A stretch of 60,476 nucleotides of DNA from Herpetosiphon giganteus (lineage in GTDB: Bacteria > Chloroflexota > Chloroflexia > Chloroflexales > Herpetosiphonaceae): the NCBI RefSeq assembly GCF_016907925.1, contig NZ_JAFBCZ010000036.1, forward strand, positions 1 through 60,476. Direction: 5' to 3'. Below are positions 1 through 60,476 of the stretch, in pieces. Position 1 is the first letter of the stretch. Each line of letters begins with the position of its first letter. Both the position numbers and the translations under genes were made by a program. The notes beneath the pieces were generated by a model that saw only the letters and a list, made by a program, of their open reading frames with translations, was not told the DNA's origin and searched no databases.

Positions 1-117
1 ACGATGGGCAACGACCGTGACGCGGGGTGGCCGGCTCGGGACGGCCATGCCCTAACATCCATTAATACCCATTTCCCAACCTGTCCGCCCTTAAAGGGGC
101 TAGGGGGTGAGGGAACC

Positions 118-891
118 TTACAGCAAACTAATTAGCCAGTGCAGCAACGGAGCCATGAGCAATGCTGGTAGCAACGAAGCCACCCGAATTTTGGTCAGAT
201 CAAGCAGATTGATGCCCACGCCAACCACCATCAAACCGCCAACCCCCGTGATGATCAGCACACGTGGATCGACCGCTGGATTGGGCAAAATTGTGGCTAA
301 GGAGCCAGCTGCGAGCGCTACGCCACCTTGATAGATCAAAATAATCAGAATCGAAAAGCCCACGCCAATGCCAAAACTGCTGGCCAAAGCGACAGCCGCC
401 AATCCATCAAGCGCTGCCTTGATCACCAACAACTGCGAATCGCCAACCAAGCCATTGTTGATGCTGCCAATCAAGGTCATTGGGCCAATACAGAAGAGCA
501 ACGAAGCTGCGACAAAGCCCTCGGTAAAGCGTCCGCTGCCGCGAAATTTGGCTTTGAGCCAATCGCCAAGCGCCGCTAAACGCTCCTCAACGCGCCACCA
601 CTCGCCAAGCAAGCCACCAACCACCAAGCCCACCAAGCCAATCACCACGCCATCGACGACAATTGGTTGGCTGGCTTGGGCCGTGCTTTGCAAGGTTGCG
701 CCTGCTTTATTCATGCTGCCAGCCATCGATAACCCAATAAACAGCGTTACCAAGCCTAATGCTTGCATAATCACGGTTTGCATGCGTTCTGGCAAGCGCC
801 CGCGTAGCGCCAAACCTAAGCCCGTGCCGAGTGCTACCGTCACGATGTTGATGATTGTTCCATTGAGCTTTGCCCACAGACTGAGATCCAT
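118..891 (-). CDS. DUF554 family membrane protein
   Basis: Predicted 257-residue integral membrane protein of the DUF554 (YdfK/YqgA-like) family; function is not established for the family. The sequence is almost entirely hydrophobic Gly/Ala/Leu/Val segments, about six to seven membrane spans, with the family-like N-terminus containing NGTIINIVTVALGTGLGL and a conserved GPMTLIGSINNGL stretch in the middle. The reading frame extends further upstream, through a terminator and into the tRNA gene, so I place the start at the ATG at 891, preceded by GGAG about nine bases upstream (TTTAGGAGTACGCAGG). It lies downstream of the tRNA-Arg gene on the same strand but is separated from it by a terminator hairpin. 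Confidence in family is high, in function low. Confidence 0.85.
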   Translation of the reverse strand: MDLSLWAKLNGTIINIVTVALGTGLGLALRGRLPERMQTVIMQALGLVTLFIGLSMAGSMNKAGATLQSTAQASQPIVVDGVVIGLVGLVVGGLLGEWWRVEERLAALGDWLKAKFRGSGRFTEGFVAASLLFCIGPMTLIGSINNGLVGDSQLLVIKAALDGLAAVALASSFGIGVGFSILIILIYQGGVALAAGSLATILPNPAVDPRVLIITGVGGLMVVGVGINLLDLTKIRVASLLPALLMAPLLHWLISLL

Positions 892-911
892 CCTGCGTAC
901 TCCTAAACAAA

Positions 912-939
912 AACCACGAAGCCTTGGCGCTTCGTGGTT
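912..939 (-). terminator. Intrinsic terminator of tRNA-Arg
   Basis: A perfect 10-bp stem (AACCACGAAG / CTTCGTGGTT) with an 8-base loop. On the minus strand it follows the tRNA 3' end by about ten bases and is followed by TTTTGTTT, as expected for a rho-independent terminator. The stem uses the CCACGAAG word that also recurs in the dispersed intergenic repeats. Confidence 0.75.
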
Positions 940-949
940 GTTTGGCATA

Positions 950-1026
950 TGGTGACCCCGGCGCGACTCGAACGCGCGACACACAGTTTAGGAAACTGTT
1001 GCTCTATCCACCTGAGCTACGGGATC
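950..1026 (-). tRNA. tRNA-Arg (anticodon CCT)
   Basis: Read on the minus strand this folds as a full cloverleaf: acceptor GATCCCG pairs with CGGGGTC (one T-G wobble), the D arm has GCTC..GAGC, the anticodon stem ACAGT/ACTGT encloses the loop TTCCTAA with anticodon CCT (decoding AGG), and the T arm has GCGCG-TTCGAGT-CGCGC. The discriminator is A and the 3' CCA is encoded in the genome. Confidence 0.95.
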
Positions 1027-1074
1027 GTACCAACGGCAATTATGCTTAAGCCCGCCCGAAATGTCAACCCCGTA

Positions 1075-1488
1075 TAAACAAGGATGAGGGATGAGGGATG
1101 AAAGTCAAAAGTCAAAAGGCAAAAGTCAAAATGAACCGAGAGAGCATAGAAAAGGATGAAGGATGAAGGATGAAGGATGAAAGGGAGAAGGCAAAAGGCA
1201 AAATGCAAAATGAACCGAGAGCGCATAGAAAAGGATGAGGGATGAAGGAGCGAACATAGAACAAAGAGCATAGAGCATATTAACCACGAAGAGCGCGAAG
1301 GGCACAAATAGTTTGTTGCTGTGCTGGCTGCATTGCCAACAAATCTCAGCGAACCACTAAACCAGCACCCCTCGCCCGCGTTCAGTGGGAGAGGGGCTGG
1401 GGGTGAGGGCATGCATTTGGTTGTAAAGCCAAATGCCAAATGCCAATAGCCAATAGCCTAATCACTTCGTGTTCTTCGTGGTTAAAAA
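1075..1488. repeat. Intergenic block of short dispersed repeats
   Basis: This 460-base gap holds no convincing gene. It is built of simple words: GGATGAAGGATGAAGG runs, AAAAGGCAAAAGTCAAAA, ATAGAGCATAG words, a CCACGAAGAGCGCGAAGGGC segment near 1284-1310, a CCCTCGCCCGCG..GGGGCTGGGGGTGAGGG segment at about 1368-1410, and AATGCCAAATGCCAATAGCC words just after. Within it, a unit of about 79 bases containing ATGAACCGAGAG(A/C)GCATAG is duplicated in tandem (copies start near 1131 and 1210). The same words recur in other gaps of the window. Confidence 0.7.
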
Positions 1489-2337
1489 TTAAATCTGTAG
1501 GCCAATTTCAAACGTTGCGCTATAGCCTTGGCCGTTTGGCACAACCGTCAAAATTGTTTGGCCGGCGCTTTGTTGATAGATGCCATCGCCATCGTTGAGC
1601 AGGGTGCGCACGCCTTTGGCAACATATGGCGCTTGGGCATGCACCACATCGGTCAAGCTTTCATCGAAGAAAAATTGTGAAGTGAATTCATAGCCTGCAT
1701 CGGTGCGAATTTTAAAGTGAATATGCACCGCCCGCCCTTGATACCAGCCAGGATAGATGGTGGTGAAATTGGCAACGCCAGCGTCATCGGTGCGCTGATA
1801 GCCACGCAAGAATTTTTGACCAACCGTGTTGAAGCTGCGATCAGTCGCATCCGAATAGACTCCATCAGCATCGCAATGCCACAAATCGACAATTGCCCCA
1901 GCTAAGGCCGTACACGTGCCAGCACCAATTTGGCTGACCACCACTTTAACATCCAATTGCGTGCCTGCACTCACCGCATTATTGCTAGGATCAGAGCGAA
2001 TGTCGGAGCGTTCTAATTTTTCATCAACAAAATAAGGACCTTCGGTTAGTTCGGGCCGTACAATACAGCTGGGCAAGGCTGCAACGGCCTCGCTGGTGGC
2101 GGTTGCCTCGACTGTGCTGGTTGCGGCGCTGGTCGCCGTTGCAACCTCGCCGATTGTGTTGGTTGCTGCTGTTGTGGCAGTTGTCGTTGGCGCATTGGCC
2201 TGCGCAACGCTGGTTGCAGTTGGCGCTACCTCGCTGCTACAACCAGCCAAAACCGCTGCCGATCCAGCCAACCCAAACAGCTTGAGCACCTCGCGGCGAC
2301 TCAAAATCCGGCCAACTGGTTGATCATCATTATCCAT
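1489..2337 (-). CDS. Tat-exported lipoprotein, intradiol ring-cleavage dioxygenase-like
   Basis: A 282-residue protein with a twin-arginine signal (SRREVLKLFG, residues 13-22) running into a lipobox LAGC (Cys33), so it is probably a Tat-exported lipoprotein. A low-complexity Ala/Thr linker covers residues 35-88. The rest matches the intradiol dioxygenase fold: GAIVDLWHCDADGVYSD (near 147-163) and PGWYQGRAVHIHF (196-208). By alignment with protocatechuate/catechol dioxygenases the non-haem iron ligands would be Tyr161, Tyr199, His205 and His207, all present. It may oxidise a catechol-type aromatic outside the membrane, but the substrate cannot be read from sequence. The ATG at 2337 has AAGGAG seven bases upstream. 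It is a single gene with no aromatic-pathway neighbours. Confidence 0.85.
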   Translation of the reverse strand: MDNDDQPVGRILSRREVLKLFGLAGSAAVLAGCSSEVAPTATSVAQANAPTTTATTAATNTIGEVATATSAATSTVEATATSEAVAALPSCIVRPELTEGPYFVDEKLERSDIRSDPSNNAVSAGTQLDVKVVVSQIGAGTCTALAGAIVDLWHCDADGVYSDATDRSFNTVGQKFLRGYQRTDDAGVANFTTIYPGWYQGRAVHIHFKIRTDAGYEFTSQFFFDESLTDVVHAQAPYVAKGVRTLLNDGDGIYQQSAGQTILTVVPNGQGYSATFEIGLQI

Positions 2338-2416
2338 GGCAATAACTCCTTGTGCATAAACCGCCCAAGCAGCATAGCAAAGAATAATGAAGAAAACTTA
2401 AAGATTTTATAAGTAA

Positions 2417-2788
2417 TTAGCTAAACATGTGGATTAATAATGCCACCAAGGCGATGATTGCTGGGCCACCTTGGACCAATAAAATCGAGCGTTTGGCCGT
2501 CAAGCCGCCATAAATTGCCGCTACCACCACACAACACACGAAAAATAATTGAATTTGTAAGCCAAAATCACGATTGTGATGCACCAAGCCCCAAATTAAG
2601 CCCGCCGCCAAAAAACCATTGTACAAGCCTTGATTGGCCGCCAACGATTTGGTTTGTTGGGCAAACTCAGGGGTCAAGCCAAACGATTTGGCAGTGCGTG
2701 GCTTGGTCCAAGCAAACATTTCCAAATACAAAATATAGATGTGTTCGACCGCCACCAAGCCCACCAAAATTAAACTTACGATTGCCAT
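2417..2788 (-). CDS. DUF1304 family small membrane protein
   Basis: A 123-residue protein with about four hydrophobic segments. It carries the DUF1304 hallmarks: an N-terminal VEHIYILYLEMFAW stretch (residues 14-27), then FGLTPEF and NQGLYNGFLAAGL (52-64). The family is widespread and of unknown function. It lies just upstream, on the same strand, of the dioxygenase-like lipoprotein; the 80-base gap has no evident terminator, so co-transcription is possible but unproven. Confidence 0.8.
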   Translation of the reverse strand: MAIVSLILVGLVAVEHIYILYLEMFAWTKPRTAKSFGLTPEFAQQTKSLAANQGLYNGFLAAGLIWGLVHHNRDFGLQIQLFFVCCVVVAAIYGGLTAKRSILLVQGGPAIIALVALLIHMFS

Positions 2789-2819
2789 GACCTACCGCCT
2801 TTCCTTGGTTGCCAACTGT

Positions 2820-3192
2820 TGACAACTAGCTAGCTATAGTACCGCAAAAAGTCAAAAGTCAGAAGGCAAAAGGCAAAGGATGAAGAAATATCATAGAGCA
2901 TAGGGATCAGGGGTCGGGGATAAGTGATTAAGCTATAGGTTATGGGAAGATAATCAGAAAAATCTGTGCAATCTGTGGCTAAAATAAGTATTCGTGGAAT
3001 TCGTGCAATTCGTGGCTAAAAAGATTGCTTCGCGCTCTTCGCGCCCTTCGCGGTTTCCATCCTTCGTGCTCTTCGTGGATCTGATAACAACAAAGCATAT
3101 TTTAGGGGAACACAGGGGATGAAAACCCCCTGTGTTCCCCGCCTTGAGGCGGGGCGGAGGGGTGGTGATTCCAATGCCCTTTCTAAAATTAT
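2820..3192. repeat. Intergenic repeat block with two-hairpin element
   Basis: No gene is seen in this 400-base gap. It contains AAAAGTCAAAAGTCAG and GGCAAAAGGCAAAGGATGAAG words, ATAGAGCATAGGG, a run of TTCGTGGAATTCGTGCAATTC and CTTCGCGCTCTTCGCGCCC words (about 2990-3082), and then a structured element at 3101-3170. In that element GGGGAACACAGGGG (3105-3118) pairs perfectly with CCCCTGTGTTCCCC (3127-3140), and CCCCGCC pairs with GGCGGGG just after. A second copy of the element occurs on the other strand near 60232-60300. Confidence 0.75.
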
Positions 3193-4074
3193 TTAGCCTC
3201 TGCTTAGTTCATCCTCGATTGGCAGCCAGCGATAGGCCGCACCCTCGGGCACAACATAGCCAAAGCTTGGAGTTGGAAAGTGGCATGGCGCAACCAAGGT
3301 TTTGCCATCACTTACTTGGCCTAAAACCGCCAGCCGCGTGGCATGTGCTTGATCACTATCAACATCCAAACCAGTTGCAAAGCTTGGCTCGAACATTTGA
3401 ATCGGGTTGAAAAATATATCGCCAGCAAGCAACACTCGTTCGCCAGTGCCATGATCAATGACAAGCGCGGTGTGGCCTGGGCTATGGCCTGGGGTAAACC
3501 AAGTTGTGATGCCTTCTGCCAGTTCAAAATCTGCATCAAAAAACTCAAGCCGACCTTGGGCTTCGAGCCATAAAACTTGATCCTGTAAGTAGCCAGCGCG
3601 CTCAGGGCTGTGCTGTTGCATAAAGGCAATCAGGCCTTTTTCTGCTTGGTGCGCCAAATAACGCGCATTCGGAAATCGCGCCTGCAACGTGCCATCGACA
3701 TAATGGGTATTTAAACCAACATGATCAACGTGTAAATGAGTTAGAAAGACGGTATCAATCGCTGCCGGATCAACGCCCAGCAATGCCAATTGGGCTTCAA
3801 GTTGTTGGCTGCTGAGTGGTTGGGTTGGCGCTGGAGCCTTGCCCAAACCAGTATCAACCAAAATCGTGCGCTCTGCTTGTTGAATCAGGTAGCAATGCAC
3901 GCGGCCTAGTAGGGTTTCCGCATTGTAAAACGAGCTGGGATAGCTTTCGCGAACTTTATCCCAAACGTCGCCGTTGACCGGCAGTATTGGCCATGGCGTG
4001 GTGACATCGACGATTGCCGTGATTGTGCTTGGCCCAAGCTGAATTGTGCGATGCTGAAGCGCTGTTGCCATCAA
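3193..4074 (-). CDS. MBL-fold metallo-hydrolase (lactonase/glyoxalase-like)
   Basis: A 293-residue metallo-beta-lactamase-fold enzyme. The metal-binding motif HLHVDH is at 113-118, a second metal histidine is likely in TPGHSPGH (194-201), and LAGD near 216-219 would supply the bridging aspartate. The overall arrangement resembles the N-acyl-homoserine-lactone lactonase/quercetinase-like branch, so a soluble hydrolase acting on a lactone or ester is plausible; the substrate is unknown. It is transcribed divergently from the TetR gene, and its promoter overlaps two TetR-type palindromes, so the two genes probably form a ligand-inducible pair. The start could be either of the first two Met codons. 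Confidence 0.8.
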   Translation of the reverse strand: MMATALQHRTIQLGPSTITAIVDVTTPWPILPVNGDVWDKVRESYPSSFYNAETLLGRVHCYLIQQAERTILVDTGLGKAPAPTQPLSSQQLEAQLALLGVDPAAIDTVFLTHLHVDHVGLNTHYVDGTLQARFPNARYLAHQAEKGLIAFMQQHSPERAGYLQDQVLWLEAQGRLEFFDADFELAEGITTWFTPGHSPGHTALVIDHGTGERVLLAGDIFFNPIQMFEPSFATGLDVDSDQAHATRLAVLGQVSDGKTLVAPCHFPTPSFGYVVPEGAAYRWLPIEDELSRG

Positions 4075-4096
4075 TGACTCCTTGCTTTTGTTGGTA

Positions 4097-4105
4097 TGCT
4101 ATACT
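4097..4105 (+). promoter_or_regulatory. Possible extended -10 promoter for the TetR gene
   Basis: TGCTATACT is an extended -10 (TGN-TATACT) reading toward the TetR gene. No good -35 is seen. A transcript starting near 4112 would run across both palindromes, which would give autorepression. Confidence 0.4.
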
Positions 4106-4115
4106 GATTGAATAT

Positions 4116-4133
4116 GTTGAATTAGCGTTCAAC
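4116..4133. promoter_or_regulatory. TetR operator candidate, distal copy
   Basis: GTTGAA-TTAGCG-TTCAAC: arms of 6 bp form an inverted repeat with the same half-sites and spacing as the perfect palindrome at 4142-4159. The centres are 26 bp apart. It covers the expected start of the MBL-hydrolase transcript. Confidence 0.65.
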
Positions 4134-4136
4134 TTG

Positions 4137-4166
4137 ATTATATTGAACTATAGTTCAATTTGTCAA
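4137..4166 (-). promoter_or_regulatory. Promoter of the MBL hydrolase gene
   Basis: On the minus strand TTGACA (4166-4161), an 18-base spacer and TATAAT (4142-4137) form a near-consensus sigma-70 type promoter reading into the MBL gene. The perfect palindrome 4142-4159 fills the spacer, so a bound repressor would directly block polymerase. Confidence 0.7.
4142..4159. promoter_or_regulatory. TetR operator candidate, perfect 18-bp palindrome
   Basis: ATTGAACTATAGTTCAAT is a perfect inverted repeat located 22 bases before the TetR start codon and between the -35 and -10 of the divergent promoter. Size and position fit a TetR-family operator. Confidence 0.75.
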
Positions 4167-4180
4167 GAGGGAAATTAATA

Positions 4181-4759
4181 ATGGCTGATGATTCCAAAAC
4201 TGTGAAAAAACCAACAGCCCAACGATCCGATGCCCAACAAAACCATGGACGGATTCTGGCGGCAGCCAAAGTGCGTTTTGCCAGCGACGGCCCAAACGCC
4301 GCGATGGATGCGATTGCGCGGGATGCAGGCGTGGCGGTTGGCACGCTCTATCATCATTTTGGCTCCAAAGAAGGCTTGCTGAATCTGGTGATTCATGAGC
4401 ATTTTCAGGTGGTGATGGATTTTCTGGCAGGCTTGCAGGATTCGGATGACGCTTGGTGGGCGGTCGAGCAGCTGGTGCGCGGCATGGCCAAACGCCAGCT
4501 CAAAGATCGGGCGTTTAAAACCATGATTCAGCAACATACAAATTTAATTGAAGCCAGCAGCCAAGCCAAACAGGGCATCAATCCAGCAATGCAAAGCCTG
4601 ATTGACCGCGCCAAAGCGGCTGGGGTGGTGCGCGCCGATCTGCAAGCGGGCGATTTATCGGGCTTGTTGGCGGGCTTGCCGATCGGTGATGATCAGGCTG
4701 AGCAGCGCGAACGCTATTTGGCAATTGTGTTGCAGGGCATCAAAAGCGAAAGCGCATAA
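4181..4759 (+). CDS. TetR family transcriptional regulator
   Basis: A 192-residue regulator. The N-terminal helix-turn-helix is typical of TetR: ILAAAKVRFASDGPNAAMDAIARDAGVAVGTLYHHFGSKE lies at roughly residues 23-62, with the recognition helix around GVAVGTLYHHF. The C-terminal half is a variable ligand-binding domain with no recognisable specificity. The frame is open from a TTG at 4160, but the ATG at 4181 has AGAGGGA eight bases upstream and is preferred. The gene is divergent from the MBL hydrolase, and the region between them has two matching palindromes, so it likely represses itself and that gene until a ligand (possibly the hydrolase's substrate) appears. Confidence 0.88.
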   Translation: MADDSKTVKKPTAQRSDAQQNHGRILAAAKVRFASDGPNAAMDAIARDAGVAVGTLYHHFGSKEGLLNLVIHEHFQVVMDFLAGLQDSDDAWWAVEQLVRGMAKRQLKDRAFKTMIQQHTNLIEASSQAKQGINPAMQSLIDRAKAAGVVRADLQAGDLSGLLAGLPIGDDQAEQRERYLAIVLQGIKSESA

Positions 4760-4844
4760 GCATGTATAATGGGGCGGGCAGACTCCATTTGGCGGGTTTG
4801 CCATTGAATTTGCTTGCTCAACAACGCATGAAGGAGCGTTTTCA

Positions 4845-5588
4845 ATGCAATACGGCACCAAATTAGCCGAAGGCAAAACCAAGATTATCTATGCTCACCC
4901 TGAAGACCAAAGCTTGGCCTATATGCTGCAAAAGGATTCGATTAGCGCTGGCGATGGGGCACGACGCAATGAAATCGAAGGAAAAGGCGCGATCAGCGGT
5001 CGCACCTCGGCTAATGTCTTTGCTTTGCTCAATTGCAGTGGCGTGCGCACCCACTACAAAGCTGATCCTGAACCTGGGTTGATGCTGGTTGAACGCTGCG
5101 ATATGTTGCCCTTGGAAGTTGTGATGCGGCGCTTGGCAACTGGCTCATATTGCCGTCGCCACCCTGAAACGCCAGAAGGCACGCGCTTTAGCCCACCGTT
5201 GGTTGAGTTTTTCTATAAAGACGATGCCAATCACGATCCGCAAATTGATTTGGCTGGGATTGTGGCAAAGGGCTTGGCAACAGCTGAGGAAGTGCATTTT
5301 ATTGAGCAAGAAGGCACGCGCGTGTTTGAATTGCTCGAACAAACCTGGGCCGAACGCGGCGTGCAATTGGTCGACCTTAAAATTGAATTTGGCCGCACTC
5401 CCGATGGCACGCTGATCGTGGCCGATATGATCGACAACGATTCATGGCGCTTGTGGCCCGATGGCGATAAGAGCAAAATGCTCGATAAGCAAATTTATCG
5501 TAATTTGCAAACTGTCACCGACGAAGCGTTGCAAAATCTCAAAGCCAAATATGAAGAAGTTCGCGATATTACCGAGAGCTTCCGCTAA
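4845..5588 (+). CDS. purC: Phosphoribosylaminoimidazole-succinocarboxamide synthase
   Basis: A 247-residue SAICAR synthetase, which ligates aspartate to CAIR with ATP in purine synthesis. The whole protein matches the short bacterial form: N-terminal LAEGKTKIIY (nucleotide-binding strand), EVVMRRLATGSYCRR (near 90-104), a PLVEFFYKDDANHDP segment, LVDLKIEFG, and the TLIVADMIDNDSWRLWPDG block near 188-206. The ATG is preceded by AAGGAG at 4831-4836. TATAAT at 4765-4770 may be its -10, without a clear -35. It is a stand-alone gene; no other purine genes are in the window. A terminator follows at 5603-5638. Confidence 0.95.
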   Translation: MQYGTKLAEGKTKIIYAHPEDQSLAYMLQKDSISAGDGARRNEIEGKGAISGRTSANVFALLNCSGVRTHYKADPEPGLMLVERCDMLPLEVVMRRLATGSYCRRHPETPEGTRFSPPLVEFFYKDDANHDPQIDLAGIVAKGLATAEEVHFIEQEGTRVFELLEQTWAERGVQLVDLKIEFGRTPDGTLIVADMIDNDSWRLWPDGDKSKMLDKQIYRNLQTVTDEALQNLKAKYEEVRDITESFR

Positions 5589-5602
5589 ATTATTGCTGTT
5601 CC

Positions 5603-5638
5603 AAACCGCGTTCCATTATTTTGGAGCGCGGTTTTACG
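5603..5638 (+). terminator. Terminator after purC
   Basis: AAACCGCGTTCC (5603-5614) pairs with GGAGCGCGGTTT (5623-5634) with one G-U pair, loop ATTATTTT, followed by a short T run. It also closes the convergent gene that ends at 5639. Confidence 0.7.
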
Positions 5639-6412
5639 TTAAGAGAGAAATTGCAATGGCCGCCGCGCTGCCGCAATGCCTGCTTGCACAATCCGTTGTG
5701 CCACCTCAACTCGATAGCGCCAATGCTCGATCTTGGTATCATAGGTTGCTGCTTCACTTTGCTGAGCCTCTACATCAGCGGCTTGGGCTTGAAACTGATC
5801 GGGAATTTCCCAATCTAAGCCATCAACTTCACAATAATTCAGCTTAAACCCACCGCGATGCAGCAAAATTGGCCATTCAGCATCGGTGCCAAGCGCATCA
5901 ATTGGCGGGCTATTGGCCAAAATAAAATGCGCCGCAACTGGCGTGAAGCCGCGTGCTCCAGCGCTAAAATCCATTGGCGTGCCCAAAAAGAACGAGGCCA
6001 TCGTATTGCTGGTGCGCTCGGTTTCGATCAAGGCGCGAGCATGGGTGGCATAGGCTTGCCAAGTGCGGCCAATAATCAAACAATGGGTTTGCGAACGCTG
6101 AGCGATGCTGGTTAACTCGCTGGGTCGGGTTTCGATCCAGCGCAAAGCCCGATCAAAATCAATCGCATGAATATAATTTGGTTGGGCTTTGAGCGCTTCC
6201 GCCAAGGCCACATGCCTGCCCTGCGCCCACTCGCTGGTTGGCACGGCGCGCACATTCGGCAAGTTGTTGAGCGTTTGCAATAGCTCTGGCTCAATCGTTG
6301 GCGGCGTGCTGATCACAATCGAGCGATAGAGCTGGTTTAATTGGGGCAAGAGCCGTTCAAAGCGGGCCAATTCGCCACGTGGTTGCCAAGCTGAGGCTAA
6401 AACGATGCTCAT
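5639..6412 (-). CDS. Unknown protein, possibly glycosyltransferase-like
   Basis: A 257-residue soluble protein I do not firmly recognise. Features include an N-terminal strand-helix start (MSIVLASAWQPRG) followed by ERLLPQLNQLY and a strand IVISTPP, then a HAIDFDRALRW segment near residues 82-92 that resembles the acidic D-x-D region of GT-A glycosyltransferases, a GARGFTPVAAHFI segment and DALGTDAEWPILLHRGG. This order resembles nucleotide-sugar-dependent transferases, but that is inference. Its ATG overlaps the recJ stop (ATGA, 4 bases), so it is translationally coupled to recJ. There is no secretion signal. Confidence 0.6.
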   Translation of the reverse strand: MSIVLASAWQPRGELARFERLLPQLNQLYRSIVISTPPTIEPELLQTLNNLPNVRAVPTSEWAQGRHVALAEALKAQPNYIHAIDFDRALRWIETRPSELTSIAQRSQTHCLIIGRTWQAYATHARALIETERTSNTMASFFLGTPMDFSAGARGFTPVAAHFILANSPPIDALGTDAEWPILLHRGGFKLNYCEVDGLDWEIPDQFQAQAADVEAQQSEAATYDTKIEHWRYRVEVAQRIVQAGIAAARRPLQFLS

Positions 6413-8127
6413 CGCTGTTCACTCAAGCGCAAATCAACCAGCGTCAGTTGTACCGAACTACGGCCATTCCATTCGTTGAGACCAACCGTATACACAATGT
6501 CGATCTGCGAACCATTATGCAATTCGGCCAGCCAATCGCCAAGATTAAAGCCAATTGCATTTTGATAATGGCGGCCTTGTTGCAAACGCAAGCGCAAATG
6601 TTGATTTTCAGCGCCAACACCCTTGGCTTCGATGACCGTCACGCGGCGGCTGCAAAAACGTGGTTGTGGGTTTTCAAGCCCAAATGGAGCCATTTTTTCG
6701 AGCACAGCCAGCATCTCAAGATTCAGTTGGTCGAAACTGGCCTCAGCATCGATCGCCAATTGCGGCACCATCATTTCGTCGCTAATCTGTTGGTTGGCAA
6801 TCGCCTGCAAACGCTGCGTAAGCTCTGGAATGTGTTGGTTGGCAATCGTAAAGCCAGCGGCGGCGGCGTGGCCACCATATTTTTCAAACAAATCGGCACA
6901 TTCGGCCAAGGCATTGACAATATTAAAGCCTGGAATTGAACGCGCACTACCGCGACTGGTATGTTCTTCTCTGCCCATCACCAGCACAGGGCGAGCAAAT
7001 TCCTCGGCCAATTTGCCTGCGGCTAGCCCAACCACGCCGTGATGAAAATCCTCGCCAACAATCACCAAAATTCGTTGATCAAGTTGGCCACTGCTTTGGG
7101 CCAAGTCTCGAGCTGCCTGTTGCACATCGCGGGTCAAGGCTTGGCGCTCAATATTGGTGCTATTCAATTGGTCGGCAAAACCATCGGCTTGGGCTTGTTC
7201 AGGAGCCAACAACAAGCTATAGGCAATGCTGGCATCGACCAAACGGCCAGCAGCATTAATCCTTGGCGAAAGCCGAAAGCCCACGCTGCTGGCATCGATT
7301 TTGCCTTGCTCAACGCCTGAAACGCGCAACAAAGCCTTTAATCCAGGTCGTTGGCTTTCGTTCATGGCCTGCAAGCCAAAATGTACCAGCACGCGATTCT
7401 CGCCAGTCAAGGGCATCATGTCGGCGATTGTGCCAAGCGCCACCACATCGAGAATCTCGCGAGCACGCAGGTTGTTGGGCTGGATGCCTGCCCGCCACAA
7501 AGCCTCGTAAAGCTTGAAAGCTACACCTACGCCACACAAACCCTTGAACGGATATTGGCAATCGCTGCGTTTAGGGTCAACGACTGCATAAGCTGGGGGC
7601 AAATGCAACGGCGGTTGGTGGTGATCAAGCACAATCGTATCGAAGCCAAGCTCGTTGGCGCGGCTAATTTCGGCTGCATTGCTAATGCCACAATCAACTG
7701 TCACCAGCAGATCAATGCCTGCTTGATGCAATTTTTCGATTGCCGCCAAATTCAGGCCATAGCCCTCGCCCTCGCGTTTGGGAATATACGGCTTTACTTC
7801 GAGATCAAAGGATTTGAATAATTGCATTAATAAGGTAACGCCAGTCACGCCGTCGGTATCGAAATCGCCATAGACCACAATTCGTTGTTTGTGCTCAATT
7901 GCCAGCTTAATTCGTTCGACTGCGCGATCCATATCGTGGAGCAAAAACGGGTCATGGCGTTGTTTCCACTCGATATTGAGAAACTGCTCAACCGCTGCTG
8001 CATCGCGCCAGCCGCGATTCCATAAAATAGTTGCTAGCAATGGATGATATTCGCCGAGGCTGCGAAGTTGGCTTGGCGTGGCCTTGGTTGGCAATTGCCA
8101 ATGGCGCATAACACGTTGATTGAGCAT
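6409..8127 (-). CDS. recJ: Single-stranded-DNA-specific exonuclease RecJ
   Basis: A DHH-family 5'-3' single-strand exonuclease used in recombination and mismatch/base-excision repair. The first catalytic motif VVYGDFDTDGVTG, the TVDCGISN segment, the LDHHQPP motif that names the family, and the C-terminal DHHA1 region with KYGGHAAAAGFTI are all present, as is the OB-type C-terminal domain. The frame is open to 8232, but the ATG at 8127 has GAGGGA a few bases upstream, and the resulting 572 residues match the usual length (about 570-580). The downstream unknown gene overlaps its stop by four bases. Confidence 0.93.
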   Translation of the reverse strand: MLNQRVMRHWQLPTKATPSQLRSLGEYHPLLATILWNRGWRDAAAVEQFLNIEWKQRHDPFLLHDMDRAVERIKLAIEHKQRIVVYGDFDTDGVTGVTLLMQLFKSFDLEVKPYIPKREGEGYGLNLAAIEKLHQAGIDLLVTVDCGISNAAEISRANELGFDTIVLDHHQPPLHLPPAYAVVDPKRSDCQYPFKGLCGVGVAFKLYEALWRAGIQPNNLRAREILDVVALGTIADMMPLTGENRVLVHFGLQAMNESQRPGLKALLRVSGVEQGKIDASSVGFRLSPRINAAGRLVDASIAYSLLLAPEQAQADGFADQLNSTNIERQALTRDVQQAARDLAQSSGQLDQRILVIVGEDFHHGVVGLAAGKLAEEFARPVLVMGREEHTSRGSARSIPGFNIVNALAECADLFEKYGGHAAAAGFTIANQHIPELTQRLQAIANQQISDEMMVPQLAIDAEASFDQLNLEMLAVLEKMAPFGLENPQPRFCSRRVTVIEAKGVGAENQHLRLRLQQGRHYQNAIGFNLGDWLAELHNGSQIDIVYTVGLNEWNGRSSVQLTLVDLRLSEQR

Positions 8128-8247
8128 AAAATCCCTCATGAGCTGGATTGGTTTGGCGATTGTAGAGATAAGCTGAGCAATCGTCAAATTTGGTTTGGCT
8201 GAATAGTTCATTATAGAGCCATAAGCAAGCATTTTTTGGCATAGTCA

Positions 8248-8280
8248 AAGGCCGATTAATCAACGTGATTAATCGGCCTT
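8248..8280 (-). terminator. Hairpin terminator after the secreted beta-helix gene
   Basis: A perfect 15-bp stem, AAGGCCGATTAATCA / TGATTAATCGGCCTT, with a 3-base loop, directly downstream of the stop codon at 8296. The T tail is short (TTTG). Confidence 0.7.
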
Positions 8281-8295
8281 TGCGGTTGAAATTAA

Positions 8296-11200
8296 TTATT
8301 TGCTTGTTGCAGGGCGAGCAGGTAAGCCATGTTCATTTGCCAATTGCTGGCGTTGGCCAGTTGGTTGGCTGAAATTGCTGCTCGTCGTGATGGAATGGAG
8401 ATTGTTGTATTCGCCATTCAAGGCTTCGTGCACTTCCAAGACTGCGCCATAATTGGTTGCAGCATTGTAGGCATCGGCCTGCACATAGAGCTTGGTTTGG
8501 GCCGCTATTCGGTTCGACCATGCACTGCGGCGCGCTGAATAATATTGATCATACGGCTGCAAGCTGATCGATTGACCTGGCTCAAGGCTTTGGGTCACGC
8601 CCCACACAATCCCTTGCTGCGCAACATCCCACCACTGCTGGTTGACATGGCTTGGCGCTGGATTGGGCGCGAGATACAAATCGACCCAAAATGCTTCGTT
8701 GGCAGCACAATTGCCTTGATTGGTCACGATAACTTCCAACTGCTGCTCAACCGTAATGCTGCTCACCACCAAATCGGGGTAGCAATTGCGCATCACCACG
8801 GGCAAGAAATTGCGACTCGTGCCGACAAATGGTGTGCCTGTGGCGGTCGCGGTTGGCGTATTGGTTGGGGTTGCAACCGTTGCTGTGGCGGTCGCGGTTG
8901 GCGTATTGGTTAGCGTGCTAACCGTTGCCGTGGCGGTCGCGGTTGGCGTGTTGGTTGATGTCGCGGTTGGTGTATTGGTTGCGGTGCTGGTCGCGGTTGG
9001 CGTGTTGGTGCTGCCACTGCCGACACAGCCAGCAACCACAATATCGTCAATGTTCCAACCAAGATCGCCGATTGAGCTATCGCTGCCAAGGCGGAAGCGC
9101 AACCAAACTGTTTGGCCCGCCAACGAGGTCAAATCGGCAGTTTCTTCGATATAAAATGGATAATCGCCGCTCATGCCGACGAAGGCCGATCGTCCTGCTA
9201 AGGGATTATCACCCTCGTTGATAATCATGCCATCGTAGCCCGAGCTGGTAAAGAAACTCCCAAGATCGTTGAAATTGCTACCATCGGTGCTGTATTCAAC
9301 CACGCCACCATCGTAATAGCTCTCGAATGGGGTGTTGCTGCGTTTGCTTGAGCGCTCTGGCATAGGTGTTGGTTCGCCGCCACCGCCGCCAAACTCAAAC
9401 TCAAAACTATAGTTATGGTTGAAATACAGGGTTACGTCGCTGGCCCCCGCAGGAATCGTGATGCCTGCCATCGTAGTTAGCCGTTGATCGCTGATTGCTG
9501 CAGGATCATCGGCGTGCCACGAAAAGTTAGGACTATTGAAACTACTACCATCCAAGCCCCAAGTTGGGCCTGTACCACTGACATTCCATTGCGTGCTGGT
9601 GTTAACGCTATCGCTGAACAAGACTTGCAAATTGCTTCCAGGAACACAGGCGCTTGGCGGCGTGGTTGGCGTAACTGGCACAGCAGTCTCCGTATTGGTT
9701 GGCGTGTTGCTTGGAGTCGCAGTCTCCGTGTTGGTCGGTGTGTTGCTTGGAGTCGCAGTCTCCGTGTTGGTCGGTGTGTTGCTTGGCGTAAAGGTTGGAG
9801 TTTCGGTTGGCGTGTTGCTTGGCGTAAAGGTTGGAGTTTCGGTTGGCAGCGGCGCAACCCAGCATTGCGAAAACTCCGAGGTTTGGTTCTCATTGGTATC
9901 AGTTGCCAAGATTGTGATATTCGGGGCTGGGCTGGCAAATATCTGAGTAAAGGCAAGCAAGCCAGTTACATTCGTGTTCCATTCATTGCTTGCCAAGAAC
10001 GTTTGGCCTTCGCCATAGCCAGAAGGATCACACGTTGCGTTGCTATAGAACGCCAAGCGATAGCTATGGTTCGGCACGCTTTCAAGATAGCCCTGTACGG
10101 TGACGGTCGTGCCATTATCAACCACATTTGTCACAACTGGATAATTTTGGCTGTTGTTTGGGCCTGCATCAGCATCAAGCGGGTCGTTTGCCGTCGGGCC
10201 ATCGTTGTTAATATCGATGCCGAGGCCACCGTTAAACGCTATTTTATTCTCGCCGAATGACCCATCGCCGCCAATCCGAATGTTGGCTGGAGCCAATTGG
10301 CTCAACTCCACCATGCTAATCCCATCACCTTGGTTGCCAAGCGGGCTATCATCAAGCGCTACGCCAATCCGATTGCCGCGCACACGGACTGTTTTGGGAT
10401 CAAATACGAAGGCAATGCCATGGCCATCATTGCCGCTAATCAAGTTGGCTTGGGCTGCGCCATTTGTGGCTGTGCCAGTAATTCCAATATCGGCCCGATT
10501 AACCGAATTTTGCACTTGAATGCCAACTCGGTTTGGGCGGGCGATTAAGCCAGTGTGATCGGTGCCAATGTAGTTACCGCTGATAATTGTATCGGGAATT
10601 GTGTACTCAGTGCCGCCACCAAGCCCAATCCCCAAATCGCTGTTGCCACTAATGATGTTGCGCTCTAATGTATCGCTGGTGCCATCGCCATTGGTGCCGA
10701 TGCGGGTGCGAACTGGGCCAAAGCGCACGACCACGCCGCGCTGGTTGCCAATTGCCGTCGTGCCCGTGGGAGCAAGCCCAATGATGTTGCCAGCAACCAC
10801 ATTATCAGTTGGAAACGTGTTGACACCGCCACTAAATTGCCCGATTTGCACGCCTTCGGCGCTGTTGCCGCTGATCACATTGGCTTCGATTGCATCGCGA
10901 ATCCCATCGCCGTTTGTGCCAACGATGCTATTACTCGCATTGCCATTGAGATTGATGCCAGTTTGATTTGGCACGGCAGCAGTTCCAGCGGCATTGAGGC
11001 CAATATAATTGCCACTAATCCGATTATTCGAGGAGCTATCGATTTGAATGCCACTCGCAGTATTGCCACTAATGATGTTGCGTTCAGCAAGATCGCTCAC
11101 GCCATCGCTGTTAGTACCAATGGTGACATTGCCAAGTGCTGGGCCGAAAAATCGGATGCCAGTGTCATTGCTCTGTGCGGTCGTGCCATCGCTGGCAACC

Positions 11201-12144
11201 CCAATATAGTTGCCAGCCACTCGGCTGTTGGCTCCAGCAGAGAAATAGATGCCATCGAATGTTTGGCCTGCGATAATATTGCCTTCAATTGAATCATTCG
11301 TGCCATCGCCATTGGTGCCAATAATTGTTTGGCTGCTGCCAGAACTCAAGCCAATCCCTGCATTATTGCCATTGGCGGTTTGGCCATCTGCTTCGAGGCC
11401 AATAATATTCTGTGTAATCCACGCATTAGCAGCTTTAACATTAATTCCATACCACATATAAAAGCTTGGGCTACGTGCGCCATTTAAAACAAGGCCACGA
11501 ATAACCGAGCCATTGCTTTCTACGGCGAGAATCTGGGTGCTGGTTGGCCCAACGGGATCGCTCAAGCCAGCACCATCGATTTCAATCTGCAAGCTCATTG
11601 GCCAAACGCTGCAATCGCTGCCTGGTTGGCTACAGCCATCAAGTTGAATTTGGGTTTGCAAGGCGGGAAGATTGCTGCTGAGGGCAATCGTTTTAACGCC
11701 AGCGCCAGCAATTGCAAAATTAATCGTATCGGCATCGACGTTAGCATTAGCCGCATTAATCGCTTCGCGCAAGCTACAATCTTGGTTGCCAGTGCCAGTA
11801 CCAAATGCATCGCACGCGCCATCATCAGTATCGGCAACCGTGTTGACGATAAAGCTGGCTTGGGTGGCAAATGGCTTGGGTTGAGTCGCGGGCATGGTCG
11901 CTGCGGGCGGCGAATTCAAGGCCCGCAAGCGTTTTACACTGAGTGGTAGTGCTGGTTGGGCTGGCGCTTGATTTAATTGCTCAGCCCATTGCAGAATTGT
12001 TTGATCAAGCGCTGCTGTGGAATGAGCAGAACTGCCAATTTGGGCGGCTGCTTGCTGATTAAGCTGCAAGCCACTCAAGCCTAAAAAACCAACCATACCC
12101 AATGAAAGCAAACGAGTAAAACGGAGCGAGAATGGATGCTTCAT
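8296..12144 (-). CDS. Large secreted beta-helix protein with Thr/Pro linkers
   Basis: A 1282-residue extracellular protein. The start is set at the ATG at 12144, which gives a basic N-terminus and signal peptide (about residues 1-35, ending AAAQ) with AGGTAGGTGT just upstream. Order of parts: a CSLREAINAAN (CSLREA-type) motif near residue 125; roughly 500 residues of right-handed beta-helix repeats with recurrent ISGN, GNYIG, GTNGDG and ERNIISGN words; a short beta domain; a first TPT/TPSNT linker; a domain with DGSSFNSPNFSWHADDPA and LGWNIDDIVVAGC, probably a jelly roll; a second TPTAT linker; RNFLPVVMRN; and a CARDB-like C-terminal domain (PDLVVSSITVEQQLEVIVTNQGNC). Surface adhesion or polymer binding is plausible; no catalytic residues are evident. 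Confidence 0.8.
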   Translation of the reverse strand: MKHPFSLRFTRLLSLGMVGFLGLSGLQLNQQAAAQIGSSAHSTAALDQTILQWAEQLNQAPAQPALPLSVKRLRALNSPPAATMPATQPKPFATQASFIVNTVADTDDGACDAFGTGTGNQDCSLREAINAANANVDADTINFAIAGAGVKTIALSSNLPALQTQIQLDGCSQPGSDCSVWPMSLQIEIDGAGLSDPVGPTSTQILAVESNGSVIRGLVLNGARSPSFYMWYGINVKAANAWITQNIIGLEADGQTANGNNAGIGLSSGSSQTIIGTNGDGTNDSIEGNIIAGQTFDGIYFSAGANSRVAGNYIGVASDGTTAQSNDTGIRFFGPALGNVTIGTNSDGVSDLAERNIISGNTASGIQIDSSSNNRISGNYIGLNAAGTAAVPNQTGINLNGNASNSIVGTNGDGIRDAIEANVISGNSAEGVQIGQFSGGVNTFPTDNVVAGNIIGLAPTGTTAIGNQRGVVVRFGPVRTRIGTNGDGTSDTLERNIISGNSDLGIGLGGGTEYTIPDTIISGNYIGTDHTGLIARPNRVGIQVQNSVNRADIGITGTATNGAAQANLISGNDGHGIAFVFDPKTVRVRGNRIGVALDDSPLGNQGDGISMVELSQLAPANIRIGGDGSFGENKIAFNGGLGIDINNDGPTANDPLDADAGPNNSQNYPVVTNVVDNGTTVTVQGYLESVPNHSYRLAFYSNATCDPSGYGEGQTFLASNEWNTNVTGLLAFTQIFASPAPNITILATDTNENQTSEFSQCWVAPLPTETPTFTPSNTPTETPTFTPSNTPTNTETATPSNTPTNTETATPSNTPTNTETAVPVTPTTPPSACVPGSNLQVLFSDSVNTSTQWNVSGTGPTWGLDGSSFNSPNFSWHADDPAAISDQRLTTMAGITIPAGASDVTLYFNHNYSFEFEFGGGGGEPTPMPERSSKRSNTPFESYYDGGVVEYSTDGSNFNDLGSFFTSSGYDGMIINEGDNPLAGRSAFVGMSGDYPFYIEETADLTSLAGQTVWLRFRLGSDSSIGDLGWNIDDIVVAGCVGSGSTNTPTATSTATNTPTATSTNTPTATATATVSTLTNTPTATATATVATPTNTPTATATGTPFVGTSRNFLPVVMRNCYPDLVVSSITVEQQLEVIVTNQGNCAANEAFWVDLYLAPNPAPSHVNQQWWDVAQQGIVWGVTQSLEPGQSISLQPYDQYYSARRSAWSNRIAAQTKLYVQADAYNAATNYGAVLEVHEALNGEYNNLHSITTSSNFSQPTGQRQQLANEHGLPARPATSK
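8840..9015. repeat. Coding tandem repeat (Thr/Pro linker 2)
   Basis: Repeated GCGGTCGCGGTTGGCGT and GTATTGGTT words, about 24-60 bases apart, encode the NTPTATATAT linker of the beta-helix protein on the minus strand. Such tracts are prone to length change by slippage. Confidence 0.7.
9690..9845. repeat. Coding tandem repeat (Thr/Pro linker 1)
   Basis: Units of about 36 bases (GTGTTGCTTGGAGTCGCAGT and GTGTTGCTTGGCGTAAAGGT types) repeat at least four times and encode SNTPT(N/E)TETATP-type linker sequence in the secreted protein. Confidence 0.75.
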
Positions 12145-12229
12145 ACACCTACCTCTGGCATCAGCATTGACGACCTCACACAAAACACACTATTGGAATT
12201 AGCGCTGATGGGAAATTGCCAATGCTGCA

Positions 12230-12267
12230 ACAACGAACACCAAATGCTGATGCTTGGTGTTCGTTGT
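12230..12267 (-). terminator. Hairpin terminator after speB
   Basis: A perfect 14-bp stem, ACAACGAACACCAA / TTGGTGTTCGTTGT, lies between the speB stop (12304) and the next gene. It lacks a strong T run. Confidence 0.55.
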
Positions 12268-12303
12268 GATCTGCTCCAAACTACTGGGGCTAATATGTGG
12301 GGT

Positions 12304-13206
12304 TTATTGCCACAAATTGGCTTGTTGGGCCATGATAATGCTCATAACCTTGTAGGTGAGCTTGGCGCTCACAAAATTTGGCGCATGCAGCTGTTCAATT
12401 GGTGCTAATTCCATAACATCAAAGGCCACAACCTTCGAGGATTCTTGCACTAGAATACGGGTAATGTCGAGTACTTCGCGCCATGTCAAGCCATCTGGCT
12501 CAGGCGTGCCGGTGGCAGGCACAAGGCCCACATCCAAGCCATCAATATCGATTGTAAAATAGACCTGCTTGCCCCGCACAAAATCGCGTAAGGCTTGCAG
12601 ATGCAGCCCATCATGCACATTTTCACTATAGAAGGTCGTAATTCGTTGATCGCTCTTGATCATTTGGGCTTCGCTAATATCCAACGAACGAATGCCCAAT
12701 TGCAACAAATCGCCAGCGCCAACATCGAGAATTCGGCGCATGGCACAGGCATGCGAGTGCTTGCTGCCCTCATATTCGTCGCGCAAATCGGCGTGGGCAT
12801 CAATTTGCACCGTCACAAAATCGCCATGAACAGCATGCAAACCTTGGGCTACCGCGCCAGAAACAGAATGCTCGCCGCCCAGCACGCACACCAATTTGCC
12901 CAAACGCGCAGTTTGCTCAACTGCTTGGGCAATGCTGGCCATAGCGCTATCTGGGTCTTGATCATTCACCTCGACACTAGGCAGCGTATGCACGCCCCAG
13001 GTTTTGGCTGGCTCGTTATCAAATTCGCGATCGTAAAATTCGACCTGTTGCGAAGCCTCGATAATTGCTGCTGGCCCATTGGCTGTGCCGCCACCATAGC
13101 TTACCGTAGCCTCAAAGGGGATAGGCAAAACTACCACCTTGCTGGTCTCGAGCGTGCTATACTGCTGGTCTAAGCCCAAAAAATTATCCGGAGTGGTATG
13201 TGTCAT
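12304..13206 (-). CDS. speB: Agmatinase / arginase-family ureohydrolase
   Basis: A 300-residue ureohydrolase, probably agmatinase (agmatine to putrescine plus urea). The manganese-binding motifs are complete: GGEHSVSG, DAHADLRDEYEG(S) with the following SHACAMRR, and DIDGLDV followed by PATGTPEPDGLTWRE. The HACAMRR and TGTPEPGGL-type wording favours agmatinase over arginase. Two ATGs are possible; the second (13206) has GAGGA five to six bases upstream and is preferred. No other polyamine genes are adjacent, so the physiological substrate remains inferred. Confidence 0.9.
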   Translation of the reverse strand: MTHTTPDNFLGLDQQYSTLETSKVVVLPIPFEATVSYGGGTANGPAAIIEASQQVEFYDREFDNEPAKTWGVHTLPSVEVNDQDPDSAMASIAQAVEQTARLGKLVCVLGGEHSVSGAVAQGLHAVHGDFVTVQIDAHADLRDEYEGSKHSHACAMRRILDVGAGDLLQLGIRSLDISEAQMIKSDQRITTFYSENVHDGLHLQALRDFVRGKQVYFTIDIDGLDVGLVPATGTPEPDGLTWREVLDITRILVQESSKVVAFDVMELAPIEQLHAPNFVSAKLTYKVMSIIMAQQANLWQ

Positions 13207-13346
13207 CGTTTTCCTCATTCCACAAAAGTACTATTAAGAACCGTAAAGAGAACCATAGAACCGCGCCGCAGAAACGGGTATAATCACCATTGTACGAGAC
13301 AAACGGGCGCTGACGATCAGCAATTTAGTCAATAACGAGGATACCA

Positions 13347-14234
13347 ATGAGCGTCGAACATGTATTAGCCGACTTTCTCGAAGCCAATCTTGCGCGCTTC
13401 GCCAAACACGCTGGTGAATTGCTGCGTCAAGTGCCCAATTCGCCCTACACGCAAATCTCGGACGCAGAGTTGATTCCCCGCATGCAAAAACCGTTTGTCG
13501 CCACCATTGAAGCCTTGCGCGGCGATATGCAAGCCCTGATCGATTTTTCACGGCAATCGATTAAGTCGGTGGTGGAAAATCCAAATGCAAGCAGCGACAT
13601 TGTGGCCCAAGTGGGCGAAGCAATTTACGAAACCCTCAAAGTGGCAACCCGCGAAGCTTTTGCCGATGATGAATTGAATTATGCCTTGGCACGAGCGGTT
13701 GTTGCCGAAGTGACGTTTATTGCCAATAAAGCCAGCTATCAAACCTTTGTTGATTTACGCGAGGCCAGCATTCGCGAGCGCGAGCAAGCCTTGCACCAAA
13801 TGACCAACGAATTGGATCAAGCTAATGCTGCGTTGCGTGAGCTAGCAGCGCCGATTGCGCCAATTCACGATAATATTTTGGTGCTGCCGTTGGTTGGTTC
13901 GATCGATACCAACCGTGCCCAAATGCTCACCGAAGATCTGCTTGAGCAAATCGTTGCCCGCCAATCCGATATTGTGATTATGGATATTACTGGCGTGCCA
14001 ATTGTTGATACCAATATCGCCAATTACCTAGTGCAAACCACCAAAGCTGTGAGTTTGTTGGGTGCGCAAGTCATTTTGGTCGGGATTAGCGCCGAAGTGG
14101 CCCAAACCATCGTTGGCCTTGAAATCGACCTGCGCCAATTGTCGGTTCGCGCCAACTTGCAAGATGGTATCGAATATGCGCTGGAGCAAGTTGGGCTTGG
14201 CATTCGCCCCTTGCAAGAGCAACGCCGTGGATAA
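13347..14234 (+). CDS. RsbR-like STAS-domain regulator
   Basis: A 295-residue protein with an N-terminal all-helical (RsbR N-terminal-type, globin-like) domain (about 1-160), a coiled linker with REREQALHQMTNELDQANAALREL (about 140-175), and a C-terminal STAS domain (about 180-285) with VLPLVGSIDTNRA and IVIMDITGVPIVDT. This is the layout of RsbR co-antagonists that form stressosomes and are phosphorylated on STAS Thr/Ser by an RsbT-like kinase; the TGVPIVDT loop supplies candidate Thr residues. No RsbS, RsbT or sigma factor lies next to it. The gene's last 8 bases overlap the following HAD-like gene, suggesting coupling. Confidence 0.85.
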   Translation: MSVEHVLADFLEANLARFAKHAGELLRQVPNSPYTQISDAELIPRMQKPFVATIEALRGDMQALIDFSRQSIKSVVENPNASSDIVAQVGEAIYETLKVATREAFADDELNYALARAVVAEVTFIANKASYQTFVDLREASIREREQALHQMTNELDQANAALRELAAPIAPIHDNILVLPLVGSIDTNRAQMLTEDLLEQIVARQSDIVIMDITGVPIVDTNIANYLVQTTKAVSLLGAQVILVGISAEVAQTIVGLEIDLRQLSVRANLQDGIEYALEQVGLGIRPLQEQRRG

Positions 14235-14724
14235 GCTCGATTGGCACGATCTGCGGCCAATTATTTTATTGGATATTGATGGCGTGATTAATATGTTTGG
14301 ACGCTTAGGGCCAACCCAACAGCACATTCCGCCAGGCATTCCAGTGCAATATCCGCCGCAGATTCATGCTTCAATCGCCCGCTTAGCCAAACTTGGCCAG
14401 CTTATCTGGTGTTCGACGTGGCTGCAATTAGCAAATTTTGGCTTGCATAGCGACCTTGGCTTGCCAGAATTACCCTTAATTGAGCCATTGGCCGACAATC
14501 CAAAGGCAATTTTGTGGAAACTCAATAGTGTGGCCAAACACCTAGCCGAGTGGCAAAAGCCAATTATTTGGATCGAAGATGGCTTTCGGCCTCAGGTGCA
14601 TAGTTGGGCACAGCAACGCAGCCAACAAGGTCGCTTTACCCAATTGATCGATGTGCGCGAAACTGGCTTAATTCCCCAAGTTGTTGACCAACTTGAACAG
14701 ACCCTTGCCCGTTTCGCTGCTTGA
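14227..14724 (+). CDS. Small HAD-like hydrolase
   Basis: A 165-residue protein starting at a GTG (14227) inside the end of the upstream STAS gene. The first residues give a typical HAD motif I, ILLDIDGVIN (residues 12-21), with the nucleophile Asp and the acid/base Asp two positions later. WCSTWLQLAN may be motif II and IIWIEDGF near 115-122 motif IV. There is no cap domain of useful size, as in other short HAD-domain proteins from actinobacteria and Chloroflexota. Phosphatase activity is plausible but the substrate is unknown. The upstream open frame to 14062 is a shadow of the STAS gene. Confidence 0.7.
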   Translation: MDKLDWHDLRPIILLDIDGVINMFGRLGPTQQHIPPGIPVQYPPQIHASIARLAKLGQLIWCSTWLQLANFGLHSDLGLPELPLIEPLADNPKAILWKLNSVAKHLAEWQKPIIWIEDGFRPQVHSWAQQRSQQGRFTQLIDVRETGLIPQVVDQLEQTLARFAA

Positions 14725-14739
14725 GGAATCACATATTTC

Positions 14740-15234
14740 ATGTTGACCCATCTTGATGATCATGGTCGGGCGCATATGGTTGATGTTGGGGCCAAGGATG
14801 TGACCCAGCGTGAAGCCCAAGCGCAAGCTGATGTGCGTATGCTGCCAGCCACCCTCGTATTATTGGTGGCCGGAGAATTGCCCAAAGGCGATGTATTCGC
14901 AACTGCCCGCATCGCTGGCATTATGGCCGCCAAACGCACTGCCGATTTGATTCCCTTGTGTCATCCACTGCCGCTGAGTGCAGTCGCGATTGAGATCGAG
15001 GCGCATCCCGACCAATCGTTATTGCGTATCATCAGCACGGTGCGTTGTACAGGCCGCACTGGCGTAGAAATGGAGGCGCTGATGGCAGCATCAGTCGCAG
15101 CCTTGACCATTTACGATATGGTCAAAGCTGTTGATCGTGCTATGGTGATTGAGCAGGTTTTTGTTCGCAATAAAACGGGCGGCGCACGGGGCGACTTCCA
15201 GCATCCCCTCACTCCGCTTGATACCTCAGAGTAA
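14740..15234 (+). CDS. moaC: Cyclic pyranopterin monophosphate synthase
   Basis: A 164-residue MoaC, which converts the MoaA product into cyclic pyranopterin monophosphate in molybdenum cofactor synthesis. Recognisable motifs are [14 protein letters not shown] at the N-terminus, [21 protein letters not shown] (His and Cys of the active-site region) near residues 61-81, [21 protein letters not shown], and the catalytic-lysine motif KAVDRAM. The usual C-terminal GGKSG is here GGARG. No other moa/moe genes are in the window. The ribosome-binding GAGGA overlaps the stop of the HAD-like gene. Confidence 0.95.
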
Positions 15235-15320
15235 GCTTTGACTATCGAGCGTAGAGCGCCTTGCCTGTGACCTACATTTGTCTCAACGACGCGGCAGAAT
15301 GGTCATGAAAGGTTGTCTCT

Positions 15321-16319
15321 ATGCGCGCACTTGTATTTAGTGGCGGTGCCAATCGCGGTTCACTCCAAGCAGGAGCCGCCCTTGCCCTGCTCGAAGCAGG
15401 CATTACCCCCGATTTAGTGGTTGGTTCTTCAGTTGGTTCAATTAATGCAGCAGTTCTCGCATGTAATCCCAGTTTGGCTGGCATTCAACGCATTGCTCAG
15501 CGCTGGAAAACCGTTAAACGCGAGGATATTTTTCCTGGTGGCTCGTTGCGCTCTGCTTGGCGCGTGATGCGTGGGCGTGGCTCGCTGCACAATAATCATG
15601 GCTTACGCCGTTTTATTCTCTCATTGCTGCCACCGAATATTCGCCGCTTCAGCGATTTGGCAATGCCCTTTTTTGTGACCGCTACCAATTATCGTACTGG
15701 CGATATGCATTTGTTTGGCGACGATCCGCGCGAGCGTTTGGTCGATGCCTTGATGGCGAGTGCCGCCGTGCCGCCCTACTTGCCAGCCTATCATTATCGC
15801 GGTGAAACCTACCTTGATGGCGGCTTTGTTTCAAATTTGCCCATCGGTGTAGCCTTACAGCAAGGTGCAAGCGAAATTTGGGCCTTGGAAATTGGGCTTG
15901 ATGCTGCTTCAACGGTGCCGCCATTTGGCATGCGTGGCTCGTTGACCCGCACGTTTGATGCCTTGATGCGTCGTCAAATGGCCCACGAACGCGAATTAGT
16001 GCGCTTGGCAGCCAAAGCGGGAGTTAAAGTCCATCATATTCAAATGTTGCATTATAGTGGGCTTGATGTACGCGATTTTCGCTATAGCGGCCAGTTGATG
16101 GAACTGGGCTATCAAAGTGCCAAAACCTATCTCAATGAGCAAAGCCAATTAGCGCCAGTTGCTGCGCCAATCGAGCCAGCCCGCCGCAGCAAACTAGAGG
16201 CTGCTTTGCGCACTAGCATTGCTGCTCAAGCCCAATTAGCCCGCTTACGCTTTGGCATGCTGCGTGGATTGCTGCGCCGCCAAGGCCTGCCGCAAGATTC
16301 GGTTATTCCACCAAATTAG
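15321..16319 (+). CDS. Patatin-like phospholipase
   Basis: A 332-residue protein with the patatin Ser-Asp dyad. The oxyanion motif GGANRGSLQAG is at residues 8-18, the nucleophile motif GSSVGS near 35-40, and the aspartate motif LDGGF near 170-174. This is the cytosolic or membrane-associated RssA/YlbK-like group of lipid acyl hydrolases. The C-terminal 60 residues are basic and Ala/Arg-rich (RRSKLEAALRTSIAAQAQLARLR), perhaps a membrane-contact helix. It has AAAGG upstream of the ATG. It is convergent with pssA, separated by a bidirectional terminator. Confidence 0.88.
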   Translation: MRALVFSGGANRGSLQAGAALALLEAGITPDLVVGSSVGSINAAVLACNPSLAGIQRIAQRWKTVKREDIFPGGSLRSAWRVMRGRGSLHNNHGLRRFILSLLPPNIRRFSDLAMPFFVTATNYRTGDMHLFGDDPRERLVDALMASAAVPPYLPAYHYRGETYLDGGFVSNLPIGVALQQGASEIWALEIGLDAASTVPPFGMRGSLTRTFDALMRRQMAHERELVRLAAKAGVKVHHIQMLHYSGLDVRDFRYSGQLMELGYQSAKTYLNEQSQLAPVAAPIEPARRSKLEAALRTSIAAQAQLARLRFGMLRGLLRRQGLPQDSVIPPN

Positions 16320-16341
16320 GTATTGCTGACATTTTAGAATG

Positions 16342-16370
16342 CTTGGGCGTAGCAAACAACTACGCCCAAG
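16342..16370. terminator. Bidirectional terminator between patatin gene and pssA
   Basis: A perfect 11-bp stem CTTGGGCGTAG / CTACGCCCAAG with loop CAAACAA between two convergent stop codons. Confidence 0.65.
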
Positions 16371-16375
16371 TGTCG

Positions 16376-17074
16376 TTAAGCAGCTGTGCGCGAGCCACGC
16401 CCGCGAATTGTCCAAACGATGTTGGCAATCAAGCCATAGGAGATGTAGCTTAGCGGTAAGACATACAGAAATTGGCTTGGCCGCGACAGAGCCAAGACGA
16501 AAATCGCAATAAAGGCGATGCGAATCGGCAAAAAGGCTTCAAATGCAATTTGCTCAACACTGGGAAAACGCAACGTGCTGACCATCAAAAAGCCCGTAAA
16601 GCCAATTAATGCGGTGGCAACGTAGGGGTCGAGCGCGCCCGTGTAGAGCGCCAACGAGGCTGCGGTCATGCCCGCCATTGGAATCGGCATGCCGACAAAG
16701 AAGCGCTTATCCGAGCTGGTGATTAAGTTGTAGCGAGCCAAGCGGCCAGCGCCACAACAGACGAAAATGCCTGCGGCAATCGTGCCCAGCCAGCCGACCT
16801 CGCGCAAAGAAACTTGATAAATCAGCAGCGCCGGAGCCGTGCCAAACGAAACCACATCGGCCAGCGAATCAAGTTCCTTGCCAAATTCGCCACTTACGCC
16901 CAGCATGCGCGCAGTTCGCCCATCGAGTGTATCGAAAATGGCAGCCAAACAAATTAGTACTGCGGCTCTGAAAGCCTGACCATCAACAGCAGCAATAACT
17001 GCTAAAAAGCCGCAAAACAGGTTGCCCGACGTAACCAGATTGGGAACCCATGAACGGCGAAATTTCACAGCCAT
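16376..17074 (-). CDS. pssA: CDP-diacylglycerol-serine O-phosphatidyltransferase
   Basis: A 232-residue membrane enzyme that makes phosphatidylserine from CDP-diacylglycerol and serine. The CDP-alcohol phosphotransferase signature is complete: DGRTAR, eight residues, then GKELDSLAD (D-G-x2-A-R-x8-G-x3-D-x3-D), near residues 55-80. About six membrane segments follow. The ATG at 17074 is chosen because the upstream frame is only psd in another frame; it overlaps the end of psd by 10 bases, so the two are translationally coupled. Together they form the phosphatidylethanolamine pathway. Confidence 0.92.
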   Translation of the reverse strand: MAVKFRRSWVPNLVTSGNLFCGFLAVIAAVDGQAFRAAVLICLAAIFDTLDGRTARMLGVSGEFGKELDSLADVVSFGTAPALLIYQVSLREVGWLGTIAAGIFVCCGAGRLARYNLITSSDKRFFVGMPIPMAGMTAASLALYTGALDPYVATALIGFTGFLMVSTLRFPSVEQIAFEAFLPIRIAFIAIFVLALSRPSQFLYVLPLSYISYGLIANIVWTIRGRGSRTAA

Positions 17075-17727
17075 GCTCCAATCTGAGTCAGCCCACCTTT
17101 GATGGCTTGACCCTTTTTGACAAAGACGTTGATTGAGCCGCTTGGCACCAAAATATCGGTGCGCGAGCCAAACTTGATCAAGCCAAAGCGTTCGCCAGCG
17201 CCTAATTCTTCGCCAACCACAGGCCAAGTTACAATGCGGCGGGCCACCAAACCAGCAATTTGGCTGATCAAAACAGGGCCATGCTCAGTTTCTAGCCCAA
17301 TATAAGCCCGTTCGTTAACAATATCGGCCTCGCCATCCCAAGCTGCGCGAAATTCGCCTTGCACATAATCGCGATACTGCACCGTGCCAGCGCAAGGCGT
17401 GCGATTGATGTGAACATCAAACACCGATAAGAATGTAACAATTCTGGTGGCCTTACCGCCAATAAAGCGTGGCTCATCGACCTCATCAATCATTGTGACA
17501 TGGCCATCGGCGGCGGCGTAGAGAATTGAACTATCGGCGGGGCATTCGCGGTCGGGGTCGCGGAAGAAATAGCTGGTAAACGCGGTAAGTGCGAGGGGTA
17601 GTGCCGCTGCCTTGCGACTAAATAACGCTGTTAGGGCAGTTAACCCCAAGCCGGCCCCGATGAAAGGCATGCCTTCGATGGCAATACCTGGCAGTGAACG
17701 GCGAACACGAGCGCGGGTAGAAGGCAT
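17065..17727 (-). CDS. psd: Phosphatidylserine decarboxylase (short proenzyme type)
   Basis: A 220-residue decarboxylase converting phosphatidylserine to phosphatidylethanolamine. It has two hydrophobic N-terminal segments, SYFFRDPDRECP, the DGHV segment near residue 75, FLSVFDVHINR (conserved His), and a processing site KFGSRTDILVP near 187-197, where cleavage before Ser of FGS would create the pyruvoyl cofactor. The length and FGS (rather than LGST) fit the short archaeal/Gram-positive class. It is first in the psd-pssA operon, with a promoter at 17811-17839. Confidence 0.92.
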   Translation of the reverse strand: MPSTRARVRRSLPGIAIEGMPFIGAGLGLTALTALFSRKAAALPLALTAFTSYFFRDPDRECPADSSILYAAADGHVTMIDEVDEPRFIGGKATRIVTFLSVFDVHINRTPCAGTVQYRDYVQGEFRAAWDGEADIVNERAYIGLETEHGPVLISQIAGLVARRIVTWPVVGEELGAGERFGLIKFGSRTDILVPSGSINVFVKKGQAIKGGLTQIGAWL

Positions 17728-17810
17728 GAAGCGACTCCTTAAAAAACTATTAGACAGGCCTTAATCGGCGCTGTAACAGACATGCTTGAATTGAGGCGTA
17801 ATTATACCAT

Positions 17811-17839
17811 CGTGCTTTATTAATGCTAGCTTGAATCAA
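17811..17839 (-). promoter_or_regulatory. Promoter of psd-pssA
   Basis: On the minus strand, TTGATT (17839-17834), 17 bases, TATAAT (17816-17811). This near-consensus promoter lies 84 bases before the psd start. Confidence 0.6.
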
Positions 17840-17841
17840 AA

Positions 17842-17871
17842 TTCGACAGACTTGGCTTGATTGCATACAAT
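17842..17871 (+). promoter_or_regulatory. Possible promoter of the PspC-domain operon
   Basis: TTCGAC, 18 bases, TACAAT, reading toward the gene at 18040 and leaving a leader of about 160 bases. The rest of this 312-base divergent gap shows no gene; it includes imperfect palindromes but nothing I can name. Confidence 0.35.
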
Positions 17872-18039
17872 GCCAACCGCTTGCAAGCCCCACACCAAGG
17901 CTTGAACTTAGCACGTACGAACCCTGCAAAAAAAGGTTTCAACGATTAGGCTGTTGGTTCAGAGATTGCTTGCAACAATTGAACCACAAAGCACGTCATA
18001 TCGGTAGCAAATACAGAACACAAGGTTCGGAGGCAAACA

Positions 18040-18606
18040 ATGCAACCACGGTTATTGCGCTCCTACTACGACCGCAAGCTTGCTGGCGTATGTGGAGGGT
18101 TAGGTGCTTATTTTGAAATTGATTCAACGCTGGTGCGTTTAGTCATGATTTTACTCATCTTTACAGGCTTAAGTTTCTTTATTTATCCTGTATTGTGGTT
18201 AATTATGCCAAGCGAAAAACCTGGGGCTATGCCACCACCTTTTATGCCACACCAGCAAGCGGGCGTTGTGCCACCACCACAGCAACCAATCAACGCTGCC
18301 CGCCCGCCGTATCGCTATGACCCATTTACGGGCCAGCCAATCGCTGAGCAACCAGAGGCCTATACTGGCACAACCGTCCAAGTGCGGCCAGACCAATATA
18401 TGCCGCCATTTATCCAAGGCCAACAACCAGCGCCAGCTCCAACGCCAGCGCCCCGTTCAACCCGCAACAACAAGCATGTTCTTGGTTTGTTGCTGCTGGC
18501 ATTCGGCATGATTACGATGATCGATAAATTTGGCGGCGCTGCCGAATTCATTACACCATTGCTCTTGATTGGTTTAGGGATCATGCTGTTTCGTCGGCGC
18601 GGATAA
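18040..18606 (+). CDS. PspC-domain membrane protein
   Basis: A 188-residue protein. The PspC domain (residues 5-60) starts with LRSYYDRKLAGVCGGLGAYF and holds one membrane helix (VRLVMILLIFTGLSFFIYPVLWLIM). A Pro/Gln-rich linker with many aromatic and basic residues covers about 68-145. A second hydrophobic region at the C-terminus (VLGLLLLAFGMITMI and PLLLIGLGIMLF) ends RRRG. Phage-shock-C domains sense or react to envelope stress. GGAGG stands before the ATG. The next gene starts 14 bases later and is of LiaF type, so the two likely act together at the membrane. Confidence 0.85.
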   Translation: MQPRLLRSYYDRKLAGVCGGLGAYFEIDSTLVRLVMILLIFTGLSFFIYPVLWLIMPSEKPGAMPPPFMPHQQAGVVPPPQQPINAARPPYRYDPFTGQPIAEQPEAYTGTTVQVRPDQYMPPFIQGQQPAPAPTPAPRSTRNNKHVLGLLLLAFGMITMIDKFGGAAEFITPLLLIGLGIMLFRRRG

Positions 18607-18620
18607 GAGAGGGGTTTGCG

Positions 18621-19499
18621 ATGACAACTGTAACGGAGCAAACACCGCGCCGTTCATTATTCTGGCCCTGTCTGCTGATTGGCCTCGGTTTGCTGGGCGC
18701 GCTTTCAGCAATCGATGTGTTTGAGGCCAGTTTGTTCGACATCCTTGAACAGTTTTGGCCAGTCTTGTTGATCGGGGCTGGCCTTGATTTGTTGTTGGTG
18801 CGCAATCGCCCGAAGTTGGGGCTTGGTTTGGCGCTGCTGGTGTTGGCAATTATGGGCGTTTATGGGCTTACCTACAACGAGCCAAATTACGCTATTAGCT
18901 ACCCTCAAGGCGCAACAATGCCCGAAACGGCGCATATTATCGTGAAGGAACGCACCAGCACGCTGACAATTAAGCCAGAAATGCTCGATGGCCAAGCGTC
19001 GATCGCTGGAATTGTTCAAGCAAGTAATATCAATGTGCGCGAATTGCAACCAGACAGCGATCAAATAACGATTGTCTTAGGCCAAGATAGCCCATTAGGT
19101 ACCAATCGATCAGATCAAACAATTTTGGTCTCGATGAATCATGCGGTTGATTTCGATTGGGATTTGCGCGATGTAAGCTTAAACGCTGATTTAACGTCGT
19201 TGCAAATTGGCAAAATTGATGCAAAATTGCAGGCTGGCACGGCAACGATTTCCTTGGCTGAGCGCGGGGAGTATCATTTTAATATCGATGCCACGACTTT
19301 AGACCTGACCTTGCCGCTTGGCGTTCCGGTGCGAATTCATCGCGATGATACGGCTACGGCCTTCAACCTCGACCAAAGCTTGGATATTCAATTGATTGAT
19401 GATGATCTGTATAGCAGCCCAGGTTGGGAAGAGAGCGACGAAACCTATCGCTTAGATATTTATCTTTCTGGCTCGGCTTCGAGCATCAACATCAAATAG
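18621..19499 (+). CDS. LiaF-like membrane protein
   Basis: A 292-residue protein. Residues 10-90 hold three to four hydrophobic segments of the LiaI/LiaF transmembrane type (LFWPCLLIGLGLLGAL, QFWPVLLIGAGLDLLLV). The rest, from about residue 105, is a beta-rich toast-rack type domain (IIVKERTSTLTIKPEML, LSIDI-like strands) exposed outside the membrane. LiaF proteins inhibit the LiaRS cell-envelope stress system in Firmicutes; no liaRS pair is visible here. It probably forms an operon with the preceding PspC gene. A strong terminator follows. Confidence 0.75.
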   Translation: MTTVTEQTPRRSLFWPCLLIGLGLLGALSAIDVFEASLFDILEQFWPVLLIGAGLDLLLVRNRPKLGLGLALLVLAIMGVYGLTYNEPNYAISYPQGATMPETAHIIVKERTSTLTIKPEMLDGQASIAGIVQASNINVRELQPDSDQITIVLGQDSPLGTNRSDQTILVSMNHAVDFDWDLRDVSLNADLTSLQIGKIDAKLQAGTATISLAERGEYHFNIDATTLDLTLPLGVPVRIHRDDTATAFNLDQSLDIQLIDDDLYSSPGWEESDETYRLDIYLSGSASSINIK

Positions 19500-19525
19500 C
19501 CTGCGTGCCAACCGAACGAATCAAG

Positions 19526-19558
19526 CCCGCAGCCATGAAGCTCATGGCTGCGGGGTTT
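19526..19558 (+). terminator. Terminator after the PspC/LiaF-like operon
   Basis: CCCGCAGCCATGA / TCATGGCTGCGGG is a perfect 13-bp stem with loop AGC followed by GTTTT. It lies between convergent stop codons, so it may serve both sides. Confidence 0.8.
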
Positions 19559-19562
19559 TGAT

Positions 19563-21545
19563 TTAGGCTTGAGCTAATTCGACGTACTCTTGTTTGATAA
19601 TTTGATCGGCGCTGACTCCGGCCAATTGCAGCAATTCACTGATAATTTGGGTTTTGCTTTCAGCGTCGCGAGCCGACCAGGTGCGGCTCTTGATTTCCAA
19701 ATAGGTGCCTTTGGCTGGGCCACTGGTGATCATGTCGATGTTGACCGCAAAATCAACCTCGCCATACATAATCCGCCAGCGGCGACGATATTTTTCGACT
19801 TCAAGCACATGGTCGGGCGAGAAATATTCGCGATAGAAGCGCAACGAGCGATCAGCTGGGGCGGTGTAGCGAGCGCGGGAAAGCAACACTGCCGAGGGCA
19901 AATCTTCGCGTTCGTTGGGCATCGTCAAGGTCAAGTTATATTTTGGCTCAATCCGCGAGCCATCAACCCGATGATCTTCACGGTAGCGAATGCGGCCACG
20001 GGTTGCATCATCGAAGAGCAGATAGGTATCGTATTGCTTGCGTTCGCTGGCTTTGGTAATTTGAACCGCATGCGAGGCCAGCAAGGCTTCGACACCACTG
20101 GCATCTTCCAAGCGCGCTTTGACTTGAACTTCGAAGATTTCGGCCTGCTTGACTCCGCCGATGGCCAAAATTTTATCCAATAGATTGACTTCGCGTTGGC
20201 TGAGGAATTGATTGATGGTTTCGGCGATGCGCATGGCATTGACCCGCACTTCGTTTTCATCAAGGGTCAATAATTGGCGATCTTGCATCACCCACGCGCC
20301 ATCGATCAACACGTGGCGCACATCGCCTGATCGGACTGAGTAGACCAAGTGATTGTAGATTGAATCGTTGCTGTAGTTGTAGGCTGGGGCTGGCACAACG
20401 TGTAATCCGCCAAGCTCAACAATGGTAACATCGGCGCGTTTGCCAACTTCAAGGCTGCCGACCAAATGCTCAAGGTGCACTGCTTTGGCTCCCATGCTGG
20501 TAGCCATGGCAAAGACTTGTTTGGCGGTGACCACGGTTGGGTCGCCAGTCACACCTTTGGGCAAAATTGCCGCCAAATGAACTTCCATCCACAAATCTTG
20601 GTCATCATTGGAGGCGGGGCCGTCGGTGCCAAGCCCAACATTCACCCCAGCTTGGAGCATTTCGCTATACTTGGCCACGCCGCTGGCCAGTTTGAGGTTG
20701 CTGGTTGGGCAGGGCACTGCGCCAGCGTTATGTTTTTTGAGCAATTGCATATCGCGTTTGTCGATGTGCACACAGTGGGCTGCAATCCCTTTGCCTGTGA
20801 AAGCATCCAAATCGGCAACATAGGCGATTGGCGATTTATCGACCAACTGGCGAGCTTCTTCAACTTCGCGAGCGGTTTCGCTGAGGTGAGTTACCAACGG
20901 CACATCGAATTCGCGGGCCAAATCGGCGGCAGCGCGATAGATGGTGCTATTACAGGTGTAGGGTGCGTGTGGGGCAATCGCCGGAATCACACGCCCATGA
21001 TCTTTCCATTGCTCAAAAAAGCGCCGAGTGCGCTCTAAACCTTCATCGTAGGAGGCTGCGTCAGGAGTTGGCCATTTCATCACGGTTTGGCCACAGATGG
21101 CGCGCATGCCTGCTTGGTCGGCGGCGCGGGCAACTTCTTCCTCGAAGAAATACATATCGACGAAGCTAGTAATGCCGCCTTTGATCATTTCGGCACACGA
21201 GAGGCGCGTGCCATGGTAGACGAATTCGGGGTTGACAAAGCGACTTTCGACCGGAAACATATACCCATAGAGCCACACATCCAGCTGTTGATCGGCGACG
21301 ATGCCGCGCAACAAGCTCATTGGAACGTGAGCATGGCCATTGATTAAGCCAGGCACAATGGCATGATTGGTACAGTCGATCGTTTGATTGGCGGTATAGC
21401 GCTCGCGTAATTCGCTGCTTGACCCAACCGCAACGATCGCACCAGCCTGAATTGCCACCCCACCATCACGAATGATCGTTCCTGCTGCGTCCATTGTTAC
21501 GACGATGCCATTAAGCAGCAGGGTATCAATTTGTTCTAAAGCCAT
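19563..21545 (-). CDS. Amidohydrolase (MTA/SAH deaminase-like) fused to a CYTH domain
   Basis: A 660-residue fusion. Residues 1-450 are a TRZ/ATZ-type amidohydrolase: metal site NGHAHVP (His71, His73), the MDMYFFEE-type loop, IAPHAPYTC, LVTHLSET, a substrate-side AHCVHIDK and GTDGPASNDDQDLWMEV with the metal-binding Asp. This wording is close to S-adenosylhomocysteine/methylthioadenosine deaminases. Residues about 475-650 are a CYTH (triphosphate tunnel) domain: FEVQVKARLED, many Arg/Lys/Glu on alternating positions, RWRIMYGEVDFAVNID and YLEIKSRTWS. The usual ExExK is ExQxK here. The CYTH part may bind a triphosphate or act as a second enzyme. GAGG stands before the ATG. Confidence 0.8.
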   Translation of the reverse strand: MALEQIDTLLLNGIVVTMDAAGTIIRDGGVAIQAGAIVAVGSSSELRERYTANQTIDCTNHAIVPGLINGHAHVPMSLLRGIVADQQLDVWLYGYMFPVESRFVNPEFVYHGTRLSCAEMIKGGITSFVDMYFFEEEVARAADQAGMRAICGQTVMKWPTPDAASYDEGLERTRRFFEQWKDHGRVIPAIAPHAPYTCNSTIYRAAADLAREFDVPLVTHLSETAREVEEARQLVDKSPIAYVADLDAFTGKGIAAHCVHIDKRDMQLLKKHNAGAVPCPTSNLKLASGVAKYSEMLQAGVNVGLGTDGPASNDDQDLWMEVHLAAILPKGVTGDPTVVTAKQVFAMATSMGAKAVHLEHLVGSLEVGKRADVTIVELGGLHVVPAPAYNYSNDSIYNHLVYSVRSGDVRHVLIDGAWVMQDRQLLTLDENEVRVNAMRIAETINQFLSQREVNLLDKILAIGGVKQAEIFEVQVKARLEDASGVEALLASHAVQITKASERKQYDTYLLFDDATRGRIRYREDHRVDGSRIEPKYNLTLTMPNEREDLPSAVLLSRARYTAPADRSLRFYREYFSPDHVLEVEKYRRRWRIMYGEVDFAVNIDMITSGPAKGTYLEIKSRTWSARDAESKTQIISELLQLAGVSADQIIKQEYVELAQA

Positions 21546-21569
21546 TTGGCCTCCTTATGTTGCACAAAA

Positions 21570-21591
21570 GCACAAGCATCATCGCTTGTGC
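21570..21591 (-). terminator. Hairpin terminator after the gene ending at 21667
   Basis: GCACAAGC / GCTTGTGC with loop ATCATC, followed on the minus strand by TTTTG. It lies just upstream of the amidohydrolase start, and separates the two genes. Confidence 0.6.
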
Positions 21592-21666
21592 CTTAGATGG
21601 CAAATTTGAGTCCCGTCTGGCGGGAGGTATTCAGGTCATTGTACCACGGTTTTGGTTAAATGTGGA

Positions 21667-22557
21667 TCAAGCCAGTGCTAAATGTTGAGCAAAGACATAT
21701 TTGGTTGTGTTAACCAGAGTTTGTGCGCCCATAATAAACTCTTGGGTTTCTTGATAATTCAGCACGCCATAGAGTTGGGCGATGCGTTGGCGCAAGGCGC
21801 TGCGTCCAGCATGCCAATAGCCCCAACCAGTGGCAGTTAGGCGCAAACCACGATCGTCACGGGTGATCCATTGTTGGGCCAACAGGGCTTCGATGGCGCT
21901 TTCGGCGCAGATGCCCAAATAGGGATCGACCGCGATCAGCAAATTGCAGCGCGAAATTGGGCTATGCTGTTTGATAATTGTGCGCAAAATGATGCCTTGG
22001 GCTGGGCTAATGCCACAGGCATGCCATGCCAAGGCCTTGGCATCGGCGCGATAGTTGCTCAGCGCCGTGCAAACCAACAACGCCCGTTCTTCAAAGGTTG
22101 CTGCTTTGTTGGCGCTGGGGCGTGGGCCATAGGCATACAGAAGATGGTCAAGGCAGGCTTGAGCAGGAATCGTGGCACATAAGCGTTCGCCATATTCGGC
22201 GACAGCTTGGGCAGCGGCAGTTGGCCAAAGATTCAATAATTCTTGGATTAAATCGGCGCGTTCGAGCAAATAGCTGGGATAGCGCGGCCCAGGCTCGTAT
22301 TTGCCATGATCAAGCACGAGCCACCCTTGCTGCAAGGCCTTTTCGAGCACACTTGCAACAATCAACGGGGTGTAATAATGGAGGTAATTGACATAACCGT
22401 GCAAGGTTTGACGGGGATAGCGAACAACCGACTCGATTAATAATAAATCGCGCCATGAACCGCAGGTTTGTTTGCCGAAGGTGTGCCAACGGGGGTGGTC
22501 GATCAAGCTATGGTAAACAGCTTGGATGGCGGTGGGCAAAGAGTGTACTGTCATCAT
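21667..22557 (-). CDS. Unknown protein, possible winged-helix content
   Basis: A 296-residue soluble protein that I do not recognise. It starts at the ATG at 22557, where AGGAGG lies eight bases upstream; the longer frame is unlikely. The middle is helical, with LLERADLIQELLNLWP, and the C-terminal third (AIEALLAQQWITRDDRGLRLTATGWGYW) looks like a winged-helix or MarR-like wing with strand-turn-strand, suggesting DNA or RNA binding. There is no membrane segment. It sits between a DUF218 gene and the amidohydrolase on the same strand, but a terminator separates it from the latter. Confidence 0.6.
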   Translation of the reverse strand: MMTVHSLPTAIQAVYHSLIDHPRWHTFGKQTCGSWRDLLLIESVVRYPRQTLHGYVNYLHYYTPLIVASVLEKALQQGWLVLDHGKYEPGPRYPSYLLERADLIQELLNLWPTAAAQAVAEYGERLCATIPAQACLDHLLYAYGPRPSANKAATFEERALLVCTALSNYRADAKALAWHACGISPAQGIILRTIIKQHSPISRCNLLIAVDPYLGICAESAIEALLAQQWITRDDRGLRLTATGWGYWHAGRSALRQRIAQLYGVLNYQETQEFIMGAQTLVNTTKYVFAQHLALA

Positions 22558-22636
22558 CGCGTGGCCTCCTCTGAAAGCACATACGCTGACTTTGACGCAC
22601 GGATGCTCACGTTTTGGTATGCCAAAAGTCACGATC

Positions 22637-23245
22637 TTATTGGTCTAAGAGTACATAGGCTAAGTAGGCCAATGTTTCGCGGCTGGTAGCTTTGATACTA
22701 GCCCAATTCGTAGTTGGTGTATTGGCCTTGACGGGCGCACCAAAGCTGGTAATGCCATAGTCGTGAGCCATTTTGAGCGCGCGCAACATGTGTGGCGGGT
22801 CGGTCACAATCAACAAGCTATCGATTTGCTGGCGCTGCATTTCATCGCGCACTGCCAACAAGGTGGTGCGAGTGTCGCTGCCTTGGGCCACGCTGATGAT
22901 CAAGGTTGGATCGATCGATTGCTCAATCAAAAAATCATAGGCTACCGAGGCTTCCGAGCGGGTGTCGTTGAGGCCAGTGCCGCCAGAAACGATGATGCGG
23001 CGGGCATAGCCCAAGCGATACAGCCGAATTGCTTCGCTCAAACGGGCTTCGAGCACTGGCGACGGCTCGCCATCCCACTGGGCTGCGCCGAGCACCAACA
23101 AAGCATCAACTGGGCGCAATTCTGCTCGGTCAGCTTGGCGCGCCACAATATAGCCAGTGCTGATAAATAGCACAGTTGCCAAACAGATGCTGGCGAATAG
23201 CCCACGAAGGCTGCGGCGGAGCCATTGTTTTGCTGGTGATTGCAT
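22637..23245 (-). CDS. DUF218 (YdcF/SanA-like) membrane-anchored protein
   Basis: A 202-residue protein with a basic N-terminus, one membrane helix (about residues 16-36) and a DUF218 domain facing out: VDALLVLGAAQWDGEPSPVLEARLSEAIRLY, RRIIVSGGTG, EASVAYDFLIEQSID and LLIVTDPPHMLRAL. SanA/YdcF proteins affect envelope integrity and may bind S-adenosylmethionine; the activity is unsettled. AAGGATC precedes the ATG at 23245, which I prefer to the upstream Met. It is divergent from mtnA. Confidence 0.8.
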   Translation of the reverse strand: MQSPAKQWLRRSLRGLFASICLATVLFISTGYIVARQADRAELRPVDALLVLGAAQWDGEPSPVLEARLSEAIRLYRLGYARRIIVSGGTGLNDTRSEASVAYDFLIEQSIDPTLIISVAQGSDTRTTLLAVRDEMQRQQIDSLLIVTDPPHMLRALKMAHDYGITSFGAPVKANTPTTNWASIKATSRETLAYLAYVLLDQ

Positions 23246-23356
23246 TGCGATCCTTTGCCCTATGCTTGCTGATTTTGGCCCTATACTACCACGCTCACGC
23301 GAGTTGGCGTGCAATCTCTGCTACAATTTTAGCATCAACGAAATATGAGGTTGCCG

Positions 23357-24436
23357 ATGACTGGACGTTTACCTTTGCTGACCCGCCGTGGCGATACCTT
23401 GCGCTACGACCGCGAAAAAAGCATTGTTTCCATATTAAATCGCCGTTTGTATCCTGCCGAAACTGTTTGGGTCGATTGCGCCGATCTTGAAGCCGTAGCG
23501 CAAGCAATTGAAACGATGGTGATTCAGGGCGGCCCGCCCTTGGCCTACGCTGCTGGCTATGGTTTGGCCTTGGCGCTCGATCGCGCTAGTGACTATTCGT
23601 TGGCTGAGCAACAAGCGGTTTTAGGTCAAGCGCTGGAGCGTTTGCGCCGCACTCGCCCAACTGCCGACGATTTGCACACCATTTTGGCCGAAGCAGAACG
23701 CTTGGCCTTGCAGGCACTTAATCAAAATAAAGCGCCAAACGACGTAGTTTATCGCTATGTTGCTGGCGAAATTCAACGTGGCGACCGTTCGGCGGAGCGC
23801 TGTGGCGTGCGCGCTGCTGAGTTGCTGACCGATGGCGATACTATTTTGACGGTGTGCTATCCTGGCGCTGCATTCAATTGGATGCTCTACACGGCTGTGG
23901 TGAAACAGGGCAAACAAGTGGCGGTGATGCCAACCGAAACTCGCCCATATGGCCAAGGCATTCGCTTGACCGCCTCGCAAGCTTTGGAAATTGGCTCGCA
24001 GGTGACAGTGATTAACGATAATATGTCGGGTTTTTGCTTGAGCCGCGATATGATTAGCGTCTATATCACCGCTGCTGATCGGATTGCGCTCGATGGCTCG
24101 ATTGCCAATAAAGTTGGTACCTATACCAATGCTGTGTTAGCCAAACGCCATGGCGTGCCGTTTTATGTGCTGGGCTACGATGGCCCCGATATTAACACAC
24201 CAACCGGTGCTGAGATTCCAATTGAGGAACGTAATGGCGATGAAGTGTTGATGATGAATGGCCAGCGCATCGCTCCAGCAGGCGTGCGTGGCTATTATCC
24301 AGCCTTTGATGTTACGCCGCCAGAATTGATTAGCAGTATTGTGACTGATCGCGGAATTTATCGCCCAGCCATGATTGAACGCTATTTGGATGATAGCAGC
24401 GATGCTCCGTTAGACGTTATTCCATTGTTGGGATAA
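23357..24436 (+). CDS. mtnA: S-methyl-5-thioribose-1-phosphate isomerase family protein
   Basis: A 359-residue eIF2B-alpha-type isomerase that converts methylthioribose-1-phosphate to methylthioribulose-1-phosphate (or the 5-deoxyribose equivalent). The catalytic Cys region (TVCYPGAAFNWML), PTETRPYGQGIRLTA, INDNMSGFCLS, and AADRIALDGSIANKVGTYTNAVLAK with the catalytic Asp are present. The usual RGAPAIG loop is QGGPPLAY, an uncommon variant, so substrate preference may differ from textbook MtnA. The ATG at 23357 is preceded by GAGG. A terminator follows. A deaminase of the MTA/SAH type is encoded 1.8 kb upstream and a class II aldolase 11 kb downstream. Confidence 0.83.
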   Translation: MTGRLPLLTRRGDTLRYDREKSIVSILNRRLYPAETVWVDCADLEAVAQAIETMVIQGGPPLAYAAGYGLALALDRASDYSLAEQQAVLGQALERLRRTRPTADDLHTILAEAERLALQALNQNKAPNDVVYRYVAGEIQRGDRSAERCGVRAAELLTDGDTILTVCYPGAAFNWMLYTAVVKQGKQVAVMPTETRPYGQGIRLTASQALEIGSQVTVINDNMSGFCLSRDMISVYITAADRIALDGSIANKVGTYTNAVLAKRHGVPFYVLGYDGPDINTPTGAEIPIEERNGDEVLMMNGQRIAPAGVRGYYPAFDVTPPELISSIVTDRGIYRPAMIERYLDDSSDAPLDVIPLLG

Positions 24437-24442
24437 ATAATT

Positions 24443-24482
24443 AGCCCAGTGCGAAGCGCAAAACTCCGCACTGGGCTTTTTG
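24443..24482 (+). terminator. Terminator between mtnA and the GNAT gene
   Basis: AGCCCAGTGCG / CGCACTGGGCT perfect 11-bp stem, then TTTTTGG. It sits between convergent genes. Confidence 0.8.
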
Positions 24483-24483
24483 G

Positions 24484-24906
24484 TTAATCGAGGGCAATCC
24501 GAAAGTGATAGGCGTTGATCGTCAGGCCTTCGCGAAAATAAAATTTATGCGCTTGCTCGCGTTGTACACCACTATCAAGATGCAGTTCGTTGCAACCTTG
24601 GGCTTTGGCTTCAGCTTTGAGCCAATCCAACAACGCCTTGCCATGGCCGCTTGAGCGTTGGCTGGCTGATGTGATGAGGTCATCGACATATAACAACATT
24701 CCAGCATACAACATCTCAATAAAACGATAGCCTGCCAGCGCTTGAACTTCGCCAGCCACCACCACAGCTGCCAAGTGATAGCCATGCTGTTGCATGCGTT
24801 GAATGCGGGCAACATATTCTGCCTCAACTAAGGCCGGGCGTAACTGCTGCATAACTGCAAAGGTGCTGGCAATCTCGGCGGCACTTTCAATCTGTTTGAT
24901 CTGCAT
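24484..24906 (-). CDS. GNAT family N-acetyltransferase
   Basis: A 140-residue acetyltransferase. The fold is seen in the beta4-alpha3 region LLYVDDLITSASQRSSGHGKALLDWL (about residues 68-93), where SSGHGKALL is the R/Q-x-x-G-x-G/A acetyl-CoA loop, followed by GCNELHLDSGVQREQAHKFYFREG. The ATG at 24906 with GGAGAA upstream is preferred; the longer frame runs into repeat sequence. The acceptor substrate is unknown. Confidence 0.85.
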   Translation of the reverse strand: MQIKQIESAAEIASTFAVMQQLRPALVEAEYVARIQRMQQHGYHLAAVVVAGEVQALAGYRFIEMLYAGMLLYVDDLITSASQRSSGHGKALLDWLKAEAKAQGCNELHLDSGVQREQAHKFYFREGLTINAYHFRIALD

Positions 24907-24959
24907 AGGTTTCTCCACAATAGCACAATTGGGGCTATTATCGCAGGTTTTTGCGCCAC

Positions 24960-25062
24960 GAATTCCCCTCACCCCAACCCCTCTCCCGTCGAACGAGCGA
25001 GGGCTTTCATGCCGTGATTCTGCTGCACTCCGTGATGAAAACGCTTGCTGGAGAGGGTACAT
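24960..25062. repeat. Dispersed repeat of the CCCCTCACCCC type
   Basis: Contains CCCCTCACCCCAACCCCTCT and GCTGGAGAGGG words like those at 1368-1410 and 31966-32075, with a spacer of about 60 bases between them. No gene is seen. Confidence 0.5.
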
Positions 25063-25158
25063 TGCATCGCACTTGAGTGCAGATAATCTGGCACTTGGGT
25101 GCTAGCCCAGGCAACTACAATCCAAACACACGGGTTCGATTCATTGCGAGGAAACTGT

Positions 25159-26649
25159 ATGTCACGCCAACAACGAATTGCGCTGGCGCTTTTACCAGTT
25201 GCATTTGGTTTAGGATTAATTGCCGATTTGCTAGGCTTGTTTCACCAAGCGTGGGGAATTAATTTCGGCCTCTGGACGTTGCTCGCCAGCGCGGCGATTA
25301 TTGGCCTTGGCTTCAAGCAGGCTCAGCCTTTGGCCAAAGAAACCTGGCTTTGGCTGGGCATCGCCAATCTGGCCAGTTTGGGCTTTTTCGTCCGCGATAA
25401 TGAAGCACTATTGGTTTGGCTGGGCTTGTGCTGGGTGTTGGCGTGGATGTTGATTTTTACCCAGCCCTATCGCGCCGCTTGGCAATTGGACTCAATTCGC
25501 GGCTGGATTGTTTCGGGCGTGGTCGCTGGTTTGGGAGCGGCATTTGCCAGCTTTGGCGCAGCGCTGAATCTTCCGTTGCGAGGTGGTACTGGTACCAGCG
25601 CCAAATTGCGGCCAATTCTGATTGGCTTGGGATTGGCCTTGCCGTTATTGTGTATTTTTGGCGGCTTATTTGCCTCGGCTGATGCAGTATTTGAAAATAT
25701 CTTTGCCGATTTGTTTAATTGGAATTTGGATTGGCTGTTTGAGCATGTGTTTGTGGTGCTGTTTGCCACGTGGGCGATTCTTGGCTGTGGCTGGATTTTA
25801 TTTGCCTCGCCAAAACCTGATATTTCGTTTAGTGAACGGCCAAGTTTGCTCAATCTTGGCAAAGTTGAAGTTGGGATTATTTTGGGCTTGCTGAATGCGC
25901 TGTTTGGCTTGTTTGTAATCATTCAAATTCGCTATCTGTTTGGCGGCGAGCAGCAAATTGCCGAAGGCATTACCTATGCTGATTATGCGCGACGCGGCTT
26001 TTTTGAGCTGGTAACGGTGGCATTGTTGGTCTTGCCAACGCTGCTGCTTGGCGGTTGGCTGATCGAACAACGGGCTGAAGCCCAACCGCTATTTCGGGTT
26101 TTGGCGCTGGTGTTGTTGGTGCAAGTTGGGATTGTCTTGGCTTCGGCGGTTTCGCGCATGCTCTTGTACATCGATGCCTATGGTTTGACCGAATCGCGGA
26201 TTCAAGCGACGGCGCTGATGATTTGGATTGTGCTGGTAGCGCTGTGGTTTGTGGCAACTGTGTTGCGTCAGCACGGTCAATATTTTGCCAATGGCGCGTT
26301 GGTTGCGGCGATGCTTGTGCTAATTGGCTTGCTTATGCTGAATCCAAGCAACTACATTGTGCGCTATAACGCTAGCCATCGTGGAGTTGCCAGCTTTGAT
26401 GGCTATTATATTGGTAGTTTGGCTGATGATGCTGATGCAGTGCCCGCAATTATCGATGTGCTGCCAAGCTTGCCTGCTGAGCAAAGCTGCCAAATTGCGA
26501 CCCAACTTTTAGGCGCTTGGAATAATCCTGACGAAACTGATGCTGATTGGCGCAGTACCAATTTGAGCCGCAACAAAGCGCGGGAGCTTGTGCGCCGAAA
26601 TGCGCAGAACTTGACCCAAATCAGTTGTCCAATTGATCGCTCAATGTGA
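25159..26649 (+). CDS. DUF4173/DUF4153-like polytopic membrane protein
   Basis: A 496-residue protein with around eleven to twelve hydrophobic segments over residues 5-400. The signature EGITYADYARRGFFELVTVALLVLP lies near 270-295 and is typical of DUF4173. The last 100 residues (after NPSNYIVRYN) are a soluble tail with DADAVPAIIDVLPSLPAEQSCQIA. Function unknown. The start is the ATG at 25159 with GAGGAAAC upstream. proS begins 120 bases after its end on the same strand. Confidence 0.75.
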   Translation: MSRQQRIALALLPVAFGLGLIADLLGLFHQAWGINFGLWTLLASAAIIGLGFKQAQPLAKETWLWLGIANLASLGFFVRDNEALLVWLGLCWVLAWMLIFTQPYRAAWQLDSIRGWIVSGVVAGLGAAFASFGAALNLPLRGGTGTSAKLRPILIGLGLALPLLCIFGGLFASADAVFENIFADLFNWNLDWLFEHVFVVLFATWAILGCGWILFASPKPDISFSERPSLLNLGKVEVGIILGLLNALFGLFVIIQIRYLFGGEQQIAEGITYADYARRGFFELVTVALLVLPTLLLGGWLIEQRAEAQPLFRVLALVLLVQVGIVLASAVSRMLLYIDAYGLTESRIQATALMIWIVLVALWFVATVLRQHGQYFANGALVAAMLVLIGLLMLNPSNYIVRYNASHRGVASFDGYYIGSLADDADAVPAIIDVLPSLPAEQSCQIATQLLGAWNNPDETDADWRSTNLSRNKARELVRRNAQNLTQISCPIDRSM

Positions 26650-26769
26650 TCGTGGGTGCTGGTGGTAAGTGGTACAATTGCCCTCGCTATCGCCCAACCG
26701 CGAAGCACCATGCAATCAGCGCACTCTGGCAATTGTTGCCAGCAGCACCAAAATGGAGAACTAATTCGT

Positions 26770-28482
26770 ATGCGAATGTCGAAACTGGCAACGAGTACCA
26801 CCAAAGAAGCACCAAATGATGCCGAATTAATTAGTCACTCGCTGTTGGTGCGGGCTGGCTACGTCAAGCAACAATCAGCAGGCATCTACTCGTTGCTGCC
26901 CTTGTGTGTGCGTTCGACCCAAAAAATTTCCCAAATTATTCGCGAAGAGATGGATGCGATTGATGGCCAGGAGTTGTTGATGCCCGTCGTTACCAGCGCC
27001 GATTTGTGGCGTGAAACTGGCCGCTACGACGGCGTAACCGAAGAATTGCTGCGCTTCAAAGATCGCAACAACAAAGATATGGTGTTGAACATGACCCACG
27101 AAGAAGTGGTCACCGACATCATGCGCCGCTACATCAAATCGTATCGCCAAATGCCCGTGATGGTCTATCAGATTCAGACCAAATATCGTGACGAAGCACG
27201 GCCACGCGGCGGGATTATTCGGTTGCGCGAGTTTACGATGAAGGATGCCTATTCCTTCCACGCTACGATCGAAGATCTCGACCAATATTATGAGCAAGTG
27301 TTGAACGCCTACAAGCGCATTTATCAGCGCTGTGGCTTGCCAGTTGAAATTGTGCAATCTGACCCTGGCATGATGGGCGGCAAGATTGCCCACGAATTTA
27401 TGGCAGTTACGCCAGCTGGCGAAGATACGCTGATCTTGTGTCCAAGCTGTGGCTATTCGGCTAATCGTGAAGTGGCTGTGGGAGCCAACCCAACTTCAAC
27501 GGCTGCGCTCGAAGCGTTGAGCCAAGGCGAAGCTAGCACCAAAGATTTGGCTGGCCACTTTGGGGTTGCGCCAAGCCGCGTCATGCAAATTAAGCTCTAT
27601 AAAACCGCCGACGGGGTGTTGGTTGTGACCTACACACCAGCAGGCCGCGAAATTAACCATATCAAATTGCAAAATGCGGTGGGAGCAGAGCTGCAAAACG
27701 TTAGCGAAGCCGAACTTGCCACCTATGGCTTGAGTGGCTTTGCCAGCGTTGCACCCCGCAGCCTGAAGGCCAGCGACAAGGTGCGGATCTTGGTTGATAG
27801 CGCCTTGACGACTGAACGTAATTTGGTTGCTGCTGCTGGCAAAGCTGGCCACTACGATCTCAATTTGAATTGGGAGCGCGATTTTACTGGCGAGGTCGTC
27901 GACCTCACCGATGTGCTCGAAGGCCAGCCATGTAGCCGCTGTGGTGCGCCATTGACGATTGCCCGTGCCATCGAAGTTGGCAATATCTTCAAACTTGGCA
28001 CCAAATATTCAGCAGCGATGAAATGTATGTTTGCCAACGAAAAGGGCGAAATGCAGCCAGCAATCATGGGCTGTTATGGCATCGGTGTGCAACGGATTTT
28101 GGCCTCGTTGATCGAGAAATTCAACGATGCCCGCGGCATGATGTTGCCAATCACCGTTGCGCCATATCAAGTGCATGTGGTTGGCACCGATTATCAAAGC
28201 AACGCCGAAACCAAGAGCGTCGCTGATCAGCTTTATACTGATTTGCAAGCCCAAGGCGTGACGGTATTGTTGGATGATCGCGATGTGAATGCTGGCAACA
28301 AGTTTGGCGATGCTGATCTGATTGGCAATCCAATTCAGGTCATCATTGGCTCGCGTGGCCTGAAAAATGGCCAAGCAGAGGTCAAAATTCGTAGCACTGG
28401 CGAAACCACCATGGTTGCTTTGGCCGATCTGCTGAGCCACGTTTTGGGCGTGCGCCAAGCAATGTTTGCCAGCCTCAGTTAA
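26770..28482 (+). CDS. proS: Prolyl-tRNA synthetase (bacterial type with editing insert)
   Basis: A 570-residue class II synthetase, about the length of the E. coli enzyme. Motif 1 (KISQIIREEMDAIDGQELLMP), motif 2 (YRDEARPRGGIIRLREFTMKDAYSF) and motif 3 (GCYGIGVQRILASLIE) are clear. Between motifs 2 and 3, residues around 240-380 are the YbaK-like editing insert that removes mischarged alanine. Two Cys-pair elements (CPSCG near 222 and CSRCG near 390) are present. The C-terminal anticodon-binding domain has DDRDVNAGNKFGDADLIGNP. I place the start at 26770 after GGAGAA; 26776 is an alternative. Confidence 0.95.
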   Translation: MRMSKLATSTTKEAPNDAELISHSLLVRAGYVKQQSAGIYSLLPLCVRSTQKISQIIREEMDAIDGQELLMPVVTSADLWRETGRYDGVTEELLRFKDRNNKDMVLNMTHEEVVTDIMRRYIKSYRQMPVMVYQIQTKYRDEARPRGGIIRLREFTMKDAYSFHATIEDLDQYYEQVLNAYKRIYQRCGLPVEIVQSDPGMMGGKIAHEFMAVTPAGEDTLILCPSCGYSANREVAVGANPTSTAALEALSQGEASTKDLAGHFGVAPSRVMQIKLYKTADGVLVVTYTPAGREINHIKLQNAVGAELQNVSEAELATYGLSGFASVAPRSLKASDKVRILVDSALTTERNLVAAAGKAGHYDLNLNWERDFTGEVVDLTDVLEGQPCSRCGAPLTIARAIEVGNIFKLGTKYSAAMKCMFANEKGEMQPAIMGCYGIGVQRILASLIEKFNDARGMMLPITVAPYQVHVVGTDYQSNAETKSVADQLYTDLQAQGVTVLLDDRDVNAGNKFGDADLIGNPIQVIIGSRGLKNGQAEVKIRSTGETTMVALADLLSHVLGVRQAMFASLS

Positions 28483-28487
28483 TTTTT

Positions 28488-28560
28488 GATCCACAAAGAG
28501 CACGAAGAGCACTAAGCACTATTTAGCCCTACTTTGTGCTCTTCGTGTCCTTCGTGGATC
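28488..28560. terminator. Large imperfect palindrome between proS and coaBC
   Basis: The left arm (28488-28512, starting GATCCACAAAGAGCACG) and the right arm (28536-28560, ending CCTTCGTGGATC) pair over 25 positions with three mismatches. Each arm is a copy of the dispersed CACGAAG repeat, here in opposite orientation between two convergent genes, where it could act as a terminator. Confidence 0.6.
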
Positions 28561-28574
28561 ATAACTCCTAACCC

Positions 28575-29777
28575 TTATCTTCTCAAAAAACTACTAAATA
28601 AGGCGATTAATTGTTGTGCCAACTCAGTTTTGGCTTGGCGCGCGAAATCCCAGCGCTGGCCATCGCGGCGAAACACGGTGACGGCGTTATCGCTTGCGCC
28701 GAGCGCGGTGCGGGCATCGTTGGCAACGATTGCATCAAGCCCTTTGCGGGTGAGCTTGGCTTGGGCATACTGCTCAAGATCATGCGTTTCGGCAGCAAAG
28801 CCAATTTTGACAAAGCCAGTGCGATCTTTGAGGCTGGCCAGAATATCGGTGGTATGGGTTAATTGCAGTGTGAGCGATTGATCGCCTTGCTCAGTTTTTT
28901 TGATTTTGTTATCGGCTACGCTGACTGGGCGATAATCGGCCACAGCGGCAGCCATAATTAGCATATCGCAGCCTTGATCAATTTCGTGCTCGATTGCAGC
29001 TTGCATGGTGGCGGCGCTTTCGGCATAGATGTGCTGCGTGCCAAGCGGCGGCGTGGCACTAGCTGCGCCGATAATCAAGCGCACATCTGCGCCAGCATCA
29101 CGAGCGGCGGCGGCCAAGCCAAAGCCCATCGCACCCGACGAGCGATTGCCGATAAAGCGCACTGGATCGATCGCCTCGTGGGTTCCACCAGCGCTAATGA
29201 CCAAGCGTTTGCCAGCCAACGCCCCAAACTTTTTGCCAAGCGCTAAGCGAATTTCAGCCTCAATTTGCTCGATTTCGGCGAGCCTGCCGACTCCAACCAT
29301 TGGCTCGGCCATACGTCCAGCAGTTGGTGGAATAATCTGCACGCCACGGCTTTGCAAGGTGGCAACATTAGCTTGGGTCGCGGCATTGGCCCACATATTG
29401 ACATTCATGGCGGGAGCAAGCAAAATCGGCGCACGCGAAGCCAGCACCGTGGTCGTCAGCATATCGTCGCTCATGCCCATGGCGAGGCGCGCGATGGTGT
29501 TGGCGGTGGCTGGGGCAATGATGATAAGATCGGCGCGATCGCCAATCGTCACATGGCCTATATCACTTCCCTCGGAAAGCTGCCACATATCGGTATAAAC
29601 TGGGCGATGGGTCAATGCGCCAAAGGTCAAGGGCGTGACAAACTTGGTCGCTTCTTCGGTCATCACGACATCGACCAACGCTCCGGCCAAGCTCAGATTG
29701 CGCGCCAATTGCACCACTTTATAGGCCGCAATGCCACCAGTTACGCCTAGCACAATCCGCCGATCAACCAATGACAT
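28575..29777 (-). CDS. coaBC: Bifunctional phosphopantothenoylcysteine decarboxylase / phosphopantothenate-cysteine ligase
   Basis: A 400-residue CoaBC (Dfp) for coenzyme A synthesis. The N-terminal flavin-dependent decarboxylase (residues 1-185) has VTGGIAAYK, a TPLTFGALT segment, the catalytic His (GHVTIG), and APAMNVNMW. The C-terminal ligase begins with KRLVISAGGTHEAIDPVRFIGNRSSGAMG and has AAAVADYRP and a K-I-K-K segment. The start ATG at 29777 has GAGG upstream. It lies 73 bases after the M61 peptidase gene on the same strand and probably shares its transcript. Confidence 0.95.
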   Translation of the reverse strand: MSLVDRRIVLGVTGGIAAYKVVQLARNLSLAGALVDVVMTEEATKFVTPLTFGALTHRPVYTDMWQLSEGSDIGHVTIGDRADLIIIAPATANTIARLAMGMSDDMLTTTVLASRAPILLAPAMNVNMWANAATQANVATLQSRGVQIIPPTAGRMAEPMVGVGRLAEIEQIEAEIRLALGKKFGALAGKRLVISAGGTHEAIDPVRFIGNRSSGAMGFGLAAAARDAGADVRLIIGAASATPPLGTQHIYAESAATMQAAIEHEIDQGCDMLIMAAAVADYRPVSVADNKIKKTEQGDQSLTLQLTHTTDILASLKDRTGFVKIGFAAETHDLEQYAQAKLTRKGLDAIVANDARTALGASDNAVTVFRRDGQRWDFARQAKTELAQQLIALFSSFLRR

Positions 29778-29850
29778 AGCAAATACCTCAATTAACAATG
29801 GCCACTGCGCTGTGCTTAAACAGCAACAATGGCCATAAGAGCCGCCAAAC

Positions 29851-31602
29851 TTATTTGAACAAAGGAGTGCCGAGCCACGAGGCTGCTTGTTGGCGTTGGC
29901 TTGCGCTTGGTTGGCTGACCAAACTCAAGCTCAAGTGATCGGGCTGTGGTTTGCTCAAGCTCACGGGCAAGTGTAATAATTCATCGCGGCGGAAGAAACT
30001 GAGTTGTACGGTTGCGCCAATCGGATAATCGGCGAGCCGTTTGTTCAAGCTATCGTCATCGATGCGCCAGCCATCGAGCGCAATCATTTCATCGCCAGCC
30101 GCTAAACCAGCTCGATCAGCATCGCCGCCATCGAGCACATGGGTAATTTGCACCCGACCATCGACAGCCTTGCTGCGAATGCCAAGTTGGGGCCGTGGAT
30201 TGCCTTGCGCATCACGATCTTTGTAGCTCCATTGCACGTTGATGCCAACGGTGGCAAAGGCTTCTGCATAGGGCAATTCGCTTAATCCATCGATATAGTT
30301 GGCGAAGTAAGCACTCCAATCGTTGCCTGTTAGGTCTTGCAGTGCTTGCTGCATGCCATCGGCTTCGGGAATGCCCGGGCCTGTGATGGGATATTTTTGA
30401 TACAGATAGCGAATCAAATCATCGAGCGATTGCTGGCCGTTGCTACGCTCGCGCAATTGCATATCGAGCACCAGCGCTGCCAACGCGCCCTTGAGATAAT
30501 ATGAAACCGTGCTGTTGGGCGTTGATTCATCTGGCCGATAGAATTTGATCCATGCGTCGAACGATGAACTGCTGAGGCTATGCACCAAGCGGCCAGGTGT
30601 GGCTTGCAAGGTGGCAATATCATCAGCCAAGCGTTCAAGATAGCGCTGCGGGGTCATCAAGCCAGCCCGCACCAACATCAAATCGGTGTAGTACTCGGTA
30701 AAGCCTTCCATCACCCACAACAAGCGGGTGTAATTTTCGCGGGTGTAATCGAAGGGGCCAAGTGGCGCAGCCCGCAAACGCTTGACATTCCACGTATGGA
30801 AAAATTCGTGAGCAATCAGGCCTTGAGCGCGTTCATAGGTTTTGCTGGGCTTAAAAACATGGCGTGGCAGCAGCAACGAAGTTGAATTGCGATGCTCTAA
30901 GCCGCCATACGTGTTAGCTCCAGCTAATAGCACAATAAACAAATAATAATCGTATGGCAACTCGCCCCAAAAGGCGTGTTCAGTTTCGACAATTTGCTTG
31001 GTATCGGCCAAAACTTGCTCAATATCCTCGTTGCCATGGCCCCAAACCACCACCTCGTGAGCTTTTTCGGCCACCTCAAAGCGATAGCGCCGCAACTCGC
31101 CGACCTCAAACGGGCAATCCATCAATTCATCAAGATCGTTGGTGGCGTAGCGGCCATCGGCCAATTGCGGCAAGCCGGTAGCAATTTCCCAATGGCTCGG
31201 CAATTCCAGCTGTACGCGATAGCTACAATCCTGATAATCGGGCAAATAAAGCAAGGTGGCGGCTGGCACGATGTGAGCGTGGGTTGCATCGACGTGATTG
31301 GTGCGCACGGTTAGTTCATAACCATACACTTGGTAGGTTACGGTGATGGCGCTGGCTCCATTGGTTTGCACCTGCCAAGTTAAGCGATCAGTTTTGCTGA
31401 TTGGCAGCGCTTGGCCATCGGCATGGGCCTCGACAAAGCGCAAATGGCGAGCATATTCACGGAGTAGATACGAGCCTGGTGTCCATGCTGGCAATTGCAA
31501 TGACGTTTCAGAACCCGTTAAACCCTCAATCCGCAATGTGACGTTGATGATATGGCGTTCAGGTTGAGGAATTGCGAGGGTGTAATCAAGGACAACAGAC
31601 AC
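29851..31602 (-). CDS. M61 family metallopeptidase with PDZ domain
   Basis: A 583-residue protein of the M61 (glycyl aminopeptidase-like) family. An N-terminal beta domain covers residues 1-170 (LQLPAWTPGSYLLREYARHL is characteristic), followed by a thermolysin-type catalytic domain with zinc motif HEFFH in IAHEFFHTWNVKRLRA and the downstream MEGFTEYYTDLM, which supplies the third ligand. A PDZ domain occupies about 470-560 (DGGDADRAGLAAGDEMIALDGWRI). No signal peptide is seen. Translation starts at a GTG, preceded by AGGAG. Twelve bases upstream ends a gene for a 53-residue membrane protein. Confidence 0.9.
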   Translation of the reverse strand: MSVVLDYTLAIPQPERHIINVTLRIEGLTGSETSLQLPAWTPGSYLLREYARHLRFVEAHADGQALPISKTDRLTWQVQTNGASAITVTYQVYGYELTVRTNHVDATHAHIVPAATLLYLPDYQDCSYRVQLELPSHWEIATGLPQLADGRYATNDLDELMDCPFEVGELRRYRFEVAEKAHEVVVWGHGNEDIEQVLADTKQIVETEHAFWGELPYDYYLFIVLLAGANTYGGLEHRNSTSLLLPRHVFKPSKTYERAQGLIAHEFFHTWNVKRLRAAPLGPFDYTRENYTRLLWVMEGFTEYYTDLMLVRAGLMTPQRYLERLADDIATLQATPGRLVHSLSSSSFDAWIKFYRPDESTPNSTVSYYLKGALAALVLDMQLRERSNGQQSLDDLIRYLYQKYPITGPGIPEADGMQQALQDLTGNDWSAYFANYIDGLSELPYAEAFATVGINVQWSYKDRDAQGNPRPQLGIRSKAVDGRVQITHVLDGGDADRAGLAAGDEMIALDGWRIDDDSLNKRLADYPIGATVQLSFFRRDELLHLPVSLSKPQPDHLSLSLVSQPSASQRQQAASWLGTPLFK

Positions 31603-31614
31603 AGGCAGACTCCT

Positions 31615-31776
31615 TTAATCTTTATCAGCAGCAACGGCATAGCCAACCGTGCTTCCGGCAATCAAGAGACCAGCGGTGGTGAGCATGGTGTCGTGTTTGG
31701 TGATAATCGCAATCACCAAGCCCAAAACCCCGGCAAACCAAGTGATCCGTGCAAGTAATAAAGCCTCACGACGCAT
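31615..31776 (-). CDS. Small membrane protein, 53 residues
   Basis: A short gene with good signals: ATG at 31776 preceded by AGGAG eight bases upstream, and a stop at 31615. The product begins MRREALLLARITWF and has two hydrophobic stretches (FAGVLGLVIAIIT and LTTAGLLIAGSTVGYAVAA) split by KHDTM, ending DKD, consistent with a helical hairpin in the membrane. It is first in an apparent operon with the M61 peptidase and perhaps coaBC, 12 bases before the peptidase start. No known family is recognised. Confidence 0.7.
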   Translation of the reverse strand: MRREALLLARITWFAGVLGLVIAIITKHDTMLTTAGLLIAGSTVGYAVAADKD

Positions 31777-31839
31777 GAGCAGCACTCCTCTAAAAGTGAG
31801 TTGCTATCAGTGTAGCTTAAAAAACCTATTCAACAAAGG

Positions 31840-32115
31840 GGTGAGGGCAAAGGATAAAGGATGAAGGATGAAGGATGAAGGGTGAAGGGTGAAGGATGAA
31901 GGATGAAGCGTAAGAACTAGAGAACAGAGATGTACTGGTTTATTTCGTTAACCATGGCCTGCTCCCCTCGCCCGCGTTCAGTGGGAGAGGGGGCTGGGGG
32001 GTGAGGGATCGCCCCACTGCCGCCCAATCGCTCAAAACCTACCCTTGAAAGGAGAGGGGCTGGGGGTGAGGGAATGATCCTGATTGCCAAGCCCATAGCC
32101 CATAGCCAAATCGCA
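31840..32115. repeat. Intergenic block of dispersed repeats
   Basis: Contains GGATGAAGGATGAAGGGTGA runs (about 31850-31910), two CCCTC..GGGGCTGGGGGTGAGGG elements (about 31966-32008 and 32045-32075) and CCCATAGCCCATAGCC words. One element shares CTCGCCCGCGTTCAGTGGGA with the block near 1370. No gene is supported. Confidence 0.7.
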
Positions 32116-32121
32116 ACAAAC

Positions 32122-32153
32122 AAAAACGCCTATCGAAATGCTCGATAGGCGTT
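32122..32153 (-). terminator. Terminator after the flavoprotein gene
   Basis: AACGCCTATCGA / TCGATAGGCGTT 12-bp perfect stem with loop AATGC; on the minus strand it is followed by TTTG. It lies 20 bases after the stop at 32175. Confidence 0.8.
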
Positions 32154-32174
32154 GGGACGATTGGATTCGCTATT

Positions 32175-33626
32175 TTAGAAGATACCTTGGCCACCCCCAA
32201 GGATATTGCATGGATCGTAGCGGTTCTTGGCGCGGCGGAAGTCGTTCCAAACCTCGCCAAAATGTTGTTTCCAATCGTTTTGGCTAAACTCGATTGCGCC
32301 AATTGCGTAGCGATTGCCGCCGAGATCGCGGTTGGTTTCAAACATCTCGCGGTTGTCGGCCAACATTGCGTTGATTACTTCAGGGATGTTTGGCGCGGTG
32401 CGCAAAATATCAAACAAGAAGACAATTTCGCCATCGGGAACGCGGAAGAATGGCTTGGTGAAATGTTTGGTTTTGACGGGATAGAGCAAAATTGGGCCTT
32501 GACCAGTATCTTCGAGGGTCAAGGTTTCCAAGATATTGCCAACAAAGTTGTTGACATGGCGGCTCTTGATGAAGAGATCCAACCATGGGTGTGGCAAGAA
32601 CCAAGCACCGATTTGGCGCAAGAAGGCCTCGGTTGGAGCCAAGCGATTCAAGAAATCAAAGTAGCTGGTATCGCTAATAACTTCCGTGCCTTGGGTGTAG
32701 TTCAAATTGCGCAGCAAGCGGTTGTTATTGGGCAATTTATTGGCTGAATAATAGCTAACAGCTTCGAGCATAAAGTTCCAGCCGCCGCCAGCTTTGGCCA
32801 CAACTTGGCCTTCGACATATTCAAAGCGACCATCGCGAATCAAACGAATTTGATCGTCGGTGAAGGTTTCGATGTCATCGTAGAACAGGTTGAAGACGCG
32901 AGCGCTGGTTTCGGCGCGAACCAATTTGAGCTTGGCGCGCACGATAATGGCAAATTGGCCCAAGCCACCAAGCACCGATTCGAATAAATCTTTGTTGCGG
33001 TTTTTGGAACAAGTTTCTAAGTTGCCTTCGCCAGTGACAACGGTCAATTCAAGCACGTTGTCAATTTGCACGCCGTGTTGATGGCTGGCCCCGCCGATCC
33101 CGCCGACGCTCAACGTGCCGCCAATTGACAGCTCGATATAATCGGTCATGACTGGTGGGGTAAGGCCTTGGGCTAAGGTCGCATCAAGCAGTTGGTGCCA
33201 TTTCAGGCCTGCGTCGGCAATGACATAATCGCGGCCAATTTCGTGCACCGTATCTAAGGTACTCATATCAATCACAACCCCGCCTTGAATTTGGGGTTGA
33301 CCATAGGTTGAGTGCCCTTGACCACGGCCTGAGATTTTGATGTTGTTATTTTTGGCGAAGCGCACTAGTTTGACAATATCATTGGTTGAGCCAGGTTTTA
33401 ACACCGCATTTGGCGTGCGGTGAATGATGTGGCCATAATCTTCGGCAGCTTCGGCGCGAGTTGCGGTATCGGTGTAGAGCACACCATCGAACGTTGGGAA
33501 ATTTGGCGCGAGTTGCTCGGCGGCGTGAGTTGAAGTGACCCACGAACTGGTAGCCCGATCAAAACCGACTACCACAGCACCTGCAACGAGACTTTTCAAG
33601 AATGTACGGCGGCTAAGTTGCGTCAT
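32175..33626 (-). CDS. Tat-exported FAD-linked oxidase, cytokinin-dehydrogenase-like
   Basis: A 483-residue flavoprotein of the PCMH (vanillyl-alcohol oxidase) fold. It has a twin-arginine signal (SRRTFLKSLVAGAVVVG, residues 5-21), then the FAD domain with GRGQGHSTYGQ (His for covalent FAD attachment) at about residues 99-109, and IGGTLSVGGIGG followed by HGVQIDNVLELTVVTGEG and ESVLGGLGQFAIIVRA. This set of words is very close to plant and bacterial cytokinin dehydrogenases. The substrate domain continues to the end with DPCNILGGGQGIF. Cytokinin or another amine/alcohol is the likely substrate. It would be exported folded with FAD. It is a single gene with its own terminator. Confidence 0.8.
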   Translation of the reverse strand: MTQLSRRTFLKSLVAGAVVVGFDRATSSWVTSTHAAEQLAPNFPTFDGVLYTDTATRAEAAEDYGHIIHRTPNAVLKPGSTNDIVKLVRFAKNNNIKISGRGQGHSTYGQPQIQGGVVIDMSTLDTVHEIGRDYVIADAGLKWHQLLDATLAQGLTPPVMTDYIELSIGGTLSVGGIGGASHQHGVQIDNVLELTVVTGEGNLETCSKNRNKDLFESVLGGLGQFAIIVRAKLKLVRAETSARVFNLFYDDIETFTDDQIRLIRDGRFEYVEGQVVAKAGGGWNFMLEAVSYYSANKLPNNNRLLRNLNYTQGTEVISDTSYFDFLNRLAPTEAFLRQIGAWFLPHPWLDLFIKSRHVNNFVGNILETLTLEDTGQGPILLYPVKTKHFTKPFFRVPDGEIVFLFDILRTAPNIPEVINAMLADNREMFETNRDLGGNRYAIGAIEFSQNDWKQHFGEVWNDFRRAKNRYDPCNILGGGQGIF

Positions 33627-33803
33627 AACGTCCCTCGTTTTCGGTAAAAAAAACTGACCGCAAATTCACCACCTAATAGCTATGACGAAGGGCTGGAATG
33701 AGGTGTTTGGCGTGAATCTGCGCGTCAGCTTTTGCATCTGTCCTGACTGCATCTATTCTATTATGATGATAGTACTAGGCTCAATAGGCCAATAGTCTAT
33801 GCT

Positions 33804-34499
33804 TTACATAGGCTGTATACGGTACTTAAGGGTACGCATGGCTGTCGAGAGTGCTTCTTGCAAATCGCTGGAGGTTTGAAAAATAGAAAGATCAATCCCA
33901 AGGCTTACAACCACTTGGGCAACATCAGGGGTCATGCCACATAAAATAACGCCAGCTCCCAGCAAATTACACGATTGCGCTGCTCGAATCAGCACATTTG
34001 CAACTTGGGTATCAATTAATGAAACTGCCGTAATATCCAAGATCACGACCGAAGATCGGGTACGCACGACGTGCTCCAATAAGAGCGAGATCATTCGTTG
34101 AGCACGGTTGCTATCGATGGCTCCGATTAAGGGCATCAACACCACGTTGCTAAAAATATTCAGAATCGGGGTTGAAATTTCATCGATTGTATACAGCAGC
34201 CGCTCTTCAGTTTCGCGGGCCGCCTTCAATTCCTCGACCCGAGCCTCAAGCTCAGCCAAGTGCTTTTGATCTTGTTCGCGTGAAATGGCTAGTTCTTTGC
34301 TGACCCGATTGACCATATTGGCCAAGATTCCGAGTTCGTCAAGCCGATCAATGTTGAGGTGTTCAGCGGCCTCGCCTTGAATAACTTTGCGCAAGGTACT
34401 CCCAATCGTGCGAATCAGCGCCCGATCTTCACGCGAAAGCCGCGGTTGGTTGGTCGATGCAGGAGTTGTAGGTTGCTCTGGGCGCTCTGGTTGGTCCAT
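33804..34499 (-). CDS. STAS-domain regulator (RsbR-like, C-terminal STAS)
   Basis: A 231-residue protein. A Pro/Thr-rich N-terminus (1-25) is followed by a helical stretch with a coiled-coil (AISREQDQKHLAELEARVEELKAARETEE, near 70-98), then a STAS domain (about 115-225) with VVLMPLIGAIDSNRA, VVILDITAVSLIDT and VILCGMTPDVAQ. The phospho-acceptor region DITAVSLIDT has Ser/Thr. Its start lies six bases from the stop of the upstream sensor-like gene, so the two are one unit. It resembles the regulator at 13347 but has no N-terminal globin-like domain. Confidence 0.8.
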   Translation of the reverse strand: MDQPERPEQPTTPASTNQPRLSREDRALIRTIGSTLRKVIQGEAAEHLNIDRLDELGILANMVNRVSKELAISREQDQKHLAELEARVEELKAARETEERLLYTIDEISTPILNIFSNVVLMPLIGAIDSNRAQRMISLLLEHVVRTRSSVVILDITAVSLIDTQVANVLIRAAQSCNLLGAGVILCGMTPDVAQVVVSLGIDLSIFQTSSDLQEALSTAMRTLKYRIQPM

Positions 34500-34504
34500 A
34501 GAAG

Positions 34505-35068
34505 TTATTTCCAAGAAACATGTAACTCGCAAAAGGCAGCGCCATTGCGGATACACTTAGAATGGTCAATTTGAACATCGCGGGCATTGAAGCATTCAAG
34601 TGCTCCACGCATCGCCCCTTGTTCAAACATACAATTATACGGTTGTTCCATTTCGATGATTGCGGTTTTGTCGCCAGTTATTCGGCTGCGCCATTCGCCA
34701 CCATTGCCACGGGTTGCGTAGAGCCAAATCATCGGAATCGTTGTGATTACGTCTTCGGGCTTTTCGATGCCAACCGCGCGAAATTGGGCTTCCAGCGAAT
34801 AATAAATATTCTTGCCAACATCGATCACCAAGGCTTGATCTTGATCTTCAAAGCTGTTGAGCATGGTTTCTAGGAGTTGCCCATGATACCATTTATCCGG
34901 ATCAATCTCGTCCAAGACAGCAAGCATCTCCGGTGTACAATGTTCGGAGGCAATCGTCGAAATTAATAAGAAAATACCACCTTGCGTTAATGGCGGGCCA
35001 CTCCGATCTTGACCAGGGTCAGCATAGGCAGTCAGGTCAAATGGTGCATGTCGTTCAAAACGATACAT
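34505..35068 (-). CDS. Sensor-like protein with V4R-like C-terminus
   Basis: A 187-residue protein, start at the ATG at 35068. It contains ALVIDVGKNIYYSLEAQF near the middle and ends with GALECFNARDVQIDHSKC...GAAFCELHVSW, a Cys-spaced ending similar to V4R/4-vinyl reductase type small-molecule-binding domains. There is no membrane segment. It lies directly upstream of a STAS protein and probably supplies the signal input to it; this is inference from context. Not certainly identified. Confidence 0.55.
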   Translation of the reverse strand: MYRFERHAPFDLTAYADPGQDRSGPPLTQGGIFLLISTIASEHCTPEMLAVLDEIDPDKWYHGQLLETMLNSFEDQDQALVIDVGKNIYYSLEAQFRAVGIEKPEDVITTIPMIWLYATRGNGGEWRSRITGDKTAIIEMEQPYNCMFEQGAMRGALECFNARDVQIDHSKCIRNGAAFCELHVSWK

Positions 35069-35263
35069 TAGGGTGCCTTTCAGTTGCAATGGAGGTCAAA
35101 GCCTGAACAGTGCCATTATACGCGCTCTTGCAATATTTCCTGAACTGAATTTTTGGCTTTTATTAGTTATGTTTTCCTATTTTTTGGCTAGTACGGGTGA
35201 GGATTGCGCTGCCATATCAGGTGAGATAGCAGGCTTTGATCCACCTTTGAGGGGATTTTTCGG

Positions 35264-35941
35264 ATGAATTTTGATCAAGAACAGCACTATCGCCACGAAA
35301 TGGTGCAAATTGGCCGCTGGCTCTATGAACGCGGCTGGACTCCTTCATATAGTGGCAATTATTCGGTTTTGCTCGATGAACAACGAATTTTAACCACCCC
35401 AACCGGGTATTGCAAGGGCTTGCTCCAACCAGCCGATTTAATTATCGTCGATCGTCAAGGTGTCCCGCTTGACCCACAGACCCCCTTACCATCAAGCGAA
35501 TTGTTGATGCATTTGGCGGTGTATGCTGAACGCCCCGATGTGCGCGCCTGTGTCCACGCCCATCCACCACGTACGATTGCCTGTAGTATTGCTGGCATCG
35601 AACTGACCCAACCATTATTAGAAGATATTATTCTGACCTTGGGCAAAATTCCAACTGTGCCCTATGCCCGAACTGGCACGGCAGCCTTGGGCGAGGCGAT
35701 CAAGCCTTTTATTCGCGATCACGATGCGTTGGTGTTGGATCATCATGGCTCGCTGACCGTTGCTAGCAGCTTAACGAAAGCCTTCCATCGAACGGAGCAA
35801 GTCGAACAAGCTGCCACGATCATCTCCACTGCCCTCAGCATGGGCCATTTGTACCCCTTAGCTGCTGAACATGTGGCCGATCTCTTGGCGGTGCGGCGTG
35901 CTCGCGGAGGTAACCCCAAGGCTGAGCCGCTCTTACCCTAA
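35264..35941 (+). CDS. Class II aldolase/adducin family protein
   Basis: A 225-residue zinc-dependent aldolase fold: SYSGNYSVLL at residues 27-36, TPTGYCKG near 45-52, SSELLMHLAVYAERPDVRACVHAHPP (residues 79-104; Glu and the His-x-His zinc ligands), and the C-terminal FHRTEQVEQAA with the remaining His. The family includes fuculose-phosphate aldolase, ribulose-phosphate epimerase, methylthioribulose-phosphate dehydratase (MtnB) and deoxyribulose-phosphate aldolase; the exact one is not decidable. GAGGGG precedes the ATG. It is not obviously in an operon: the next gene starts 134 bases on, after a palindrome CGTGGGCTAGCCCACG at 35951-35966. Confidence 0.85.
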   Translation: MNFDQEQHYRHEMVQIGRWLYERGWTPSYSGNYSVLLDEQRILTTPTGYCKGLLQPADLIIVDRQGVPLDPQTPLPSSELLMHLAVYAERPDVRACVHAHPPRTIACSIAGIELTQPLLEDIILTLGKIPTVPYARTGTAALGEAIKPFIRDHDALVLDHHGSLTVASSLTKAFHRTEQVEQAATIISTALSMGHLYPLAAEHVADLLAVRRARGGNPKAEPLLP

Positions 35942-35950
35942 GCCTAACCT

Positions 35951-35966
35951 CGTGGGCTAGCCCACG
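35951..35966. terminator. Palindrome after the class II aldolase gene
   Basis: CGTGGGCTAGCCCACG is a perfect 16-bp palindrome right after the stop codon. It has no T run, so a terminator role is only possible. Confidence 0.35.
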
Positions 35967-36075
35967 TGCCCCCAAGCAGATTAGGCTGTTGGTACTATGT
36001 TTGCTCTTGGAGTTGGTTGATCTGCATGCTATTTTGTGCTATGTTTGCGCTGGTAAAACTGCTGCGGTTCTGCTT

Positions 36076-39000
36076 ATGACCCAACGTACTCGTAAACCCA
36101 CGCTCAAAAGTCGGGTGGAAGCCCTTGAGGCTGAACGCCATCAAACTCAACGTGCTCTCGATGCGCTCTATCGCATTGGGCTTGCTTGTCGTGGGCAACA
36201 GGATTCGTTCGAGTTGTTGCGTACTATCTACCAAGAATTGCAGACGGTTTGGAAATTTGATGCCTGTTTTATCGCCCTTTCCGACCAATATGACGATAGC
36301 GCTTATCGCATCGCTATGTTGGTTGATGAAGGGGTGATTGAGTTTAGCGAACACGACCCAATTGGCCCGCTGACTGGCTATTTGATTCGCCAGCGCCAGC
36401 CGTTGTTGTTTCGCGATCTGACGACTGAGCGTGAATCGATTGGCCTGCCCCGACTGTTGCAATTTGGCAGCGATAAGCTCTCACGCGGCTGGATGGGCGT
36501 GCCCTTGGTGATTGGCACCTCGGCGCTGGGCGTGATTTCGCTGCAAAGCTATACCGTTGGCGCATTCGACGAAGCTGATCTTGATCTGCTGACGCGGATT
36601 GCTAACTCCATGGCGGTGGCGCTGGAAAATGCCCTGCTTTCGCATCGCCAAGCTGAATTAACTGGCTCGTTAGAGCGCCAAATTGAGCTGCGTAACGCCG
36701 ATTTATTCGTCATCAGCGATATTGCGGCGATGCTAACCCAGCAGCTGCCATTAACTGAGATGTTTGGGCTGGCACTCGATTTTATGCTGGAATTGATGCA
36801 TCTCGATGCTGGCGTGGTCTGTTCGCTCAACGCCAACGAATTACAGCCGATTGTGCAGCGTGGTTTGCCCAACGGCAGCTTGCCCGAATCGTTTGTGGCG
36901 CTGGATTCGATTTTTGGAATTGCAATTAGCAGCAATAGCGCAATTGTCGATCATCAGAGCCAATCCAAATATTGGCAAATGGCCCAACTCAACCACCTCG
37001 CGACGACGCTCGCCATCCCATTGCGTCGCCATGAAACCGTGATTGGCGTGCTTTTGGTTGGTCAAACTGAGCAACGGGATTTTAAAACTGAAGAAGTTGA
37101 GTTGCTGCAAGTAGTCAGCAATCAATTGGCTTTGGCTTTGGAGCATGGCAATATTCTGGCCCAGCAACGCCGCCAAATTGCCGAACTAGAGGCGCTGAGC
37201 GCGATTAGCGCCGCCACGGTACGCGCCCTCAACCTCTCAACCTTGCTGCATCAATTAAATGATGCGATTCGCTCGTTTTTGCCAGTCGATGTGTTTTATA
37301 TGGCGATTTACGATCCTGAACGCCAATTATTGACTGATAGCATTGCGATTGAGGACGATAACGAAGCGACCTATTTGAGCGAAGAGGCGATGCCGCGTAA
37401 AGGCTCGTTTACTGATTGGGTGCTGAGCAAATGCGAGCCATTATTTTTGCGCCATGTTTCGCGGGATATTCGCCATTATCCGACGATTATTCGGCGCACG
37501 ATCAAAGGCGCGCCTTCGGAAAGCTGGCTGGGCGTGCCGATGCTCGATGCCAATCGTCGGCCTTTGGGCGTGATTGCGATTCAAAATTATCAACCCTATG
37601 CCTTCAGCGACCGCGACCGCTTTTTTCTGCAATCGGTAGCCAGCCAAGTTAGTTTGCATGTGCTGAATGTGCAGCTCTATCAGCAGCGTGAGCGCCAATT
37701 GGCCGAACTCAACGCCCTGCAACGAATTAGCAGTTTGCTTGGCTCGACGCTTGAAATTGAGGCAATGCTGCGCGCGATCGATGCAGTATTAACTGAGTTT
37801 TTGCATATCGATGGCTTTTTTGTGATGCTGAATCAGCCAAAAACGCACATGGTCGAGGCGGTCTATGCTTTGAATCGTGAGGGCGAGGGCGATTTTCGTT
37901 GGATGATTGGGCTGATTCCGCCCGAACACACGCCAACCTGGGAAGTGTTGCATACCCGCAAGCCGCTGCGCTTTGGCGATATTTCGCAGGAAACCTCAAC
38001 CGCTGTTGCGCCTGAAGATAATAATGTGCGAATTTCCTCCGAGCGCACCAAGGCGTGGCTCGGCGTGCCGCTCAACGACCAAACCACCAACGTGATTGGC
38101 TTGATTGCGATCCAAAGTTTTCAGGCTAATGTGTTTAGTACCCGCGATGAGCAGTTTATGGCGCAGCTTGGCCAACAGCTGACCTTGGCGATTCAAAATG
38201 CGCGCTTATTTGCCCAACGTGAACGCCAATTAAACGAGCTGAATACGCTCAAATTGGTTGGCGAATTGCTCAACCGCACCATGGATATTCATGAGATGTT
38301 CCGTGGGCTGAATCCATTATTGACCTCGTTTCTCAAAATCGATGGCTTTTATATCTTATTAAATAATCCCAAAACCTATGTAATTGAAGATTTGTGTGTG
38401 GTTGAGCGTGGTGAGTTGCTTGATTATGGCTCGATGGTTGGTACATCGCTCCCGCCAAACACGCCAACTGCTTGGATTTTGCGCAATGCCAAAGCGCTGC
38501 GCTTCAACAACACCGTCACTGATATTCCTACGCTTTACCCTGAATTGAAAACGGTGCAGGTCAACGATGAGGTGGCCCTGTCGTGGCTTGGCACACCGTT
38601 GATCAACCATCGTGGCGAAGTGCTGGGCGCAATCACCACTCAATCGATGAGTGCCAGTCATTTCAGCGAGAGCGACGAGCAATTTATGTTGCAAGTGGCC
38701 CATCAATTGGGCTTGGCAATTCAAAATGCGCGTTCGTTTGCCCAACGCGAGCGCCAATTGGCCGAGCTTGATGCCCAACAACGAATCACGCAATTGGTCA
38801 CGTCGACCCTCGATTTGTATGAAATGCTGCGTTCGTTGGATTTGGTGTTGCGCAGTTTTCTGAATGCCGATGCCTTCCAAGTGGTGATTGGCAGCGCCGA
38901 TCGGGTTGAAACGGCGGTTGTGCTCGAAGAAGGCCACGAAGTTCAAACTGCGGTGATTGGCCATCCTTTGCCCGATGGCTCGCTGACGCGCTGGACGTAT

Positions 39001-40518
39001 CTGCATGTCAAGCCGCTGCGCATGAACGATATTTATCGCGATTGGGCCTTGCACCCCGATTTGGTTGAGCCGCCAATTCCGACCAATTCTGGTTTTATGC
39101 ACTCGTGGCTGAGCGTGCCGCTGATTGCTTCGGCCCAGCCTTTGGGTGTGCTGGCAGTGCGGGCAACGCGGCCAGCAGCCTTTGGGCCAAGCGACGAGCA
39201 ATTTTTGTTTAATGTTGGGCGACAACTAGCCTTGAGTGTGCGCAACGCCCGCTTGTATGCAGCTGAACAAACTGCCCACCGCACCGCCGAAACCATGCGC
39301 GAAATTGCCCGCGTGCTCAACACAACCTTTAATCCCGATGAAGTGCTCGATTTGATTTTGCGTGAATTGCGCAAAGTTATTACCTTCGATTCGACTTCGG
39401 TGATGTTGCCATCGAATAATTTGTTGCGGATTGTCGCGCGCCAAGCCCAAGATGAGCAATTGGCGGTTGAATGGCGCGAATTGACCTTCCCGCTTGATCT
39501 GAGCAGTGGCGCTGGACGGGTGATGTTGAGCGGCAAGCCGTTGGTGGTTCCCGATACGGTTAGCGACCCGCAATGGACGCGCTCGCCGATGCCCAGCGTC
39601 GTGCGCTCGTGGATTGGCGTGCCCTTGATTAGCAAAGGGGTTGTGTTGGGTGTGCTGAATATTAATTCGTTACAGCCCAATGCTTTTACCCAAGGCGATA
39701 CCGAATTGGCCATGACTTTTGCTAATCAAGCAGCAACCGCACTTGAGCATGCGCGCTTGTATCAAGAATCGGTAACGCGGGTTGAGCAAGAATTAGAGAT
39801 TGCGCGTCAAATTCAGAGCAACTTGTTTCCGCGGAGTTTGCCGGTGGCCCACGGCGTGGAGTTGGCAGCCGTCTGTTTGCCAGCCCGCGAAACTGGCGGC
39901 GATTTCTACGAAGTAACCGAGTTACGCGATGGCCGCTGGGCCTTGATGGTCGGCGACGCTTCAGGCAAGAGCATTCCAGGCGCGATGTTGATGGCGGTGG
40001 CACGTTCGATTGTGCGCTCGGAAGCGTGGGATCACGAAACGCCGCAAATCGTCATGCAAGAAACCAATCGCTGGGTTACGATGGATATTCCGCGCCATAC
40101 CTTTGTGGCCTTGGCCTATGCGACCTTTGATATAGGCGATAAAAAGTTGGCTTTGGCGAATGCAGGCCAGCTTGATCCAATTATTCGGCGCGCGAATGGC
40201 GATTTGGTCTATGCAACCGCGCCCGGCCCGCACTTTCCGCTGGGAATTATGGCCAACACGCCCTACGAAACCGCCAGCTATCAGCTTGAGCCAAACGATA
40301 TGGTGTTGTTCTATACCGATGGCGTGGTTGAATCGAAGAATAACACAGGTGATATGTGGGGCTTTGAGCGCTTCGAGGAGTTGCTGCGCCAACACGAGCA
40401 TAGCCTAACCAGCGCTGAATGGGTTGATTTGGTGATTAACGAAATCAACCAATTTATCGGCGATCATCCCCAACACGACGATATTACGCTGGTGGCGCTC
40501 AAAGTTGCTGGTGCTTAA
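36076..40518 (+). CDS. Seven-GAF PP2C (SpoIIE-type) phosphatase
   Basis: A 1480-residue cytosolic signalling protein without membrane segments. An N-terminal coiled coil (RVEALEAERHQTQRALDALYR) is followed by seven GAF-type domains ending near residues 185, 360, 538, 715, 888, 1061 and 1228, several joined by the same linker QRERQLAELNAL. GAFs 3 to 6 are highly alike, indicating internal duplication. The C-terminus (about 1241-1480) is a PP2C/RsbU-like phosphatase with RQIQSNLFPRSLP, ARETGGDFYEV, MVGDASGKSIPGAMLMA and HDDITLVALK, matching the metal-binding Asp positions. Such proteins dephosphorylate STAS proteins; two STAS proteins occur in the window. The start is uncertain: the ATG at 36076 has no clear ribosome site. 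Confidence 0.88.
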   Translation: MTQRTRKPTLKSRVEALEAERHQTQRALDALYRIGLACRGQQDSFELLRTIYQELQTVWKFDACFIALSDQYDDSAYRIAMLVDEGVIEFSEHDPIGPLTGYLIRQRQPLLFRDLTTERESIGLPRLLQFGSDKLSRGWMGVPLVIGTSALGVISLQSYTVGAFDEADLDLLTRIANSMAVALENALLSHRQAELTGSLERQIELRNADLFVISDIAAMLTQQLPLTEMFGLALDFMLELMHLDAGVVCSLNANELQPIVQRGLPNGSLPESFVALDSIFGIAISSNSAIVDHQSQSKYWQMAQLNHLATTLAIPLRRHETVIGVLLVGQTEQRDFKTEEVELLQVVSNQLALALEHGNILAQQRRQIAELEALSAISAATVRALNLSTLLHQLNDAIRSFLPVDVFYMAIYDPERQLLTDSIAIEDDNEATYLSEEAMPRKGSFTDWVLSKCEPLFLRHVSRDIRHYPTIIRRTIKGAPSESWLGVPMLDANRRPLGVIAIQNYQPYAFSDRDRFFLQSVASQVSLHVLNVQLYQQRERQLAELNALQRISSLLGSTLEIEAMLRAIDAVLTEFLHIDGFFVMLNQPKTHMVEAVYALNREGEGDFRWMIGLIPPEHTPTWEVLHTRKPLRFGDISQETSTAVAPEDNNVRISSERTKAWLGVPLNDQTTNVIGLIAIQSFQANVFSTRDEQFMAQLGQQLTLAIQNARLFAQRERQLNELNTLKLVGELLNRTMDIHEMFRGLNPLLTSFLKIDGFYILLNNPKTYVIEDLCVVERGELLDYGSMVGTSLPPNTPTAWILRNAKALRFNNTVTDIPTLYPELKTVQVNDEVALSWLGTPLINHRGEVLGAITTQSMSASHFSESDEQFMLQVAHQLGLAIQNARSFAQRERQLAELDAQQRITQLVTSTLDLYEMLRSLDLVLRSFLNADAFQVVIGSADRVETAVVLEEGHEVQTAVIGHPLPDGSLTRWTYLHVKPLRMNDIYRDWALHPDLVEPPIPTNSGFMHSWLSVPLIASAQPLGVLAVRATRPAAFGPSDEQFLFNVGRQLALSVRNARLYAAEQTAHRTAETMREIARVLNTTFNPDEVLDLILRELRKVITFDSTSVMLPSNNLLRIVARQAQDEQLAVEWRELTFPLDLSSGAGRVMLSGKPLVVPDTVSDPQWTRSPMPSVVRSWIGVPLISKGVVLGVLNINSLQPNAFTQGDTELAMTFANQAATALEHARLYQESVTRVEQELEIARQIQSNLFPRSLPVAHGVELAAVCLPARETGGDFYEVTELRDGRWALMVGDASGKSIPGAMLMAVARSIVRSEAWDHETPQIVMQETNRWVTMDIPRHTFVALAYATFDIGDKKLALANAGQLDPIIRRANGDLVYATAPGPHFPLGIMANTPYETASYQLEPNDMVLFYTDGVVESKNNTGDMWGFERFEELLRQHEHSLTSAEWVDLVINEINQFIGDHPQHDDITLVALKVAGA

Positions 40519-42812
40519 TTATGGTCGGGCATGGTGATGGTAAAGGTTGTGCCTGATTCTGGATTACTGACCACCCCAATTGTGCCCTCGTGAGCTTCGA
40601 CCGCCAATTTGCAGAAATACAAGCCTAAGCCGGTGCTGCGTTGGCGGGCATATTGCTGCTCGCTTAGCGTCGTAAAGCGATCAAACAGCGAGTCTTGCAA
40701 GGCCTCAGGGATGCCAGGCCCATTATCAATCACTTGGAAATTAATGTTGCCAGCTGTTTGATAGGCAATTAATTTAATTTCGGTCTGGATTGGCGTATGC
40801 TTGATGGCATTTGAAAGCAGATTGCTCAAAACCCGCCGCATCAAATCGCCATCGATCGTCGCATATAGCTCTGCATCTGCCTGAATTGAAATAACTTTGG
40901 CTTCTTGTTCTGCCCACGAACGCAACTCGTTGGCCACATTATTCAAAAGCGGGGCGATTGGCACATGTTCGCGGTTGATGCTCATGTGGCCTTCTTGCAA
41001 GCGCGCTGTATCCAATAAATCGGAAACCAAGCCCACCAACGTGCGCGACGAGCGGCGTGCCCCCTCGACCAACTCGCGTTGGCTCTCAGGCAAGTTTTGG
41101 CGACGCAACAAATCAAGATAATTGATAATTACCGTCAGCGGATTTTTGAGATCGTGGACAACCATCTGATTCATTTGTTCGCGCAATTGCTCGCTGCGCT
41201 GCAATTGTTGGTGCTCGGTTTGTAAGGCGCTATACAAGCGGCTATTGATAATGCCGTTGGCAAGGTGGGCCGCGACCGATTGCAACACGCCTTCGCTGCG
41301 GGCATCGATCTGTTGATCGGCGTTGAGTTGCAAGAACAAAATCCCAATCAACTGGGTGCGGTGTTGTAATGGAATCAAGTAGGCTTGTTGTTGATTGACC
41401 GCTAAGGGCTTGAGTGGGCCGGTAAGCGCGCTGATATAGGGTAAATCGGTGACCGTTAACCATTCCATCGGGAAGGCGCTGAGCGGCAGGCTCAAGGCTT
41501 GGTGCGATGGCTCGCCTTTGATCAAATAATGTTGAGCTTGAATTTGCAAATGCTCTGCATCAAGCAAGCCAACTGCGGCCAAGGCTGGTTGCAGCATATT
41601 GGCCAAACTGGCAACTACGCGGCTGATCAAGGCATCAGCTTCTAATTCGAGCGTCACGGTATAACTGATGTCGACCAAGGCTTGCAAGCGGCGGCTTTGC
41701 TCGCGATCTTGGGCCACCAAGCCGACAGCTTGCTGCAAAAGGTCGAGTTGATCTTCGGCCAAGGCAAATTGTTGGCTGAGTTCGCGGCGCAAACTTGGGC
41801 TGGTGCTGCGGTCGCCTGCTTCAAAGGCATTCAGCAATTGGCTCATGGCGTTCTGAAAGCCTGCTTGTTGGCGTTGCAGCGTGCTTTTGAGCAATAGGCC
41901 CTCGACGGCGCTGGTCAACGAGCCAGTGCGCTCCACGCCGCGAATCACGCCATAGGTAATGGTGCCAATCGCTGCCAGCAGCAGCACGTGATAGCTCCAA
42001 AACGATAATTGCCATAGCTCGCCATACAAGGCAGCCAAGGCAGTTTCGGCCAAGAGAATCGCCGCAATGATAAACGTTGCTAAGGGCAAGGTTGGGTTGG
42101 CTCGCCATTGCTTGGCATAAAACCACGCCGTCCAGCCAAACAAGGCCACCGTAAGCCAAACGATAAACGGAAAGACGTTTGGCGCAAGGCTACGCATTTC
42201 GTTATGCAACGAATGGGGGTTAGCGCTGGTGATTGGTTGCGGCGTGGTAACTGGCACAGGCGCTGTGTCAGCGCTAAGCTGGGTTGGCTGGCTGGTTGGC
42301 GCGGGCGCAGTTTCAGTAATGGTGCTCGGAATATAGGCCATCATCAAGAGCGCATAGCCTACCCACAGCCCAAAGCCAACCAGCATCCAGCGTTGCCACG
42401 AGCGAATTAGGCCTTCTGCAAGCCGTTGGCTCATGCTCAAGGCAAAAATAATCGAGGCCACGAAGAGCGCCAATGGCGTTGACCATTGGGTTGCGACCGA
42501 GGTGTTGCTGAACATTACCCCAGGCGTGGCGATCGCATGCACCAAAAACATTAGCGACATGGCCAAAAAGCCTAAGCCAAGCATTAATGCCCGGCCATCG
42601 CGACGCACTAAGGCTGCCCGAATCATCAAGCCAATCATGCCTAAACCGATCAGCAGGGCAATCGTGACAATCCAAAAATGGCCAGCTGGCGATTGAACCC
42701 GCAGATCGAGCGCAGGAAACAGGCGCAGGATAATCAATAAGGCTGGACCAAGCAGCAGCCCGATGATCAAGCTCCATGCAATGGTTGGTTTTGGCTTGCT
42801 TGCGTGCGCCAT
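40515..42812 (-). CDS. Membrane sensor histidine kinase with GAF domain
   Basis: A 765-residue kinase. Residues 1-300 hold about seven membrane helices, broken by a periplasm-facing Pro/Thr/Ala segment (TETAPAPTSQPTQLSADTAPVPVTTP region, about 165-195). A linker coiled-coil is followed by a GAF-like domain (about 370-525), the dimerisation/phosphoacceptor motif VVHDLKNPLTVIINYLDLLRR, the N-box RVLSNLLSNAIKH, DNGPGIP and STGLGLYFCKLA ATP-binding boxes. No response regulator is adjacent. The stop codon overlaps the stop of the convergent seven-GAF phosphatase gene by four bases. AAGG precedes the ATG. Confidence 0.9.
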   Translation of the reverse strand: MAHASKPKPTIAWSLIIGLLLGPALLIILRLFPALDLRVQSPAGHFWIVTIALLIGLGMIGLMIRAALVRRDGRALMLGLGFLAMSLMFLVHAIATPGVMFSNTSVATQWSTPLALFVASIIFALSMSQRLAEGLIRSWQRWMLVGFGLWVGYALLMMAYIPSTITETAPAPTSQPTQLSADTAPVPVTTPQPITSANPHSLHNEMRSLAPNVFPFIVWLTVALFGWTAWFYAKQWRANPTLPLATFIIAAILLAETALAALYGELWQLSFWSYHVLLLAAIGTITYGVIRGVERTGSLTSAVEGLLLKSTLQRQQAGFQNAMSQLLNAFEAGDRSTSPSLRRELSQQFALAEDQLDLLQQAVGLVAQDREQSRRLQALVDISYTVTLELEADALISRVVASLANMLQPALAAVGLLDAEHLQIQAQHYLIKGEPSHQALSLPLSAFPMEWLTVTDLPYISALTGPLKPLAVNQQQAYLIPLQHRTQLIGILFLQLNADQQIDARSEGVLQSVAAHLANGIINSRLYSALQTEHQQLQRSEQLREQMNQMVVHDLKNPLTVIINYLDLLRRQNLPESQRELVEGARRSSRTLVGLVSDLLDTARLQEGHMSINREHVPIAPLLNNVANELRSWAEQEAKVISIQADAELYATIDGDLMRRVLSNLLSNAIKHTPIQTEIKLIAYQTAGNINFQVIDNGPGIPEALQDSLFDRFTTLSEQQYARQRSTGLGLYFCKLAVEAHEGTIGVVSNPESGTTFTITMPDHN

Positions 42813-43073
42813 AAAAATACCTTGTCTAAAGTCCCTAGCTCATTATAGAGCCAAACGTGGTTGGGCGTACATTACAGTTGCATGATGATCGTTTAAATCA
42901 CGCTTTTGGTTTAACCTTTAGGCGTGATTTTGAGCAATTTAGGATTTTCTAATCTTCATTAAAATGGGTTAGACTACTGTTTATAGCTTGTGGATAAGCA
43001 AGTTTTGCACCGTTAGAATCTGCTAAATAGCCAACGATTGCAACTCGTTTTTTTAGCTCACTTTCCATAAAAA

Positions 43074-43089
43074 TTACTAGATGTAGTGT
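43074..43089 (+). promoter_or_regulatory. NrdR box candidate 1
   Basis: TTACTAGATGTAGTGT matches 12 of 16 positions of the recalled NrdR-box consensus ACACTATATATAGTGT. It ends at the first base of the -35 hexamer. Its partner lies 32 bp away centre to centre. Confidence 0.6.
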
Positions 43090-43117
43090 TGACAGCTAAA
43101 AAGACATACTATATATT
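43089..43117 (+). promoter_or_regulatory. Promoter upstream of the ribonucleotide reductase
   Basis: TTGACA (43089-43094), 17 bases, TATATT (43112-43117): a consensus-like promoter with expected start near 43124. It reads toward nrdJ, whose start codon is some 320 bases further on. Confidence 0.7.
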
Positions 43118-43121
43118 GGAT
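43106..43121 (+). promoter_or_regulatory. NrdR box candidate 2
   Basis: ATACTATATATTGGAT matches 12 of 16 positions of the NrdR-box consensus and overlaps the -10 hexamer. The 16-base gap to box 1 gives the three-helical-turn spacing known for NrdR box pairs. Confidence 0.6.
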
Positions 43122-43174
43122 TGCACAAGCTTCCTAGCTTTCAACAAAGCACCCTTTACAATTGAGCTTTACCC

Positions 43175-43205
43175 ATGCGTTACATTGCGTAACGCATCTT
43201 TTTTT
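43175..43205 (+). terminator. First intrinsic terminator in the nrdJ leader
   Basis: ATGCGTTAC / GTAACGCAT perfect 9-bp stem, loop ATTGC, then CTTTTTTT. No gene on this strand ends upstream of it. Confidence 0.8.
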
Positions 43206-43214
43206 GAGTTTCTA

Positions 43215-43253
43215 CAGTAAGCAAGAGTATTCATCTTTTGCTTGCTGTTTTTT
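43215..43253 (+). terminator. Second intrinsic terminator in the nrdJ leader
   Basis: CAGTAAGCAAGAG pairs with CTTTTGCTTGCTG (13 bp with two G-U pairs), loop TATTCAT, followed by six T. Confidence 0.8.
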
Positions 43254-43446
43254 AATGGGAAGGCTCAATCGCTAGGTATTCATGGTTGCGAATTAATGCG
43301 GCCACTATTAATGGATTGCTCTGCGCCTCTGCGTTAAATGCACACGCACCCAATCGAAAAAATCTTGTAATTGCGCTTGTAATCGCCGATTGATTGCACG
43401 CTTAATTTTTTGTTCTCATTTTTTGGATGTTTGAAAGGACTTGGTT

Positions 43447-45714
43447 ATGACGGAACAGGTCACCTTGACCCCGCTCGATGACCGCCAAGTAACGCCGCCA
43501 GCCACGATTATCAAGCGTGATGGTCGTGAAGTGGCTTTTGATGTAGCCCGCATTGAACGAGCCTTAACCCGCTGTTTTGCTGGTTTAGGCCGTCAACCAC
43601 ATATTACCGTTGGCGAATTGGCCCAACGGGTGGTCAATATTTTGGCAGCTAAATATACCACCACCCCAACTGTCGAAGCCGTGCAAGATACGGTTGAGGT
43701 GATGTTGCAAGCTGCTGGCGAGTTTGATGCCGCCAAGAGCTATATTCTCTATCGGGCTGAACATGCCAAAAAGCGTGAACAACGACCTGTGCCTGAAGCG
43801 ATTCGCCATGCCTTTGCCGAATCAGACCAATACTTTCCCTCGCCATTGCAAAAATTCCAATTCTTCGATAAGTATTCGCGCTTCGATTACGATTTGGGCC
43901 GCCGCGAAACTTGGATCGAAACCGTCGATCGCTCGGTGAATTTCTTGCGCGAAATTTCCGATAATAAGCTTGCTGACGCTGACTACAATCGGGTGCGCCA
44001 AGCGATTCTCGAAATGCGCGCCATGCCATCGATGCGCTTGTTGGCGATGGCTGGGCCTGCTGCTCGCCGCAACAATATTGCGATTTACAACTGCTCGTAT
44101 TTGCCAGTCGATAGCATCGACTCATTTGTCGAGGCTTTGATTATTTCGATGAGCGGTTGTGGCGTGGGCTTCTCAGTCGAACACAAGTACATCGAGCAAT
44201 TCCCACGGGTCAAGCGTCAATCTGGCGCGCCTGCCACCCAATATGTCGTCGAAGATTCAGCTGAGGGCTGGGCCGACGCGCTACGCTTTGGCTTGCAAAC
44301 CTGGTTCGATGGCAACGATGTCAGTTTTGATCTTTCGCAGTTGCGACCTGCTGGCGCACCCTTGCGGATCAAAGGTGGCCGTGCTTCAGGGCCTGAGCCG
44401 TTCCGCCAGATGCTCGATTTTGCCCGCTCACGGGTTTTGGCGCGCCAAGGCTCGTTCCTGCGCTCAATCGATGCTCACGACATTATGTGCTCGGTTGGCA
44501 ATGCTGCGGTCAGTGGTGGGGTCCGCAGAACAGCAATGATCAGTCTGTTCGATTATGATGATCACGATATGCTGACCGCTAAAGATGGCGATTTCGACCG
44601 CGAAAATAGCCAGCGCTGGAATGCCAACAACTCAGCGGTTTGGCCAGCTCGTGGCTTGACCCAACTCGAGATTATTGAGCAAGTTTTGACGATGGTGAAA
44701 TCTGGTCGTGGCGAACCTGGCATTTTTAATCGCCAAAGCGCGATCGATATGCGCCCAGCTCGTCGTAAGCCCGCCGAATTTGGCACGAATCCATGTGGCG
44801 AAATTATTCTGCGGCCTTACCAGTTTTGTAATTTGACGGCAGCGGTTGCTCGCGCCGACGATACCTTTGAAAGCTTGCGCGAAAAAGTCGAAGTTGCCAC
44901 AATTATCGGCACGATCCAATCGATGGCGACCCACTTCCCAGGCTTGCGGCCTCAATGGTCGGAAAATTGCCAAGAAGAACGCTTGCTCGGCGTAGACATC
45001 ACTGGCCAAATGGATAGCACAGTGGCCCAAGATCCAGAAGTGCAGCGCCGTTTGCTCGAAATTGCAATTGAAGTCAATCGCGAGTATGCCGAAAAGTTGG
45101 GCATCAATCAATCGGTGTCGATTACCTGTGTTAAGCCAAGCGGCAACAGCAGCCAACTGCTGGATTGTGCTTCAGGTTTGCACTCACGCTGGGCACCATA
45201 TTACATTCGCAACGTGCGGGTCAGTACGCACTCGCCAATTTACAAAGTGTTGCGTGATGCTGGCGTGCCGATGGACCCTGAAAACGGACAGACCCGTGAT
45301 GATGCAACGACCTGGGTTGTGCACTTCCCAGTCAAAGCGCCAGAAAATGCCATCACGCGCAACAGTCGGGGCGCGATTGAGCAATGTAACTATTGGTTGC
45401 AAAACAAACTCAATTGGACTGAGCACAATCCATCGGTGACGATTACCTACAAGCCCGATGAAGTGATGGAAGTGATGAAGTGGATTTGGGAAAATCGCGA
45501 AGTAATTGGTGGGATGGCCTTCTTGCCATCGTTTGATGCCAATTATGCCCAAATGCCATATGTGGAAATTGGCCGCGAAGAATACGAAAAGCTGGCGGCA
45601 GAATTCCCGCCAATCGACTTCTCGAAAGTCTATCGCTACGAAGAAGAAGATTTGACCACGGCAGCGCAAGAATTGGCCTGTATGTCAGGTGCGTGCGAAA
45701 TCGATTTCCTTTAA
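43447..45714 (+). CDS. nrdJ: Adenosylcobalamin-dependent ribonucleoside-triphosphate reductase with ATP cone
   Basis: A 755-residue class II reductase that makes deoxynucleotides using adenosylcobalamin. Residues 20-110 form an ATP-cone (TIIKRDGREVAFDVARIERAL). The catalytic barrel is of the monomeric Lactobacillus RTPR type: YNCSYLP (redox Cys216), FGTNPCGEIIL (Asn448, radical Cys450, Glu452) and YQFCNLT (redox partner Cys461), VKPSGNSSQLLDCASGLHSRWAPYYIRNVRV. The C-terminal pair Cys745/Cys750 (CMSGAC) can re-reduce the active site. GAAAGGA precedes the ATG at 43447; a TTG six bases earlier is less likely. Upstream are two NrdR-like boxes and two terminators, so transcription is probably repressed by NrdR and perhaps attenuated. 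The start of this gene is 240 bases past the first terminator. Confidence 0.92.
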   Translation: MTEQVTLTPLDDRQVTPPATIIKRDGREVAFDVARIERALTRCFAGLGRQPHITVGELAQRVVNILAAKYTTTPTVEAVQDTVEVMLQAAGEFDAAKSYILYRAEHAKKREQRPVPEAIRHAFAESDQYFPSPLQKFQFFDKYSRFDYDLGRRETWIETVDRSVNFLREISDNKLADADYNRVRQAILEMRAMPSMRLLAMAGPAARRNNIAIYNCSYLPVDSIDSFVEALIISMSGCGVGFSVEHKYIEQFPRVKRQSGAPATQYVVEDSAEGWADALRFGLQTWFDGNDVSFDLSQLRPAGAPLRIKGGRASGPEPFRQMLDFARSRVLARQGSFLRSIDAHDIMCSVGNAAVSGGVRRTAMISLFDYDDHDMLTAKDGDFDRENSQRWNANNSAVWPARGLTQLEIIEQVLTMVKSGRGEPGIFNRQSAIDMRPARRKPAEFGTNPCGEIILRPYQFCNLTAAVARADDTFESLREKVEVATIIGTIQSMATHFPGLRPQWSENCQEERLLGVDITGQMDSTVAQDPEVQRRLLEIAIEVNREYAEKLGINQSVSITCVKPSGNSSQLLDCASGLHSRWAPYYIRNVRVSTHSPIYKVLRDAGVPMDPENGQTRDDATTWVVHFPVKAPENAITRNSRGAIEQCNYWLQNKLNWTEHNPSVTITYKPDEVMEVMKWIWENREVIGGMAFLPSFDANYAQMPYVEIGREEYEKLAAEFPPIDFSKVYRYEEEDLTTAAQELACMSGACEIDFL

Positions 45715-45845
45715 GCTGAATATACTACTGAATTGAATTTTTTGCGGGCTGAATGACTATGGGTTACAACTATAGCTTGTTCAGCCCGCAACTTTAGCTA
45801 TGATTGTAAACGATCGAATTACGAGGATGGACGAAATGAAAGCAA

Positions 45846-46613
45846 ATGATTGTTATTTTTTTCGTGGATGAATCTGGCGATCCGACTTTTTACGATAAAC
45901 GCGGTAACTTAATTGTTGGTGAACAGGGATGTTCTAAAATATTGCTGCTTGGTTTCATCAAAACCGATGATCCAGCACGATTGCGCAGCCATGTTCAGCA
46001 ATTTCAGCAGTCTGTTGTGAATAAGCCTGAGTATCAGCAGATTCCATCATTGGCTAAAACCAAGAAGGCACTGCATGCAAAAAATGATGTGGCCCAAATT
46101 CGCAATAGCTTTTTCGAAGAAATTGCGACGATGGAATTTAGTGCCCAGTTTGTGGTTGCGCGGAAGGTAGAAAAAGTTTTCCGCAATAACTTTCAAGCCA
46201 AAGAAACACAATTTTATCATCACCTTATTAGCGTTTTATTTCAAAATAATTTGCATCTGCATCGTACAAATCATATTTATTTTTCTCAGCGTGGTTCCAG
46301 TACCCGCCAAGAGCCACTCAATAGTGCCATTAACGAAGCAGTTACAAGGTTTGAGCAGAAAAATAATCGAATTATGCAGAATCAACGCCAGATTTATGCG
46401 CAAACTCCTAGTGCTGAGCCTTGTTTATCAATTATTGATTATATGAATTGGGCTGTGCAGCGAGCATTTATCTACAGTGAAATTCGGTATATTGATATTG
46501 TTCGTTCAAAAATTAGCCTCATTTTCGATTTATACGATACAAAAGCAAGAGAACGTGAAAAATTTTATGATCGAAAAAATAGTTTTGAGTTAAATAAAAT
46601 TGCTCCATTATAG
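45846..46613 (+). CDS. DUF3800 domain protein (possible frameshift at 5' end)
   Basis: A 255-residue DUF3800 protein; the family starts with a strand and a FVDESGD motif, here residues 6-12, and resembles RNase-H-like nucleases often found near mobile or defence genes. Activity is not established. The start is odd. The best ribosome site (GAGG, 45823-45826) precedes an ATG at 45836 whose frame stops after 11 codons, just past a run of seven T (45856-45862). Removing one T would join that start to the frame as MKANDCYFFVDESGD, an ideal family N-terminus. The listed frame starts at 45846 (MIVIFFVDESGD) and lacks its own ribosome site. Codon use is AT-rich and unlike its neighbours, suggesting acquisition. 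Confidence 0.75.
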   Translation: MIVIFFVDESGDPTFYDKRGNLIVGEQGCSKILLLGFIKTDDPARLRSHVQQFQQSVVNKPEYQQIPSLAKTKKALHAKNDVAQIRNSFFEEIATMEFSAQFVVARKVEKVFRNNFQAKETQFYHHLISVLFQNNLHLHRTNHIYFSQRGSSTRQEPLNSAINEAVTRFEQKNNRIMQNQRQIYAQTPSAEPCLSIIDYMNWAVQRAFIYSEIRYIDIVRSKISLIFDLYDTKAREREKFYDRKNSFELNKIAPL

Positions 46614-46677
46614 CTAGGCTCGTTTACCGAGCGCACGGCATGGAGCCGACTTTCGCATATAATGGAGCAAATTTTTT
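46597..46677 (+). terminator. Multibranched hairpin after the DUF3800 gene
   Basis: TTGCTCCATTATA (from 46600) pairs perfectly over 13 bp with TATAATGGAGCAA (46658-46670) and is followed by six T. The 45-base loop is not empty: it holds GCTCG-TTTAC-CGAGC and CGGC-ATGGA-GCCG. The left arm includes the end of the coding sequence. Confidence 0.6.
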
Positions 46678-46744
46678 AGATACTGCGATCATAGCATGGC
46701 TACCCCTCGCTGTCAATGAAATGTGTTGAATATTCTACTACTAG

Positions 46745-46782
46745 AAACAATGAAGGTCGGGTTATCCCGACCTTCATTGTTT
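46745..46782. terminator. Bidirectional terminator between DUF3800 and HTH genes
   Basis: AAACAATGAAGGTCGGG / CCCGACCTTCATTGTTT, a perfect 17-bp stem with a four-base loop. It lies two bases after the stop of the HTH gene. Confidence 0.8.
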
Positions 46783-46783
46783 C

Positions 46784-46996
46784 TTAGTCTTTACCGCCGA
46801 CTGAGAGAAGCATCAGCGGGCTAACTTGGAGCGCATTCGCGATTTTCTCAAGGTTCTCGCGGTCGATGCGCTTCGATTCATCGTGCCACAGTTTGCGAAC
46901 CGTTTCGGGGTTGACTTTGGCTGCGTCGGCTAGTGATGTGATGTTGAAACCCTTTTGTTGCGCCACTTCGCGTAGCACTACTCGAATCCGTTGCAT
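46784..46996 (-). CDS. Small XRE-type helix-turn-helix protein
   Basis: A 70-residue protein that is nearly all a Cro/CI-type HTH: MQRIRVVLREVAQQKGFNI, then TSLADAAKVNPETVRKLWHD (recognition helix) and RENLEKIANALQVSPLMLL. The ATG at 46996 has GGAGG upstream. It is probably a repressor-like DNA-binding protein. Immediate neighbours are the DUF3800 gene (convergent) and murF-alr (divergent), so its target is unknown. Confidence 0.82.
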   Translation of the reverse strand: MQRIRVVLREVAQQKGFNITSLADAAKVNPETVRKLWHDESKRIDRENLEKIANALQVSPLMLLSVGGKD

Positions 46997-47103
46997 AAAA
47001 CATCCCTCCACGAGATAAAATACCAACACACACTGCGATTATACAACCGTTCTACTTGGCGCTATGCACATATCCTGATAGGACGAAGGTCGCCAATTTT
47101 GGC

Positions 47104-47109
47104 TATAAT
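47104..47109 (+). promoter_or_regulatory. Possible -10 of the murF-alr gene
   Basis: TATAAT within GGCTATAATG, 94 bases before the start codon. No recognisable -35 at 17 bases. Confidence 0.35.
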
Positions 47110-47202
47110 GCATCCCCATAAGTAGGGAAGCCATGTGGGATACGCGGCTGTTGCTTGCTAGCCCAACCACACAGGTTGGGTTGTATGTTGAGTAGGAATT
47201 TC

Positions 47203-49758
47203 ATGATTCATATGAGTGATTTAATCGCCGCCGGAGCGCACCTAGCGCAGGCTGGCGACCAAATACAATGGTCAGGTTGGGCCTATGACTCGCGTCTCGC
47301 CCGAACTGGTGATCTATTTATTGCGCTGCAAACAGCGCGGGCTGATGGTCATGGATTTATTCGCGATGCAATTGCCGCTGGTGCGAGCGGCGTGGTCTGT
47401 CAATATGCACCAAGCGCCATTCCTGCATCAATCAGCGTCTTAACTTGTGATGATCCGTTGGGCTTGTTACAGCGTTGGGCCAAAGCCCAATTTGCCAAAC
47501 ACGCGCCGCGCACAGTGGCGATTACTGGCAGCGTTGGCAAAACTTCGACCAAACGGGCGATTGCCCAAGTTTTAGCGAGCCGTTACGCAGTGCTGCGTAG
47601 CCCGCGCTCGTTCAATGCCGATTTAGGTTTGTCGGTAACGATGGCTGAGCTTGAGGCCCAGCAATGGGCAGTTTTGGAGTTTGGGGCCGATCATCCAGGC
47701 GAGATTCGCCAGCTCTGTCAGCTGTTTCCCCCCGAGATTGGCATTGTCACCAATGTTGGTTCGGCACATATTGGGGCCTTTGGCTCACAAGCCGCAATTG
47801 CCCACGAAAAGGCCGCTATTATTCAACAGTTACCCGCCCACGGTTACGCAATCTTGAATGGCGATGATCCCCTTGTGGCTGCGATGGCTGAACAAACGCA
47901 CGCTCGCCTTCTGCGGGTTGGGCAGAATGCAGCGTGTGAAATTCGTTGGAGCGATGTGACCAGCACCGTTCAGACAACCCGTTTTACTATCCACATACCT
48001 GAACATGCCCCTGAACGCATTCACCTTTCAGCAAGTGGCGTGCCAAGTGTGCAGGCGGCGGCGTTTGCAATTGCGGTTGGCTATGTTGCAGGCCTGAGTT
48101 TGGTCGAAATGAAGGCAGCCCTAGCCGATTTAGCGCCAGCTCATGGTCGTTTCAACCCAGTGGCTGGTCGCAATGGCGCAACAATTATTGATGACACGTT
48201 TAATGCAGCCCCCGAATCGGTGTATGCTGCGCTGCAAACCCTTGGTTCGTTGCCAGCCCGCCGCCGGATTGCAATTCTGGGTGATATGGCTGAATTGGGT
48301 GTTGCCAGTCCTCATTTTCATCAACAAGTGGGCCAAATCGCCGCCGAGCATGTTGATCTATTAATTACCAAAGGCGATCAAGCTGCGCTCGCGGCCAATC
48401 GGGCACGTGAACTAAGCTTAACCAACGGTTATCAAATTAACACCATTAGCGTGCATAGTGCGGCGGCAGCGCTTGCCGCAGTGCCAAGCGATCTTGGCGC
48501 AGGCGATTTGGTGCTGGTTAAGGGTGCTGCTGAAGCTCGTATGGAACATGTGGTGGCTGGATTATTGTCTGCAGCAAGCGATCCGCGCCAAGTCTTGGTG
48601 CGGCAAGAACATGTCTGGCGCAACGTGCGAATTGGCCTACCCGATCGGCCAACAACCGTGCGAATTGATCTTGATGCCTTGGCGAGCAACGTGCAGGCGA
48701 TTCGCCAAGCTGCTGGTGTGCCGTTGATGGCGGTGCTCAAAGCCGATGCCTACGGCCATGGCGCAGTGCGTTCAGCGCGCACGGTGTTGTTGCATGGCGC
48801 AAGTGAATTGGCAGTGGCAACTTTGGGCGAAGCCTTGCATTTGCGTCAAGCAGATATTGCTGCGCCGATTTTGATTTTGGGCTATACGCCAGCTTGGCAA
48901 ATGCGCGAAGTGTTGCTCAATCGGATTAGCGTGGCCCTGTTTGATCGTCATGTTGCTCAATCGTTGCACGAACAAGCCCTAGCCTTGGGGATTAAAGCCC
49001 AAGTTCATGTCAAAATTGATACTGGCATGGCGCGGCTTGGTTTGGTGATCGAGCACGCTGTGGATTTTATCGCATGGCTGAATGGCTTGGCGGGCATTGA
49101 AGTTGTGGGTATTTTCACCCATTTTGCCAATGCCGATGAAGCTGATACCAGCTTTTTTGAACTGCAACAACAGCGCTTTCAGCATGTGCTTGATCAATTA
49201 ACTGAGCGCGGATTACGCCCGCCAGTGGTGCACGCCGCCAATAGTGCCGCAGCGATGGTTCATCCTAGTGCGCGCTACGATATGGTGCGGGCTGGCATTG
49301 GCTTGTATGGCATCGACCCAAGCAGCGATGTGCGTTTGGGCTTACAACCAGTTTTGGAATTTCAGACCGAAGTCGCCCAAGTGCGCCAATTGGCGGCTGG
49401 CAGCCCAATTTCCTATGGTTGCACCTTCGTTACCAAGCGCCCCTCGCAGATTGCGACGATTCCGGTGGGCTATGCCGATGGCTTTCGGCGTGCGCCTCAG
49501 CCGTGGCGCGAAGTACTGATTCATGGCCGACGAGCGCCAGTCGTTGGTCGGGTGTGTATGGATTACGCGATGATCGATGTAACCAAGCTTGATCATGTTC
49601 AGCGTGGCGACCAGGTGGTGCTGATTGGTCAACAGGGCACTGATCGGATTCGCGCCGAAGAAGTGGCTGAGTGGTTGGGCACAAATGCCTATGAAGTGGT
49701 TTCGGCGATCTTGCCGCGCGTGCCACGTGAGCCAGTTGAGCATTTTGCCGAGCGCTAA
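47203..49758 (+). CDS. murF-alr: MurF-alanine racemase fusion
   Basis: An 851-residue two-enzyme fusion for cell-wall D-alanine. Residues 1-470 are a Mur ligase: AYDSRLARTGDLFIAL in the N-terminal domain, the P-loop TGSVGKTSTK near 107-116, LGADH-like and NVGSAHIG segments, and VLVKGAAEARMEHVVAGL. This makes the UDP-MurNAc-pentapeptide from D-Ala-D-Ala. Residues about 480-850 are alanine racemase: RIDLDALASNVQAIR, the PLP lysine in VLKADAYGHG (Lys513), VHVKIDTGMARLG, and the second catalytic Tyr in PISYGCTF. The MurF half comes first, as in the Bacteroidetes fusion. The start at 47203 has AGGA; an in-frame Met lies nine bases later. The racemase supplies D-Ala, not its dipeptide, so a Ddl is needed elsewhere. 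Confidence 0.9.
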   Translation: MIHMSDLIAAGAHLAQAGDQIQWSGWAYDSRLARTGDLFIALQTARADGHGFIRDAIAAGASGVVCQYAPSAIPASISVLTCDDPLGLLQRWAKAQFAKHAPRTVAITGSVGKTSTKRAIAQVLASRYAVLRSPRSFNADLGLSVTMAELEAQQWAVLEFGADHPGEIRQLCQLFPPEIGIVTNVGSAHIGAFGSQAAIAHEKAAIIQQLPAHGYAILNGDDPLVAAMAEQTHARLLRVGQNAACEIRWSDVTSTVQTTRFTIHIPEHAPERIHLSASGVPSVQAAAFAIAVGYVAGLSLVEMKAALADLAPAHGRFNPVAGRNGATIIDDTFNAAPESVYAALQTLGSLPARRRIAILGDMAELGVASPHFHQQVGQIAAEHVDLLITKGDQAALAANRARELSLTNGYQINTISVHSAAAALAAVPSDLGAGDLVLVKGAAEARMEHVVAGLLSAASDPRQVLVRQEHVWRNVRIGLPDRPTTVRIDLDALASNVQAIRQAAGVPLMAVLKADAYGHGAVRSARTVLLHGASELAVATLGEALHLRQADIAAPILILGYTPAWQMREVLLNRISVALFDRHVAQSLHEQALALGIKAQVHVKIDTGMARLGLVIEHAVDFIAWLNGLAGIEVVGIFTHFANADEADTSFFELQQQRFQHVLDQLTERGLRPPVVHAANSAAAMVHPSARYDMVRAGIGLYGIDPSSDVRLGLQPVLEFQTEVAQVRQLAAGSPISYGCTFVTKRPSQIATIPVGYADGFRRAPQPWREVLIHGRRAPVVGRVCMDYAMIDVTKLDHVQRGDQVVLIGQQGTDRIRAEEVAEWLGTNAYEVVSAILPRVPREPVEHFAER

Positions 49759-49764
49759 ACGAGG

Positions 49765-50100
49765 GGCTAGGGTTCAGGGATCGGGAGCTAGGAGTTGGTA
49801 ACCACGAAGGACACGAAGAGCACGAAGAGAAGGCTATGGGCTATGGGCTATTGCAACACCACAAAATGTTCCGCTAGCCAAGAGCCTGTAGCCTATAACC
49901 ACTCCTTATGTTCTATGTTCTTTCGTTTAGCCTCCATCCTAAAAAAGCTCTGCGCCGCTGCATTAAATACCTGTTCGTTTAACGCAGCGGCGCAGGGTTA
50001 AATTTCCGATCCCCAATCCCCAACTCCTATGTTCTATGCTCTATGCTCTTTGTTCTTTGTTCTGGCTTTCATCCCTCATCCCTCATACTTCATCCTTTTG
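49765..50100. repeat. Nested inverted dispersed repeats
   Basis: No gene is seen in this 340-base gap. It contains GGGATCGGGAGCTAGGAGTTGG (as opposed words) early and CCGATCCCCAATCCCCAACTCC late, CACGAAGGACACGAAGAGC near 49803, GCTATGGGCTATGGGCTATTG, and a pair of opposing CTCTGCGCCGCTGCATTAAA and GTTTAACGCAGCGGCGCAG elements (about 49950-49998) that would pair as a hairpin of about 18 bp. Confidence 0.65.
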
Positions 50101-50101
50101 C

Positions 50102-50695
50102 TTAGGCTTCGATTGGCAAGTAGCGCGTGGCTTGGTTGGTGTTAAATGAGGCGCTTTCGCGTTCGTACAAGCCACTGACCACCGCCGAATTCATGACGCT
50201 ATGCACCAGTGGTCGTACCCGATCATGCTTGATGATCAAGCGTGGGTTGGCCGTACGCAGCGCCATCGTAATGTCATAGGCCGTAAACATTTGGCCTGCG
50301 GTGATCCATGTGCCAATTTGCTCGGCAATTAATAAACTTAATTGTTGATCATCAACCGCGTGCCAATCGTCGTCGTCGTTGCTCATCGCCACAGGTTGGT
50401 TTGGGGGCGAGGCAACCCGCCGTTGACGGCTGCGGCGCGGCGTTGGTGGGCTGGTTGGAGTCGCATCATGGGGGAAAACCCGATACGCGCGATGCAACGA
50501 AACCGCCACAATCAAAACTGGCTGGGGGTTGGCTAATTGGGGCGGATTGCCACCAACCACATCATACACATTGCGCACGCCAATCACCATGCCCCGCCGT
50601 ACCCGACCCATATTTTGGGTTGATGGGCTGCTGCCTGGGCCTTTTGATTGTTTGCTGACAATAATTTCAAATTCAACCCAATCACCGAGTTGCAT
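50102..50695 (-). CDS. Unknown PARP-linked protein
   Basis: A 197-residue protein I do not recognise. Residues 1-75 look beta-rich (GDWVEFEIIVSKQ, GRVRRGMVIGVRNVYDV, QPVLIVAVSLHRAYRVF). A basic Pro/Arg linker (TPRRSRQRRVASPP) and an acidic patch (NDDDDWH) lead into a C-terminal helical or winged region: LLIAEQIGTWITAGQMFTAYDITMALR, KHDRVRPLVHSVM and ATRYLPI. DNA or RNA binding is possible. It starts at the ATG at 50695 with GGAGG just upstream, 23 bases after the PARP stop, so it is co-transcribed with PARP. It may be a cofactor or target of PARP; that is only an inference from position. Confidence 0.6.
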   Translation of the reverse strand: MQLGDWVEFEIIVSKQSKGPGSSPSTQNMGRVRRGMVIGVRNVYDVVGGNPPQLANPQPVLIVAVSLHRAYRVFPHDATPTSPPTPRRSRQRRVASPPNQPVAMSNDDDDWHAVDDQQLSLLIAEQIGTWITAGQMFTAYDITMALRTANPRLIIKHDRVRPLVHSVMNSAVVSGLYERESASFNTNQATRYLPIEA

Positions 50696-50718
50696 ATAAG
50701 CCTCCAAAAATTAATAAG

Positions 50719-51975
50719 CTAGCGATCGAAAAGCACCAAATAGCGCAAACTTTGTTGGGCTGATTGATAGACAATAAATTCATCGTATTGCAATTTGCCA
50801 CCCCAAGCAGTGGTGTGCTGAGCCTTGCCCCAAACCGAATCAAAGCCCTTGGGCGCTGCCCGAAAATCGCTTTGGGCAGTTGGCGCAACGAAGGGCTTGC
50901 CCACCGCCACATCAGCCAAAAAGAGAAACAGCGGGCGATTGCGCCGGACCGAGCAATAATTGGTTGATTTGGTGGCTTTATTGGCAAAATAAATCCCGTG
51001 GCCAAACATACGGCCATTCGATGGCGTGCGTGGGCAAACCAAGCCACTGCGCAAGATGTGGCGCACATTTTGGCCCGCTGTGCCGTGGAAGAGCAATTGG
51101 GTATTGCTGCGGCCAAGCTGATTTTGCTCAAAGTTACGGCGCTCGGCTCCAATATCGAGCGTAAAAATGCTGTTGACCCACACTTTGTAGCCATGGACGC
51201 TGGTGCGATCCACGTAATCGCAAATTTGGCGATAGCGATCATCGTTTTGGGCCAGCAGATCCAGCTCAGCGCCCAAGGTTTCGTAGCGTGAAACCTGCGG
51301 ATTGCGCTGTTGGGCGGTCATGGTGGCGATTGCTGCTTCTAATTGATGCAAGCGTGTTTCTTGCTCGTCGAAGTCGTTGCAAAAATTCTCGACCACAGTT
51401 TCGCGCTTGATCTTGCTGGGTAATTTGGTTGGCACAGTGTTATAAAAATGTTGAACTGTGCTGCTGAGCAAGGCCAAATTTGCTGGCGTTTGGCTTTGCT
51501 GCCATGTGCTATGTTGCAAATGGGCGAGGCTGAGCAACTTGCGGCCATGCTCAATTTGCTCAGCCGAAATTGCATCGAGGCCAACTGCCAAGTACGAAGC
51601 AATGCCCTCGCCAGCCTCATCGAAAATATAATCAATCACCTTGCGAATTGGCTCGGCCAAGGTCACAACCGGCTCTGGTGCTGCTGCCACAACGCTTGGG
51701 CGGTGTAATGCCACCTCGTGATAGCCTTTTTTGACCTTTTCGCGAATTTTGCGCTCGATCCATTCGTGGTTCGTCACTTTCTCATCCACTTGGGCGGCGG
51801 AGCCAACGCGGCCATAGGTGGCGCGAAAAAAAACATCATTCGCTGCAAGCTGCCAGATTTCAACCAGATAGTATTTGTTGTTATTGCCATCTAGGTTGGT
51901 CAGCTGGAATTTGCGGCGCTGGGTTGGTTCGCCTTGGGGAGCACCGATTGCAGTACCCACAATTGCACCTCGCAT
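50719..51975 (-). CDS. Poly(ADP-ribose) polymerase (WGR, helical and catalytic domains)
   Basis: A 418-residue PARP. Residues 20-85 are a WGR domain, though the name motif is TYGRVG (53-58) instead of WGRVG. Residues 105-235 form the helical regulatory domain (PIRKVIDYIFDE, SAEQIEHGRKLLSLAHLQ, LPSKIKRETVVENF). The catalytic domain follows with the H-Y-E triad intact: LLFHGTAGQN (His297), GHGIYFANKATKSTNYC (Tyr329), YDEFIVY (Glu399). The Glu predicts chain elongation rather than mono-transfer. No zinc fingers or BRCT are present, so DNA sensing would come from WGR, as in PARP2/PARP3. Bacterial PARPs with this layout are known to be rare and, as I recall, include Herpetosiphon. An unknown gene follows. 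The start at 51975 is chosen from the conserved N-terminus. Confidence 0.9.
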   Translation of the reverse strand: MRGAIVGTAIGAPQGEPTQRRKFQLTNLDGNNNKYYLVEIWQLAANDVFFRATYGRVGSAAQVDEKVTNHEWIERKIREKVKKGYHEVALHRPSVVAAAPEPVVTLAEPIRKVIDYIFDEAGEGIASYLAVGLDAISAEQIEHGRKLLSLAHLQHSTWQQSQTPANLALLSSTVQHFYNTVPTKLPSKIKRETVVENFCNDFDEQETRLHQLEAAIATMTAQQRNPQVSRYETLGAELDLLAQNDDRYRQICDYVDRTSVHGYKVWVNSIFTLDIGAERRNFEQNQLGRSNTQLLFHGTAGQNVRHILRSGLVCPRTPSNGRMFGHGIYFANKATKSTNYCSVRRNRPLFLFLADVAVGKPFVAPTAQSDFRAAPKGFDSVWGKAQHTTAWGGKLQYDEFIVYQSAQQSLRYLVLFDR

Positions 51976-52092
51976 ATACTCAAACCATCGTCTAACGCTC
52001 AAACCTGTGCATTGTGCCACTTGGTTTTGCTGGCCTTACTTTAGCAAGCCGCTGTGTCAAACAAAGTCACAGTTTTATGTTTGCGTCCAGCA

Positions 52093-52125
52093 ATAAAAAA
52101 ACCCTTGCTCAATTCAAGCAAGGGT
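52093..52125 (-). terminator. Terminator after the fumarase/aspartase gene
   Basis: ACCCTTGCT / AGCAAGGGT 9-bp stem, loop CAATTCA, followed on the minus strand by TTTTTTATTG. Confidence 0.85.
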
Positions 52126-52153
52126 TCAATGCTATTTGATTTTGGGCTGCGGT

Positions 52154-53575
52154 TTAGCCGCCAGCGCCGCCGCCACCGAAGATACCGCCTTCGGTCATGG
52201 CCCGAACGTCGAGCAGTGTATCGGCTTCTTCTGCGCTTAGGTAGCCTTTTTCAACCACCACTTCGCGGATGGTGCGGTTGGTGGCCATGGCTTCTTTGGC
52301 CACTTCAGCGCCTTTGAGATAGCCAATCGTTGGGTTGAGTGCCGTTACCAAAATCGCGTTCTTGGCCAGCCAGCCAGTGGCTTTTTCTTCGTTGGCTTGA
52401 ATGCCCAAGACACACTTTTCGGTAAAGGCTTTAACTGCGCCGATCAGCACATCCATCATTTGGAAAATGTTATAGCCAATGATTGGCATCATCACGTTGA
52501 GTTCCAATTGGCCAGCTTGGGCGGCCAAGGTCACAGCGTGATCATTGCCCATCACATGGAAACAGGCTTGGTTAAGCATTTCGGCCAACACTGGGTTAAC
52601 TTTGCCAGGCATAATCGATGAACCTGGCTGCACCGCTGGCAAGCGAATTTCATCTAGGCCAGTAGCTGGGCCAGAGGCCAACAAACGCAGGTCGTTGGCA
52701 ATCCGAATCAGGCTGACACATAAGGCGCGCATTGAGCCTGAGAAATCGGCTTGGTCGCCCATGCTTTGCATACGTTCAAACAAATCGTCTGAGGTTTGCA
52801 ATTCAATGCCGGTCAGGCCAATCAGTTTGGTGACCATACGCGCGTGATACTCTGGGTGCGCGTTCAAACCCGAACCGGTGGCCGTGCCGCCGATGCCAAG
52901 TTCGCGCAAGCGATCGCCAGCAGCTTGGATGCGTTTGGCATCGAGGCGTACAGCTTTGGCATAGGCATTGAATTCTTGGCCCAAGCGCACTGGTACTGCA
53001 TCTTGCAAGTGGGTGCGGCCCGATTTAACCACGTGGTCGAATTCTTGGCCTTTGGCAGCCAAAACATCGGCCAAGCCCAAAACCGTGTTGACCAACTCAT
53101 CTAAGCGCCACAATGCACCCAAGCGCAAGGCGGTTGGGATGGTGTCGTTGGTGCTTTGCGCCATATTAACGTGATCGTTGGGGTTGACTGGCTTTTTGGG
53201 ATCGTCGATGTCGAAGCCCAAAATTTGGTTAGCCCGATTTGAGATCACTTCGTTGATATTCATGTTGTGCGATGTGCCAGCGCCAGCTTGGAATGGGTCT
53301 ACCACAAAGTGATCATTCAATTTGCCAGCGATCACTTCATCTGCTGCTTGCACAATCGCTTCGGCCATTTTGGCATCTAGCAAGCCCAAATCTTGGTGGA
53401 CAAGGGCGGCAGCTTTTTTGATTGTCGCCATTGACCAAATGAATGCAGGGTACTGTTTCAGGCCGCTGATTGGGAAATTCTGCACTGCTCGTTGAGTCTG
53501 TGCTCCATACAATGCCCACGCTGGCACCTGTACCTCACCGAGCGAATCTTTCTCCACACGAAACTCAGCCGACAT
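52154..53575 (-). CDS. Class II fumarase / aspartase family lyase
   Basis: A 473-residue lyase of the fumarase/aspartase superfamily: N-terminal EKDSLGEVQVPAWALYGAQTQRA, QAGAGTSHNMNINEVISNRA, TNDTIPTALR, SGRTHLQDAVPVRLGQE and the mobile signature GSSIMPGKVNP. GAQTQRA and GK in the signature point to fumarase, whereas NMN-INEVI and LNQACFHVMGNDHAVTLAAQAGQLELNVMMP look like aspartase, so the reaction (fumarate to malate, or aspartate to fumarate plus ammonia) cannot be settled. The last residues are GGIFGGGGAGG, an unusual glycine-rich tail. GGAGG precedes the ATG. Confidence 0.85.
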   Translation of the reverse strand: MSAEFRVEKDSLGEVQVPAWALYGAQTQRAVQNFPISGLKQYPAFIWSMATIKKAAALVHQDLGLLDAKMAEAIVQAADEVIAGKLNDHFVVDPFQAGAGTSHNMNINEVISNRANQILGFDIDDPKKPVNPNDHVNMAQSTNDTIPTALRLGALWRLDELVNTVLGLADVLAAKGQEFDHVVKSGRTHLQDAVPVRLGQEFNAYAKAVRLDAKRIQAAGDRLRELGIGGTATGSGLNAHPEYHARMVTKLIGLTGIELQTSDDLFERMQSMGDQADFSGSMRALCVSLIRIANDLRLLASGPATGLDEIRLPAVQPGSSIMPGKVNPVLAEMLNQACFHVMGNDHAVTLAAQAGQLELNVMMPIIGYNIFQMMDVLIGAVKAFTEKCVLGIQANEEKATGWLAKNAILVTALNPTIGYLKGAEVAKEAMATNRTIREVVVEKGYLSAEEADTLLDVRAMTEGGIFGGGGAGG

Positions 53576-53689
53576 AAAACCTCCACGTGAAAGCTCGAAT
53601 CAATAGTGTGCCTATTATACGCGATGCTTTTCACAATGCTGGTCGATAGTTACCAAGCAAAAGTGGCGGGTTTGACCACGTACATGGTG

Positions 53690-54075
53690 GGGATCGGTTG
53701 TTGGGGGCTGGGGATTGGGTGTGAATTTTGATCCACGAAGGGCACGAAGTTCAGGCTATTGGCTCTAGGCTATTGGCTATAGAACGAAGGATTAGGTCTC
53801 ACACTCTAAAATTCCGCTAGCCAAAAGCCAATAGACAATAGCCATACTCTTCTCTGCGCCTCTGCGTTAAAATAGTGATCCACGAATTGCTCGAAGGCTT
53901 GTTTTTTAGCCACAGATTGACACAGATTTGTGGGATTATGTTCTATGTTCTTTATTTTTAGCCACGAATAATTATTTTTCAATAGCCCAAAGCCCAAAGC
54001 CCTGAATCCTACTTCCTCATAATTCATCCCTCATAATTCATCATTCATCCTTCATCCTTATGCTCTATGTTCTCA
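53690..54075. repeat. Intergenic block of dispersed repeats
   Basis: Between the lyase start and the rpsF promoter there is no gene but the usual words: GATCCACGAAGGGCACGAAG (about 53730), CTATTGGCTCTAGGCTATTG, CCGCTAGCCAAAAGCCAATA (53814), CTCTGCGCCTCTGCGTTAAA (53852), TTTAGCCACAGATTGACACA, CCATAC/GTTCTATG words and TTCATCCTTCATCC. The words face both ways. Confidence 0.65.
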
Positions 54076-54104
54076 TTGCTTAGGTGCAACTTTTATGCTA
54101 TACT
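54076..54104 (+). promoter_or_regulatory. Promoter of the rpsF-ssb-rpsR operon
   Basis: TTGCTT (54076-54081), 17 bases, TATACT (54099-54104), with an extended TGC directly before the -10. The transcript would start near 54111 and carry a 220-base leader. Confidence 0.65.
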
Positions 54105-54110
54105 GCTGCG

Positions 54111-54330
54111 GCCTTTCTGCTCCGTAGGCTTGCGGCCACCAAACCCAACGCCAAAACGGGGCAAACCCGAAGGAAGGAGTCTTCGAGTGGTTCCATGCGA
54201 ACCCTCCCCGCACCCTTGGGTGCTTGTTGCCTTGGCAACACCTTGACTCCATGCATATAACTCAATTGGATATTGGCGGCCCCGTGCCATGAAACGGTGG
54301 CATTTAATGTTTCATGTAGGTGAAAACATC
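54111..54330 (+). promoter_or_regulatory. Structured leader of the rpsF operon (candidate r-protein regulatory RNA)
   Basis: GGAGTC (54176-54181) pairs with GACTCC (54245-54250). They enclose three hairpins: GGTTC-CATGC-GAACC (54189-54203), GCACC-CTTG-GGTGC (54210-54223), and GTTGC-CTTG-GCAAC (54226-54239), the last two with the same CTTG loop. Such a multibranched leader before an S6 gene is where S6:S18 autoregulatory motifs occur. Upstream, GGCCTTTCTGC and GCGGCC repeat without an evident fold. Confidence 0.55.
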
Positions 54331-54636
54331 GTGCGTGCATACGAAATGATGACCGTCCTGCGCCCTGATTTGGGTGGCGAGGAAGAACTCAACACGACCA
54401 TCGAGACCATCCAAAGCTACATCAAAGCCCAAGGCGGCGAAGTAGCTAGCACCGAACAAGGCGCTCCTTGGGGCCGTCGCAAATTGGCCTACCCAATCGA
54501 CGACTACACCGAAGGATTTTACTTCTTGACCCACTTCACCTTGAACGCAGATCGCGTGACCGAAGTGGAACGCCACTTGAAATTGGCTCCACAAATCTTG
54601 CGCTATTTGTTGATCCGCGACGAAACCAAGCGCTAA
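54331..54636 (+). CDS. rpsF: Ribosomal protein S6
   Basis: A 101-residue small-subunit protein. The frame is open upstream, but the start is a GTG at 54331 with AGGTG eight bases upstream, giving the standard N-terminus (VRAYEMMTVLRPDLGG). ETIQSYIKAQGGEVASTEQGAPWGRRKLAYPIDDYTEGFY is characteristic of S6. It binds S18 and 16S rRNA in the platform. It is first of rpsF-ssb-rpsR, the conserved bacterial order, with a 20-base gap to ssb. Confidence 0.95.
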   Translation: MRAYEMMTVLRPDLGGEEELNTTIETIQSYIKAQGGEVASTEQGAPWGRRKLAYPIDDYTEGFYFLTHFTLNADRVTEVERHLKLAPQILRYLLIRDETKR

Positions 54637-54655
54637 AACCAACGGGGAGGAAACC

Positions 54656-55153
54656 GTGGCGAAAGATTTAAATAAAGTGATGATTATTGGTCGCTTGGGC
54701 AAAGATCCTGAAATGCGCTTTACGCCTCAAGGAACACCCGTGACCAACTTCACTGTCGCCGCTGGTCGTCAGTGGAAAGACCCCAATGGCGAGACCCGCG
54801 ATGAAACCGAATGGTTTTCGGTCGTGGTCTGGAACAAATTGGCCGAGATCTGTAATCAGTATCTGACCAAAGGCAGCCGCGTCTATATCGAGGGTCGGCT
54901 GCAAACCCGCTCGTGGGACGACGATAGCGGCCAAAAGCGCTTTCGCACCGAAGTGGTTGCTAGCGATATGATCATTCTTGATCGCAGCGACCAGCAACAG
55001 GGCCAAGGCCAAGCGCGCAGCGGTGGCTACCAAGCTGGCGGCAATGCCCGCCCGCCACGCGATAACTCCGCCAATGATTATAATCGTGGCGGTAACTATG
55101 GCGGTGGCTACACCAACGAGCCAGATATCGGCGATGACGATATCCCATTCTAA
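54656..55153 (+). CDS. ssb: Single-stranded DNA-binding protein
   Basis: A 165-residue SSB with an N-terminal OB fold (residues 3-105: NKVMIIGRLGKDPEMRFTPQGTPVTNFTVA, DETEWFSVVVWNKLAEI, YLTKGSRVYIEGRL), a disordered Gly/Asn/Arg-rich linker (about 115-155) and the acidic tip DDDIPF that recruits partner proteins. The start is a GTG with GGGGAGG just upstream. It sits between rpsF and rpsR as in many bacteria. Confidence 0.96.
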   Translation: MAKDLNKVMIIGRLGKDPEMRFTPQGTPVTNFTVAAGRQWKDPNGETRDETEWFSVVVWNKLAEICNQYLTKGSRVYIEGRLQTRSWDDDSGQKRFRTEVVASDMIILDRSDQQQGQGQARSGGYQAGGNARPPRDNSANDYNRGGNYGGGYTNEPDIGDDDIPF

Positions 55154-55193
55154 TTTGAAATTCACTTACTAGAACATACAAGGAGCCGTTCGC

Positions 55194-55454
55194 ATGTCAG
55201 ATCAACGCCGTAAGTCGGCAGGTCGCCGCAAATACACACCACGTCGCAAAGTGTGTGTCTTCACGGCTGAAGGTATTGTGCCAGATTACAAAGATATCAA
55301 ACGCTTGCAACGCATGGTCTCCGATCGTGGCAAGATTTTGCCCCGCCGCCGCACTGGCACATGTGCTAAATATCAACGCAAATTGAATGTTGCAATCAAA
55401 CGCGCCCGTCACTTAGCGCTGTTGCCATTCGTTTCAGAAAATACCCGCGGTTAA
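55194..55454 (+). CDS. rpsR: Ribosomal protein S18
   Basis: An 86-residue basic protein: [64 protein letters not shown] are the S18 signature. Cys residues at the two usual positions are kept. AGGAG precedes the ATG. It closes the rpsF-ssb-rpsR operon and is followed by a terminator. Confidence 0.97.
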
Positions 55455-55479
55455 TTCTGCGTCGTTGGTTAACGAAGCT

Positions 55480-55518
55480 CAGGCACAGTCGCGAGATCCG
55501 CGCTGTGCCTGCTTTACT
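55480..55518 (+). terminator. Terminator of the rpsF-ssb-rpsR operon
   Basis: CAGGCACAG pairs with CTGTGCCTG, extended inside by CGCG/CGCG, then CTTTACTTT. Confidence 0.7.
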
Positions 55519-55551
55519 TTAGATTACCCCCCATTGGAGTAGGCAAGGATT

Positions 55552-56952
55552 ATGGCAAAGAACGATAACGTGCAGCCCGCAAAGCCCATGACCAAACGGC
55601 AACGAGCGCGCTGGGATCAAGAACGTAAGCAAAGCTCACAGGTATTGCTAATTGCCGCTGCCGCAGTTGGCTTGGCTGTGTTGTTAATTGGGATTGGCTT
55701 GGTCATCCAAAAGGTGATTGTGCCCAACAAAACTGTGGCTAGCGTCGCTGGGGTTGAAGTTAGCAACGCTGAATATCAACAATATCGCCAAATTATGCAA
55801 GCGCAGCAAGCAGTTAACTTGGCGCAGCAAATTCAGCAATATGCTCAATATCAATTGCAAGGCACCGAGCAATTTGCAACTGATGTGACCAATTATATTG
55901 CTGGCTTGAAAGATAAAAATGCCCCGCTTGATTATGCTGTGCTCAATCAGTTAATCAACGATAAGGTGCTTGAAAGCAATGCTACCGCTGAAGGTATCAC
56001 CGTAAGCGACGAAGAATTGCAACAAAGTTTGGCCGCCAAGTTTGCACCCGCCAACGAAGTGATGAACCCAGTTGCCCCAGTTACCTCAACTAATGGCTTG
56101 ACTGATACCGCTTCGTTGACCCCAACGCAAACGCCAACTCCAACCTTGAGCGAAGCAAGCGCTCGGGTTGACTCAGCCATTACGACCTACTTTGGCACGT
56201 TGCGCGAATTTATTGAAGAAACTTCAAGCTATGGCTTGGCTACCTTGCCATTCGATCGCGCTGCCTTCAAAGATTTTGTGTTGCATCAAGAACGCTTACA
56301 ATTGCTCCGCAAAAAGCTAGGCGAAAAGTTGGTAACCGAAGATCAGGCAACCAAGGAAATTTATGCTGATGCCCAGCAAATTTTCGTAACCGCCAATATC
56401 ACCGATCCAACCGACCCCTTGACGGTGACCAAGTGGGCGCAAGCCAAAACCAAAATCGATGATGTTGCTGCTCAATTGACCAGCACTGAGGTCTTTACCG
56501 ATGTGCAGTTGTTGAATACTACCGATAATGCAACCGATAATCCAACCACTGGGATGCAACCACTGACCCAATATGCAGCCTTGGGCATCACCGAGCCAAT
56601 TTCAACCCAAGAGGTTGGGGTCATTGGTGAGCCATATCAATCAGCTGAAGGTTGGCACATTGTGTTGGTGCATCAACGCGAATTACGCCCAAGCCAAAGC
56701 GATTTGGCAACCAAGCGTGATGAAGCGGTGACGAAGTGGGTCGAGGAGAAACGAGCTACATCGAATGTGCAGCAGTTCCCAGAACCGACCGCTACCACCA
56801 TTCCTCCAACAATTGAGCCAATTCCAACCACGATTCCGCAGCCAACCACCGATCCGGCGGCGGCAACGGCAACGCCAGCAAGCGAAGCTACGCCAACGGC
56901 AACCCCTGCCAGCGCAACGACCTCAACTCCTGTCGTAACGCCAACACCATAA
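55552..56952 (+). CDS. Membrane-anchored SurA/PrsA-like foldase
   Basis: A 466-residue protein. A cytosolic basic stretch (KRQRARWDQERKQ) precedes one membrane helix (about residues 28-53), then a SurA N-terminal-type domain (VASVAGVEVSNAEYQQYRQI, VLNQLINDKVLESNATAEGITVSDEELQQSL). The region 260-390 is a degenerate parvulin-type segment (ATKEIYADAQQIFVTANI, SAEGWHIVLVHQREL), without a complete GDLG-like core, so isomerase activity is doubtful. The tail after 410 is Thr/Pro/Ala-rich with 'TATPASEATPTATP' words. It likely helps fold exported proteins. Family assignment is fair. Confidence 0.75.
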   Translation: MAKNDNVQPAKPMTKRQRARWDQERKQSSQVLLIAAAAVGLAVLLIGIGLVIQKVIVPNKTVASVAGVEVSNAEYQQYRQIMQAQQAVNLAQQIQQYAQYQLQGTEQFATDVTNYIAGLKDKNAPLDYAVLNQLINDKVLESNATAEGITVSDEELQQSLAAKFAPANEVMNPVAPVTSTNGLTDTASLTPTQTPTPTLSEASARVDSAITTYFGTLREFIEETSSYGLATLPFDRAAFKDFVLHQERLQLLRKKLGEKLVTEDQATKEIYADAQQIFVTANITDPTDPLTVTKWAQAKTKIDDVAAQLTSTEVFTDVQLLNTTDNATDNPTTGMQPLTQYAALGITEPISTQEVGVIGEPYQSAEGWHIVLVHQRELRPSQSDLATKRDEAVTKWVEEKRATSNVQQFPEPTATTIPPTIEPIPTTIPQPTTDPAAATATPASEATPTATPASATTSTPVVTPTP

Positions 56953-57021
56953 GCAAAAACAGGTAGAATAGTGGCGGGTCAATGCCGACCCGCCACTTGT
57001 TGTTTAAGCTGAGGAGTTCCC

Positions 57022-57936
57022 ATGAATCGATGGTGGGCCAAACGAACTTTGCGAGTCTGGGTTGCGCTAGTGATTACGCTGCTAGTAATTGCGGCAACAA
57101 TTTGGGCAACCACACAATTACTCGCCGATATCAGCGGTGCTGCAACGTCATGGCGCATCGATTTAACAACCTTTGCTTGGTTTGCAAGCGCAGTTTCGGG
57201 CTTTTTGATTAGCTTAATTATGCTCTATCGGGTTGGTAGCGCCTTAACCTTGCATTATCGGGTCGACCGCAATGCCTTAACGATTCACTGGCTTGGCAAT
57301 ACCGCCGTTGTGCCGATGAACTTGATTACGGCGGTTGAGCCAAGTGTCAGCGTGAAACAAAAGCCCGGCCTTTTGACCAGATTTGCCTATACAACCGGGG
57401 TTGGCCAAGCTGCTGATGACCATGTGTTGAATTTCTTCAGCACGCAGCCAGCCGCTCAAGCCCTGCTTTTGCGCACAACTGGCGGCAGCTATGTCATTAC
57501 CCCAGCCCAACGCGAGAGCTTTATCCAAGAGCTTGAAAGTCGGCTCAACTTGGGGGTTGTGCAGGTTCAAAGCGAAGGTGTGGTGCGCTCAAGCCGCATC
57601 GCCTACGATTTTTGGCTGAATAACGCAGTCCGTTGGACATTAGTTGTTGGGCTGTTGCTCAATTTTGCGGTTTGGGGCTTAATTGCATGGCGCTATAACC
57701 AATTGCCTTTAGAAGTGCCAATTCGGATCGACGCAACTGGCGCGGTGAGCGGCGTTGAGGCCCGCGAGCAATTATTGGCCTTGCCACTCGTCGGCTTGTT
57801 GGCGTGGCTGATCAATGCAGGCTTTGGCGCGTTGGTCTATCGCTCTTCACGCGCTGGCGCATTTGCGCTATTGATTGGTAGCGCAGTAATTCAACTCTTT
57901 TTGGGGGTTGCTGTGTGGGTGGTGGTGCGCGGCTAG
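57022..57936 (+). CDS. Membrane protein with PH-like and DUF1648-like parts
   Basis: A 304-residue protein with two membrane helices at about 10-30 and 50-75, a central bacterial PH-like beta domain (HYRVDRNALTIHWLGNTAVVPMNLITAVEPS, about 80-175), a conserved FFSTQPAAQALLL element, and two to four helices toward the C-terminus that include LPLEVPIRIDATGAVSG (the DUF1648-like turn) and FGALVYRSSRAGAFALLI. Function unknown. It follows the foldase gene by about 70 bases on the same strand, and is convergent with uvrB. Confidence 0.7.
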   Translation: MNRWWAKRTLRVWVALVITLLVIAATIWATTQLLADISGAATSWRIDLTTFAWFASAVSGFLISLIMLYRVGSALTLHYRVDRNALTIHWLGNTAVVPMNLITAVEPSVSVKQKPGLLTRFAYTTGVGQAADDHVLNFFSTQPAAQALLLRTTGGSYVITPAQRESFIQELESRLNLGVVQVQSEGVVRSSRIAYDFWLNNAVRWTLVVGLLLNFAVWGLIAWRYNQLPLEVPIRIDATGAVSGVEAREQLLALPLVGLLAWLINAGFGALVYRSSRAGAFALLIGSAVIQLFLGVAVWVVVRG

Positions 57937-57965
57937 CTGCTTCAACCAGCCGCGCAGTGCAATGA

Positions 57966-60062
57966 TTAAAGTTTGCCGCGCGAGCGCCCTTTAACTTTGC
58001 GTTTGCCCGAATCTTCCACGGCAACTGGCGCTGAGCCACGTGGTTTGTGGCTCACACTTTCCAGCAAGGCGGTGTTGTCGATCAGGGCCAAGGTTTGGCG
58101 CATTTGGGTAAGTTGATCGCGCAGTAAGGCCGCTTTTTCAAATTCTAGGTCTTTGGCAGCTTGTTTCATCTGCTTTTCCAGCTCGCTGATCAGTTTGAAC
58201 AGCTCTTCTTTGGTCATGCTATCGGGATTTTCGCTGGTTTTGTATGCTGCTGATTTTTCAGCAACCTTCTTCATGCCTTGGGTCAAATCGCGCACCGCTT
58301 TGACAATCCCTTTTGGCTCAATGCCATGTTGTTGATTGTAGCGCTCTTGAATTTGGCGACGGCGGCGGGTTTCACTAATGGCATAATCCATCGCTGGCGT
58401 GACATTATCGGCGTACATCAGCACTGTGCCATCGATGTGCCGCGCTGCCCGCCCAATAATTTGTACCAACGATGATTCTGAGCGCAAAAAGCCAGCTTTA
58501 TCTGCATCAAGAATTGCCACCAAGGAAACCTCGGGCAAGTCCAAGCCTTCGCGCAACAGGTTGATGCCAACCAGCACATCGTACACGCCCAAGCGCAAAT
58601 CACGCAGAATATCGATCCGCTCAATCGTATCCACATCGGAGTGCAAATATTGGGTACGCACGCCCATTTCTTTGAGATAATCGGTCAGATCTTCGGCCAT
58701 GCGCTTGGTCAGGGTTGTTACCAAGACCCGCGAGCCAGTATCAACCCGCTGTTTGATTTCGCCAAGCAAATCATCGATTTGGCCACGGGTGCGGCGCACT
58801 TCAACCATTGGATCAAGCAAGCCAGTTGGCCGAATAATTTGTTCAACCACTTGTTCATGATGTTGATATTCATACACGCCAGGCGTGGCTGAAACATAAA
58901 TTGCTTGATGCACATGCTTGGAAAATTCATCAAACATCAATGGGCGATTGTCGAGCGCTGAGGGCAAGCGAAAGCCGAAATCGACCAAGGTTTGCTTGCG
59001 CGAACGGTCGCCATTGAACATCCCGCGAATTTGCGGCACCGAAATGTGCGATTCATCGACGACCAACAGAAAGTCATCGGGAAAGTAATCGAGCAAGGTC
59101 CACGGGGTTTGGCCTTCGCCGCGCCGATCCATATGTCGGCTGTAGTTTTCAATCCCTGAGCAATAGCCCAATTCTTCCATAATTTCCAAATCGTAGAGCG
59201 TGCGCTGTTTGAGCCGCGCAGCTTCGAGAATTTTGCCTTCGCCTTCGAGATGCGCAACTTGATGTTCTAGCTCAAGCCGAATATCATTCAAGGCTGCCTG
59301 CATTTTCTCGGCGTTGGGAATAAAGTGCTTGGCCGGAAAGACTTCGATGTGATCTTTTTGGGTTAAAATCTCGCCAGTTAATGGATCAACCTCGACCATG
59401 CGCTCAATTTCATCGCCCCACATTTCAATTCGAAAGGCGGTTTCTGCATTGGCTGGGAAGATTTCGAGTGTATCGCCACGCACGCGGAAGGTGCCACGGT
59501 GAAAATCAATATCGTTGCGCTCAAATTGCAGATCGATCAGCGTGCGCAGCACTTTATCGCGGTTACGAACCTCGCCTCGTTTGAGTTTTAATGCAACTTG
59601 GCCGTAATCGGTTGGCGAGCCAAGCCCATAGATTGCCGAAACCGAGGCGACGATAATGACATCGTTGCGGGTAAACAGTGCTTGGGTTGCTTCGTGGCGC
59701 AAACGATCAATTTCTTCGTTAATTTGCGCTTCTTTTTCAATATACAAATCCTTCGATGGCACGTAGGCTTCGGGAGTGTAGGCATCGTAGTACGAAACGA
59801 AGTAGCCGACGGCATTATCAGGAAAAAATTCTTTAAACTCTGCATACAATTGGGCGGCAAGGGTTTTGTTGTGGGCCATTACCAAGGTAGGCCGTTGAAC
59901 CTGTTCGATGACCCGTGCAATTGTATGGGTTTTGCCAGTCCCTGTTGCCCCCAAGAGTGTTTGGTGGACAAGCCCGCTGTTCAAGCCATTGACTAATTGG
60001 GCGATGGCTTGTGGTTGATCGCCACGCGGTTCGTAGGGTGCATGGACTTTTAATGGTGGCAT
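57966..60062 (-). CDS. uvrB: Excinuclease ABC subunit B
   Basis: A 698-residue UvrB of nucleotide excision repair. Walker [11 protein letters not shown] near residue 38, the beta-hairpin region with [22 protein letters not shown] (about 94-116), [12 protein letters not shown], helicase motifs V and VI ([22 protein letters not shown]), and the C-terminal UVR motif ([34 protein letters not shown], about 620-655) are all visible. TAGGAGGTCGT precedes the ATG. A loose GAAC-N4-GT element (60135-60148) upstream resembles half of a LexA box, with weak support. Confidence 0.96.
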
Positions 60063-60231
60063 ACGACCTCCTAAATCACATCATTAATTATACTGCGCTT
60101 GCTGCTATTTATGGTCGTTCTTGCGACTGATTATCGAACAATTGTGTTATTATAACGATTTTTTAGCATTGATCGAGTCGATCGGGATTGGCGTTTTTTG
60201 GCTTTGTCAATGATTTATTGCTACTTTTGAT

Positions 60232-60476
60232 TCGCCACCCTTCCGTCCCTCCGCCGGAGGGAAACGCTGGGGGTTTTCATCCCCCAGCACCCCCTAATAG
60301 TTGTTTCGTGGATTGTTTATGGGTTGTCTATTCCCCCGATGTCCGCTAGCCAAAAGCCAAGAGCCTCACTTCCTCTGCGCTGCTGTGTTAACACTCCCTT
60401 TGCGTTCTTCGCGCTCTTCGTGGTTTCATTTTTATTAATCGCTGATTGCTTTAAATTCGTTTCGCCACCCTTCCGT
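60232..60476. repeat. Repeat block with second copy of the two-hairpin element
   Basis: GCTGGGGG (60266-60273) pairs with CCCCCAGC (60281-60288) around TTTTCAT, and CCCTCC pairs with GGAGGG before it. On the minus strand this is a copy of the element at 3101-3170. Then come TAGCCAAAAGCCAAGAGCC, CTCTGCGCTGCTGTGTTAA and TTCTTCGCGCTCTTCGTGG words. TTCGCCACCCTTCCGT reappears at 60461-60476, so another copy starts at the window edge. No gene is seen in this last 414-base gap. Confidence 0.7.

Follow-up and report, generated by a model that had tools for sequence, protein, structure and literature searches.

Serial terminators behind a predicted NrdR-controlled promoter suggest an attenuated nrdJ leader in Herpetosiphon

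The window analysed here is a stretch of 60,476 nucleotides of the Herpetosiphon giganteus genome (contig NZ_JAFBCZ010000036.1). Its plus strand carries nrdJ (43447–45714, ATG at 43447), encoding a class II adenosylcobalamin-dependent ribonucleotide reductase of 755 amino acid residues, for which the best model is TIGR02505 (E 1.4e-79, 268 bits, the model cut-off of 340 not being reached). A Shine-Dalgarno-like AAAGGA (43434–43439, plus strand) precedes the start codon and is invariant across the six Herpetosiphon genomes compared (six species, with H. aurantiacus DSM 785, H. geysericola and H. llansteffanensis among the congeners), in all of which the nrdJ leader is present. The gene located 5' of nrdJ (40515–42812) is divergent, the final long plus-strand frame stops at 40518, and between this position and nrdJ there are only short plus-strand frames, all inside the divergent gene. 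A previous inspection made on the letters alone, hereafter the sequence-only reading, had stated that no plus-strand gene ends upstream of the terminators described below, and indeed none is evident.

The same reading had placed a promoter with its start near 43124, and we indeed find there a near-consensus site, P1 (TTGACA-17-TATATT, 43089–43117, plus strand), which has 11 of 12 consensus matches, a predicted +1 at about 43124, and both hexamers identical in the six species. A pattern scan together with the six-species comparison indicated a second promoter-like site, P0 (TGGATA-17-TAGAAT, 42991–43019, plus strand), whose -10 hexamer is TATAAT in three congeners. By number such sites are not remarkable, as the pattern scan gave two in 1401 bases (both strands) against a shuffle mean of 2.5; P1 and P0 are the only ones common to all six species among the best three of each.

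The promoters of the NrdR regulon have two 16-bp palindromic boxes, approximately 31–33 bp apart, which overlap the RNA polymerase site. Two predicted NrdR boxes, a feature absent from the sequence-only reading, are observed on the plus strand at 43074–43089, touching the -35 hexamer of P1, and at 43106–43121, 32 bp from the former and covering the -10 hexamer. This pair has 25 of 32 matches to the consensus, was equalled in none of 300 shuffles of the region and is the only pair with at least 23/32 in the window; the pattern of a single box is uninformative, since it matches the genome 10 times and the reversed control 14 times. The boxes are closer to the consensus in two other Herpetosiphonaceae (L049 and L053). 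The genome also has nrdR (TIGR00244 above cut-off at C41), on a contig different from that of nrdJ, while the best box pairs upstream of its own nrdA and nrdR reach 17/32 each and are not comparable. Box spacing, overlap with the polymerase site and presence of nrdR thus agree with an NrdR regulon promoter, and the NrdR-type control that had been suggested for this region gains support from the comparison.

P0 lies in a very conserved block (42989–43056) that also carries T0, a hairpin of five base pairs (AACGA-n7-TCGTT) with a T run (43033–43054, plus strand), whose stem is kept and whose loop varies in the alignment. T0 is absent from the listing of the hairpin scorer at -4 kcal/mol, and it is probably too weak for termination. 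P0 is overlapped by an exact 9-mer, TGTGGATAA (42989–42997, plus strand), which we take to be a DnaA box and which is kept in the five congeners. Among 34 distinct regions 5' of nrdJ, almost all from Chloroflexota, 10 had a perfect DnaA box within 450 nt (0.18 expected from shuffles) and 15 had a box with one mismatch (3.5 expected); the box of the window itself is just beyond 450 nt and is not counted.

Between P1 and nrdJ, two tandem terminators had been described, and both are present at those positions on the plus strand: T1 (43175–43205) has a hairpin of nine pairs (43175–43197, dG -10.9 kcal/mol) and seven T at 43199–43205, and T2 (43214–43253) has a hairpin of 14 pairs including G-T (43214–43248, dG -18.4 kcal/mol) and six T up to 43253. 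The leader holds three such hairpins rather than two, since a further terminator-like element, T3 (43373–43411, plus strand), had been missed; its hairpin (43373–43401) is followed by a T-rich run (43402–43411) and by the sequence TTAATTTTTT, and the element is directly 5' of the Shine-Dalgarno-like site. T1, T2 and T3 each consist of a G-C hairpin and a T run directly after it, and are predicted on this basis to be intrinsic terminators.

The evidence from a single genome against chance is moderate. In 1401 bases, both strands included, a pattern scan gave three terminator-like sites, two on the plus strand and one on the minus strand (shuffle mean 1.9 in all). When the intergenic region (634 bases) was shuffled 100 times at the dinucleotide level, 42 of the shuffles contained a hairpin reaching -9.5 kcal/mol. 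Hairpins of -15 kcal/mol or better, as T2, are present in three of 100 shuffles, and two hairpins of -9.5 kcal/mol or better in five of 100, the real intergenic region having three. It is the conservation of T1, T2 and T3 across six species that takes the observation beyond the chance level of one genome, and the feature is therefore not one genome's accident. With a terminator scorer at a cut-off of -5, T2 and T3 were listed in all six species and T1 in five; in the remaining one (G002), an A-C mismatch interrupts T1, which is outside the best fold.

In the six-species alignment, 12 of 14 columns of the T1 arms are invariant and none of the five of its loop, and in T2 this is the case for 16 of the 17 columns of the proximal arms and for the whole T run (6/6). 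The stretch before T1 drifts, with 16 invariant columns in 50. Downstream of T2 there are a conserved block (43254–43282, plus strand; 22 of 29 columns invariant) and a hairpin, H3 (TGGTTGC...GCRRCCA, 43283–43304, plus strand), in which all cells pair in the six species and three pairs vary on one side only, from U-A to U-G. In T1, T2 and H3 together, 98.8% of the cells pair, against 25 to 50% with the partners slid, yet only one pair is compensated, so the structure seems to be held mostly through unchanged sequence. The covariation score was matched by 91 of 500 shuffles and the covariation term of the whole-leader consensus fold is +0.15; covariation support across the six sequences is thus thin. 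In T3, the inner pairs are kept and the outer three are GGG/CCC in four species, GCC/GGC in one (G004) and GCG/CGC in the window, as read by eye from the alignment rows assuming a two-base shift in the internal loop. Further downstream, CTCTGCGCCTCTGCGTTAAA (43319–43338, plus strand) is a copy of a dispersed 20-mer, of which the genome has 229 copies at up to one mismatch (none for the reversed control); some of the copies listed are close together and in opposite orientation.

A search of the nrdJ leader against Rfam gave nothing above the gathering score of any family; relaxing the limit to E 10 brought up only six matches, all at chance level. In agreement with the previous failure to find a B12 box, the cobalamin riboswitch (RF00174) has no match in this leader. 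NrdJ RNA (RF03034), an RNA described before nrdJ (PMC8079986, as far as its accessible text goes), is not among the six matches either. A leader peptide finds no support: the six species share no frame of at least five codons that has a Shine-Dalgarno-like word, and an eight-codon frame between T2 and T3, with a weak AGGT ahead of it, is common to three.

We also compared best-fold energies in the six species, blocking the 3' arm of each terminator in an RNA that begins at 43124. The losses were 2.0 to 10.6 kcal/mol for T1, 13.0 to 15.9 kcal/mol for T2 and 6.6 to 9.6 kcal/mol for T3, and for none of the three was a set of rival pairings common to the six species, the same new partners being observed only for T2 in two of them (G003 and G005). 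A riboswitch acting through T1 and T2, as had been contemplated, is not supported, because the stretch before T1 drifts and no rival pairing of the 5' arms is common to the six. In RNAs that begin at 43118 or earlier, GAUUG (43119–43123) pairs with the 5' arm of T3 in all six species. These bases, however, lie 5' of the predicted start, and an RNA begun at 43124 no longer has the pairing, which would concern only transcripts initiated at P0 or further upstream. A long-range helix around T1 and T2 (43161–43177 with 43254–43269), present in the window's own best fold, was rejected, as its 5' strand is not kept in the congeners, and a helix between the tail of T2 and the dispersed repeat, present in the consensus fold, is unsupported, as its pairs are invariant except for two that are broken in one species.

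Outside the genus, a covariance model comprising T1, T2 and H3 had no match in 41 other nrdJ loci (near-duplicates and most Patescibacteria left out), and T1 and T2 are thus seen only in Herpetosiphon. Other nrdJ leaders have a hairpin and a T run unrelated in sequence (L049, L053 and L056), also visible in L054, where it was not counted by the scorer; six leaders (L017, L018, L019, L039, L059 and L068), four of whose records are named Roseiflexaceae, carry one hairpin with two compensated pairs. The leader of L016, named Herpetosiphonaceae, has no hairpin with a T run.

In a first set, with -10 kcal/mol as the threshold, 13 of 28 "other" nrdJ leaders had such a hairpin, where 3.2 were expected and none of 60 shuffled sets came to as many; this set included a Herpetosiphon duplicate (L071), without which the count is 12/27, and some leaders outside Chloroflexales. 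Control leaders were taken from the same loci and from the window, genes being called as simple reading frames. Before dereplication, hairpins were present in 12/20 nrdJ leaders and 6/38 controls with a divergent upstream gene, and in 4/8 and 15/55 of the codirectional ones. After dereplication, and without L066 (Amesbacteria), the counts were 5/10 against 3/29 for the divergent leaders and 9/17 against 15/73 for all, L015, which is Herpetosiphon, being one of the five and one of the nine. With L015 removed they became 4/9 against 3/29 (p 0.041) and 8/16 against 15/73 (p 0.020); for the dereplicated codirectional leaders the difference was not significant (4/7 against 12/44, p 0.13). We regard this test as exploratory, because it was prompted by the same leaders and relies on simple gene calls; it suggests that, outside Herpetosiphon, terminator hairpins of unrelated sequence may be somewhat commoner in nrdJ leaders than in others.

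We consider it reasonably probable that the region between P1 and nrdJ is an attenuated 5' leader of this gene, as had been one of the two original suggestions and as the conservation of the predicted terminators in the genus supports. NrdR, bound to the two boxes over P1, would gate initiation, and transcripts from P1 would then meet three putative intrinsic terminators in series, whose hairpins and T runs are conserved. Many of these transcripts may end as RNAs of approximately 80, 130 and 290 nt, and nrdJ mRNA would be made only by polymerases that read through. Readthrough may be set by the elongating polymerase and its factors (of the NusA/NusG type, nucleotide supply or an antitermination protein), or the terminators may be a fixed throttle on a strong promoter. 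These two options seem most likely, rather than an RNA that binds a ligand, because the terminators are the favoured folds and the six species share no rival pairing; since there is also no common short frame, neither a ribosome-coupled switch nor a simple RNA-only switch finds support. A factor acting on the polymerase or a fixed throttle is thus our better guess. The data suggest a possible second brake on nrdJ besides NrdR, made from known kinds of parts. Against attenuation, three terminators would cost nrdJ output unless antitermination exists, and no antitermination was found; moreover, T1 fails in G002, the L016 leader has no equivalent hairpin, and covariation is thin.

The other original suggestion was that P1 yields an NrdR-controlled, trans-acting small RNA of approximately 80 or 130 nt, nrdJ mRNA arising by readthrough or otherwise. 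The strong promoter, the two hairpins with T runs and the stable fold of 43122–43253 (z -4.87, reached by 0 of 200 shuffles) are in keeping with it. Nevertheless, it is the unpaired 5' part, the expected place of a pairing seed, that drifts while the stems are kept, and elsewhere in the genome the model of T1, T2 and H3 matches nothing of weight (the next match has E 4.9). This alternative, weakened by that drift, we judge unlikely. Should nrdJ be expressed mainly from an unrecognised promoter after T2, T1 and T2 would stop only transcripts from P1 or P0; a distinct promoter between 43253 and 43447 that supplies all nrdJ mRNA, with no transcript from 43124, was the finding named in the sequence-only reading as refuting its proposal. 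By motif search, the six species share no sigma-70-like site downstream of T2, where only sites with 7/12 or 8/12 matches were observed, one with 8/12 being common to two species (L050 and L015) and none being present in L057; in addition, the predicted NrdR boxes are on P1, and T3 would mostly remain downstream of such a promoter. In favour of such a promoter, the block at 43254–43282 is well conserved, and the consensus applied here may not fit every promoter of the phylum. We give this explanation a small probability, smaller than that of the small RNA.

The conserved part between T2 and T3 may, alternatively, be an undescribed ligand-binding RNA that switches T3, with T1 and T2 as an added throttle. 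The block and H3 are conserved, T3 adjoins the ribosome site and, when this part is folded alone, the loss of T3 costs only 5.4 to 8.2 kcal/mol and T3 is outside the best fold in G004. However, in RNAs that begin near 43124 the six species have no antiterminator pairing in common, there is no Rfam match, and the block is partly the genome-wide repeat CTCTGCGCCTCTGCGTTAAA. We find this the least probable of the explanations, and very unlikely. The 2'-deoxyguanosine riboswitch occurs before ribonucleotide reductase genes and acts by transcription attenuation; the nrdJ leader differs from it in having no Rfam match and no conserved aptamer-like part before T1 and T2.

If terminators are conserved downstream of an NrdR promoter, elongation would be a further stage at which the supply of dNTPs is set. 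NrdR controls reductase genes at the level of initiation, and its tetramer fits two boxes approximately three helix turns apart, according to the text available for PMC9110341; in the nrdRJ operon of Streptomyces coelicolor, as described there, paired boxes are likewise found on the nrdJ promoter at about that distance. The available part of PMC3848588 describes, for Propionibacterium acnes, a cobalamin riboswitch on nrdAB, which has a single box, and paired boxes on nrdRJ; the early termination reported there is that of nrdAB. In the H. giganteus genome, unlike in these actinobacterial operons, nrdJ and nrdR are on different contigs and the serial terminators are in the nrdJ leader. An intrinsic terminator between promoter and gene, in a fast-evolving leader, is also what characterises the premature-terminator attenuators of Naville and Gautheret (2010, PMC2965389), whose main text has no mention of ribonucleotide, nrd, Chloroflexi, Herpetosiphon or cobalamin. 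RegPrecise, as presented in the accessible text of PMC3840689, has a Chloroflexi collection of five genomes and counts NrdR among the regulators of more than 25 groups, so NrdR sites of nrdJ may be on record there. Among the matches listed in a literature search, with subscription journals mostly outside its coverage, no title concerned terminators in a Chloroflexota nrdJ leader, and none of those listed for Herpetosiphon small RNA or for Chloroflexus aurantiacus start sites and RNA-seq concerned a regulatory RNA.

The genome also carries the class I reductase genes nrdAB, preceded by a cobalamin riboswitch and a terminator (L123, 567–814); the riboswitch matches RF00174 with 32.7 bits (cut-off 31.5), and directly 5' of nrdA there is a hairpin (-19.0 kcal/mol) that has a T run. 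This genome may thus control both reductases partly through termination. A broader and speculative reading, which we hold to be improbable, is that nrdJ of Chloroflexota is controlled by NrdR (dATP/ATP) at initiation and by factor- or NTP-dependent antitermination on serial terminators re-invented in each lineage, both reading the nucleotide state. If so, and given the upstream DnaA boxes, signals from the start of replication, the level of dNTPs and the state of elongation would all converge on nrdJ.

Lastly, group I introns are preceded by T and end in G. In three of the six Herpetosiphon species, the nrdJ gene is split at a single site by a stop-containing insertion of approximately 228–230 bp (5347–5576 in L057; the same in L073, of the same species, and in L075 and L076), which falls in the codons of a conserved Asn-Pro-Cys-Gly motif and is near-identical between species. 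At its junction, as read, a T precedes and the final base is G; it has no match in Rfam at E up to 1, and we regard it as a candidate very small self-splicing intron. In H. geysericola, nrdJ has another insertion, of approximately 1.2 kb (L050, about 2854–4075), in which the frame stays open, giving a product of 1164 residues (G002), and which is intein-like.
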